A DNA stretch of 35,474 nt from assembly GCA_013151635.1 (NCBI GenBank), contig JAADHV010000036.1, forward strand, positions 1 through 35,474, written 5' to 3'. Positions within the stretch are counted from its first letter, which is position 1. Each line of letters opens with the position of its first letter. The DNA is from Deltaproteobacteria bacterium (lineage in GTDB: Bacteria; Desulfobacterota; Desulfobacteria; Desulfobacterales; Desulfobacteraceae). Below, one piece after another: positions 1-35,474 of the stretch. Made by a program: the position numbers and the translations under genes. Under the pieces are notes generated by a model that saw only the letters and a program-made list of their open reading frames with translations, ran no database searches and had not been told where the DNA came from.

Positions 1-366
1 GCAGCAAAAGAGTTTATTTCTTACCTGAAATCATCCTTGACCCTGAGGAACTGGTTCAGACACCATTTTAATAAATTTTCAACAGGCTTGAACAGGGTCT
101 TGACGGTTGACAGCCACCAGGCAGTTATTACCGGGATTAAAAATCACCTGGGAATGGGTGTTATTGCGGCACATATTGTCAGCAAGGACATTAAAAGAGG
201 CAAGATCATTCCCATAAAAACAGCAAAAAAAGATGTAATAAATAAAATATCGCTGGTGCAGCTTCAGGACAAGGTGCCGACCCTGACTGAAAAAATATTT
301 ATTAATTTTTTGAAAAGCGATATTCTTTCATCCGGTAAATCAAAGAAGTTTATGAATATTTCCTGA
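1..366 (+). CDS. LysR-family transcriptional regulator, C-terminal part (5' truncated by window edge)
   Basis: The reading frame is open from base 1 and ends at TGA 364-366, so only the C-terminal part of the gene is present (about 121 residues). The segment around SHQAVITGIKNHLGMGV, followed by IVSKDIKRGKIIPI, is the usual end of a LysR effector-binding domain, where the last strand and helix contact the ligand. An internal TTG at 37 is not the true start, because the frame continues upstream with sensible sequence. The last ~35 residues extend beyond the usual domain end. It lies upstream of azlCD on the same strand and is separated from it by a hairpin and a promoter, so it is probably a separate transcription unit. 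Its target cannot be told from this fragment. Confidence 0.75.
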   Translation, partial: AAKEFISYLKSSLTLRNWFRHHFNKFSTGLNRVLTVDSHQAVITGIKNHLGMGVIAAHIVSKDIKRGKIIPIKTAKKDVINKISLVQLQDKVPTLTEKIFINFLKSDILSSGKSKKFMNIS

Positions 367-371
367 GCCGG

Positions 372-397
372 CAGGATAGTTTTTTGTGAATATCCTG
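372..397 (+). terminator. Possible terminator hairpin after the LysR gene
   Basis: CAGGATA (372-378) and TATCCTG (391-397) form a perfect 7-bp stem with a 12-base loop, starting 6 bases after the stop codon. Only a weak T-rich stretch follows (TCTTTTGAT), so termination may be inefficient. Confidence 0.45.
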
Positions 398-409
398 TCT
401 TTTGATATC

Positions 410-448
410 TTGACAAAATTTATAGTAGTTACTACAATAGTCACTATA
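410..448 (+). promoter_or_regulatory. Sigma70 promoter of azlCD with two overlapping operator boxes
   Basis: TTGACA at 410-415 and TACAAT at 433-438 are separated by 17 bases, a near-consensus sigma70 promoter. TAGTTACTA (426-434) and TAGTCACTA (438-446) are near-identical palindromic boxes 12 bases apart that straddle the -10 element. A protein bound there would block RNA polymerase. The downstream TrmB-type regulator or the upstream LysR protein are candidate ligands; which one binds is inference. Confidence 0.75.
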
Positions 449-497
449 AATATTTTGGTTTGTTTTTTTGGCCATGCCTTACCTGATCTTAAGGATA

Positions 498-1205
498 ATG
501 AAAACCATGACAGGGGAAATTAAAGATGCAGTTAAAGCCGGAATTCCTATTTTCATCGGCTATGTTCCGGCAGCCATTGCATTCGGGATATTATCAAAAA
601 ACTGTGGAATTACTCTTATAGAGTGCTTTTTGTTTTCATCTGCCGTGTTTGCAGGCGCAAGCCAGTTCATTGCGCTAAACCTGCTGAGCATAGGTATGAG
701 TCCGGGCGGTATAATTTTAACCACACTGCTGGTTAATTTCAGGCATTTTTTAATGAGTGCCTGTTTATCCACAAGAACAGGAAAGATTGCCAAAAGATAT
801 TTATTCCTGATTGCTTTTGGAGTTACAGATGAGGTCTTCTCTGTTTTATCATTTAAAACCGGCCGGCTTTCAAAGACTTTTATTTTTATCCTGCAGATAT
901 CTGCTTATTCAGCCTGGGTCGGGGGTACTATGGCAGGCTATATCCTTGGCGGCTTCCTTCCTGAAATCCTGGGTAAAAGCATGGGGGTTGCTCTCTATGC
1001 CCTGCTTCTGGCTATCTTGATACCTGAAATTAAAACATCAATTAAGGCTCTTGTTCTTACCATAGCCTCAGGCCTTTTAAATGTTTTTTTAATTAAGCTT
1101 GATATCCTTCCGAATGGCTGGAGCATTATTGTGTGTATTTTTATCATTGCCCTTGCAGGGTCATTTTTTATTACCACTAAAGTTCAAGAGGAAGTATATG
1201 AATAA
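498..1205 (+). CDS. azlC: AzlC family branched-chain amino acid exporter, large subunit
   Basis: This is a polytopic inner-membrane protein of the AzlC family, the large subunit of the AzlCD (BrnFE-type) exporter for branched-chain amino acids and analogues. The family N-terminus is clear (AGIPIFIGYVPAAIAFGIL), followed by FAGASQFIALNLL and the LVNFRHFLMSACLS motif. The ATG at 498 is preceded by AAGG and fits the usual family length (235 residues). Upstream in-frame starts (TTG 468, ATG 474) would add a non-conserved leader and cannot be excluded. The stop overlaps the azlD start by 8 bases, implying translational coupling. The gene is first in an azlC-azlD-trmB-like operon driven by the promoter at 410-438. 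Substrate assignment rests on the family only. Confidence 0.93.
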   Translation: MKTMTGEIKDAVKAGIPIFIGYVPAAIAFGILSKNCGITLIECFLFSSAVFAGASQFIALNLLSIGMSPGGIILTTLLVNFRHFLMSACLSTRTGKIAKRYLFLIAFGVTDEVFSVLSFKTGRLSKTFIFILQISAYSAWVGGTMAGYILGGFLPEILGKSMGVALYALLLAILIPEIKTSIKALVLTIASGLLNVFLIKLDILPNGWSIIVCIFIIALAGSFFITTKVQEEVYE

Positions 1206-1506
1206 TATTATTATTGTTATCCTTGGTATGGCAGCCGTAACATATGGGCCAAGATTGCTGCCCTTTCTCTGTTTAACAAACAGGCAGATTCCCAAAAGGG
1301 TGGATGCCTTTTTACAATGCATACCGGTTGCGGCAATCGGCGCTTTGATTATTCCGGGTGTATTCAATGCCGTACCGGACAAGCCCGTGGCTGTACTCTC
1401 AGGCATGGCTTTCACGCTTATCTTTGGATTGTGGAGAGGGGGCATAATTATACCGGTGCTGGGTTCTGTGGCAGTAACATATTTTGTTTTATTTTTTACA
1501 GTTTAA
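1198..1506 (+). CDS. azlD: AzlD family small subunit of branched-chain amino acid exporter
   Basis: This 102-residue membrane protein has about three to four hydrophobic helices and partners AzlC in the export complex. Family features are VTYGPRLLPFL near the N-terminus and the FLQCIPVAAIGALIIPG segment. The frame is open upstream to 1099, but ATG 1198 has a good ribosome binding site (AGAGGAAG about 4 bases before it) and gives the normal AzlD length, so the longer form is rejected. It overlaps the 3' end of azlC by 8 bases. The next gene, a TrmB-like regulator, starts 9 bases after its stop, so the three genes form one operon. Confidence 0.92.
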   Translation: MNNIIIVILGMAAVTYGPRLLPFLCLTNRQIPKRVDAFLQCIPVAAIGALIIPGVFNAVPDKPVAVLSGMAFTLIFGLWRGGIIIPVLGSVAVTYFVLFFTV

Positions 1507-1515
1507 GGGTGGTTT

Positions 1516-2358
1516 ATGAATCAGAGCCTTTTAATCATGAACGACATGAAAAAACTTGGATTTTCAGAATACGAATGTAAAGCATATTTAAAACTTCTGG
1601 AAGATTTTCCATTAAACGGGTATGCCCTTAGCAAGAACTCAGGAGTACCAAGATCCAGGATTTATGAGGTCTTAGAGAACCTGATTGATAAGCAGATGGT
1701 GTTTGAGCAGGCCTGTGAGAAAAATAAACTCTATTACCCTGTTGAACCCGATATTTTTATTAAAAAGCTCAAAATCCGCTATGAAGAGGTGTTCTCCAAT
1801 ATATCCAAATTTGCAGAAAAGCTTTATAAAGAAAAACAACAGGACGACAAGCTTGTTGTAATCAAAGGACGGCCAAATATTATCAGTTTTTTAAATCTTT
1901 TAATAAAGGGAGCCCAAAAAAGAATTGCAATATCCATTTGGGAAGAGGAAATAAAAGACTTGACCCTGGAACTGGGTGCGGCACTTCAAAGGGGGGTGAT
2001 TTTGAGGGGGATTTATTTTGGGGAAAACCTTCCCTATGATACACTTGTGCCGCACAGGAGAATAAAAAGGTATATGGCAGAGAAAAAACAAAGATTTCTA
2101 TCCATAATTATTGACAATGCCCATGCTGTATCAGGAATTGTTTCAAGAGGGGAAAAAAGCAAGGTGACCTGGACCCGGGATGAGGGATTTATTGAAATCA
2201 GTGAAGATTATATCGCTCATGATCTTGTTGTAAATCTTTATTCCGCCTCTCTTGAGGGCAAGGCATATACAAGGTTTGAAGATTTTGCTGACAGTGTCCA
2301 CAACCATTATTTTCATTATTCCGATGAAGAGTTTAAAACTTATAAAACATTAAAATAG
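1516..2358 (+). CDS. TrmB-family transcriptional regulator
   Basis: This 280-residue protein has an N-terminal winged helix of the TrmB type (about residues 10-75: GFSEYECKAYLKLLEDFPLNGYALSKNSGVPRSRIYEVLENL, quoted in pieces as GFSEYECKAYLKLL and GVPRSRIYEVLENL). A C-terminal effector domain of about 180 residues resembles the TrmB/phospholipase-D-like sugar-binding region. TrmB proteins are best known from archaea as sugar-responsive regulators, but bacterial members occur. ATG 1516 follows AAGGGTGG at good spacing; ATG 1537 is an alternative. It is the last gene of the azlCD operon, suggesting it controls the exporter and itself through the TAGTnACTA boxes at 426-446. Effector unknown. Confidence 0.8.
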   Translation: MNQSLLIMNDMKKLGFSEYECKAYLKLLEDFPLNGYALSKNSGVPRSRIYEVLENLIDKQMVFEQACEKNKLYYPVEPDIFIKKLKIRYEEVFSNISKFAEKLYKEKQQDDKLVVIKGRPNIISFLNLLIKGAQKRIAISIWEEEIKDLTLELGAALQRGVILRGIYFGENLPYDTLVPHRRIKRYMAEKKQRFLSIIIDNAHAVSGIVSRGEKSKVTWTRDEGFIEISEDYIAHDLVVNLYSASLEGKAYTRFEDFADSVHNHYFHYSDEEFKTYKTLK

Positions 2359-2377
2359 GGCGACGGGAATGATCCAT

Positions 2378-2410
2378 GCCCGGGCAAGGGAGCTGCGCTT
2401 TTGCCCGGGC
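2378..2410. terminator. Convergent terminator between the azl operon and psp operon
   Basis: GCCCGGGCAA (2378-2387) and TTGCCCGGGC (2401-2410) form a perfect 10-bp GC-rich stem with a 13-base loop. It lies between the plus-strand regulator (stop 2358) and the minus-strand pspC (stop 2429). T-rich sequence follows on the plus side, so it likely ends the plus-strand transcript and may also act on the minus strand. Confidence 0.8.
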
Positions 2411-2428
2411 AACCTTTGTTATAAGTTT

Positions 2429-2869
2429 TTATTTTAAATCAAATTCCCTTGAAGTGACGGTATGTTCCATCCTCTGGATTCTACGTTCTATATTGTCAAA
2501 CTTTCTTTTAACCCTCTGTATGGCCGATTGCCTGGAATGGGTATAGGAATCATAAAACTCTTCATCTTCTTTATTGTGCAGAGGGGAAACAGGTTCCATC
2601 TTCAATAACAGGCCTGCAACAATGTACATTACGCCGACCGGCCAGAAACCCGTGAAAAGGAATAAGACCAGGGTGATGATTCTAAACCATAAGACACTGA
2701 AGTTGAAATATTCGCCAAGTCCCCGGCAGACTCCCATGAAGATGCCTCTTCTTGACCGGTAAATTCCATGGCTTGATGCAATGGTTTCAAACCGGTTTTT
2801 CATCCCTCTATAATGGTTTTTGCATTTTTCAAATTTATGGTTTCGTCTATGTCCGCAGTGCCATTTCAT
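2429..2869 (-). CDS. pspC: Phage shock protein C
   Basis: This inner-membrane protein acts as activator/partner of PspA in the envelope-stress response. The PspC domain spans about residues 35-90: GIYRSRRGIFMGVCRGLGEY, then the transmembrane helix LWFRIITLVLFLFTGFWPVG and a second hydrophobic stretch ending LLLKMEP. The last ~55 residues (HNKEDEEFYDSY onward to REFDLK) are charged and probably coiled coil, as in PspC of other proteobacteria. An N-terminal 30-residue basic, Cys/His-bearing leader (MKWHCGHRRNHKFEKCKNH) is longer than in enteric PspC. The start overlaps the pspB stop in an ATGA, typical of coupled translation. It is the last gene of the psp operon; the terminator at 2378-2410 follows. 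Confidence 0.93.
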   Translation of the reverse strand: MKWHCGHRRNHKFEKCKNHYRGMKNRFETIASSHGIYRSRRGIFMGVCRGLGEYFNFSVLWFRIITLVLFLFTGFWPVGVMYIVAGLLLKMEPVSPLHNKEDEEFYDSYTHSRQSAIQRVKRKFDNIERRIQRMEHTVTSREFDLK

Positions 2870-3117
2870 TTGTGAAAATCCTTTCTTTGACGTTCAATCA
2901 GTATGGTTTCAAGTGCTTCCACCCGTTCTTCCATTTTTGACAGCCCGTGATAAATATCCTGGATCATTTTCGTTTCACTGGCCTGGGCCTGTTTATCCTT
3001 TTTTGACAACCCGCCTGTTTTGGAGGCCCTGATGATGCCGATAATAAGTAATCCAAGAGTGGCAGTTAAAAGTATTGCCCCGCCAATGCAGATTCCCACG
3101 ATAAGTGCGCCAGTCAT
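2866..3117 (-). CDS. pspB: Phage shock protein B-like membrane protein
   Basis: This 83-residue protein has one N-terminal transmembrane helix (about residues 4-28, GALIVGICIGGAILLTATLG) and a cytoplasmic coiled coil (IQDIYHGLSKMEERVEALETIL). That architecture and the position between pspA and pspC identify PspB, which with PspC relays membrane stress to PspA-PspF. Sequence conservation in this family is low, so the call leans on architecture and gene order. It lies 36 bases downstream of pspA and overlaps pspC by 4 bases. Confidence 0.85.
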   Translation of the reverse strand: MTGALIVGICIGGAILLTATLGLLIIGIIRASKTGGLSKKDKQAQASETKMIQDIYHGLSKMEERVEALETILIERQRKDFHK

Positions 3118-3153
3118 AATGCTATTGCTCCGGTTTTATTAGTTGTTGATGCT

Positions 3154-3837
3154 TTATGCATTACTTGTATCATCGTTTTTTAAAGATTTGGAGGACTTTA
3201 ATTTATTAAGTTCTTCTTCTATATCGTCGTCTGCCTCAAGTGCATCGAACTGTGCTTCAAGTGTTGAATGCCTGCCATAATCAACAAGCTCTGCCTCTGC
3301 TTCCATCATTTCAATATGATTTTCAAGTTCTTCAAACTTATGCATTACCTCGGCGCTGTCCACACGCCGGATTTCTTCCCTGGCTCTTTTTTTACGTTTT
3401 GCCCGGATATGCCTTTGAACCAGTATTCTTTGTTTTTCCCTGGCTGAGTTGAGTTTGTCCTCAAGCTCCAGGATGTCATCACGGTATTGTTCAATGATTG
3501 CGCTAAGTTCAATTAATTCATTTTCAATGGATTCGGCCTTTCTGGTATATTGTCTTTTTTCCTGAAGTGCTTGCCTTGCAAGATTGTCATTTCCTTTTTT
3601 TACTGCAAGTTCAGCCTTTTGTCCCCAGAAATTATCTTTTTCCTGGATTTCGTCCAGGTATCTTTGAACTTTTTTCTGGCTGGCAATGGCATTGGCACAG
3701 GAAGATTTGATTTCAATCAGGGTGTCTTCCATTTCCCTGATCATAAGTTTGATTAATTTTTCCGGATCTTCTGCATTGTCCAGCATGGCACTTATGTTTG
3801 ATGCTACAATGTCTTTAAATCGTGTAAAAATTCCCAT
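3154..3837 (-). CDS. pspA: Phage shock protein A (PspA/IM30)
   Basis: PspA is a peripheral membrane, ESCRT-III-like coiled-coil protein that binds stressed membranes and inhibits PspF. The start MGIFTRFKDIVASNISAMLD is the conserved membrane-binding amphipathic helix. EDPEKLIKLMIREMEDTL and the long helical region to about residue 190 are the canonical PspA/IM30 fold. Length (227 residues) matches E. coli PspA (222). ATG 3837 is preceded by AGGAGA. It is first gene of pspABC and is transcribed from the sigma54-type promoter at 3927-3943, about 80-90 bases upstream. Confidence 0.97.
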   Translation of the reverse strand: MGIFTRFKDIVASNISAMLDNAEDPEKLIKLMIREMEDTLIEIKSSCANAIASQKKVQRYLDEIQEKDNFWGQKAELAVKKGNDNLARQALQEKRQYTRKAESIENELIELSAIIEQYRDDILELEDKLNSAREKQRILVQRHIRAKRKKRAREEIRRVDSAEVMHKFEELENHIEMMEAEAELVDYGRHSTLEAQFDALEADDDIEEELNKLKSSKSLKNDDTSNA

Positions 3838-3911
3838 TTTGTGTTCTCCTGATGTTTTTTGCTGTTAATTGTTTTAATTGAAAATTTATTTTTTCAATAT
3901 TTATTAATCAA

Positions 3912-4029
3912 TATGGCATTTACCATAGCATTTAGCGTGCCAGTTGAATGATATGTATCAAAAAAGCTGTGATTTCAAATAGTTATAATAGTTGACAAAG
4001 ATGTCGTCTTTATGGTAATATTTACCATA
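3912..4029. promoter_or_regulatory. Shared psp control region: pspF promoter and PspF-type activator sites
   Basis: On the plus strand TTGACA (3992-3997) and TAATAT (4016-4021), 18 bases apart, form a sigma70 promoter for pspF. The -10 is buried in the palindrome TATGGTAATATTTACCATA (4011-4029). A related palindrome TATGGCATTTACCATA (3912-3927) lies at the expected start of the pspA transcript, and a half-site GACCATA occurs near 4043. The 4011-4029 site sits about 70-85 bases upstream of the -24 element, a normal distance for an enhancer. PspF binding there would activate pspA and repress its own gene, as known in E. coli. That these palindromes are the PspF sites is inference. Confidence 0.65.
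3927..3943 (-). promoter_or_regulatory. Sigma54 (RpoN) -24/-12 promoter of pspABC
   Basis: The minus strand reads CTGGCACGCTAAATGCT, matching TGGCACG-N4-TTGCW except one base, with the invariant GG and GC exactly 10 bases apart. Sigma54 dependence and activation by PspF are established for psp operons. The expected start site falls about 3915, giving a leader of roughly 75-80 bases before pspA. Confidence 0.85.
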
Positions 4030-4095
4030 TTCAGGTATTTTTGACCATAAAACAGGATTTTTAGCTAAAAGCTATTTTCTGTTCCAGGAGGGAAT

Positions 4096-5172
4096 ATGGT
4101 ATTATCAGGCAGGGATACAATGGGGGATAGAGGTTTTTTGCCAGAAGCACTGGGGCAGTCAGAGGCTTTTATTGAATTCCAGGAGCAGATATCAAAAGTG
4201 GCGCCTGTTGAACGTCCTGTCCTGATACTTGGTGAACGGGGCACAGGAAAAGAGCTTGCGGCTTCAAGGATTCATTACCTGTCAAAAAGGTGGCAAAAAC
4301 CCAGGGTGACATTGAATTGTTCGGCTTTGACGTCAACCCTGATAGGTTCCGAGTTGTTCGGGTATGAAAAAGGTGCTTTTACAGGCGCGGTTTCCCGCAA
4401 GGCAGGCAGGTTTGAGAAGGCATCAGGGGGAACTCTTTTTTTAGATGAAATCGGGAATATACCCATGGAAGTTCAGGAGAAGATCTTAAGAGTGGTTGAA
4501 TATGGCAGCTTTGAGCGCCTTGGCTCTTCAGATTCCATCCACGTTGATGTACGGATTGTGGCGGCGGCGAACGTGAATCTGGCCTTGATGGCAAAAACCG
4601 GTGAGTTTAAGCAGGATCTTCTTGACAGGCTTTCTTTTGAAGTAATTTATGTGCCGCCGTTAAGGCATAGAAAAGAAGATATCCAGCTTTTGGCAAACCA
4701 TTTTGCAGGAAGAATGGCATTTGAGCTTGGGTGGGATGATATCCCCAAAATTTCTTTTAAAGCTCAAAATGCTCTCGAAGCCTATCCGTGGCCCGGGAAT
4801 ATCAGGGAATTGAAAAATGTCATCGAACGGGCAGTGTATAAGTCTTCAAATCGCAAAATTCAAGAGATATCCTTTGACCCCTTTGATTCACCCTATGGGG
4901 AAACACTGGAAAAACGTATTGTGCAAAAAGAAAAGGCCGGGGCAGCCGGGAGCCCTGCGGCCCTGGGTGAAGCTCCTGCCGGGAAATTTTTCATGCAGGA
5001 TGAAATTTTTAAAAAACCGTTTAAAGAGGCGATTTTGGAACTGGAATATAATCTTGTGTCAAGGGCATTGGAAGAATGCCGGTTTAACCAGAAAAAGGCA
5101 GCCGGAAGGCTTGGATTGTCCTATGACCAGTTCCGGGGTTTAATGAAAAAACATGCCCGGAGGATTGGGTGA
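4096..5172 (+). CDS. pspF: Psp operon transcriptional activator PspF (sigma54 AAA+ enhancer-binding protein)
   Basis: This 358-residue sigma54 activator has no N-terminal receiver or sensor domain, as is typical of PspF. Walker A is GERGTGKE (residues 46-53), the sigma54-contacting loop GAFTGA is at 93-98, Walker B is GTLFLDE (about 112-118), and the sensor II/arginine region WPGNIRELKNVIERA follows. A Fis-type helix-turn-helix closes the protein (NQKKAAGRLGLSYDQFRGLM). A linker of about 50 residues before the helix-turn-helix (EKAGAAGSPAALGEAPAGK) is longer than in enteric PspF. ATG 4096 has AGGAGGG upstream. It is divergent from pspABC and likely autoregulated by the palindrome over its -10. 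Confidence 0.95.
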   Translation: MVLSGRDTMGDRGFLPEALGQSEAFIEFQEQISKVAPVERPVLILGERGTGKELAASRIHYLSKRWQKPRVTLNCSALTSTLIGSELFGYEKGAFTGAVSRKAGRFEKASGGTLFLDEIGNIPMEVQEKILRVVEYGSFERLGSSDSIHVDVRIVAAANVNLALMAKTGEFKQDLLDRLSFEVIYVPPLRHRKEDIQLLANHFAGRMAFELGWDDIPKISFKAQNALEAYPWPGNIRELKNVIERAVYKSSNRKIQEISFDPFDSPYGETLEKRIVQKEKAGAAGSPAALGEAPAGKFFMQDEIFKKPFKEAILELEYNLVSRALEECRFNQKKAAGRLGLSYDQFRGLMKKHARRIG

Positions 5173-5179
5173 GAAAAAA

Positions 5180-5207
5180 GGTTTTGTTCATTATAATGAA
5201 CAAAACC
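5180..5207. repeat. Perfect 28-bp palindrome after pspF containing GTTCAT-N4-ATGAAC
   Basis: The sequence from 5180 to 5207 is perfectly self-complementary (14+14). It starts 7 bases after the pspF stop. No T tract follows on the plus strand; an A6 run precedes it, so as a terminator it would suit the minus strand better. Its core GTTCATTATAATGAAC (5185-5200) recurs as GTTCATAATGATGAAC at 5334-5349, which favours a protein-binding role. Confidence 0.7.
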
Positions 5208-5291
5208 GGCTTAAGGGGAATATCAGTTGGATATTGCGAAATGCCGTGGCGACTGCTGTTATATTATAATTCAAGAACTGATAAAAAGAGG

Positions 5292-5349
5292 TTGACCGGC
5301 ATTGGGTGCATCATGTATCATGTTCGCCATCGTGTTCATAATGATGAAC
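5292..5349 (+). promoter_or_regulatory. Candidate promoter and operator of the ferredoxin-metV operon
   Basis: TTGACC (5292-5297) and TATCAT (5316-5321), 18 bases apart, are a plausible sigma70 promoter. Immediately downstream lies GTTCATAATGATGAAC (5334-5349), a palindrome matching the core of the one at 5180-5207, where a repressor could bind. No other feature was seen in the 240 bases between pspF and the first ferredoxin gene. Confidence 0.5.
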
Positions 5350-5412
5350 GATAATACAAAATGACTCTATGCCTTAAAAAGGTGGAGATGATAATAATGG
5401 AGGTCTTTAACA

Positions 5413-5892
5413 ATGGATGTTAAAACACTCATAATCCATCCGGGAAAATGTAATAATTGCAAGGACTGTGAAACTGCATGTATTGCAACCCGTACAAGTT
5501 TGACCAGTCCTGGTCTGTCCTGTATCCGGATACTTAAAACCAGCGAAGGTGAAGAGTTTTTTTTCCCCATAGCCTGCAAGCAGTGCGAAAATCCGCCCTG
5601 CCTTGCAACCTGCCCTAAAGAAGCGATTTATCGTGATGATGAACTGGGCCTGGTTTTGATTGACCGTCAAAAGTGTGTGGGGTGTGGTATGTGCGCGTCT
5701 GCATGTCCTTTTGGAGCAATGAAAATAGATAATCTGAAGGCCAAATCCTATAAATGCGATCTTTGCGGTGGCGACCCTGAATGTGTGAAAGCCTGCGAGC
5801 CTGCGGCCATTGAATATCAAACCATTGAAATGCTTAAAATACCCAATATGGTTCTTGCGGCAGGAAAGCTTGCGCGGTTGGCAAAACCCTAA
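5413..5892 (+). CDS. CooF/HycB-type polyferredoxin
   Basis: This is a cytoplasmic electron carrier with four predicted [4Fe-4S] clusters, in the family of CooF, HycB and DMSO-reductase beta-type subunits. Cysteine motifs run CNNCKDCETAC (about 14-24), CKQCENPPCLATCP (55-68), CVGCGMCASACP (89-100) and CDLCGGDPECVKAC (about 115-128). The middle PPCLATCPKEAI and the GACPFGA-like region are family hallmarks. ATG 5413 is preceded by GGAGGTC. It is first in a tight operon with another ferredoxin (21-base gap) and MetV. It probably hands electrons between a partner oxidoreductase and MetV/MetF-type methylene-THF reduction; the partner is not in the window. Confidence 0.88.
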   Translation: MDVKTLIIHPGKCNNCKDCETACIATRTSLTSPGLSCIRILKTSEGEEFFFPIACKQCENPPCLATCPKEAIYRDDELGLVLIDRQKCVGCGMCASACPFGAMKIDNLKAKSYKCDLCGGDPECVKACEPAAIEYQTIEMLKIPNMVLAAGKLARLAKP

Positions 5893-5913
5893 AGAATCCA
5901 AGGAGATACTGAC

Positions 5914-6303
5914 ATGTCCTTTTTTAAAGCAAATGAAAATTGCAATGGATGCCTGGCCTGTGTGCAAAATTGCCCTGCAGGTGCATTAAATTATTTTGAT
6001 CAGGAAGATAACCGGAAGATACTGCATAATATGTCTCTTTGTGCCAGGTGCGGTCATTGCTGGAGAATTTGTCCCCAGGATGCCATTGAATTCAAATATT
6101 TGATTACCGGCAGGTTTGATTTGGTGAAAACATTGGATCTCGTCCACTGCAAGGTTTGTGGAGAACCTGTTTGCACGGCAAGCCTTGGTGACGCGGTTTC
6201 AAATAATACTAAAAAGACCGTTGAGGCCCTGTGCCCGGATCATAAAGGGTCAGAACCTGTAAATGTATGGAAAAAGCTTGCCGCCAGGAGAGCTTCCCAA
6301 TAG
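5914..6303 (+). CDS. 2x[4Fe-4S] ferredoxin with C-terminal cysteine-bearing extension
   Basis: This 129-residue iron-sulfur protein has two classical ferredoxin motifs, CNGCLACVQNCP (about 10-21) and CARCGHCWRICP (about 42-53). A C-terminal part with CKVCGEPVC (about 79-87) and a lone later Cys in EALCPDHKG could bind a further metal or cluster. AAGGAGAT precedes the ATG. Lying between the polyferredoxin and metV, it is probably an electron-transfer subunit of the same complex. No precise named family is recognised. Confidence 0.82.
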   Translation: MSFFKANENCNGCLACVQNCPAGALNYFDQEDNRKILHNMSLCARCGHCWRICPQDAIEFKYLITGRFDLVKTLDLVHCKVCGEPVCTASLGDAVSNNTKKTVEALCPDHKGSEPVNVWKKLAARRASQ

Positions 6304-6313
6304 GAGATGATAT

Positions 6314-6997
6314 ATGATAGTCGGCGAACATAAACCAATTGAAGAGATTATAGAGTCAGTAAAACAATATTCAAATGTTCTGGTAGTCGGGTGTCAGACC
6401 TGTGTGTCCGTAAGTCTTACCGGTGGTGACAGGGCAGCAAGATTATTGACAGAAGCACTTGCAAATGCCTTTAAAGATAGTAAAAATTTACATATTTTTG
6501 AAAACAGCATGCTGGAGCGGCAGTGTGAAAGAGACTGGATTGATCCTTTTTTTGAACTTCCCAAAGGTGTGGATGCCATATTGTCACTGGCTTGTGGAGC
6601 AGGAGTTCAGACCATGGCGGATGCTTTTAAAGGTATCCCGGTTTTACCAGGCTTGAATACTACTTTTATCGGTGCATTGGATCAACCAGGTACCCTTAAT
6701 GAAAAGTGTGCCGGCTGCGGGGACTGCATTTTAGCTCTCACAGGCGGTATCTGCCCCATTGCAAGATGTGCCAAACGGCTTTTGAACGGACCCTGCGGCG
6801 GATCATCAAAGGGTAAATGTGAGATCAGTATTTCCATAGGCAGAGACGTGGATTGTGCATGGCATCAGATTGTTGAACGCCTGAAGGAACTTGGCAAATT
6901 GGACAATTATGAAAAAATCAGTGAGGCGAAAAACTGGGCCCCCGGCGGGGCCGGCGGGCCGAGGCAGTTAATTCATCCGGGAGAGCCACCTTTTTAA
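6314..6997 (+). CDS. metV: MetV, zinc/iron-sulfur partner of methylenetetrahydrofolate reductase
   Basis: This is the MTHFR C-terminal domain protein (227 residues) that pairs with MetF in acetogens and sulfate reducers to reduce methylene-THF in the methyl branch of the Wood-Ljungdahl pathway. Cysteine-rich motifs are GCQTCVSVSLTGGDRAARLL (about 27-46), CAGCGDC (about 134-140) and CPIARCAKRLLNGPCGG (about 148-164), the last being the family signature. Start ATG 6314 follows AGGAGATG 10 bases after the preceding ferredoxin gene. No metF or hdrA/mvhD lies next to it, which is unusual. The two ferredoxins upstream suggest an electron input different from the HdrABC-MvhD type. Confidence 0.88.
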   Translation: MIVGEHKPIEEIIESVKQYSNVLVVGCQTCVSVSLTGGDRAARLLTEALANAFKDSKNLHIFENSMLERQCERDWIDPFFELPKGVDAILSLACGAGVQTMADAFKGIPVLPGLNTTFIGALDQPGTLNEKCAGCGDCILALTGGICPIARCAKRLLNGPCGGSSKGKCEISISIGRDVDCAWHQIVERLKELGKLDNYEKISEAKNWAPGGAGGPRQLIHPGEPPF

Positions 6998-7095
6998 GAC
7001 TGCTTTTTTAGCCCTTTGAATAGTCTTGCGGCGCTTTAAAGGACATAAACCACAGCACACACGAGTGGCTTTTTTATACCCTGCTCCTTACCGGT

Positions 7096-9096
7096 TCAAT
7101 CAGCCTGCTGCCTGTTAATTATTGGATATTTTATTTTCTGCATGGGCAAAAGGGAATTAAAATTCATTTCAGGATTATATTTTTTTAATAGCCAGAAAGG
7201 AATTTCAAGCTTGTTTAAACAGAGGCTCCAAATATTGTCCCCGCTTTTTACTTTGTAAATTTCCTGCCCCTGGATTAAAAAAGATTCAAAGAAATCTTCT
7301 TCAATCTCCTTGTGAAATTCATACCGTTGTTCTTCAAATTCCCGGATTGTTTTTTTACCTAGGGGGATTTTGATTATCTGGTCAATGGCAATAGGGGTTC
7401 CATATTTAAATTTGTTCAAAGCACGGATCATCCCGGTTGGGACCTTCAGCCATTCTGCATAATGGCCAAGGGTTTCTTCTGTTTCTACTTTGATAGTCCC
7501 GATGATAAACTTTCCTTTTTTATAGGTTTTAAGAATTTTAAGGTTTCCTGTTACAATATCAGGGTTTATGGAAAGCTCGTCTTTTATCGATTTCGCCTTG
7601 GGTTCCCGGGGGAATTCAGGTGTTTTTCCCCGATAGGCCTTTGCTTTGGCGATTGTCCTTTTATGAATGATTTTTCCAGGTTTGATAATTGCCGTTCCTT
7701 TCCTGGCCAGAATGATTTCATCCTTGACCGGGAGTCTTAAATTCTGGCCGATATAAATGGTTGCCCTTTTATTCAGGCTGTTTGCAAGAATTAAATCGTT
7801 CAGCCTGACAGAATGAAGCCTGGCTATGGAGCCTGCTGTATCGTTTTTTTGAACCCGGTGAAACCGGCTTGGCTTTTGTCTGTCATGGTACAGTGCCGCA
7901 AGACGTTTATTGATATCCGGAGCGGGAATAATTTTTGGGAACCTGAGTTTGAATCCCCGGGGAATATATTTTTGCCCGTTGAAAACAGGTTTTCTCAAAG
8001 AAGGGTTCAAGGACCGGATATCAAGGATGTTTATGCCGAGTCTGTCAGACACTTCTTTAACCTGTAAGTACCCTTTTGTTTTGAGGGTCTGAAAAGTGAC
8101 AGGTTTATGCAACACTATATTTCCAAAATATTTATTGGGGTTTTTTGCAACAATCCTGGCAGCCAGAAATTCAGAGTAAAAGTTTTTTGATGCAAATTTA
8201 AATGAACGGCTGCGATAGGATTTGATAATTTTTTCATAACTGCCTTTTGACTTTTTTGCCCTTTTTATGCCTGAAAGACCATGATTGTATGCTGTGAGTG
8301 CCAAAGGCCATTCTTTGAGTTCTGCATAATTTTTTTTGAGCAGGCGGGCTGCCGCATCCGTGGAAATATAAGGGTCCCGTCTTTCATCTACCACATACCC
8401 GATTTTCATATAAAGCCTGCCTGTAGCGCGTGTGAACTGCCATATCCCGGAAGCACCAAACTTGGAGTAGGCTTTAAAGTTATAAGACGATTCGACACAG
8501 GGCAGGAAGACAAGATCAACAGGAAGGCCATGGGATCTGAAGATATTTTTAAATTCATCAATTACAGCGCCTGAACGGATCAGTCCTTCTTTGAATTCTT
8601 TTTTTAATCCGGTCTGGCACCGCATGTTAAAAGCAGCAGTCCTGAAATCAGATGGTTGTGCATTGGAACCAAACAATGCTGCCACCCTTTTTGCTTCTTT
8701 TGATAATGGTTTTTTCCCTTTTGAAAGTGTTAAAAGGATATTTTTATACTTTTTGAACACGATTTTTTTTAATTTTTTATTTTTTCTTTTGCCCCTAAGG
8801 GTGTTAGACGCATCAAGTTGAATAACCTCATAAATAATTCCAAGATGTCTGGTGTCATGGATAAGGCCCTGGAATTTTGTAAATTTTGTAAATATATTTA
8901 TCCAGAAATCAACATTGGTCTTAATTGACGGATAAAGGGGAAAATCAGGATCTTTAGCTCTTATATCCTTGCCGGTTGCAGCCATTGCCAAAGGCAGCGC
9001 TGTAAAAGACAGCATATAGCAAAGAAAAACAAGGCCCGTGATTACTTTTATAAATTGATTGTTCCTTTTGAATGCAGCCCGGCAAAAGTCAGTCAT
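7096..9096 (-). CDS. mltD: MltD-like membrane-bound lytic murein transglycosylase with LysM repeats
   Basis: This exported peptidoglycan-cleaving enzyme has 666 residues. A signal peptide covers about residues 1-40. The SLT catalytic domain spans about 185-300 with LVFLPCVESSYN (putative catalytic Glu202), SGIWQFTRATGRLYM and ALTAYNHGLSGI, all family motifs. LysM-type peptidoglycan-binding repeats lie at about 343-387 (degenerate), 412-456 (HRVQKNDTAGSIARLHSV) and the C-terminal ~50 residues (YKVKSGDNIWSLC). The long basic linkers are richer in Lys than in E. coli MltD (452 residues). It converges on metV, with a 98-base gap and no clear terminator. Confidence 0.88.
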   Translation of the reverse strand: MTDFCRAAFKRNNQFIKVITGLVFLCYMLSFTALPLAMAATGKDIRAKDPDFPLYPSIKTNVDFWINIFTKFTKFQGLIHDTRHLGIIYEVIQLDASNTLRGKRKNKKLKKIVFKKYKNILLTLSKGKKPLSKEAKRVAALFGSNAQPSDFRTAAFNMRCQTGLKKEFKEGLIRSGAVIDEFKNIFRSHGLPVDLVFLPCVESSYNFKAYSKFGASGIWQFTRATGRLYMKIGYVVDERRDPYISTDAAARLLKKNYAELKEWPLALTAYNHGLSGIKRAKKSKGSYEKIIKSYRSRSFKFASKNFYSEFLAARIVAKNPNKYFGNIVLHKPVTFQTLKTKGYLQVKEVSDRLGINILDIRSLNPSLRKPVFNGQKYIPRGFKLRFPKIIPAPDINKRLAALYHDRQKPSRFHRVQKNDTAGSIARLHSVRLNDLILANSLNKRATIYIGQNLRLPVKDEIILARKGTAIIKPGKIIHKRTIAKAKAYRGKTPEFPREPKAKSIKDELSINPDIVTGNLKILKTYKKGKFIIGTIKVETEETLGHYAEWLKVPTGMIRALNKFKYGTPIAIDQIIKIPLGKKTIREFEEQRYEFHKEIEEDFFESFLIQGQEIYKVKSGDNIWSLCLNKLEIPFWLLKKYNPEMNFNSLLPMQKIKYPIINRQQAD

Positions 9097-9276
9097 AAAT
9101 TTCCCCTTGCAAGATAGTTTTTTTTAACCTGTCTTTGCTTGTAGCATCAGAGGCTATCATATAAACTTAAGTTTTAAAACCAGTGATTGCCATGGAAAAT
9201 GGCATTCCCCACATTGACAGGATTAAAAAAATTCATAAATTATCAACATATGAAAAGTTTTAATAAGTTTGAACCG

Positions 9277-9693
9277 ATGATGATAAAAATAGACGACAAG
9301 ATAAGTATTCCAGAAAGTAAAATTTCGTTCCAGGGCATCCGGGCCCAGGGATCAGGTGGGCAGAACGTCAACAAAGTTTCCTCTGCGGTCCACCTCAGGT
9401 TCGACATTCATGAATCCGGTCTGCCGGGCAGGGTCAAAGATAAACTATTATCTCTCAATGACCAGAGAATTTCAAAAAACGGCATCCTGGTGATAAAAGC
9501 ACAGAATTTTCGTAGCCGGGAAAAAAACAAGGAAGATGCGCTGAACCGCTTGCAGAAAATTTTGCAAAGCGTTCTTTTTTCAAAAAAGAAACGGAAAAAA
9601 ACAAAACCTAAAAAATCCGTAGTTGCAAAACGCCTGGACAAAAAGATAAAACACGGCAGGATCAAAGAATCGCGCAAAAAAGTGGAGTATTAA
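9277..9693 (+). CDS. arfB: ArfB-like alternative ribosome-rescue factor / peptidyl-tRNA hydrolase domain protein
   Basis: This is the class I release-factor-like domain: IRAQGSGGQNVNKVSSAVHL carries the catalytic GGQ that hydrolyses peptidyl-tRNA on stalled ribosomes. The C-terminus is very basic (KKKRKKTKPKKSVVAKRLDKK), as needed to enter the empty mRNA channel in ArfB/YaeJ. With ATG 9277 the protein is 138 residues, matching E. coli ArfB (140), and starts MMIKIDDK like the family. The frame is open back to 9187, but those residues are not conserved and lack a good ribosome binding site. Monocistronic between mltD (divergent) and the aminotransferase (convergent). Confidence 0.88.
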   Translation: MMIKIDDKISIPESKISFQGIRAQGSGGQNVNKVSSAVHLRFDIHESGLPGRVKDKLLSLNDQRISKNGILVIKAQNFRSREKNKEDALNRLQKILQSVLFSKKKRKKTKPKKSVVAKRLDKKIKHGRIKESRKKVEY

Positions 9694-9746
9694 TAGCTCT
9701 TTTTTTGCAGATAAAGGCCTGAACAGTTGCTTGTAGTCTTTTAATA

Positions 9747-10928
9747 TTAAAGTGAATCTATTGCCCTGGCAATTTTTCCCATGGCAGCGGCAATGGTTTT
9801 TTCATCAGCCATGGTATAATTCAGCCGCATGGTTTCAATACCTTCGTTTTCATTGGTGAAAAAGAATTTCCCCGGCACAAATGCCACATTGTTTTCAATT
9901 GCTTTGTGATAAAGTTTTATCATATCAAAGCCACAAGGTCCTGTGACCCATAGAAACATGCCCCCGTCCGAGGGAGAGCATGCAAATTCACCTGGCAGTT
10001 TTTCTTTTATGGCGGACAGCATTGCTGACTGCCTGGGCCTGTAAAGGCTTATGATTTCAGGCAGGTGGGAATCAAGGTATTTGCCTTTCAGGTATTCGGC
10101 GGCCAGGGCCTGGTTAAAGGTGCTGGTGTGAAGGTCAACCCCCTGTTTTACCAGGACAAGCCATTGGCTTAAGAATTCCGGGGCAACGTAAAATCCTATC
10201 CTTAAGCCTGGTGCAAAAATTTTTGAAAGCGTACTGATATAGATGACATTATCCGGTGCCATGGTCTTTATGGCAGGAATATCTTCCCCTTTGTACCGTA
10301 AAGCGCTGTAAGGATCATCTTCCACCAGAAGGGCGTTGTATCTTTTTATAATGCTTGCAATCCGTATCCTGCGCTCCAGGGTAATTGTCCTGCCTGTCGG
10401 GTTCTGGAATGTAGGAACCAGGTATATGAATTTAATTTTATTTGTTTTAAGTGTTTCTTCAAGGGATTCAGGCACAAGTCCCTCATCATCCATATCCATC
10501 CTGATATATAAAGGTTCGTAAGGATTGAAGGCGGAAAGGGCCCCTAAATAAGTTGGGGCTTCCAGGGCAATTTTATCACCCTTTGAAATCAATAGTTTGG
10601 CCACGGCATCAAGAATCCCCTGGGAGCCCGAGGTGATATTGACATTTTCTGTTGTCGCTGTTATCCCCCGGGATTCAAGAAGGAGTGATATCTGTTCCCG
10701 CAAGGGTATAAAACCTTCGGTCAGATCGTATTGGAATGCTCTGGACGAATATTTTGTCAATACCCTGTCTGTTAATTCCCTCATAATATCCATGGGGAAA
10801 CTTTCAGGTGACGGTATGCCTCCGGCAAGAGAGACCACCCCTGGTTTGGAAACAACCTTTAAAATTTCCCTTATGGCATTGGCTGTCATTAATCTGGTCC
10901 TGCTTGAAAGAAGTGCTTCAAAGTTCAT
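9747..10928 (-). CDS. PLP-dependent aminotransferase (class I/II, LysN/2-aminoadipate-transaminase-like)
   Basis: This fold-type I aminotransferase has 393 residues. The start resembles the LysN/ARO8-like group (SLAGGIPSPESFP). Key residues are NPTG (Asn176), the VEDDPYSALRY segment (Asp205, Tyr207), the Schiff-base lysine in STLSKIFAPGLRIGF (Lys236) and the C-terminal MRLNY arginine. Substrate is not resolvable from sequence; members act on aromatic amino acids, 2-aminoadipate or branched-chain amino acids. ATG 10928 follows CAGGAGTAGGATT. It is 35 bases downstream of the small selenoprotein candidate on the same strand, so the two are probably co-transcribed. Confidence 0.9.
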   Translation of the reverse strand: MNFEALLSSRTRLMTANAIREILKVVSKPGVVSLAGGIPSPESFPMDIMRELTDRVLTKYSSRAFQYDLTEGFIPLREQISLLLESRGITATTENVNITSGSQGILDAVAKLLISKGDKIALEAPTYLGALSAFNPYEPLYIRMDMDDEGLVPESLEETLKTNKIKFIYLVPTFQNPTGRTITLERRIRIASIIKRYNALLVEDDPYSALRYKGEDIPAIKTMAPDNVIYISTLSKIFAPGLRIGFYVAPEFLSQWLVLVKQGVDLHTSTFNQALAAEYLKGKYLDSHLPEIISLYRPRQSAMLSAIKEKLPGEFACSPSDGGMFLWVTGPCGFDMIKLYHKAIENNVAFVPGKFFFTNENEGIETMRLNYTMADEKTIAAAMGKIARAIDSL

Positions 10929-10963
10929 AATCCTACTCCTGTTTGCCCAACTCTTTTAAAAAA

Positions 10964-11146
10964 TTACAACCTGTCTATTGGAACATTGGCCAGTTCATCC
11001 TCAAGATAGCCGTCCATGAGATCTTTATATTTGTCTTCAGGATAATTTGTTGTGCAGGACCTGCAGCAAAAATAAACCTTTGTTCAGGTTTGTTTGATAT
11101 AAAGCTGTCCTCCGCAGTTCAGGCATTTTTCTTTTATGTCTTTCAA
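10964..11146 (-). CDS. Small dual-CXXC selenoprotein with in-frame UGA (Sec21)
   Basis: Reading from TTG 11146 (after AAAGGATAAA, in-frame stop just upstream) gives MKDIKEKCLNCGGQLYIKQT, then TGA at 11084-11086, then TKVYFCCRSCTTNYP and on to IPDRL-type end (IDRL) and TAA at 10964: 60 residues. Cysteines form CLNC (8-11) and CRSC (28-31) around Sec21. The frame stays open and sensible for 39 codons after the TGA. The pattern matches what I know as the dual-CXXC small (seleno)protein family of Desulfobacterota, which has Cys or Sec at this place. A hairpin like the E. coli fdhF SECIS follows the TGA. Function unknown; two CXXC pairs suggest metal or redox chemistry. It precedes the aminotransferase gene on the same strand. 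If Sec were not inserted, only a 20-residue stub would result. Confidence 0.85.
11050..11069 (-). promoter_or_regulatory. Putative bacterial SECIS hairpin
   Basis: Starting 14 bases after the UGA, the minus strand forms TTG-(C bulge)-TGCAG-GTC-CTGCA-CAA: a stem with a bulged base and a short apical loop bearing GU. The apex GCAGGUC is the same as in the E. coli fdhF SECIS, where the bulge and loop GU bind SelB. Placement is about 4 bases further from the UGA than in fdhF. Confidence 0.75.
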
Positions 11147-11248
11147 TATATTTATCCTTTATCTTTTAATATCTTGCGGATAAAATAAAGCTAAAAAGGA
11201 TAAAAGTCAAAAATAATAAGGAAAAGATGACAGGAGACAAAAATATCA

Positions 11249-11731
11249 ATGGCGGAAAATAACGACAGATACAATCGAAACTATCCCATTTCCTGGGAGC
11301 AGCTTCACAGGGACTCAAAAGCCCTGTCATGGAGACTGCATGACAGGCAGGAAGAATGGAAAGGGATTGTTGCTGTAACCCGTGGAGGACTTGTCCCTGC
11401 TGCGGTCATTGCACGGGAGCTTGGGATACGGTATATTGATACTGTATGTATCACTAGTTATGACTGGAAAGAGCAGGGTGAAACAGAAATTTTAAAAAAG
11501 GTGGATGGTTCAGGTGATGGACTTCTGATCATAGATGACCTTGTGGATACGGGTTTGACAGCCAGAGTTGTCAGGAAAATGCTGCCGGATGCCTATTTCG
11601 CAACCGTATATGCCAAGCCTGCGGGGAAACCCATGGTGGACGCTTATGTGACGGAAGTCAGCCAGGACACCTGGATTCTCTTCCCATGGGATTCAGAGTC
11701 CCAATTTGTAGAACCCATTGCCGGGAAATAG
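11249..11731 (+). CDS. gpt: Xanthine/guanine phosphoribosyltransferase
   Basis: This purine-salvage enzyme transfers PRPP ribose phosphate to xanthine/guanine (and weakly hypoxanthine). It has 160 residues versus 152 for E. coli Gpt. The N-terminal YPISWEQLHRDSKALSWRL, the VTRGGLVPAAVIARELGIRY segment and the PRPP-binding loop LLIIDDLVDTGLTA (about 91-104) are diagnostic. The C-terminal TWILFPWD is the family purine-binding motif. ATG 11249 follows AGGAGA at somewhat long spacing (about 12 bases). It is divergent from the selenoprotein/aminotransferase pair and convergent with argG across a shared hairpin. Confidence 0.92.
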   Translation: MAENNDRYNRNYPISWEQLHRDSKALSWRLHDRQEEWKGIVAVTRGGLVPAAVIARELGIRYIDTVCITSYDWKEQGETEILKKVDGSGDGLLIIDDLVDTGLTARVVRKMLPDAYFATVYAKPAGKPMVDAYVTEVSQDTWILFPWDSESQFVEPIAGK

Positions 11732-11740
11732 CTGAACAGA

Positions 11741-11778
11741 ACCTGCCCGCAAGCTGGAAACAATGCTCCCGGGCAGGT
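11741..11778. terminator. Shared terminator hairpin between gpt and argG
   Basis: ACCTGCCCG (11741-11749) pairs perfectly with CGGGCAGGT (11770-11778), with a 20-base loop, 9 bases after the gpt stop and 7 bases before the argG stop. A T-rich run follows on the plus side after a gap. A bidirectional role is likely. Confidence 0.6.
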
Positions 11779-11785
11779 AATCTGG

Positions 11786-13015
11786 TTATTTGTTTCTATT
11801 TATAATATTTCTATGGGCCATAAGCCTGATGGCATTGATTTTAATAAATCCTTCAGCATCTTCCTGGTTGTACCCGCCTTCGATATCCATGGAAGACAGA
11901 TCCTGGTCATAAAGGGAAGACGGGCTTGTCCTTGCAACGGGGTATGCCGTGCCTTTATAAAGCTTTAACGTGACCTCGCCGTCAATGACTTCCTGGCTCT
12001 TATTAATGGCCACCATGAGAAAATCCATTTCAGGGCTGAACCAGAATCCGTTATAAACCAGTTCTGCAAATTTGGCTGACAGCATGTCCCGGAGCCGCAT
12101 AACCTCTCGGTCCATGGCAATGCCTTCAATGTCTTTGTGGGCCTCGTGGAGAATGGTGCCGCCGGGTGTTTCATATACCCCTCGTGATTTTATTCCCACA
12201 AACCGGTTTTCAACCATGTCCAGACGTCCGATACCATTTTCTTGGCCCAATTCATTCAGGTATTCAAACAGTTCAAGGGCATCAGTTTTGATTGTATTAT
12301 CTTCAAGGTTGGTGATTTTAACCGGGATACCGTCCTTGAATTCAATTTTAATTTTTGTGGGACTGTCAGGTGCGTTTTCAGGGGAAACGGTATGGGAATA
12401 AATATTGTCCTCGCACTCGTGGCCCGGGTCTTCCAATATACCTGCCTCATGGGAAATGTGCAGCAGGTTGTCATCTTCACTATAAGGCTTTGATGCAGAC
12501 TGCTTGGTGGGGATACCGTGACTTGCAGCGTAGTCAAGAAGATCTGTCCTGCCCTTGAAGGTGTCTAAAAATTTTTTGTTTTTCCAAGGTGCTATGACCT
12601 TTATCTTTGGATTCAGGGCATAGTAAGACAATTCAAACCTGACCTGGTCATTGCCCTTGCCTGTTGCACCATGGGATACGTACTCGGCCCCGACTTTTTT
12701 TGCAATTTCTATTTGCTTTTTAGCAATGATGGGCCTGGCAATGGCAGTCCCTAAAAGGTAGCGCCCTTCATATATGGTATTGGCTTTATACACCGGGAAT
12801 ATATAATCAGTGACAAATTCTTTTCTCATGTCTTCAATAAATACTTTAGTGGCACCGATTTTTAATGCTTTTTGTTCTGCTGCTAAAAAGTCCTCTTTCT
12901 GGCCGATATTTGCCATATAGGCGAATACTTCATAGTCTTGTTCCAATAACCATTTTAATATAACCGAGGTATCAAGCCCTCCTGAATAGGCAAGAACAAC
13001 TTTTCCTTTTGACAT
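11786..13015 (-). CDS. argG: Argininosuccinate synthase
   Basis: This enzyme couples citrulline and aspartate with ATP to argininosuccinate in arginine synthesis. The N-terminal [18 protein letters not shown] holds the ATP pyrophosphatase P-loop (SGGLDTS). [24 protein letters not shown] (in part [16 protein letters not shown]) and [17 protein letters not shown] are the citrulline/aspartate-binding signatures. Length (409) is normal for type I ArgG. ATG 13015 follows AAAGGAGAACCA. It is monocistronic; no argH or other arg genes are nearby. Confidence 0.97.
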
Positions 13016-13134
13016 TGGTTCTCCTTTATTTTCTTAAACTCCAATTGGTTTTAAATGTCTTGGTCTATTAATGAAGAAAAATATTGAAATAGTCAACAAT
13101 AAATGGATCGGGCCGGCAGTAGAACAATCAGGTC

Positions 13135-13509
13135 TTATTTAAAAGGAATCAGCATAATATTCCCAACGAGTATGAATAAGACAAGCAAAAAGTTAATCAG
13201 GGAAAGATCCATGAATTTCAAGAACAGACCTTCCCTGATCTGAATCGCCGGGATGACAGACAGTGCATTGATATCAGGGCCGTAGCTATAAAGCAATACA
13301 AGAATAAGCATCCCCTGCACTATCAGCACAAGCCCTGTTAAGGGGATGTTTTTGCAGTAAAGTTTTGCCAGGACACCTGCAAGGATGCACCAGGGAAGCA
13401 CAAGAGAAGTATTGATCCTCATATCAATCCAGAAGGAATGACTCAGGACAAGGCTTAAAAGCAGTCCTGAAATCATTCCAAGGTAAGTCGAGATGATCAG
13501 TTGTTTCAT
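13135..13509 (-). CDS. Small membrane protein of unknown function (third gene of ydjY/TVP38 operon)
   Basis: This 124-residue protein has about four predicted transmembrane helices (around residues 5-25, 36-52, 58-78 and 100-120) and no recognised motif. It starts 2 bases after the YdjY-like stop, so it is surely co-transcribed and probably translationally coupled to that gene. I do not recognise a family. Its place suggests a membrane partner of the iron-sulfur/TVP38 protein. Confidence 0.75.
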   Translation of the reverse strand: MKQLIISTYLGMISGLLLSLVLSHSFWIDMRINTSLVLPWCILAGVLAKLYCKNIPLTGLVLIVQGMLILVLLYSYGPDINALSVIPAIQIREGLFLKFMDLSLINFLLVLFILVGNIMLIPFK

Positions 13510-13511
13510 CG

Positions 13512-14135
13512 CTATTTTGCTGTAAGCGTAATGACCACCCTTGTTCCGTCAGGTGGAAGAACGTCCTTGTTGCCTTTCATGGAGACTTCTTTCCTTTTTA
13601 AAACAGCCCCGTAGGTATATACTGAATTGCTGACAATGCCGACAGGGCAGGAGTCAAGACATAAAAGGCAGCCGGTATTTTTATCTTTGGCGTTTTTAAG
13701 ATTGCCCCCGAATTTCATGACAATTGGAGTGTGATTTGATTCATCTATCACTTCATCAATGGTATACGCACGGTCCGCACCTTTCCAGGTGACAGTGACG
13801 GCAAATTCCTGGCCCTCAACATGGGTGACTTCTTTGTTTTTAAGGCTCATGTTATTACCTGGAACAGCATTGATTTTTAGAAGGGCATTATAAAAATCAA
13901 GATGCGAAACCAATCCTCTGAAGACTGCTTTTTCACCATTGCTTCCTTTTTCATAGACTGCAAAATGCCGGGTGGGTTGAAACATGTATTTCCCGTTCAC
14001 TTCAGCCAGAAAAGAGACTGTTTTTTTATCTTTATCAAAGGTAATAGGGTTTTCCCTTGTCAGGCCAAGCCCGGCAAAGGCATCCATCGTAAAAAAAAAT
14101 AAAAGACCTGCGATAATCAAGAATTTTTTTGTCAT
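13512..14135 (-). CDS. Exported YdjY-like protein with CXXC motif
   Basis: This 207-residue protein has an N-terminal signal peptide (MTKKFLIIAGLLFFFTMDAFA). A YdjY-type domain follows: NPITFDKDKKTVSFLAEVNG, then TRHFAVYEKGSNGEKAVFRG, a region usually marked by a conserved stretch before NAVPGNN. Near the C-terminus GCLLCLDSCPVGIVSN has three cysteines that could bind metal or a cluster. In E. coli ydjY lies between the TVP38-family genes ydjX and ydjZ; here it directly follows a TVP38 fusion (4-base ATGA overlap). That conserved pairing supports a joint function, which remains unknown. Confidence 0.78.
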   Translation of the reverse strand: MTKKFLIIAGLLFFFTMDAFAGLGLTRENPITFDKDKKTVSFLAEVNGKYMFQPTRHFAVYEKGSNGEKAVFRGLVSHLDFYNALLKINAVPGNNMSLKNKEVTHVEGQEFAVTVTWKGADRAYTIDEVIDESNHTPIVMKFGGNLKNAKDKNTGCLLCLDSCPVGIVSNSVYTYGAVLKRKEVSMKGNKDVLPPDGTRVVITLTAK

Positions 14136-15949
14136 ATTCCGTTTTTTCCTTTTTTCATGATTTTATTGTAAATGACAGGGATTAAAGAGACCATAACAAT
14201 CAACACAAGCCCGATAATAAATTCTTTTGAGAGCTTTCCTTGCACCAAGTCCAAAAGTGAGCTTGAAAACACAATAAATGCAATGCAGGCAGGCAGCATG
14301 CAGATAAAAGTAGCAATGATATAATGGGAAAATTTAATCTTTGTCAACCCAAATGCATAATTTAATAAATTAAACGGGAAAAGGGGTATCAGCCTTGTCA
14401 GCGCGACAGCCTTCCATCCGTGTTTTTTAACATTGTCCTGAAGTTTGATCCATTTAGGGCCGGTCAGTTTTGATTCAATAAAATCTGACGATATATACCG
14501 GGATATTAAAAAAGCAATCCCGGCCCCGGTTGTTGCACCTGTAATGGAATAGACGATGCCCCAGACCGGGCCGAACAGAATGCCGCCGGCAATGGTGATG
14601 GGAAGGCCCGGTAAAAACAGTGCCGGTGCAAGGGCATAAACAAGCATATATATCACAGACCCTAAGTTCCCGCTTTCATGAATCAGCCCGCTTAATTTTC
14701 CCGGATCCAGGTATGCGAGTGCTCCTGCAGCCCTGGTCCAGGCAATGGCAGCGATGATCAATCCTGCAAAGATAAGCTTTAGCACTACACCGTTCCTTCT
14801 TTTTTTTTCAAAAGCTGTATATGTTCTTTCCCTTGTGGTTTTTGCCGGTTTTCTTTTAAGTTTTCTTTTAAGTTTCAGCCGGTTCAGATAGGTAAAGGGC
14901 GGTTTAGAAATTTTGGCTTTTCCTGCCATGGTTTTTTCAGGGTCAAACACCAGGTCCAGAACATGAAAGGCATCGCTGCTTTTCGACAGCAGGTTAACGC
15001 ACCCGGCACAATAGCTCACAATTTTATGTGGAGAGGCTTCATTAACCCTTTTTCTTTTCCATGTTTGGGCAAATCCAGGAGATACGCATGCGACACTGCC
15101 ACCTTCACCGCAGCAGAAAGTCTTTGATTTCTGATGGGGAGTATCAACGATTTCAAGGCCCTTTTTTCTTAGAACTGACCGGACAGAATCCTGTATGCTT
15201 TTTTCAAACCGCATAGGGCAGGGGTCGTGGATGGTAATTTGACCGGAAATTTTTCTGGTATCATCAAACCCGAACCGGGAAATAATATCATACACGGTTT
15301 CCACCTTGAATTCTTTTCCATAGGTATTAAAAATTTTATGGCAGTTGGGGCAGGCAACAATGATGGTTTTAATCTTATGTTTTATAAGAAAGGATTTCAT
15401 TTCAAAAAACATCTCATTAAAATAATCCTGTCTTCCGAGGTCATGTGAAACTTTAGTGCAGCAGTCCAGTACAATCCCTGTGTTTTCAACCTGTTTTTTT
15501 AAATATTCAAAGGTATTTAAAGTGTTGGCGGGACGGGTTCCTGCCAGTGTGCAGCCTGGAAAGAAAACGGTATCACAGTTTTCAGGCAAGCTGTAAAGAG
15601 AATACTTTTTTGAATTCCCCTTTTTTTCATAGTTTAAAAGTGTCTTATGTTTGGAAAAATTAATCAGGCCTTTTTTGACGGCTTCCTTCCTGAGGTCAAG
15701 GAACCAGGCTGCCGGATCAAGCTCTTTCGGGCAGACAGATGTACACAAGCCGCAAAGGCTGCATTCAAAGGAAATACCAAGCCATCTGCCCGGATCAGCC
15801 TTGTAATTTTCTGCTATGGATCCAGGATTCCCGTAAGTCATAAGAAATCCGCATTCTTTTTTACAGACACCGCATTCGTTGCAGGTGTCAGCCATTGCAT
15901 TGGTCACATAAAATTTTAGATCTTGAGTGATATCGGAACCTCTGAACAT
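14132..15949 (-). CDS. Fusion: GlpC/HdrD-like CCG iron-sulfur protein + TVP38/TMEM64 (DedA-like) membrane domain
   Basis: The N-terminal half (about 1-350) has two [4Fe-4S] motifs, CNECGVCKKEC (C23-C33) and CSLCGLCTSVC (C63-C73). Two CCG-type cysteine domains follow (FFPGCTLAG, CPNCHKIF, then TFCCGEGGSVACVSPG and YCAGCVNLL), as in HdrD/GlpC. A basic linker (LKRKLKRKPAKTTRERTY) leads to a TVP38/TMEM64 domain (about 400-605) with PGLPITIAGGILFGPVWG and LTRLIPLFPFNLLNYAFGLT. So a cytoplasmic redox module is covalently tied to a membrane protein of the YdjX/YdjZ family. ATG 15949 follows AAAGGGGAA. It is first in an operon with the YdjY-like and small membrane genes. Substrate unknown. Confidence 0.9.
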   Translation of the reverse strand: MFRGSDITQDLKFYVTNAMADTCNECGVCKKECGFLMTYGNPGSIAENYKADPGRWLGISFECSLCGLCTSVCPKELDPAAWFLDLRKEAVKKGLINFSKHKTLLNYEKKGNSKKYSLYSLPENCDTVFFPGCTLAGTRPANTLNTFEYLKKQVENTGIVLDCCTKVSHDLGRQDYFNEMFFEMKSFLIKHKIKTIIVACPNCHKIFNTYGKEFKVETVYDIISRFGFDDTRKISGQITIHDPCPMRFEKSIQDSVRSVLRKKGLEIVDTPHQKSKTFCCGEGGSVACVSPGFAQTWKRKRVNEASPHKIVSYCAGCVNLLSKSSDAFHVLDLVFDPEKTMAGKAKISKPPFTYLNRLKLKRKLKRKPAKTTRERTYTAFEKKRRNGVVLKLIFAGLIIAAIAWTRAAGALAYLDPGKLSGLIHESGNLGSVIYMLVYALAPALFLPGLPITIAGGILFGPVWGIVYSITGATTGAGIAFLISRYISSDFIESKLTGPKWIKLQDNVKKHGWKAVALTRLIPLFPFNLLNYAFGLTKIKFSHYIIATFICMLPACIAFIVFSSSLLDLVQGKLSKEFIIGLVLIVMVSLIPVIYNKIMKKGKNGI

Positions 15950-15979
15950 ATTTCCCCTTTAAGTTGTTTTTACAGATAT

Positions 15980-16012
15980 ATTTAATGGCAGACACACTTT
16001 TTAGTCAAAGTG
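15980..16012 (-). promoter_or_regulatory. Candidate promoter with inverted repeat upstream of the iron-sulfur/TVP38 operon
   Basis: On the minus strand TTGACT (16008-16003) and TTAAAT (15985-15980) are 17 bases apart. CACTTT-N6-AAAGTG (15995-16012) overlaps the -35 and could be an operator. The start codon is about 30 bases downstream. The -10 match is only moderate. Confidence 0.4.
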
Positions 16013-16147
16013 ATACTTTTAATGATGAATTTAATTTGTATCGAAAAAACTGATAGTTAACGGCATTGACACGTGGATGGTTAATCTGCAGTGCGCAGGT
16101 CTTTAAAACAGGTTGTTTTTATTACATCTTGGGGGGATTGCTCCCTT

Positions 16148-16420
16148 TTACACCTGGTTGTCTTCTGGTGTGGCCCACAAAATATGATCTTTGTTAATGA
16201 ATAAAGTTTCGTATTTTATCGGGTTTTCAAGACCTGTCTTATACATTGTCGAATTCATAAGGACTAAAAAAGGTTCACGGTCACTGCTGATTAAATCGCT
16301 TACCCTGTTGTAACCCGGGGCCCTGTCAATATTTACACATGCACTTATTTGAGCACCGTCCACAAGGGTGACTCTAATCGTACGGGTATTAATATCTTTA
16401 CAGAATTCTGAATTTCCCAT
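16148..16420 (-). CDS. Small hypothetical protein (DUF6812-like)
   Basis: This 90-residue soluble protein has no signal peptide. The pattern TIRVTLVDGAQISACVNID followed by RVSDLISSDREPFLVLMNS and ETLFINKDHILWATP resembles a small beta-rich domain seen in many Desulfobacterota (close to what I recall as DUF6812); I am not certain. GGAGGCAAT precedes the ATG. Single gene, convergent with nothing and divergent from the pterin methyltransferase; function unknown. Confidence 0.7.
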   Translation of the reverse strand: MGNSEFCKDINTRTIRVTLVDGAQISACVNIDRAPGYNRVSDLISSDREPFLVLMNSTMYKTGLENPIKYETLFINKDHILWATPEDNQV

Positions 16421-16667
16421 GATTGCCTCCTCGTTGATTTAAAAGATGAAAATTTACTAAATATTATAACATATATTGCCTTGATTTTTATATGGTCATA
16501 AAAAAAATGCTTGATAATATCTCCTGCAAAGAACATATCAGGGTGCAAAATTTTAAAGTGACCACGCATGTAATTAGTTCTTGTTAACCAGTATGAGATT
16601 GATGTAAATAAACAATGGATTAAACATTTAGCAAACCTGTCAATATTGTTAACATGGAATACTTTTT
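16421..16667. other. Intergenic region, no clear gene
   Basis: These 247 A/T-rich bases lie between divergent genes. TTGTTAAC occurs twice (near 16583 and 16646). A five-codon mini-ORF (ATG 16654, TGA 16669-16671) overlaps the start of the next gene in an ATGA but lacks a ribosome binding site. Nothing else is supported. Confidence 0.4.
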
Positions 16668-17465
16668 ATGAAATTGATCGCTGATAACCTCCGAATTACA
16701 AAAAAGGACATACAGGAGGCACTAAGGCTCCATGATCCAGAACCTGTGCAGTCTCTTGTAAAAAAGTGCATGGAAAAAGGGGCCTGGGCCATTGATGTAA
16801 ACACAGGGCCTCTTTGTAAATCCCCTGAAGAGGATATGGGATTTTTCATCAGGGCGGTGGAGGGCGTGACAGACTTGCCCCTGCTGATTGATACCTCCAA
16901 TCATGCTGCCATGAGGGCAGGGCTTGAGGCTGCAAAGAACAGGGTTCTTATAAACGGGTTTTCCCTTGAACCCCGTAAACTTGAGAAAATGCTGCCTCTT
17001 GCAGGAAAGTATGATGCCGATATTATAGGTTTCCTTTTGTATCCTGACAGCAGGGTTCCAAAAGATGAGGCAGGCAGGTTCGAGATCGCGCTTGAACTTT
17101 TTGAAAAAGCTGAGGCAGCCGGTGTTTCAAAGGAGCGGATTATTATTGATCCTGTTGTACCGCCTTTGGCATGGGAGAACGGGATTGTCCAGGCAAGGGC
17201 TGTTTTGAATGTCATAAGGGCATTGCCGGATCTTTTGGGTTTTAATGTTCGCACCATATGCGGACTCTCAAACCTGACCGCAGGGGCCGGCGATAAAGTG
17301 AAAAAGACCCTTATGGAGCAAAGTTATGTGGCTATGCTGGCAGGGGCCGGCCTTGATTATGCCCTTTTGGATATATTGAATCGCAGGACCGTGTCTGCTG
17401 CCAGGACCGCGGGAATCCTTTCAAAGGAAGAAATTTTTTCCTGGGGTATGGTTCCAGGGGTATAA
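16668..17465 (+). CDS. Pterin-binding methyltransferase (methyltetrahydrofolate:corrinoid MtgA/AcsE-type)
   Basis: This 265-residue TIM-barrel of the pterin-binding (dihydropteroate synthase-like) family resembles the methyl-THF:corrinoid methyltransferases AcsE and MtgA. Motifs fit the AcsE active site: AIDVNTGP, LLIDTSNHAAMRAGL, RVLINGFSLEP, IIIDPVVPPLAW (pterin Asp) and GLSNLTAGAG (the Asn that holds N5). It lacks a folP-like glycine-rich loop, so folate synthesis is unlikely. It would feed or draw methyl groups between THF and a corrinoid protein, in keeping with metV in this window and the cobalamin operon. No corrinoid protein gene is adjacent. The 3' side holds an inverted repeat before the next gene. 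Confidence 0.82.
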   Translation: MKLIADNLRITKKDIQEALRLHDPEPVQSLVKKCMEKGAWAIDVNTGPLCKSPEEDMGFFIRAVEGVTDLPLLIDTSNHAAMRAGLEAAKNRVLINGFSLEPRKLEKMLPLAGKYDADIIGFLLYPDSRVPKDEAGRFEIALELFEKAEAAGVSKERIIIDPVVPPLAWENGIVQARAVLNVIRALPDLLGFNVRTICGLSNLTAGAGDKVKKTLMEQSYVAMLAGAGLDYALLDILNRRTVSAARTAGILSKEEIFSWGMVPGV

Positions 17466-17477
17466 AAAAAATATATT

Positions 17478-17508
17478 TAATTGCTTTTAGCAATTATTTT
17501 AGTTGACA
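17478..17508 (+). promoter_or_regulatory. Inverted repeat and -35-like element before the MarR-GNAT gene
   Basis: TAATTGC (17478-17484) and GCAATTA (17490-17496) form a perfect 7-bp inverted repeat with a 5-base spacer, just upstream of TTGACA (17503-17508). TAGCCT at 17526-17531, 17 bases further, would be a weak -10. The repeat may be a MarR autoregulatory operator, or a terminator for the preceding gene, whose stop is 12 bases away. Confidence 0.45.
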
Positions 17509-17572
17509 AAATTCAAGTATTTGGGTAGCCTGAAAAGAAAATCTTTCCAATGGACATTATGGAGATCACTTT

Positions 17573-18499
17573 ATGCCCAAAGAAAATATTAATGTCACAG
17601 AGGCCATAAGGGCATTCAACCGGTATTATACTCATAAGATCGGCCTTCTTAACAATCATTTGTATGGCACGCAGTTTTCCCTTACAGAGGCACGTATTAT
17701 TTTCCATGTCGGAGAAAATGATGGGGTTACGGCAAGTAAAATGGCATCCCTTTTTGGCCTGGATCCTGGTTACACAAGCAGGGTGATCAAAAAAATAGTA
17801 CAGGCTGATATCCTGAAAAAGGAAAAGTCGAAAAAAGATACCCGGATACATTATTTGTCTTTGACAGCTAAAGGGAAAAAGGTTTTAGCAAACCTTGTTA
17901 TGATTTCAAACAGGTTTATTGAAGACTTATTACAGCCGTTGGCCAATCCCGAAAGGGTTCAAATCCTTGAGGCTATGGAGAGGATTAAGAATCTTTTGGA
18001 AAAAAATATAGATAAAACAGATATTTATACCATAAGGAATATGAGACCAGGTGACCTTGGATACCTGGTTTCAAGCCATATGATACTTTATGGTAAAGAA
18101 TATCATTTTGATAATACCTTTGAATATTATGTTGGAAACGATGTCATGGCTTTTGGCAGGGATTTTGACCCTGAAAAAGAGAATTTATGGATTGCTGAAA
18201 ACAGGTTTCAGAGGGTGGGAACCATTGCCATTGTGAATAATGGAAAAGGGGTTGCGCAGCTGCGGTGGCTTCTGGTTGAGGCATCTGCAAGGGGGCATGG
18301 TATAGGTGAGAAGCTTGTGGATACTGCTGTTAGCTTTGCCCGGGAAAAATTATATGAGAAGATTGTTCTGATGACTACGGACTTTTTAAAACCGGCAAGG
18401 CTTTTGTATGAAAAGTTCGGCTTCAAACGGACCTCCTCTCAAGAAGAAGTTAAATGGGGAAAAAAGATGCGTATCGAGTACCTGGAACTTCTACTTTAA
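17573..18499 (+). CDS. MarR-family regulator fused to a GNAT acetyltransferase
   Basis: Residues about 1-145 form a MarR winged helix (LTEARIIFHVGENDGVTASKMASLFGLDPGYTSRVIKKI; key part GLDPGYTSRVIKKIVQADIL, then the wing KKDTRIHYLSLTAKG). Residues about 155-308 form a GNAT domain with the acetyl-CoA pyrophosphate loop LRWLLVEASARGHGIGEKLV and the C-terminal RLLYEKFGFKR. MarR-GNAT fusions are a known architecture of poorly defined physiology; some detoxify amine compounds and regulate the gene. Start ATG 17573 is preceded by GGAGATCACTTT. It is monocistronic and ends at a good terminator. Confidence 0.9.
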   Translation: MPKENINVTEAIRAFNRYYTHKIGLLNNHLYGTQFSLTEARIIFHVGENDGVTASKMASLFGLDPGYTSRVIKKIVQADILKKEKSKKDTRIHYLSLTAKGKKVLANLVMISNRFIEDLLQPLANPERVQILEAMERIKNLLEKNIDKTDIYTIRNMRPGDLGYLVSSHMILYGKEYHFDNTFEYYVGNDVMAFGRDFDPEKENLWIAENRFQRVGTIAIVNNGKGVAQLRWLLVEASARGHGIGEKLVDTAVSFAREKLYEKIVLMTTDFLKPARLLYEKFGFKRTSSQEEVKWGKKMRIEYLELLL

Positions 18500-18513
18500 G
18501 ATACTTATGCCTA

Positions 18514-18540
18514 TCTTGCCAACCGGGCAAGAGTGTTTTT
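18514..18540 (+). terminator. Rho-independent terminator after the MarR-GNAT gene
   Basis: TCTTGCC (18514-18520) pairs with GGCAAGA (18526-18532) over a 5-base loop, followed by GTG and a T7 run. It begins 15 bases after the stop codon. Confidence 0.8.
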
Positions 18541-18630
18541 TCCCAGCACGCGTTCTGTTAAACTATTGAACAGGACTGCGGGTAGCGTAATGATTGCCAC
18601 CAGTGTTGCCATAGCAGCAAAATACTGATT
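18514..18630 (-). pseudogene. C-terminal remnant of a membrane protein (possible transporter permease)
   Basis: The minus strand frame between TAA near 18629 and TAG at 18514 encodes about 38 residues, NQYFAAMATLVAIITLPAVL then FNSLTERVLGKNTLARLAR. This looks like the last transmembrane helix and basic tail of a transport permease. There is no start codon context and no upstream coding sequence, so it is probably a fragment. Family is not certain. Confidence 0.4.
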
Positions 18631-18843
18631 TTATCTTTCCTTTCATACTCTGCATTCAGTTGATATGCGAAACTGTTACTCTTAGGATAATTGAGCCATG
18701 AATGTGTGCGAGGTAGTTTGAGAAAATTAATGAAATTATAACCATATGGCACGGGCTGGATATAGGAATTGTATCGTTTTCAAGTTTACGAATATTTTAA
18801 CTTAAAAATGATTGAAAAGATTTTATAAAATCTACAAATAGCA
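18631..18843. other. Degraded intergenic DNA
   Basis: No coding region is supported in these 213 bases; all frames are broken. A perfect 16-bp palindrome AGATTTTATAAAATCT (18818-18833) sits just before the OppC remnant and may mark a rearrangement junction. Confidence 0.4.
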
Positions 18844-19080
18844 ATGGTTCTGATTGTCCTGGAAGCGGCCCTGGGATTTCTTGGAATGGGAGCTCAACCC
18901 CCTGCACCCAGTTGGGAAGCAATGATGAGCAATGGGACGGCGTATCTCTTTATCTCCCCCTGGGTAATTTTATTCCCCGGTCTTGCCATGATATTGACCG
19001 TTTTAGGATTTAATTTATTCGGCGATGCCCTCATCGAGTTTTTAGATGTCAAAAATAAGCAATACGTTCTGATAAAATAG
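18838..19080 (+). pseudogene. Oligo/dipeptide ABC transporter permease (OppC/DppC) C-terminal remnant
   Basis: From about 18841 the frame encodes VLIVLEAALGFLGMGAQPPA, PSWEAMMSNG, LFISPWVILFPGLAMILTVL and GFNLFGDALIEFLD. This is the C-terminal third of DppC/OppC, including the EAA-loop aftermath and last helix. A stop codon lies in frame a few codons upstream and no N-terminal part is present, so about 200 residues are missing. It runs directly into an OppD remnant, as expected from the opp/dpp gene order. It cannot form a functional permease. Confidence 0.8.
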
Positions 19081-19335
19081 TCGTTAATGTATGCAGGAAA
19101 TATCGTTGAATTTGGTAATATTAAAACCGTGTCACCCCATCATCCCTATACTAAAGCGCTAATTGAGAGCATCTTTAAAACGGTTCCCGGTGAAAAAAAT
19201 CACACATCAACAATAGAAGGTGAAGTTTCGAGCCCTTTTAATTTACCACCCGGTTGTGTGTTTGCTTCAAGATGTAAATATGTGAGATATATATCCATTT
19301 TGCATTCCAAAAAGAGCATAGGGCTTTTTTTATAA
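19081..19335 (+). pseudogene. Oligo/dipeptide ABC transporter ATPase (OppD/DppD) C-terminal remnant
   Basis: The encoded segment MYAGNIVEFGNIKTVSPHHP, YTKALIESI and GEVSSPFNLPPGCVFASRCK is the C-terminal part of OppD/DppD (the oligopeptide-specific Cys-rich extension). Walker A, signature and Walker B regions are gone: only 6 bases separate it from the OppC remnant, so roughly 700 bases were deleted. After SRCKYV the frame drifts, losing the last conserved cysteine; a shifted frame restores family-like residues. Non-functional. Confidence 0.8.
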
Positions 19336-19510
19336 ACGGGAGAAGGAATAGATGCTTTTACGCTCGTTTCCGTTCCTTCACCATTTCTTCATAAAGGCTA
19401 TTTATAATTACCAGAACCGGAGAGGCAAAGGCAATTTTCTCAAAACCGATCCGTCAATCATATAACCCAGGGCTTTTACCGGGCCCCCGGCTGCTTTCGG
19501 AGGGGTAGTG
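19336..19510. other. Junction sequence before the ABC cassette
   Basis: No intact gene is seen. GAAGGAA near 19342 and TTCCTTC near 19373 could form a 7-bp stem. The minus strand frame ending at TAA 19358-19360 encodes about 31 residues (RIGFEKIAFASPVLVIINSL then YEEMVKERKRA) with no start; possibly another gene tail, unrecognised. Confidence 0.35.
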
Positions 19511-20209
19511 ATGAAAATCAAAAATATTACAAAAAGATATTTTAGAACCGTCGCGTTGAACAAGGTCAGTTTCGAAGTATCCGAGGGTTCTATTACAGGC
19601 GTTATTGGCCCGAATGGAGCTGGTAAATCAACCCTTCTGGACATAATTTCAGGTTTTCAGAATCCTGATGAGGGTGAAATATATTTCAATGACAGGCCGC
19701 TCACGCTCATGTTGTTCAAAGAGAAAAAAAAGGTTCTTTCCTATATGCCGGAACATCTTGAAATTTATCCTGATTACTATGTTGATGATTTCATACGATT
19801 TCTCCATGGAGCGACAAGGTATATTGACACGGACTTGATTGATATACTTAACCTTGCGAAGGTAAAAAATAAAAAAATACGTTATCTGTCAAAAGGGTAT
19901 CATCAGAGGTTAAAACTCTTTTTTGCATTGTCCAATACCAAAAAAATTATGGTACTTGACGAGCCTTTTGATGGGTTTGACCCCATCCAGCTTATTGACA
20001 TATTGGAGTTTATCAGGTCTGAAAACAGAAAAGGCCGGACCTTCATCCTCTCCATCCATCAGCTCTACGATGCAGAAAAAATATGCAGCCACTATGTATT
20101 ACTTAACCAAGGCAAGGTTGTGACTCAGGGCAGTATACAAACCCTGAAGCAGACATTCGGGGACGACAGTTCATCATTGGAGCAAATATTCATGAGGGCC
20201 ATAGAATGA
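19511..20209 (+). CDS. ABC transporter ATP-binding protein (ABC-2/GldA type)
   Basis: This 233-residue ATPase is first in a three-gene cassette. Walker A is GPNGAGKST (about 36-44), the Q-loop region is SYMPEHLEIYPDYYVDDFIR, the signature is the variant YLSKGYHQRLKL instead of LSGGQ, Walker B is IMVLDEPFDGFDP, and the switch histidine is in SIHQLYDAEKIC. LSKG-type signatures are usual in ABC-2 exporters such as NosF/GldA/CcmA. ATG 19511 follows GGAGGGG; a GTG codon at 19508 is a less likely start. The stop overlaps the permease start by 4 bases. Confidence 0.93.
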   Translation: MKIKNITKRYFRTVALNKVSFEVSEGSITGVIGPNGAGKSTLLDIISGFQNPDEGEIYFNDRPLTLMLFKEKKKVLSYMPEHLEIYPDYYVDDFIRFLHGATRYIDTDLIDILNLAKVKNKKIRYLSKGYHQRLKLFFALSNTKKIMVLDEPFDGFDPIQLIDILEFIRSENRKGRTFILSIHQLYDAEKICSHYVLLNQGKVVTQGSIQTLKQTFGDDSSSLEQIFMRAIE

Positions 20210-21519
20210 GACAGTTTCTTATACTCAGTCTCAAGGAAATCGGGGATACGTTTTTTTCAAAAACGGCCTTGTTGTTCCTGGTGCTTGTGAGTTTTATTGT
20301 TGGATACGGGTTTTTTACTGCTGTTGGTTTATATAGCAGACAAAGCATGGCTGCTGTTAACAACCTCTTGTATGCGAGGGGCTTTGAACCTGTACCCGGT
20401 GTATTTGGACCGACTTACGGTGGATTGTTTCTCCTTTTCTCCTTATTCCTGCCGTTTGTGATCATTCAGCTTATAAGCCTTGAAAAAGAGCAAAATACCT
20501 TTTCCATTTTAACGCAGCTCCCTTTCAGCTTCAAAGATATTCTTACAGCAAAAATAATAGCTTCTTTCCTGTTCTTGTTGTTCGTATTGGTACTGACAGT
20601 TCCCTGCATTATCCTCTGGCGAATATATGGCGGGCACATTCCTTATAACGAGTTGTTCTTGCTGATATCAGGGTATTTGCTTTATGGTATGTTTGTCGTG
20701 TCCGTATCTTTTTTTTCTGCTTCTCTCTTCGACAGTAGCGCGAATGCTTCAATTTTTTCAATCTTCTTGATCATAACATCATGGGTGATCGATTTTGGTA
20801 AAAATATGAACATATCGCAGGCCCTGTCCTCTATTTCCGGATGGACTGTCACCCGCATGCTGAAGTTTTTTGAGAACGGTATCCTCTCTTTTACAGCCGC
20901 CATGTATTTTGTCCTCGTCTGTTCCGTCTTTTTCGTATTGACATATATCTTTTTAAGGTTTGATCTAAAGAGTAAGTGGAAATTGATATCTTTGACAGTT
21001 ATCCTGTTCTTGTTTGCCATGTTTATTATTTCTAATATTACGCTTAACATTGACATGACGGAAAGCCTTAGGAACTCATTTCCCCCTGGCATTTCAAGAG
21101 CGCTGAAAAGGGTTCCCGACCTTGAGATAGATGTCTATATGGAGAAAGCAGATTCCAGGTTTGAAGATTATCAAAGGAGCTTTCTGAAAAAGCTGGATCT
21201 TGTAAAAAATGACGTAAAAGTCAGGATGATGACTGGTGATGCACTCAAGAAAAACTATGGATTGTTTGTTTATAAAATCAATGGAAAGTCAGGGAAAACT
21301 TACTCTAACAGTGAAAATGCAATATTTCCGATAATATTTGGACTTGGCGGGATAAGTGTCGGCCATGGGAATAAAGAGAGCAACTTCAGCGGTTACCCAC
21401 TTGTCGTGAAAGGAAAGCTGTCAATGATTCGCTACACATATTATTTGCTCATACCCATGGGAATGTTATTGGCCTTTGCAGTTAAAAAAATCAAATTGAG
21501 AAGGAGGTTTGAAAAATGA
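20206..21519 (+). CDS. ABC-2 type permease with GldG-like extracytoplasmic segment
   Basis: This 437-residue membrane protein has about six N-terminal transmembrane helices of ABC-2 (GldF/NosY) type: MRQFLILSLKEIGDTFFSKT, FSLFLPFVIIQLISLEKEQN with the conserved EKEQNTFSILTQLPF cytoplasmic loop. After helix six (about residue 285) comes a periplasmic stretch NIDMTESLRNSFPPGISRAL and LKRVPDLEIDVYMEK, resembling the start of GldG/ABC-auxiliary domains (yhfDLTe...TLS pattern). A final helix and basic tail LRRRFEK end it. So GldF and a shortened GldG appear fused. It is coupled to the ATPase and to the secreted protein downstream (4-base overlaps on both sides). Cargo unknown. Confidence 0.85.
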   Translation: MRQFLILSLKEIGDTFFSKTALLFLVLVSFIVGYGFFTAVGLYSRQSMAAVNNLLYARGFEPVPGVFGPTYGGLFLLFSLFLPFVIIQLISLEKEQNTFSILTQLPFSFKDILTAKIIASFLFLLFVLVLTVPCIILWRIYGGHIPYNELFLLISGYLLYGMFVVSVSFFSASLFDSSANASIFSIFLIITSWVIDFGKNMNISQALSSISGWTVTRMLKFFENGILSFTAAMYFVLVCSVFFVLTYIFLRFDLKSKWKLISLTVILFLFAMFIISNITLNIDMTESLRNSFPPGISRALKRVPDLEIDVYMEKADSRFEDYQRSFLKKLDLVKNDVKVRMMTGDALKKNYGLFVYKINGKSGKTYSNSENAIFPIIFGLGGISVGHGNKESNFSGYPLVVKGKLSMIRYTYYLLIPMGMLLAFAVKKIKLRRRFEK

Positions 21520-22232
21520 AGAGAACAGGGACACTGCTATTATTTGTATTTCTTTTTTTCTTTTTAGCGTCAGGGGTAGTACTTGCCGGAAAAATCAGTC
21601 GTGTTAATTTCGACAATGAGGTTGCTGGTGCACCATCGAAATTTTTTAGCTCGTTTGTGGGGACCTGGTATATACTTAAGGATGGTAAGGATATAGTTTA
21701 TGCGGTTGATGGCAGAAAATGGGCGAGGGGAACGATGTCCGCCGGAATTGCGGATAAAGCAAAGGCATTATATGGGCAACGGTATGCCGAGTTTTTAGAC
21801 AGCCTTGCGGCATACAGATATTTCCCGCTGACTATTTATCAAGGAATCAAGGATGTTAACAGCGGAACCATATCCGTATCTTTTAAGGCAATTGATGGCC
21901 GAATTGACCAGGCTGCCGGTATTGCATTTAATATCAAACAAAATGGTGATTATCTGGTTATAAGAGCAAATCCACTTGAAAATAACATGGTAGCTTTCAA
22001 AATGGAGCGAGGTCACCGCTCCGTCGTGCAATGGATACGAAATATTCCCATAAAATCAAAAAAATGGTATACTTTAAAAGTAGTTATCGATGGTGAGAAG
22101 GCCGAGGGTTATCTGAATAACAAACGATATATCAGCTTTAAATATAAGAAGAAGATAGATGGCAAGCTTGGTTTATGGTCAAAATCTGATTCCCATGTCT
22201 TCTTTGATAACTTTTTTGTGCAGCCAAAATAA
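21516..22232 (+). CDS. Secreted concanavalin-like / DUF1080-like domain protein
   Basis: This 238-residue protein has a signal peptide (MKRTGTLLLFVFLFFFLASG through VVLAG, cleavage about residue 25). The mature part has two 3-keto-disaccharide-hydrolase/laminin-G-like beta-sandwich traits: VNFDNEVAGAPSKFFSSFVG with TWYI, then AAGIAFNIKQNGDYLVIRAN, WYTLKVVIDGEKAEGYLNN and KLGLWSKSDSHVFFDNFFV. Such domains bind or cleave glycans, but no catalytic residues can be assigned. It overlaps the permease by 4 bases and ends exactly where homology to a decayed minus-strand alkylsulfatase begins, so it is likely the last gene of an inserted cassette. Confidence 0.8.
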   Translation: MKRTGTLLLFVFLFFFLASGVVLAGKISRVNFDNEVAGAPSKFFSSFVGTWYILKDGKDIVYAVDGRKWARGTMSAGIADKAKALYGQRYAEFLDSLAAYRYFPLTIYQGIKDVNSGTISVSFKAIDGRIDQAAGIAFNIKQNGDYLVIRANPLENNMVAFKMERGHRSVVQWIRNIPIKSKKWYTLKVVIDGEKAEGYLNNKRYISFKYKKKIDGKLGLWSKSDSHVFFDNFFVQPK

Positions 22233-22830
22233 ATTGTGGCATCGCCGAACAGGTTGATGGCCTCATCAATATAACCGCTCCATTTCAGCGCGTCACGGAC
22301 CTTGGCCCCGCGCAGCGTGTATAAATTGTGCATATTGTGAGAAAGCAGTTCAGCCCCGAAAAAGGCTTTAATATCCGGCAGATAAAAGGTCAGCTCTGCC
22401 GGCGCTTCTGATTCCGGTGTGTATTGAAAAACAAAGCGAATCCCATCAATTGTCATTTCCTGGCCTGTTCTATCTACAAGCTCGGTGGGGCTCATAATGC
22501 CAAAGCTTCCAAAAGGGGTTGCTTTGCCCAGCCCGTTGTCCACATGCCCCCGCACAGAAGGCACAAGGTTTTTGCCATACATATGCAGCCCGACGTCCCA
22601 TGGCTATGCCCGCAATGATATTTTCACTGGTGGCAGCCTCCAGAAATCCCTTGGGCGCAATAATACGGACCTTGTGCCTGGCCGCTTCTTCAGGCAACAT
22701 CACGCCCAGCACTCCTCCAAAATGGTCGATGTGGCTGTGAGAATAAATAATGGCCACAACGGGCTTTTTCCCCAGATGCCTGCGGCCAAAGGATCTTGAA
22801 CGTCGGTTAGGTGTGAGCCCCGCCCAGATC
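22233..22830 (-). pseudogene. Alkyl/aryl sulfatase (SdsA/BDS1-type metallo-beta-lactamase fold), frameshifted and truncated
   Basis: Minus strand segments match alkylsulfatases. In one frame: HLGKKPVVAIIYSHSHIDHF (zinc motif HxHxDH), APKGFLEAATSENIIAGIAM and GRRAAY. In another frame: MYGKNLVPSVRGHVDNGLGK, EMTIDGIRFVFQYTPESEAP, AELTFYLP, HNLYTLRGAKVRDALKWSGY. The shift falls at about 22579-22586, explained by loss of two bases in a TATATG run before MYGKNL. The N-terminal ~150 residues and all sequence after FGDATIYFG are absent; the 3' side stops at 22233 where the ABC cassette ends. Not functional. Confidence 0.85.
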
Positions 22831-22859
22831 AAAGACCCTGACGCTTGATATTGCAAGGT

Positions 22860-23360
22860 CTCTTGCCAGAAGCGACTTTAACCCTGTGGAGGTGCGTTTT
22901 GAACATATGGAACCTGGATTACGCCAATGAGTATGATAAAGTCTTCAGAGCGCCCATATTATTTCAACAGCCGGAAAACATGATTATTTGTCAAAAGAAA
23001 CACTTTCTGGCACCCATAATATCCCGGGACCCCAATCTTCAGGCTGCTCTAAAGAATTATGCTGAAAGATCATTAGAGGAACAAAGCAATATAGAATCAT
23101 TGCAGGTCAAAGTGCGCAAATATATTATTAACCGCCTCCCTGATGGCGGGATTAATATGAAAAGCATTTCAAAAGCCATGAATATGGATTCCAGCACATT
23201 GTACAGACAGCTGAAAAAGGAGGGCGTTACCTTCAGGGATTTGTTGCACAAAACAAGGCAGGAGCTGGCAAAAAGCTATTTGCTTCAGGGCTTGACCAGT
23301 TCACAGGTTACGTATCTTCTTGGTTTTTCCGAGCCGGCCCCTTCTGCCTGCCCCCGGTAG
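22860..23360 (+). pseudogene. AraC-family regulator, truncated and frameshifted
   Basis: The longest open part (to TAG 23358) has an AraC DNA-binding region: INMKSISKAMNMDSSTLYRQ, LKKEGVTFRDLLHKTRQELA, KSYLLQGLTSSQVTYLLGFS. It breaks at GFSEPA, just before the expected F-x-RAF-KRW motif, by a frameshift. The N-terminal effector domain is represented by SDFNPVEVRFEHMEP (about 22873-22917) in one frame and YANEYDKVFRAPILFQQPEN in another. So at least two frameshifts plus 5' and 3' loss. It is convergent with the LutAB gene, only 8 bases from its stop. Confidence 0.78.
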
Positions 23361-23368
23361 CCCCTGTT

Positions 23369-25354
23369 TTATGTTGATGATGATCCTGAAGGTTGAATGA
23401 TCTGGCTTAAATGTTTTACCTCAATATTTCTTTTCTGCTTTAATGCTCCACCTCTAAGCTGCATAACACATCCCGGGCATTCGGTCACCAGAAGATCAGC
23501 TCCTGATTTTTCAACATCATCAAGTTTTCGTGTCAAAATTCCTTTTGAAACCGATGGGAAATTAGCTGAAAAACTGCCTCCGAATCCACAACAGGTCTCT
23601 TCCTCATCAGTTTTGATATATTCATGCCCGGATTTGGCAATCAATTTTTTCGGATCATCTTTGATACCGAGCCCCCGGCACAGATGGCAGGGAGAATGAA
23701 AGGCTGTTTTCCTGGGAATGGAATTGCCCCTGATATGTTCAATCCCTATAACCTTATTAATAAACTGGCTGAACACTATCACTTTGTCAGAGAATTGGGC
23801 AGCCTTGTTTCCTGCATATTCCTCAACAAGATCGGGAACATGGTTTTTAAGGTGGGATGCACAGGAGGCACAAAGGGTGACAATATAATCGATATTAAGT
23901 TCTTTAAAGGCATTGATATTCTGAAGGCCCAGGTCTTTCGCTGCTTGTTTTTCACCCATCATCAATACTGGAAGTCCACAGCAGGACTGGTCCAGAGGAA
24001 ATTCAACCTGTACCTTTGCCTGATTAAACAATGCCATGGCAGCTTCCAATTGTTCCGGGTAAACAAAATCCTGGACACAGCCGGAAAACAGGGCAATTTT
24101 GCACGTTGGATTTTTAACTTTCGAGCGCAAGGTTTCAAACCGGTCCCTGAAAGGTTTATCTGTAATGGCCGGCAGAACCCTGAAATTATGGTCTTTTGAA
24201 AATATCATGGGAAGATGACGCAAATAAGGGGTTGCGCCTCTAACGTGTTTCTGGGCAAGGCTTGCAGTCCTCAAAAGTGTATGAAACAGCTTCCGGTTTT
24301 TCAACACTTTTCCCAATAGTAAACTTTTTAAAGGATGTCCTAGTTCATCCTGGATTCTGGCATGGATTTCCTTGATGAGCCCTGGCAGATCAATCCCCCC
24401 TGCACAGACTGCTTTACAGGCTCCGCAATTGGTACAGTTTTGAACAAGGTTCTTTGCATTCTCTCTGCCATGGAAAAAATAAGTGGTAATAAGGCCAATG
24501 GCCCCGATATAGATATACCCGAGCCCATGTCCGCCGACCATTCGGTAAACAGGGCAGACATTGGCGCAGGCCCCGCACCTGATGCATTGAAGTACCTGGG
24601 CAAATAGAGGGTCCTGTGCAATTTTTTTCCGGCCGTTATCCAGAAAGACAATATGCATCTGCCGTTTTTTCCCCTTTGTTATCTTGCATTCCGAAGGCCC
24701 GGTTATCCACATGGTTCCTGTTTCTGAAATGGCAAAGTTGGCCCCGGTAATTCCCATATCCGCTTCTATATATTTTTTTCTGAGCTGTCTTCTGGCCACT
24801 TTTACAAGTTTTTCTATCTTTACGTCCTGATGTTTTTTCGTGACATCAGAAAACAAATCCGCCACCTGGTATCGTGACAGGTGAATGGCCGGCATGACCA
24901 TGTGGGAAGGGCCTTCTTTTCTCATTTGCACAATCCATTCCCCAAGGTCTGTTTCTGTAACCTCAAGCCCTTTGTTTTCAAGCCATTGATTCAAATGGAT
25001 CTCTTCAGCGGTCATGGATTTTGATTTTATGATTTTTTTGGAATGGGTTTGTTCTGCAATTTGTGCAATGATCTTGTTGGCGTTTTCAGCCGTATCTGCC
25101 AGATGAACTTTAATGCCGGCTTTTTCTGCTTTTAAAATAAACCTGGAAAGCAGGTGATCAATGTTTTTTACAGCATTGGCTTTAACAGCTGCCACTTCTT
25201 TGACAGTTGCGTCCATATCCATTTCAGAGAACGCATTGAGTCTTGACGTTCTGTACGCCACAGCAAAATTATCCATGGCTGTTCTTAAAAAATCATTTTT
25301 CAGGGCATTGTCAAGCCTGTCTTTATATTCTTTAAAGCTTTCATTTTCTTTCAT
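23369..25354 (-). CDS. LutAB-type fusion: LUD domain + 2x[4Fe-4S] + two CCG domains (L-/D-lactate oxidation)
   Basis: About 661 residues that join LutB and LutA. The LUD domain comes first (EADMGITGANFAISETGTMW, about 199-218), then CIRCGACANVCPVY (about 257-270) and CTNCGACKAVC (about 310-320) for two [4Fe-4S] clusters. Two cysteine-rich CCG units close it (FSGCVQDFVYPEQ with SCCGLPVLMMGEKQA, and FHSPCHLC with TCCGFGGSFSANFPSV). The same fusion next to lutC is known in Desulfovibrio (DVU3033/DVU3032), where it is tied to lactate oxidation. ATG 25354 has AGGGGG upstream; a TTG two codons earlier is less likely. It starts 2 bases after the LUD-protein stop. Confidence 0.9.
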   Translation of the reverse strand: MKENESFKEYKDRLDNALKNDFLRTAMDNFAVAYRTSRLNAFSEMDMDATVKEVAAVKANAVKNIDHLLSRFILKAEKAGIKVHLADTAENANKIIAQIAEQTHSKKIIKSKSMTAEEIHLNQWLENKGLEVTETDLGEWIVQMRKEGPSHMVMPAIHLSRYQVADLFSDVTKKHQDVKIEKLVKVARRQLRKKYIEADMGITGANFAISETGTMWITGPSECKITKGKKRQMHIVFLDNGRKKIAQDPLFAQVLQCIRCGACANVCPVYRMVGGHGLGYIYIGAIGLITTYFFHGRENAKNLVQNCTNCGACKAVCAGGIDLPGLIKEIHARIQDELGHPLKSLLLGKVLKNRKLFHTLLRTASLAQKHVRGATPYLRHLPMIFSKDHNFRVLPAITDKPFRDRFETLRSKVKNPTCKIALFSGCVQDFVYPEQLEAAMALFNQAKVQVEFPLDQSCCGLPVLMMGEKQAAKDLGLQNINAFKELNIDYIVTLCASCASHLKNHVPDLVEEYAGNKAAQFSDKVIVFSQFINKVIGIEHIRGNSIPRKTAFHSPCHLCRGLGIKDDPKKLIAKSGHEYIKTDEEETCCGFGGSFSANFPSVSKGILTRKLDDVEKSGADLLVTECPGCVMQLRGGALKQKRNIEVKHLSQIIQPSGSSST

Positions 25355-25356
25355 GA

Positions 25357-25785
25357 TCAACCCCCTGTCAGCATGATATGAAGTTCCAAAGGCCCGTGAA
25401 CACCAAGGGCAAGGACCCTTTCAATATCCGCTGTTCTGCTTGCGCCTGTTATAAATGCAGTAGATGAGGGCTGTCTTATCATTTCATCGAGTTCGTCTGA
25501 CATTTCAAGGGCTGTTTTGCGGATATTAGATTTTTCAAGAATGGCAACATGGGTTTCACACAACATGGTAGACAGTCTTGTCTCCTCGGAATCCGACTTA
25601 AGAACAAGGGTTCCGGTTTCTGCGATTCCAAAATCCATCAGGGTCACCCCCATCTCTATCCCTCCGGGAAATTTGCGCAAGCCCTCATTTATAAGGGTTA
25701 TGCCATTTGCTTTACAAAAAGACTGCAAAAGTTCAAACATTGGTCCGGCAAGTATGCTCCCCATAACTGACAAGATCAAAATCAT
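25357..25785 (-). CDS. Short LutC-like LUD domain protein
   Basis: The sequence ITLINEGLRKFPGGIEMGVT, LMDFGIAETGTLVLKSDSEE, ITGASRTADIERVLALGVHGPLELHIMLTGG (in part SRTADIERVLALGVHGP) is the C-terminal two thirds of LutC, a subunit of lactate dehydrogenase LutABC. Usual LutC is about 200 residues or more; here at most 142, with the N-terminal part missing. The start is uncertain: ATG 25785, 25764 or 25740, none with a clear ribosome binding site. All overlap the end of the upstream dehydrogenase-CobT gene, so translation is probably coupled. It may be a naturally short form or an N-terminally trimmed gene. Confidence 0.75.
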   Translation of the reverse strand: MILILSVMGSILAGPMFELLQSFCKANGITLINEGLRKFPGGIEMGVTLMDFGIAETGTLVLKSDSEETRLSTMLCETHVAILEKSNIRKTALEMSDELDEMIRQPSSTAFITGASRTADIERVLALGVHGPLELHIMLTGG

Positions 25786-27982
25786 AGGAGGGACCCCATG
25801 CGGCCTCTATACTATTCTTGCGGCTTTCAACATGACCAGGATTGAGACGGAAGAATTTTAATAACGGTTTTATGACTTTATGGAAGATCTTTCTTGCGAT
25901 CTTGGCCTCATCAAACGAGGCCATCTGGCACATGATCTTGCAGGCTGCATCAGCCATGTCAATGGCAAGAGCTGCACCTGTGCCTTCGCCAAGGCGCATA
26001 TCAAAATCGATCAGGGGTACAAGATTCATGTGGGAAAGCGCAGCTTTCTGTGCCTGTTCCACGGATTTATGGCCGGATATGAGGTATCCTTGAATTGAAG
26101 GATTGATAATATAGGCCACAAGTCCAGCAGCAGTTGAAATAACCCCGTCAAGCACAACAGCAGTCTTTTTGGAAGCTGCCGCAAGAACCGCACCTGCAAT
26201 ACCCGCGATTTCGAATCCACCGATTTTCTGAAGAATTTCAAACCCGTTGCCAGGATCAGGACTGTGAAATTGCAGGGCCCTTTCAATGACCTTTGTTTTG
26301 TGTAAAAGCCCCTTGTCGTCCACGCCTGTTCCTCTCCCTATGGCCATGCCAGGTGGTATCCCGGTAATAACGGAAATAATCGCAGAGGCAGAAGATGTAT
26401 TGCCAATGCCCATTTCTCCCATCCCCACGATATCGACAGGGTGCCTGTCATATGTGGTAAGAAAGGTGGACATCCCGTTTTCAAGGGCCGTGATCACCTG
26501 CTGTTCTGTCATGGCGTTTTCAATGGCAAAGTTTCTTGTTCCCCTGGCAACTTTTTTCATGACCAGGTCCGGGTGGGGCAAAAAATTATAGTTGACGCCC
26601 ATGTCCACTATTTTCATCTCTATGTCATGGTGCCGGCAAAGGACATTGATGGCAGCTCCGCCGTTTAAAAAATTATCCACCATCTGGGCTGTGACCTCGG
26701 CTGGGTAAGCTGAAACACCTTCTTCTGTGATTCCGTGGTCTCCTGCAAACACAAACAGGTTTTTTTGCAGTATCCTGGGATTGAGATCGTTTTGGATGAG
26801 GCTCATTCTGATGGCAAGGTCTTCGATGCGGCCAAGGGCGCCAAGGGGTTTTGTCTTGTCGTCGATTTTAGAAGTTGCAGCGGCAAGCTTATTGTCTGAC
26901 AAGGGGGTAATAGTTTCAATCACCTTTCTGCAAAGGCTGTCTGGCGTAAGCTCATTCAGCCTGGCGGGAGACTTGGCTTTTTGTCCGGGTTCATCCGGCA
27001 CTGTGTCAGATGCAAGTCTGAAATCAAGGATGTATTTCAGGTGTTTGCCACAAAGCACATCCGGCATAAGTTGCAAGGCTTTCTCCGGGGCAACAATATC
27101 TTCAATCAAAAGCATGAGTTCTCTTTCATGGGCCTGCATAAACGGGACAGCCTTTTCCATGTGGTCCCGTGTCATTCCGTAAACACCGGTTACTACAGCT
27201 TCTTTGTAGTGGATAAGATTGAGAAGGTTGGTTTCAATGTGTTCATTTTTTGAAATCCCGCTGAAAAAAGAAATCCTGCCTGCTTTGCCGAGCTTGGCAA
27301 TGCCCTGGCAAAATGCAATGTAATCAGCGCAGGTATTGATCACCAGTTCAAATTCACTCTCATGGGTATCTTTGGTACAGGCTATACCGGTTGCCCCAAG
27401 ATATGGGGCAACATGTTTTATTTTTGCCTCATCCTTTTCAATTATGTGAGGGATCAAGCCTGAATGATGGGCATAAAGAGCCGTGATCAAACCCATGGTG
27501 CCGGCACCTAAAACCAGTATCCGGTCATTTTTTTGCGCACTTAATTTTTCAAAAGCATTGATTACGCATCCGACCGGCTCTGCAAAGCAGGCCACATGGG
27601 TGTTAAGATCATCGGGAAGAGGAATCAGGCTTTTTTCCGGCAGGACAGCCCTGTCTGCAAAGCCTCCGTCTGTATGAAATCCTGTTATTTTCATATCTTC
27701 ACAGAGGTTTTCCCTGCCGGTTTTACAAAACCTGCATGTGCCGCAGCTTTTCCCGGGCCAGACAATATGCCTTTTCCCGGTATGGTCTTTGACCACCATT
27801 TCATGGCCAAGAACCCTTGGAAAAACAAGATCCCTGTGGCCCTGTTCCCACATTTTGGCATCTGTCCTGCAGATGGCGCAGCAAAGGACACGGGTTTTGG
27901 TGAATCCTTTTTCAAGCTTTCCTGTTTCTTGATCACCATGTCCTGTTTCAAGCGTTTTCAGGCCGGTCAGCACCATTTTCAT
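25733..27982 (-). CDS. cobT: Fusion: zinc-dependent MDR dehydrogenase + CobT (nicotinate-nucleotide:base phosphoribosyltransferase)
   Basis: This is a 749-residue protein. Residues 1-330 are a medium-chain dehydrogenase: catalytic-site CCAICRTD (about 34-41), GHE (59-61), structural zinc CGTCRFCKTGRENLC (80-94), NAD loop LGAGTMGLI (158-166). Residues about 340-695 are CobT: DKTKPLGALGRIEDLA (about 375-390), FAGDHGITEEGVSAYPAEVT, GEMGIGNTSSASA (522-534) and RLGEGTGAALA (663-673) containing the catalytic Glu666. CobT makes the alpha-ribotide of the lower ligand of cobamides. About 50 extra residues follow the usual CobT end. It lies 3 bases after the 66-residue gene in the riboswitch operon. 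The dehydrogenase may act on the base precursor or an unrelated alcohol; substrate unknown. Confidence 0.92.
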   Translation of the reverse strand: MKMVLTGLKTLETGHGDQETGKLEKGFTKTRVLCCAICRTDAKMWEQGHRDLVFPRVLGHEMVVKDHTGKRHIVWPGKSCGTCRFCKTGRENLCEDMKITGFHTDGGFADRAVLPEKSLIPLPDDLNTHVACFAEPVGCVINAFEKLSAQKNDRILVLGAGTMGLITALYAHHSGLIPHIIEKDEAKIKHVAPYLGATGIACTKDTHESEFELVINTCADYIAFCQGIAKLGKAGRISFFSGISKNEHIETNLLNLIHYKEAVVTGVYGMTRDHMEKAVPFMQAHERELMLLIEDIVAPEKALQLMPDVLCGKHLKYILDFRLASDTVPDEPGQKAKSPARLNELTPDSLCRKVIETITPLSDNKLAAATSKIDDKTKPLGALGRIEDLAIRMSLIQNDLNPRILQKNLFVFAGDHGITEEGVSAYPAEVTAQMVDNFLNGGAAINVLCRHHDIEMKIVDMGVNYNFLPHPDLVMKKVARGTRNFAIENAMTEQQVITALENGMSTFLTTYDRHPVDIVGMGEMGIGNTSSASAIISVITGIPPGMAIGRGTGVDDKGLLHKTKVIERALQFHSPDPGNGFEILQKIGGFEIAGIAGAVLAAASKKTAVVLDGVISTAAGLVAYIINPSIQGYLISGHKSVEQAQKAALSHMNLVPLIDFDMRLGEGTGAALAIDMADAACKIMCQMASFDEAKIARKIFHKVIKPLLKFFRLNPGHVESRKNSIEAAWGPSYDFDLVSYGEHTCRTNV

Positions 27983-27985
27983 TTT

Positions 27986-28186
27986 TTATAGATCCTCTTC
28001 AGTCAGAACAAGTTTTTTAATACGTATATTGTGAAATCCCTTTTTTTTAAGGTAAGCCTCATGTTCCTGTACGGCATTTATCCGGTCAAGGGGAAAGACG
28101 CTTGCTTTATCAAGACTGACAAGCAGGTAACCGTTATCTTTAAAGCGGATATACTCCCGGCCGGACTTTAAAATAAGAAGTTCCAT
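27986..28186 (-). CDS. Small protein of unknown function in the cobamide operon
   Basis: This 66-residue soluble protein (MELLILKSGREYIRFKDNGY, LLVSLDKASVFPLDRINAV, then a charged helix to VLTEEDL) has no recognised domain. It starts one base after the TrpD-like stop (TAAAATG) and ends 3 bases before the dehydrogenase-CobT start, so it is certainly part of the operon. The predicted beta-rich N-terminus and helical C-terminus could suit a regulatory or structural subunit of either neighbour. Function not inferred. Confidence 0.75.
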   Translation of the reverse strand: MELLILKSGREYIRFKDNGYLLVSLDKASVFPLDRINAVQEHEAYLKKKGFHNIRIKKLVLTEEDL

Positions 28187-28187
28187 T

Positions 28188-29291
28188 TTATTCCACCAGG
28201 CTGTGAAGCTTTGTTAATCCTTTTTTTGGATCAGTGTTCTGGGCTCCTACCCATTTTTCAAGGGTTTCAAAGGCTGTGCCTGCTTCCAGGAGTTTTGTTG
28301 CCTGTTCAATCCCGCCTTCCAGGTCTTTTGATTTCCCTGCTGCAAGGAAAATCAGGCCTGCATTGAGCAATGCGGCATCCTTTCTTGCACTGTTTTCCCT
28401 GTTTGCCAAGAGTGCGGCAAATCGTTTTGACTCTGTTTCAATATCTTTTTCAGGCGACAGCATATTGTAATCTTTTGTGGCAAGACCAAGTTTTTTGGGG
28501 TCAATGGTGAATTCATTGATCCCGTCTTTTTCAGAAATTTGAGCGCAATGGGTAATGCCGCAGACCGAGGCCTCATCCATCCCCTTGTCTGAATCATCAA
28601 TGGACCCGTGCAGCACAATGGCGCTTTTATAGCCGATTTCCTGCATAACATCTGCCACCGGCAGTATCATTTCTTTTGAATAGACTCCCCGGACTCCGAT
28701 GGAAGGAAGGGCCGGGTTTGCAAGGGAAGCTGCAATATTAAGGGTTGACCCGAAATAAATCCGGGACAATATTCTGCCAAGGGCCATGGGGTGAATATTG
28801 GGGCTCATGCCGTTGAAGAGCCCAAGGCCCACATTTTCTATGCTTTTAGCAACAGTATCTGCTGTGCATTCCACATCAACACCCAGGGCTTCCGCCATGT
28901 CAACGGTTCCACAAATAGAGGTAATGGCCCTGGCACCGTGTCTTGCCATTGGAATATTTCCTGCGGCCGCAATAATAGAGGCTGCAGTACTTATGTTGAA
29001 GGTTTTAAAGGTGTCCATGCCGGTGCCGCTGTTATCAACGGTTTTGATTTCCTTGCTCAAGCTTACCTTTGTGGTATCAAGTTCGTAAATGGATTCCCAT
29101 GATCCTGCAACTTCTTCTTTTGTTTCGCCCTTGGCTGTCAGGGCTGCCAGAAAGGCGCCCTGCTGCATGTCCGTGACGTCATTATTTAAAATTAAAACAA
29201 ACGCATCCCTGGCTTCATTCCTGGTAAGATTTTCTTTCTGGATGAGACGGGTGATAATATTTCCGAATTCCCGGTTCAATGTCTGAGACAT
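28188..29291 (-). CDS. TrpD-like phosphoribosyltransferase under cobalamin control
   Basis: This 367-residue protein has the anthranilate phosphoribosyltransferase (TrpD/glycosyltransferase family 3) fold. N-terminal helices include LTRNEARDAFVLILNNDVTDMQQGAFLAALTAKG-type spacing (part DMQQGAFLAALTAKGET). The PRPP loop is SGTGMDTFKTFNISTAAS rather than the usual GTGGD, then MARHGARAITSICGTVDMAE and LHGSIDDSDKGMDEASVCGI near the C-terminal half. No trp genes are near. The riboswitch leader and the downstream CobT fusion point to a cobamide role, such as making a base ribotide, rather than tryptophan synthesis; this is inference. ATG 29291 has AGGAGG. Confidence 0.82.
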   Translation of the reverse strand: MSQTLNREFGNIITRLIQKENLTRNEARDAFVLILNNDVTDMQQGAFLAALTAKGETKEEVAGSWESIYELDTTKVSLSKEIKTVDNSGTGMDTFKTFNISTAASIIAAAGNIPMARHGARAITSICGTVDMAEALGVDVECTADTVAKSIENVGLGLFNGMSPNIHPMALGRILSRIYFGSTLNIAASLANPALPSIGVRGVYSKEMILPVADVMQEIGYKSAIVLHGSIDDSDKGMDEASVCGITHCAQISEKDGINEFTIDPKKLGLATKDYNMLSPEKDIETESKRFAALLANRENSARKDAALLNAGLIFLAAGKSKDLEGGIEQATKLLEAGTAFETLEKWVGAQNTDPKKGLTKLHSLVE

Positions 29292-29298
29292 AAATATA

Positions 29299-29348
29299 CC
29301 TCCTGAATAGTTTTATTCAAAAGGATTTTGTCCCAGCTTAAGAATCCT
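29299..29348 (-). promoter_or_regulatory. Expression platform of the cobalamin riboswitch: RBS sequestor and anti-sequestor
   Basis: On the minus strand CCTTTTGAAT (29324-29315) can pair with ATTCAGGAGG (29308-29299), hiding the AGGAGG ribosome binding site of the TrpD-like gene. AGGATT (29348-29343) can instead pair with AATCCT (29327-29322), which overlaps the sequestor arm. The two foldings are mutually exclusive, the layout of a translation-control switch. Confidence 0.75.
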
Positions 29349-29349
29349 G

Positions 29350-29542
29350 AAATTTTGTATGCAGGCAGGCTTTTCGACTTACGGATCATCCTAATTACTG
29401 CGTCTTCCCCTTTTATTAAAAAAGAGTGACTTATTGCAGTTTTCGTCCCCGATCACGGCAACGGCTGGCATGTGACGGACTTGCACCGTCTTTCCTTTTA
29501 CCTTGGAATTTGAACTGTAATAAATCCCAAGCACCTTTATAC
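29350..29542 (-). ncRNA. Cobalamin (B12) riboswitch
   Basis: On the minus strand the leader carries the family landmarks in order: AAAGGTGCTTGGG (about 29538), AAGGAAAGACGGTGCAAGTCC (core GGTGCAAGTCC about 29490-29480), a CCGTTGCCGTGATCGGGGA hairpin, TCACTC, GGGGAAGACGC, GATGATCCGTAAGTC and the B12-box-like GAAAAGCCTGCCTGC (about 29375-29361). Spacing and order match known deltaproteobacterial cobalamin riboswitches. It precedes the TrpD-like gene and the CobT fusion, consistent with B12 feedback. Confidence 0.88.
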
Positions 29543-29553
29543 CTTAAAAATGT

Positions 29554-29583
29554 TATATACCCCTTGAATCTTTAGTTTGTCAA
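29554..29583 (-). promoter_or_regulatory. Sigma70 promoter of the cobalamin-controlled operon
   Basis: On the minus strand TTGACA (29583-29578) and TATATA (29559-29554) are 18 bases apart. The start site would fall near 29546, just 5' of the riboswitch. The -35 overlaps the stop codon region of the maoC-like gene. Confidence 0.7.
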
Positions 29584-30533
29584 CCAGTAAAAACACGATT
29601 GCAGATCAGCCTCCCTTTTAGATGGGGCAGACCTTTTTCTTTGTCATAAAGTTCAAATTTTACAATGGCCTTATGGTTTTCTTTATCGGCCTTGGTTTCA
29701 TATCCCAGTGCTGTTGTCGCAGGCATGAATATCGGCAGTTTAAAAGATGCCTCAACACGGGCAGGACCATTAATGTCAAATTCCCTGTCAAGGCTTGCCA
29801 CCACCCTTGCAAGGCTCCACATGCCGTGGGCAATGGCTTTTTTGAATCCGAAAAGTTTTGCAAAAACAGTATGGAGATGATGCGGGTTGTAATCCCCGGA
29901 GACTTTTGCATACCCACGCCCGGTACCGGACGGGACAAAAAAAGTTTCTTTTGTTTCCGGGAACAGGTTTTTTTTTCTTTTTCTAGGTGTCTTACCTTTT
30001 TTTGCATGGCTTCTTGTAAAAAAAGTTGCAATGCCTTGCCAGACAATCCGGTTGTCCGACATCGTTTCAAGTACAAAATTGGTTTCAATTCCTTTTTTAG
30101 TCTTTTTTATGCTGGAAAGTGTGCAGGCAAGGTCAAGAATTTCATTTGTTTTAATAGACCGTTGCTGTTCAAAAGACTGGAAGATCTGTATCAGGCCCAA
30201 TGGATTGACAGGGAAAGAGGATGAGGTTATAAACCTGCCTAAAAGGCCGATGAAAAGTGTCTGTAAATAGGGCATGGGGATGATGTCGGGCTTGTTTTCT
30301 GAAAAACCGCAGACCTGCCTGTAATTTTTAATCAGGTCTTTATCCGGCAAATAGTTTTTTAAAATAATACGGGTTTTGTTGACAACAGCGGTATCGGCAA
30401 TCGTATTGGATCTGAAAGGGGAAATCAAAAGTGCCTTGAGAAAAATCAGTCCCATGGATGGATGTTTTTTTATTTCCACCCTGGTTTCAGGATCACAAAG
30501 CTTGATATTTACCATGTGTTGATTATTTTTCAT
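29580..30533 (-). CDS. MaoC-like (hotdog) dehydratase
   Basis: This 317-residue protein has a C-terminal MaoC/enoyl-CoA hydratase hotdog domain: GRGYAKVSGDYNPHHLHTVF (D-x-NPxH catalytic Asp/His hydratase 2 motif), KKAIAHGMWSLARVVASL and the strand RVEASFKLPIFMPATT. The N-terminal half is a second, divergent hotdog (LQTLFIGLLGRFITSSSFPV). This two-domain architecture occurs in proteins annotated MaoC-like dehydratase in fatty acid or polyketide-type metabolism; substrate is not known. Monocistronic, with its 3' end overlapping the -35 of the riboswitch operon. Confidence 0.87.
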   Translation of the reverse strand: MKNNQHMVNIKLCDPETRVEIKKHPSMGLIFLKALLISPFRSNTIADTAVVNKTRIILKNYLPDKDLIKNYRQVCGFSENKPDIIPMPYLQTLFIGLLGRFITSSSFPVNPLGLIQIFQSFEQQRSIKTNEILDLACTLSSIKKTKKGIETNFVLETMSDNRIVWQGIATFFTRSHAKKGKTPRKRKKNLFPETKETFFVPSGTGRGYAKVSGDYNPHHLHTVFAKLFGFKKAIAHGMWSLARVVASLDREFDINGPARVEASFKLPIFMPATTALGYETKADKENHKAIVKFELYDKEKGLPHLKGRLICNRVFTG

Positions 30534-30853
30534 AAGGTAACCACTCTATCTTTGTCAGGACTTGAAGTCAATAAAGGTAAATCATGTTTTTTTAAAGAAT
30601 TCATAATTAAGGTTGACGAACGATTTTGCAGGGTATATTAGCATGAGCGATTTTGATAAGTTTATTTGAATTTTAAAATAAAAGATGCAATTAACCTCGT
30701 AAGTTTTAAGGATTTATGATAAAAATATTTAGATGGTAAAATCATTTAAAATATACTTGCGGGATAAACAATGGGGTTTATTCTACAAAGATAAACAAAG
30801 AAGTTTATGTTGGATTAAAACAATCCAAAACTTATTTTAACAGGAGACAGGAA
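30534..30853. other. Leader and promoter region of gdhA
   Basis: The 320 bases have no gene. On the plus strand TTGACG (30612-30617) and TATATT (30633-30638), 15 bases apart, are a suboptimal promoter candidate. Two 18-bp palindromes, ATAAACAATGGGGTTTAT (30764-30781) and ATAAACAAAGAAGTTTAT (30791-30808), are 27 bases apart. A hairpin TTGGATT-AAAAC-AATCCAA (30810-30828) follows, 14 bases before the AGGAGA ribosome binding site. Confidence 0.6.
30764..30808 (+). promoter_or_regulatory. Tandem ATAAAC-N6-GTTTAT palindromes upstream of gdhA
   Basis: The two copies share both half-sites exactly and differ only in the 6-base spacer. Their 27-base period is close to two and a half helix turns. They lie 45-90 bases before the gdhA start, a normal place for operators; in RNA they could also form alternating hairpins. 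Confidence 0.6.
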
Positions 30854-32203
30854 ATGGGTACAATACTGGATATTGTCAATGCAAGAGATCCATTTGAAAA
30901 AGAGTTCCACCAGGCAGTAACAGAAGTTGTTGAATCAGTAAAACCGGTTCTGGACAAAAATCCAGAATATCGGCATGCCGGAATTATGGAAAGGATTGTC
31001 GAACCGGAACGTTTGATTCAGTTCAGGGTTCCCTGGGTGGATGATCAAGGCATAGTAAGGGTCAACAGGGGATTCAGAATCCAAATGAACAGTGCCATAG
31101 GGCCTTATAAAGGCGGTCTTCGTTTCCACCCTTCCGTAAATCTTTCCATTTTGAAATTTCTTGCTTTTGAACAGGTGTTTAAAAATGCATTGACAACTTT
31201 GCCCATGGGCGGTGGAAAAGGCGGCTCAGACTTTGATCCCAAAGGAAAATCAGATAATGAAGTCATGAGGTTCTGCCAGAGCTTCATGAGCGAGCTTTTC
31301 CGTCATATCGGTCCTTTTACAGACGTCCCGGCCGGGGATATCGGTGTTGGCGGAAGAGAGATCGGATACCTTTTCGGGATGTATAAAAAATTGAAAAATG
31401 AATTTGCAGGCATTCTTACAGGGAAAAGCCTTAACTGGGGCGGAAGCCTTGTCAGACCAGAGGCCACAGGGTATGGTTCGGTCTTTTTTGCCGATGAGAT
31501 GCTGGCAACCCGGAAAGAAACTCTTAAAGACAAGATATGTCTGGTTTCAGGTTCCGGTAATGTGGCCCAGTACACCACTGAAAAATTGAACCACCTGGGA
31601 GCAAAAGTTGTTACTTTGTCTGATTCCTCCGGATACATTTATGATGAAAAAGGAATTGATGAGGCCAAACTCCAATATGTATTGTACCTTAAAAATGTAA
31701 AACGCGGCAGGATTAAAGAATATGCTCAAAAGTATCCTGAAGCCGTCTATACAGCGCTTGACGGTTCAGCCGGCCATAACCCGCTCTGGAACCATAAGGC
31801 AGATTGTGCTTTCCCAAGCGCAACCCAGAATGAAATCAACGGCAAGGATGCCCAGAACCTGCTGAATAATGGTGTTGCCGTGGTCTGTGAGGGAGCGAAC
31901 ATGCCGACAACCCCAGAGGGTGTGGACATCTTCCTTGACAGCAAAATCCTCTATGCCCCGAGTAAAGCTGCCAACGCCGGTGGTGTTGCAGTATCCGGGC
32001 TTGAAATGTCCCAGAATTCAATGAGGATCAAATGGTCCAGTGAAGAAGTGGAAGCCAAGCTTAAAGGCATCATGCAGAGCATTCATTCGGCATGCCTTTC
32101 TGCTTCAGAAGAATACGGGACCCCTGGCAACTATGTAAATGGAGCCAATATTGCAGGATTTGTTAAAGTTGCAGATTCAATGATGGATCAGGGTGTTGTC
32201 TGA
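30854..32203 (+). CDS. gdhA: NADP-type glutamate dehydrogenase
   Basis: This 449-residue enzyme reductively aminates 2-oxoglutarate to glutamate (hexameric, class I, as E. coli GdhA of 447 residues). The substrate site is clear: RVPWVDDQGIVRVNRGFRIQ, GPYKGGLRFHPSVNLSILKF, LPMGGGKGGSDFDPKGKSD (catalytic Lys) and PAGDIGVGGREIGYLFG. The nucleotide domain has VSGSGNVAQYTTEKL and AVVCEGANMPTTPEGVDIF. Ser in place of an acidic residue at the end of the second Rossmann strand (TLSDSSGYIYDE) suggests NADP preference, typical of this class. ATG 30854 is preceded by AGGAGA. Confidence 0.97.
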   Translation: MGTILDIVNARDPFEKEFHQAVTEVVESVKPVLDKNPEYRHAGIMERIVEPERLIQFRVPWVDDQGIVRVNRGFRIQMNSAIGPYKGGLRFHPSVNLSILKFLAFEQVFKNALTTLPMGGGKGGSDFDPKGKSDNEVMRFCQSFMSELFRHIGPFTDVPAGDIGVGGREIGYLFGMYKKLKNEFAGILTGKSLNWGGSLVRPEATGYGSVFFADEMLATRKETLKDKICLVSGSGNVAQYTTEKLNHLGAKVVTLSDSSGYIYDEKGIDEAKLQYVLYLKNVKRGRIKEYAQKYPEAVYTALDGSAGHNPLWNHKADCAFPSATQNEINGKDAQNLLNNGVAVVCEGANMPTTPEGVDIFLDSKILYAPSKAANAGGVAVSGLEMSQNSMRIKWSSEEVEAKLKGIMQSIHSACLSASEEYGTPGNYVNGANIAGFVKVADSMMDQGVV

Positions 32204-32234
32204 TTTTCCCTGAGAATTTTTTAAGATAAAAAAA

Positions 32235-32267
32235 AGGCCGGTTGGATTTTTAAACCGGTCTTTTTTT
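32235..32267 (+). terminator. Rho-independent terminator of gdhA, shared with the facing gene
   Basis: AGGCCGGTT (32235-32243) pairs with AACCGGTCT (32253-32261, one G-U) over a 9-base loop, followed by T7. On the opposite strand the A-run before the stem becomes a T tract, so it may also end the minus-strand operon, whose stop is at 32266. Confidence 0.88.
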
Positions 32268-32673
32268 ACATATCAGCGATATATGGTTCCACGATCGCAA
32301 GTTCGTTGGGTCTTATGGGCCGCCATGATATGGAATAGAGTATTTCAGGGATGACCTTTTGATCAGGGCTCAGCATGGCCACCCTGATCTTGTCATCCAG
32401 TTCGATCCACATGGTTTTATGAATACTCAGGTCATAATCTCGTGAGATTTTTTTGGCAAAATTATGGATATAGTTTCTCAAGGACGTATTCATGGCCGCA
32501 TGGGTTCTGGCATTTTTAAGGATAACGACAGTAGAAACAAGATAGCTGATATTTTTATTATCTGCTGCAAGTTTTATAATTTTTACATGATATGATCCCG
32601 GCCACCATGCCACAGGTTTTTTGCCGTCAGTACTTTTTCCGTCCCACTCATAAATAAAATCATGAAGAATCAT
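32266..32673 (-). CDS. Unrecognised soluble protein (third gene of cupin operon)
   Basis: This 135-residue protein starts MILHDFIYEWDGKSTDGKKP. ATG 32673 has GGAG upstream and overlaps the preceding gene by 14 bases; an upstream in-frame ATG (32730) would overlap by 70 and looks like shadow sequence. Residues VAWWPGSYHVKIIKL, THAAMNTSLRNYIHNFAKKI and ISWRPIRPNELAIVEPYI suggest a compact alpha/beta fold. No family is recognised. It is co-transcribed with the 552-residue protein and cupin. Confidence 0.7.
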   Translation of the reverse strand: MILHDFIYEWDGKSTDGKKPVAWWPGSYHVKIIKLAADNKNISYLVSTVVILKNARTHAAMNTSLRNYIHNFAKKISRDYDLSIHKTMWIELDDKIRVAMLSPDQKVIPEILYSISWRPIRPNELAIVEPYIADM

Positions 32674-34318
32674 TTTTTTTAAACTCCTGGCCTGAAATGG
32701 TTTTGAGTGCAGTCCGGCAGGCATGGGCAAAATCCTCAGGGTAACAACCGCTGATCCACCTTAGCTGGGCTTCGGAAAAGGTGTCAGGGGCATAGGGAAG
32801 CCTTGGAATGAATGAATATAAAAGATGGTGATCCCGGTTTTGACAATCAAATTGTTTTGAGAATTCAATGGATGTCACCATTTGCGCCCCGAGGAATTCA
32901 AGTGTTTTTACAGCAGACAGGATAGCCTTGTCCAGGGATCTGCGCATGGATGTATCTGCTTCTAAAATATTGCCGCAAGGGGTTTTGGGCATGAGTTGCA
33001 GTTCCCACTCGGAAATTTGTGCCTTGGGCACGAACAATATGGTGTGATCATCTTCCAGCAGGATAAGGGAGGATTCGTATCCTGGTTTTTTATCTGTTCT
33101 TGTATTGTTTTTGATGGCAGCCAAATAATTTAAGAAAAAATTTTTACTTGTTGCTTTCCTGTATTGCAAGATAAAATCTTTGACAAGGTCACCGCAGGCA
33201 AAAGAGGGCAATATTTCCCCTGTATCGGTTTTAACATTTTTCGGAATCATGGCATTCTGGTGGTGGATCATCTGGTGTGAGGCATGAAGCCTGTGGCCGG
33301 ACTGGGCATATCCATATCCAAAGTTCCATCCCCAAAGGGTATGGCCAAATTCCAGGGAAGGGGAAGTATCCTTTTCAAGTTCCGCCAGTATTTTTTTTCT
33401 TATGCTCTCAAGTTCATTTTCCTTAAGGCATCTTCTTTTCTCCGGTAATAAGATGCCAAACCCTTTTGCAAGTCTTGCAAAAGTACGCTGGTAGTAAAGG
33501 TGGCGAATACCTTTCATGTCTTCATGGCAAAGGTCCAAAGCCCTGTAGCGGATGGCATCATTTGCCATGTTGGAGGCAAAATGGCCCCAGGGGATATAGG
33601 AATTCCTTCTCAGGTATTCAAATACATGGGTGTTCTTGTCCTGGGAAATATATTCGCCTGTGATCTCATTATTACCTTGAACCCCTGGTTTCAGCACCAG
33701 GGTGTTTTTATAGTCACCAGGAAGATGTCTGTTATTCACAAGCACTTCAAAAAGCTCATGGTCGTGGATATCAGGAATAATCTTGTTTTTCCGGTTCTTT
33801 CTGTACCCGATTCCGTCAGGGGCCCCGGTTTTGGGATCAAAAAGAATTTTGCATGACTTTTTGGCCAGCAGTACCAGTTCTTCAGGGTCAGTTGAAGCCT
33901 GGGCAAGCGCAATTAGCAGGGGATGCGGCAGAAGGTCAAGAAGAGATTTTTTGTCTTGGATCCCTATAGCTCCGGTTTTTGATGACAACTCAAAATTTTT
34001 AAGCAAAGAGCAGGGCCCAGGGGCCGGGATGCTTATTGTTTCAGGGTGGGCAGCCTTTTTATCAGCCCAGGCAGAGTTAATGTAAGTTGTGCCCCTGAAT
34101 GGAAACGGGTTGGCAATTTCATAGATGGTGTCTGCATCAGGCTCATAAAGATCTCCCCCGGGGAAATTAACTTTATTGTCAACCATTTTTCCGTCTTGAA
34201 GCTGCCCAAGGGAGGTAATATAGTCATGTTCCCTTAAGTTTTTGATTTCAAAGCAGGGTTTGTGAATCCCTACAATAAACCGGCCATCTTTTCCAACGCA
34301 TGATCTTGGAGCCGTCAT
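32660..34318 (-). CDS. Large unrecognised protein with His-rich HIT/GalT-like motif
   Basis: This 552-residue cytoplasmic protein has no signal peptide or membrane helix. The most telling segment is HTLWGWNFGYGYAQSGHRLH followed by ASHQMIHHQNAMIP (about 330-365), reminiscent of the histidine triad of HIT/GalT-type nucleotidyltransferases. Later TILFVPKAQISEWELQLMPK also recalls GalT. Overall it does not match a family I can name, so the link is tentative. It overlaps the upstream cupin by 4 bases (ATGA) and the next gene by 14, a tight operon that suggests a shared pathway, perhaps on a sugar or nucleotide substrate. Confidence 0.72.
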   Translation of the reverse strand: MTAPRSCVGKDGRFIVGIHKPCFEIKNLREHDYITSLGQLQDGKMVDNKVNFPGGDLYEPDADTIYEIANPFPFRGTTYINSAWADKKAAHPETISIPAPGPCSLLKNFELSSKTGAIGIQDKKSLLDLLPHPLLIALAQASTDPEELVLLAKKSCKILFDPKTGAPDGIGYRKNRKNKIIPDIHDHELFEVLVNNRHLPGDYKNTLVLKPGVQGNNEITGEYISQDKNTHVFEYLRRNSYIPWGHFASNMANDAIRYRALDLCHEDMKGIRHLYYQRTFARLAKGFGILLPEKRRCLKENELESIRKKILAELEKDTSPSLEFGHTLWGWNFGYGYAQSGHRLHASHQMIHHQNAMIPKNVKTDTGEILPSFACGDLVKDFILQYRKATSKNFFLNYLAAIKNNTRTDKKPGYESSLILLEDDHTILFVPKAQISEWELQLMPKTPCGNILEADTSMRRSLDKAILSAVKTLEFLGAQMVTSIEFSKQFDCQNRDHHLLYSFIPRLPYAPDTFSEAQLRWISGCYPEDFAHACRTALKTISGQEFKKNDSS

Positions 34319-34665
34319 AGCTCAGGTGCTCCCGACGGGATCAGGCAGACAAAGGCAAAGGTCTTGTCAGAGGTGTTTTTAAACTGGTGTTCGATATTTG
34401 CCGGAACAAAGACAGCCGAGCCTGCTGAAACAGGATACCACCTGTCCTTGATGAGCACCTCTCCTGCGCCTTTGTGGACAAATACTTCATGCTCCCAGTC
34501 ATGGGTATGCCTTGGTGTAAATCCGTGTTTGCCCATTTCAAACAACCGCATGCAAAAGTTTTGCGCCCCGTCTTCTTTGCTGATCATTACCCTGCCGGCG
34601 ACGTTTTTGACCATTTCATTATCCATGACAATCGGCGGTATGTCTTTATAATTGACTACTTTCAT
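34315..34665 (-). CDS. Single-domain cupin protein
   Basis: This 116-residue protein has the cupin barrel: GFTPRHTHDWEHEVFVHKGA holds metal ligands His, His and Glu of cupin motif 1, and GSAVFVPANIEHQFKN is motif 2 with the fourth His. Such proteins can be metal-dependent enzymes or ligand-binding domains. GGAGAAACCAGAA precedes the ATG. First gene of the operon with the 552- and 135-residue proteins. Confidence 0.88.
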   Translation of the reverse strand: MKVVNYKDIPPIVMDNEMVKNVAGRVMISKEDGAQNFCMRLFEMGKHGFTPRHTHDWEHEVFVHKGAGEVLIKDRWYPVSAGSAVFVPANIEHQFKNTSDKTFAFVCLIPSGAPEL

Positions 34666-34731
34666 TTCTGGTTTCTCCTTTTGCCGGTGTGATAGCTCAA
34701 ATATTTTTAAGATTGAATGTGCATAAATAAA

Positions 34732-34759
34732 AATATGCTATTAATTATAGAATTGTCAA
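34732..34759 (-). promoter_or_regulatory. Candidate sigma70 promoter of the cupin operon
   Basis: On the minus strand TTGACA (34759-34754) and CATATT (34737-34732) are separated by 16 bases, leaving a leader of about 60 bases before the cupin start. Confidence 0.45.
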
Positions 34760-34799
34760 TGCAATTGGGCATTGTTTCCAGAGGAACTGCTATTAATTT

Positions 34800-35474
34800 T
34801 TATTCCGGGTGCGTGAGATGGGCGGCCATCATTTTGATTTCACCATAGGAGTAGTCATTTCCCAGGACTCTTTTGACTTCACTAAGGGAATTATTGTGTT
34901 CTCTGGCCAGTTCCTTTTCAATGGCCTGTTGCTTTCCAGGTGACAGCAGTTTGTTTATATCCAGTTGACCGTTTTCTACAAAAAATGCCAAATGCCCTTC
35001 AATGGTAGATTGTACTAAACCTCTTTTTTCTGCAATCCCGGTAATTGTGAGTCCGTTATTGAACATCTCCAGGCTTGTCTGTTTTGTGGCTGACGGCGGG
35101 TTCTTGGCTGATAATTTTTCAGAGTCTGGAAATAAAACCTTGTCTATCCCGTGTTTTTTGCGATAGATAAGAACCTGTTCCACCAGCTCTTTTCCATATT
35201 TTTCAATGGTTTTTTTGCCAACCCCCTGTATTTTTTTTAAATCCGCAATATTGCCCGGCAGGTACACTGCAATCTGGATCAATGCCTTTTGGTGCAGCAC
35301 CTGAAAAGGGGCAAGCTGTTTCTTTGCGGCCTTCCTGCTTCGCCAGTCCTTCAGGGCCAAGAATAGTTCCTGATGTTCGATATCTGATTCATTACAGTCC
35401 GGAGTCCGGTGCTTTTTTCTTTTTTCCGGGATAAGATCAATTTGGGCTGCTGAAACAGCACGCAGATACTTTGA
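34800..35474 (-). CDS. C-terminal part of a helicase-type protein with HRDC and HTH domains (5' end outside window)
   Basis: The frame is open from the window edge (SKYLRAVSAAQIDLIPEKRK) to TAA at 34800, about 224 residues. An HRDC domain covers roughly 45-125 (LALKDWRSRKAAKKQLAPFQ, VLHQKALIQIAVYLPGN and IQGVGKKTIEKYGKELVEQV). A helix-turn-helix of the HTH_40 type follows (TSLEMFNNGLTITGIAEKRG, LVQSTIEGHLAFFVENGQLD). This tail occurs on PIF1-like and RecQ-like helicases; the YLRAV start suits the PIF1-like form. The motor domain is not in view, so the exact class is open. Confidence 0.82.
   Translation of the reverse strand, partial: SKYLRAVSAAQIDLIPEKRKKHRTPDCNESDIEHQELFLALKDWRSRKAAKKQLAPFQVLHQKALIQIAVYLPGNIADLKKIQGVGKKTIEKYGKELVEQVLIYRKKHGIDKVLFPDSEKLSAKNPPSATKQTSLEMFNNGLTITGIAEKRGLVQSTIEGHLAFFVENGQLDINKLLSPGKQQAIEKELAREHNNSLSEVKRVLGNDYSYGEIKMMAAHLTHPE

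Follow-up and report, generated by a model that had tools for sequence, protein, structure and literature searches.

We identified a gene for a 60-residue protein on the minus strand of a 35,474-nucleotide stretch of deltaproteobacterial DNA (contig JAADHV010000036.1, hereafter "the window"). It is very probably a real selenoprotein gene of the NF041197 family, with an in-frame UGA that would be decoded as selenocysteine (Sec). Comparison supports this assignment well: the frame is coding on either side of the UGA, Sec and Cys interchange at this codon among homologs, the SECIS hairpin is conserved and the sel genes are present. The gene, its parts and its neighbors are as follows.

10964-11146, minus strand: predicted dual-CXXC small selenoprotein gene, 60 residues plus stop, Sec as residue 21; matched by NF041197.2
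11084-11086, minus strand: in-frame TGA, read here as selenocysteine (codon 21); the same column is TGA or Cys in relatives
11045-11073, minus strand: SECIS hairpin, with a conserved core at 11051-11067 and the apical loop G at 11060
11114-11125, minus strand: first CxxC, at residues 8-11; a predicted zinc knuckle whose C8 and C11 do not vary among 54 aligned members
11054-11065, minus strand: second CxxC (residues 28-31), predicted zinc knuckle, within the SECIS; C28 and C31 invariant in 54 members
11155-11160, minus strand: AAAGGA, a probable ribosome binding site that precedes the TTG start
11249-11731, plus strand: gpt, xanthine phosphoribosyltransferase, divergent neighbor; NF006613, 253.5 bits (cut-off 138)
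9747-10928, minus strand: PLP-dependent aminotransferase, downstream on the same strand; Pfam PF00155, 101.3 bits
11786-13015, minus strand: argG, argininosuccinate synthase; NF001770, 557.2 bits (cut-off 334)

The first-pass annotation had described a protein of 60 residues with the UGA at 11084-11086 as codon 21, a CxxC on either side and 39 codons after it, and both the coordinates and the translation agree with this. It had placed the gene between gpt and an aminotransferase, and both neighbors were matched by family search (NF006613 and PF00155). The start codon is probably TTG at 11144-11146. A TTG start with AAAGGA upstream is kept in four of five near relatives, and ATG is found in one. 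The ORF listing shows no ORF of 80 or more residues under the standard code on the minus strand at 10964-11146. The accompanying statement that a normal gene caller sees nothing here holds for callers that lack a model of the family but was too broad, as an annotation pipeline equipped with the NF041197 model should find the gene. Within the window, 102 TGAs have an open frame for 20 codons before and 35 codons after them. Only the one at 11084-11086 has a CxxC on both sides, so the find is above chance level; a loosely SECIS-like hairpin occurs at 19 of the 102, this TGA among them.

The read-through protein matched NF041197.2 with 67.2 bits (cut-off 40) over profile positions 1-53 of 53. The full name of this NCBIfam family is CxxC_Se_CxxC, "dual CXXC motif small (seleno)protein," and it is the family to which the protein had been related before any search was run. 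The two CxxC motifs around a Sec or Cys that characterize NF041197 are present as C8/C11, Sec21 and C28/C31. A profile search of the source genome returned a single NF041197 match, at 10964-11146, containing one TGA. With the 60-residue protein as query, Pfam gave no match above cut-off, and a protein search of a plasmid collection gave no match. In a scan of named genomes, we found four relatives at 68-77% identity, from two Desulfobacula MAGs, one Desulfobacteraceae MAG and one deltaproteobacterial MAG. The gene at 10964-11146 is a further member of an already catalogued family.

In the available text of PMC13188914, two proteins are listed under NF041197, OS_HP3 with an RxU motif and hypothetical protein DW with a GxU motif. 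According to the accessible portion of the deep-Sep paper (PMC12013277), DW was reported as new, and OS_HP3 of Desulfosarcina widdelii PP31 escaped the method. The protein SMF39960.1 is given as OS_HP3 in the available part of PMC9312934 and as DW in that of PMC13188914, so the two names may overlap. No function or structure of the family was found in the accessible portions of these three papers or in literature searches. The window protein resembles OS_HP3 and the NF041197 profile in score, full-length match and both CxxC motifs. It has QTU, whereas the RxU of OS_HP3 has Arg two residues before Sec; otherwise there is no difference of substance. GxU-type sequences, as in DW, have Sec at the same column as the window protein but, unlike window-type members, are without the C-terminal NRL/DRL tail, and they score lower. 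Three of them, tested as proteins against NF041197, gave 47.3, 46.0 and 35.3 bits (cut-off 40). Judged by its motif, the GxU branch is probably the DW branch. A second GxU-type relative with a TGA occurs in several genomes (L148-L159 and L162-L167, e.g., L155:4980-5147), and these second relatives did not reach the family cut-off when genomes were searched.

We aligned the fetched loci (186 stretches, 149 of them distinct), setting aside one fragment of the frameshifted L057 that is without the codon-21 column. In this non-random sample, which combines the best-scoring matches with stretches picked for spread, codon 21 is TGA in 114 of the 149 distinct sequences, TGC or TGT in 34 and TGG in one (L091). 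The in-frame UGA is thus aligned with Sec or Cys in 148 of 149, the two residues that the first-pass annotation had proposed to look for at position 21, and the exception is the TGG of a damaged gene. In L091 the first CxxC is disrupted and the SECIS apex is still present. It was counted as a damaged gene or a sequencing error because the first Cys is absent in frame. That TGG is what might be cited in favor of reading the UGA as tryptophan, or as another residue that is not Sec. However, the N-terminal part of L091 is disrupted, lacking the first Cys in frame, other non-Cys sense codons at position 21 are absent among the 149 sequences, and the source genome has the full Sec machinery. We consider such decoding exceedingly improbable.

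Sec and Cys forms occur together within three genera. These are f1-g3 (TGA in L065 and L066; Cys in L063, L064 and L076), f31-g44 (TGA in L081; Cys in L080) and f112-g189 (TGA in L172; Cys in L173). In f1-g3, a gpt neighbor is common to L064, L065, L066 and L076 but not to L063. The Sec and Cys loci of f31-g44 have one neighbor in common, and those of f112-g189 have different neighbors. Based on the shared neighbors, the exchange of Sec and Cys seems to have occurred in place in two of the three genera. SelB is present in all nine genomes behind these examples, so loss of the Sec trait does not account for their Cys forms.

The Cys forms in SelB-keeping genomes also count against a regulatory role for the UGA, in which partial termination would act as a selenium-sensing switch that leaves a 20-residue leader at low selenium. 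The aminotransferase gene, on the same strand and 38 nt past the matched end, gives this idea some appeal in the window; however, the following gene varies between lineages, and we regard a switch as very unlikely.

Downstream of the UGA in both the window gene and fdhF of E. coli K-12 we found the 8-mer UGCAGGUC. It lies at the apex of the hairpin that follows the UGA in each gene, which bears out the earlier description of an fdhF-like SECIS apex. The two encoded proteins are presumably unrelated. The 8-mer starts 18 nt after the UGA in the window gene and 14 nt after the UGA (codon 140) in fdhF, that is, 4 nt further from the UGA in the window gene, and the predicted lower stem also differs. 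The predicted apical loop of the window hairpin is GUC, with the loop G 23 nt after the UGA. This falls within the range of 16-37 nt given for the apical-loop G of bSECIS elements in the available text of PMC13188914. Considered by itself, the window hairpin is weak, because 6% of synonymous recodings are equally stable (z-score -1.60). The single hairpin is unconvincing alone, and it is comparative data that carry the case for the predicted selenoprotein.

In a first set of 66 Sec genes (67 with TGA minus the frameshifted L057), the seven-pair stem is paired in 422 of 462 cells, compared with 121-251 of 462 when the 3′ side is shifted by 1-3 nt. The outermost pair varies among G-C, T-A, A-T and C-G. 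A hairpin of at least 4 pairs with an apical G is found in 61 of the 66 and in none of the eight Cys forms of this set; 200 synonymous recodings of the 66 gave 11.0 on average and never more than 20. A larger set comprised 113 Sec genes (114 minus L057) and 34 Cys genes, in which the apical-G hairpin is found in 94 and one, respectively. Nineteen of the 113 Sec genes fail the strict hairpin test, and seven of the 113 are without a G where the loop should have it. On visual inspection, the hairpin of several GxU-type genes seems shifted in register.

These comparisons bear on a rival view in which translation really ends at the UGA and the stretch is either what decay has left of a Cys gene or an overlap artefact. 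In its favor, neither half reaches the length that a normal gene caller needs, and L057, a near relative, is a family copy with a frameshift. On the other hand, the TGA is kept in 114 of the 149 distinct sequences with conserved sequence after it, and the SECIS is conserved relative to synonymous controls. In comparisons with five near relatives of the window gene, 29-33 of the 39 codons downstream of the UGA are either unchanged or synonymous, in keeping with the coherent frame that had been noted there. We therefore consider a genuine stop highly improbable and treat the UGA as a predicted Sec codon.

The SECIS core overlies the codons of the second CxxC. Counted as sequences uncorrected for relatedness rather than as independent events, 69 of the 113 Sec forms have Arg at the first x of this motif, and none of the 34 Cys forms does. 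The codon for this Arg is AGG in 60 of the 69, compared with 26 of the 209 other Arg codons found soon after the UGA; in the first set, the figures are 50 of 55 and 3 of 102. Given its distribution between Sec and Cys forms, the Arg looks to be imposed by the SECIS. The simplest reading is that the CRSC typical of Sec forms would be imposed by the hairpin and relaxed upon exchange of Sec for Cys.

The source genome has selA, selB, selD and tRNA-Sec, all above cut-off. The tRNA-Sec is the least specific of these components, since its model also exceeded the gathering score in 5 of 14 control genomes. Three selD-like matches above cut-off were detected in the source genome (L019, L020 and L021), two of them with an in-frame TGA. 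The first-pass annotation had named three observations that would speak against a selenoprotein: homologs with neither Cys nor Sec at position 21, a genome devoid of sel genes, and absence of conservation after the UGA. All three were looked for, and none held.

We searched for the family in genomes of the order and the phylum. It is present in 252 of 389 genomes of the order sample at E 0.001 (238 above cut-off) and in 112 of 395 genomes of the phylum sample (88 above cut-off), and none of the 14 control genomes has a match. SelB was detected at E 1e-60 in 329 of the 389 order genomes. Both the family and SelB occur in 226 of these, the family only in 26, SelB only in 103 and neither in 34. 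The 26 family-positive genomes without SelB weigh against the selenoprotein reading, although SelA is present in 23 of them. The assemblies of many of the 26 are fragmented or incomplete, but that of G042 is 97% complete and has about 50 contigs. In the phylum sample, 52 of the 112 family-positive genomes were tested for SelB and 51 have it, the exception being G498 (76% complete).

Five columns are invariant in the 54 aligned members (C8, C11, Sec/Cys21, C28 and C31), and E49 is found in at least 90% of them. When the profile of the 54 members was compared with the PDB, the best match was 2jrp (E 4.4e-5), followed by weaker matches to HypA, RPA12 and LysW; we take the matched chains to be zinc ribbons. 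The likeness to the ribbons YfgJ (2jne), 2jrp, LysW, RPA12 and HypA consists of weak profile alignments, and we know of no Sec in the inter-knuckle hairpin of those proteins. An AlphaFold model from four sequences (pLDDT 66.6) had helices and no ribbon and was discarded as poor, so the fold assignment is a purely sequence-based one. The product is predicted to be a small zinc ribbon with a Cys4 site and an exposed selenol. Since zinc needs no more than four Cys, the working group is likely to be the invariant fifth position.

Two other ideas about the protein were rejected. A LysW-like carrier was considered because argG and an aminotransferase gene are nearby and argJ is found elsewhere. An acidic tail is a feature of LysW-type proteins; the sequence here has none, and the LysW match in the PDB profile search was only E 0.043. 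Fusion proteins were suggested by family-containing open frames of 352, 502, 526 and 580 residues (the last in G110). The long frames of L045, L088 and L089, three of the four, were taken as chance, since a Met lies directly before the domain.

We propose that SelB with Sec-tRNA(Sec) would read the UGA at 11084-11086, directed by the hairpin at 11045-11073 that overlaps the second-CxxC codons. In the protein, Cys8, Cys11, Cys28 and Cys31 would hold zinc, and Sec21 would lie at the exposed tip of the inter-knuckle hairpin, near basic residues, as a reactive selenol. Most likely this selenol would react, by redox or electrophile chemistry, with a partner that is a thiol, a selenol or a soft metal. 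This is our first choice, and we give a redox role an even chance. Our second choice is that Sec21 mainly binds or delivers a soft metal or metalloid (mercury, arsenic, copper or selenium), in which case the protein would not be a redox catalyst but a small metallochaperone or sensor. The five invariant Cys/Sec positions in the 54 aligned members would suit such a function, and the accessible text of PMC13188914 mentions possible metal binding by Sec in certain other selenoproteins. Two recurrent neighbors of the family also resemble transporters, an AEC-like one at 16 of 65 loci and a chloride-channel-like protein at 15 of 65. However, no metal-resistance genes were recognized among those recurrent neighbors that were identified. 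We consider metal binding possible but less likely than the proposed redox chemistry.

The AEC-like and chloride-channel-like proteins were named by reading their sequences, and the former had no NCBIfam match. Among the recurrent neighbors, family search identified argJ, truA, an rRNA-type pseudouridine synthase, gpt, pyrE, alaS, topA and fabD. In the fetched stretches around the 65 first-set loci, the commonest neighbors are argJ (28), truA (28) and the rRNA-type pseudouridine synthase (25). Thirteen loci have a gpt-type gene next to them, although L055 and L059, both counted here, are the same contig stretch. By our own sorting, ten loci form a Cys-only branch with IHEVA-like and IIYD motifs. 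In nine of the ten (L176-L182, L184 and L187) the gene directly follows pyrE, and the tenth has no upstream gene called. The occurrence of two phosphoribosyltransferase neighbors in different branches is suggestive, not more. No universal gene partner was found among the recurrent neighbors, and as these differ by lineage, we draw no function from the neighborhood.

The window also contains the following other genes. A 749-residue fusion joins an alcohol-dehydrogenase-like domain to CobT (PF02277). Before it comes a gene for a TrpD-type phosphoribosyltransferase, which itself follows a cobalamin riboswitch.

25733-27982, 28188-29291 and 29347-29553, minus strand: region of the fusion, the TrpD-type gene and the cobalamin riboswitch

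This region possibly specifies an unusual cobamide lower-ligand chemistry. A fusion of a dicluster Fe-S/CCG protein with a VTT membrane domain (14132-15949, minus strand) adjoins a YdjY-domain protein (13512-14135, minus strand). It shows partial likeness to NF045663, "diclust_near_Sec" (230 bits against a cut-off of 530), and an ORF listing with TGA as Sec gave no convincing extra selenoprotein near it. The overlapping frames at 22109-23360, with a metallo-beta-lactamase-fold fragment and a short AraC-type HTH protein, look like decayed genes. At 23369-25360 on the minus strand is an LdhH-type quinone L-lactate dehydrogenase subunit (892 bits, cut-off 800).

A broader picture, which we offer as a long shot, is that NF041197 is a superfamily of stand-alone zinc ribbons whose sole catalytic group is the selenol or thiol at the tip. 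It would have at least three branches (RxU, GxU and Cys-only after pyrE), be kept through much of the phylum and serve as a sensor of redox state or a regulator, linked to the metabolism of nucleotides or tRNA. In its Sec branches, the RNA hairpin, not the protein, would have chosen the residues of the second knuckle.

The gene recovered here from raw sequence is one that stop-codon-based annotation cuts short. The Sec and Cys forms within three genera, with SelB kept, are a natural comparison of what Sec buys. The same comparison bears on how a SECIS lying over a zinc-knuckle motif may constrain the protein.
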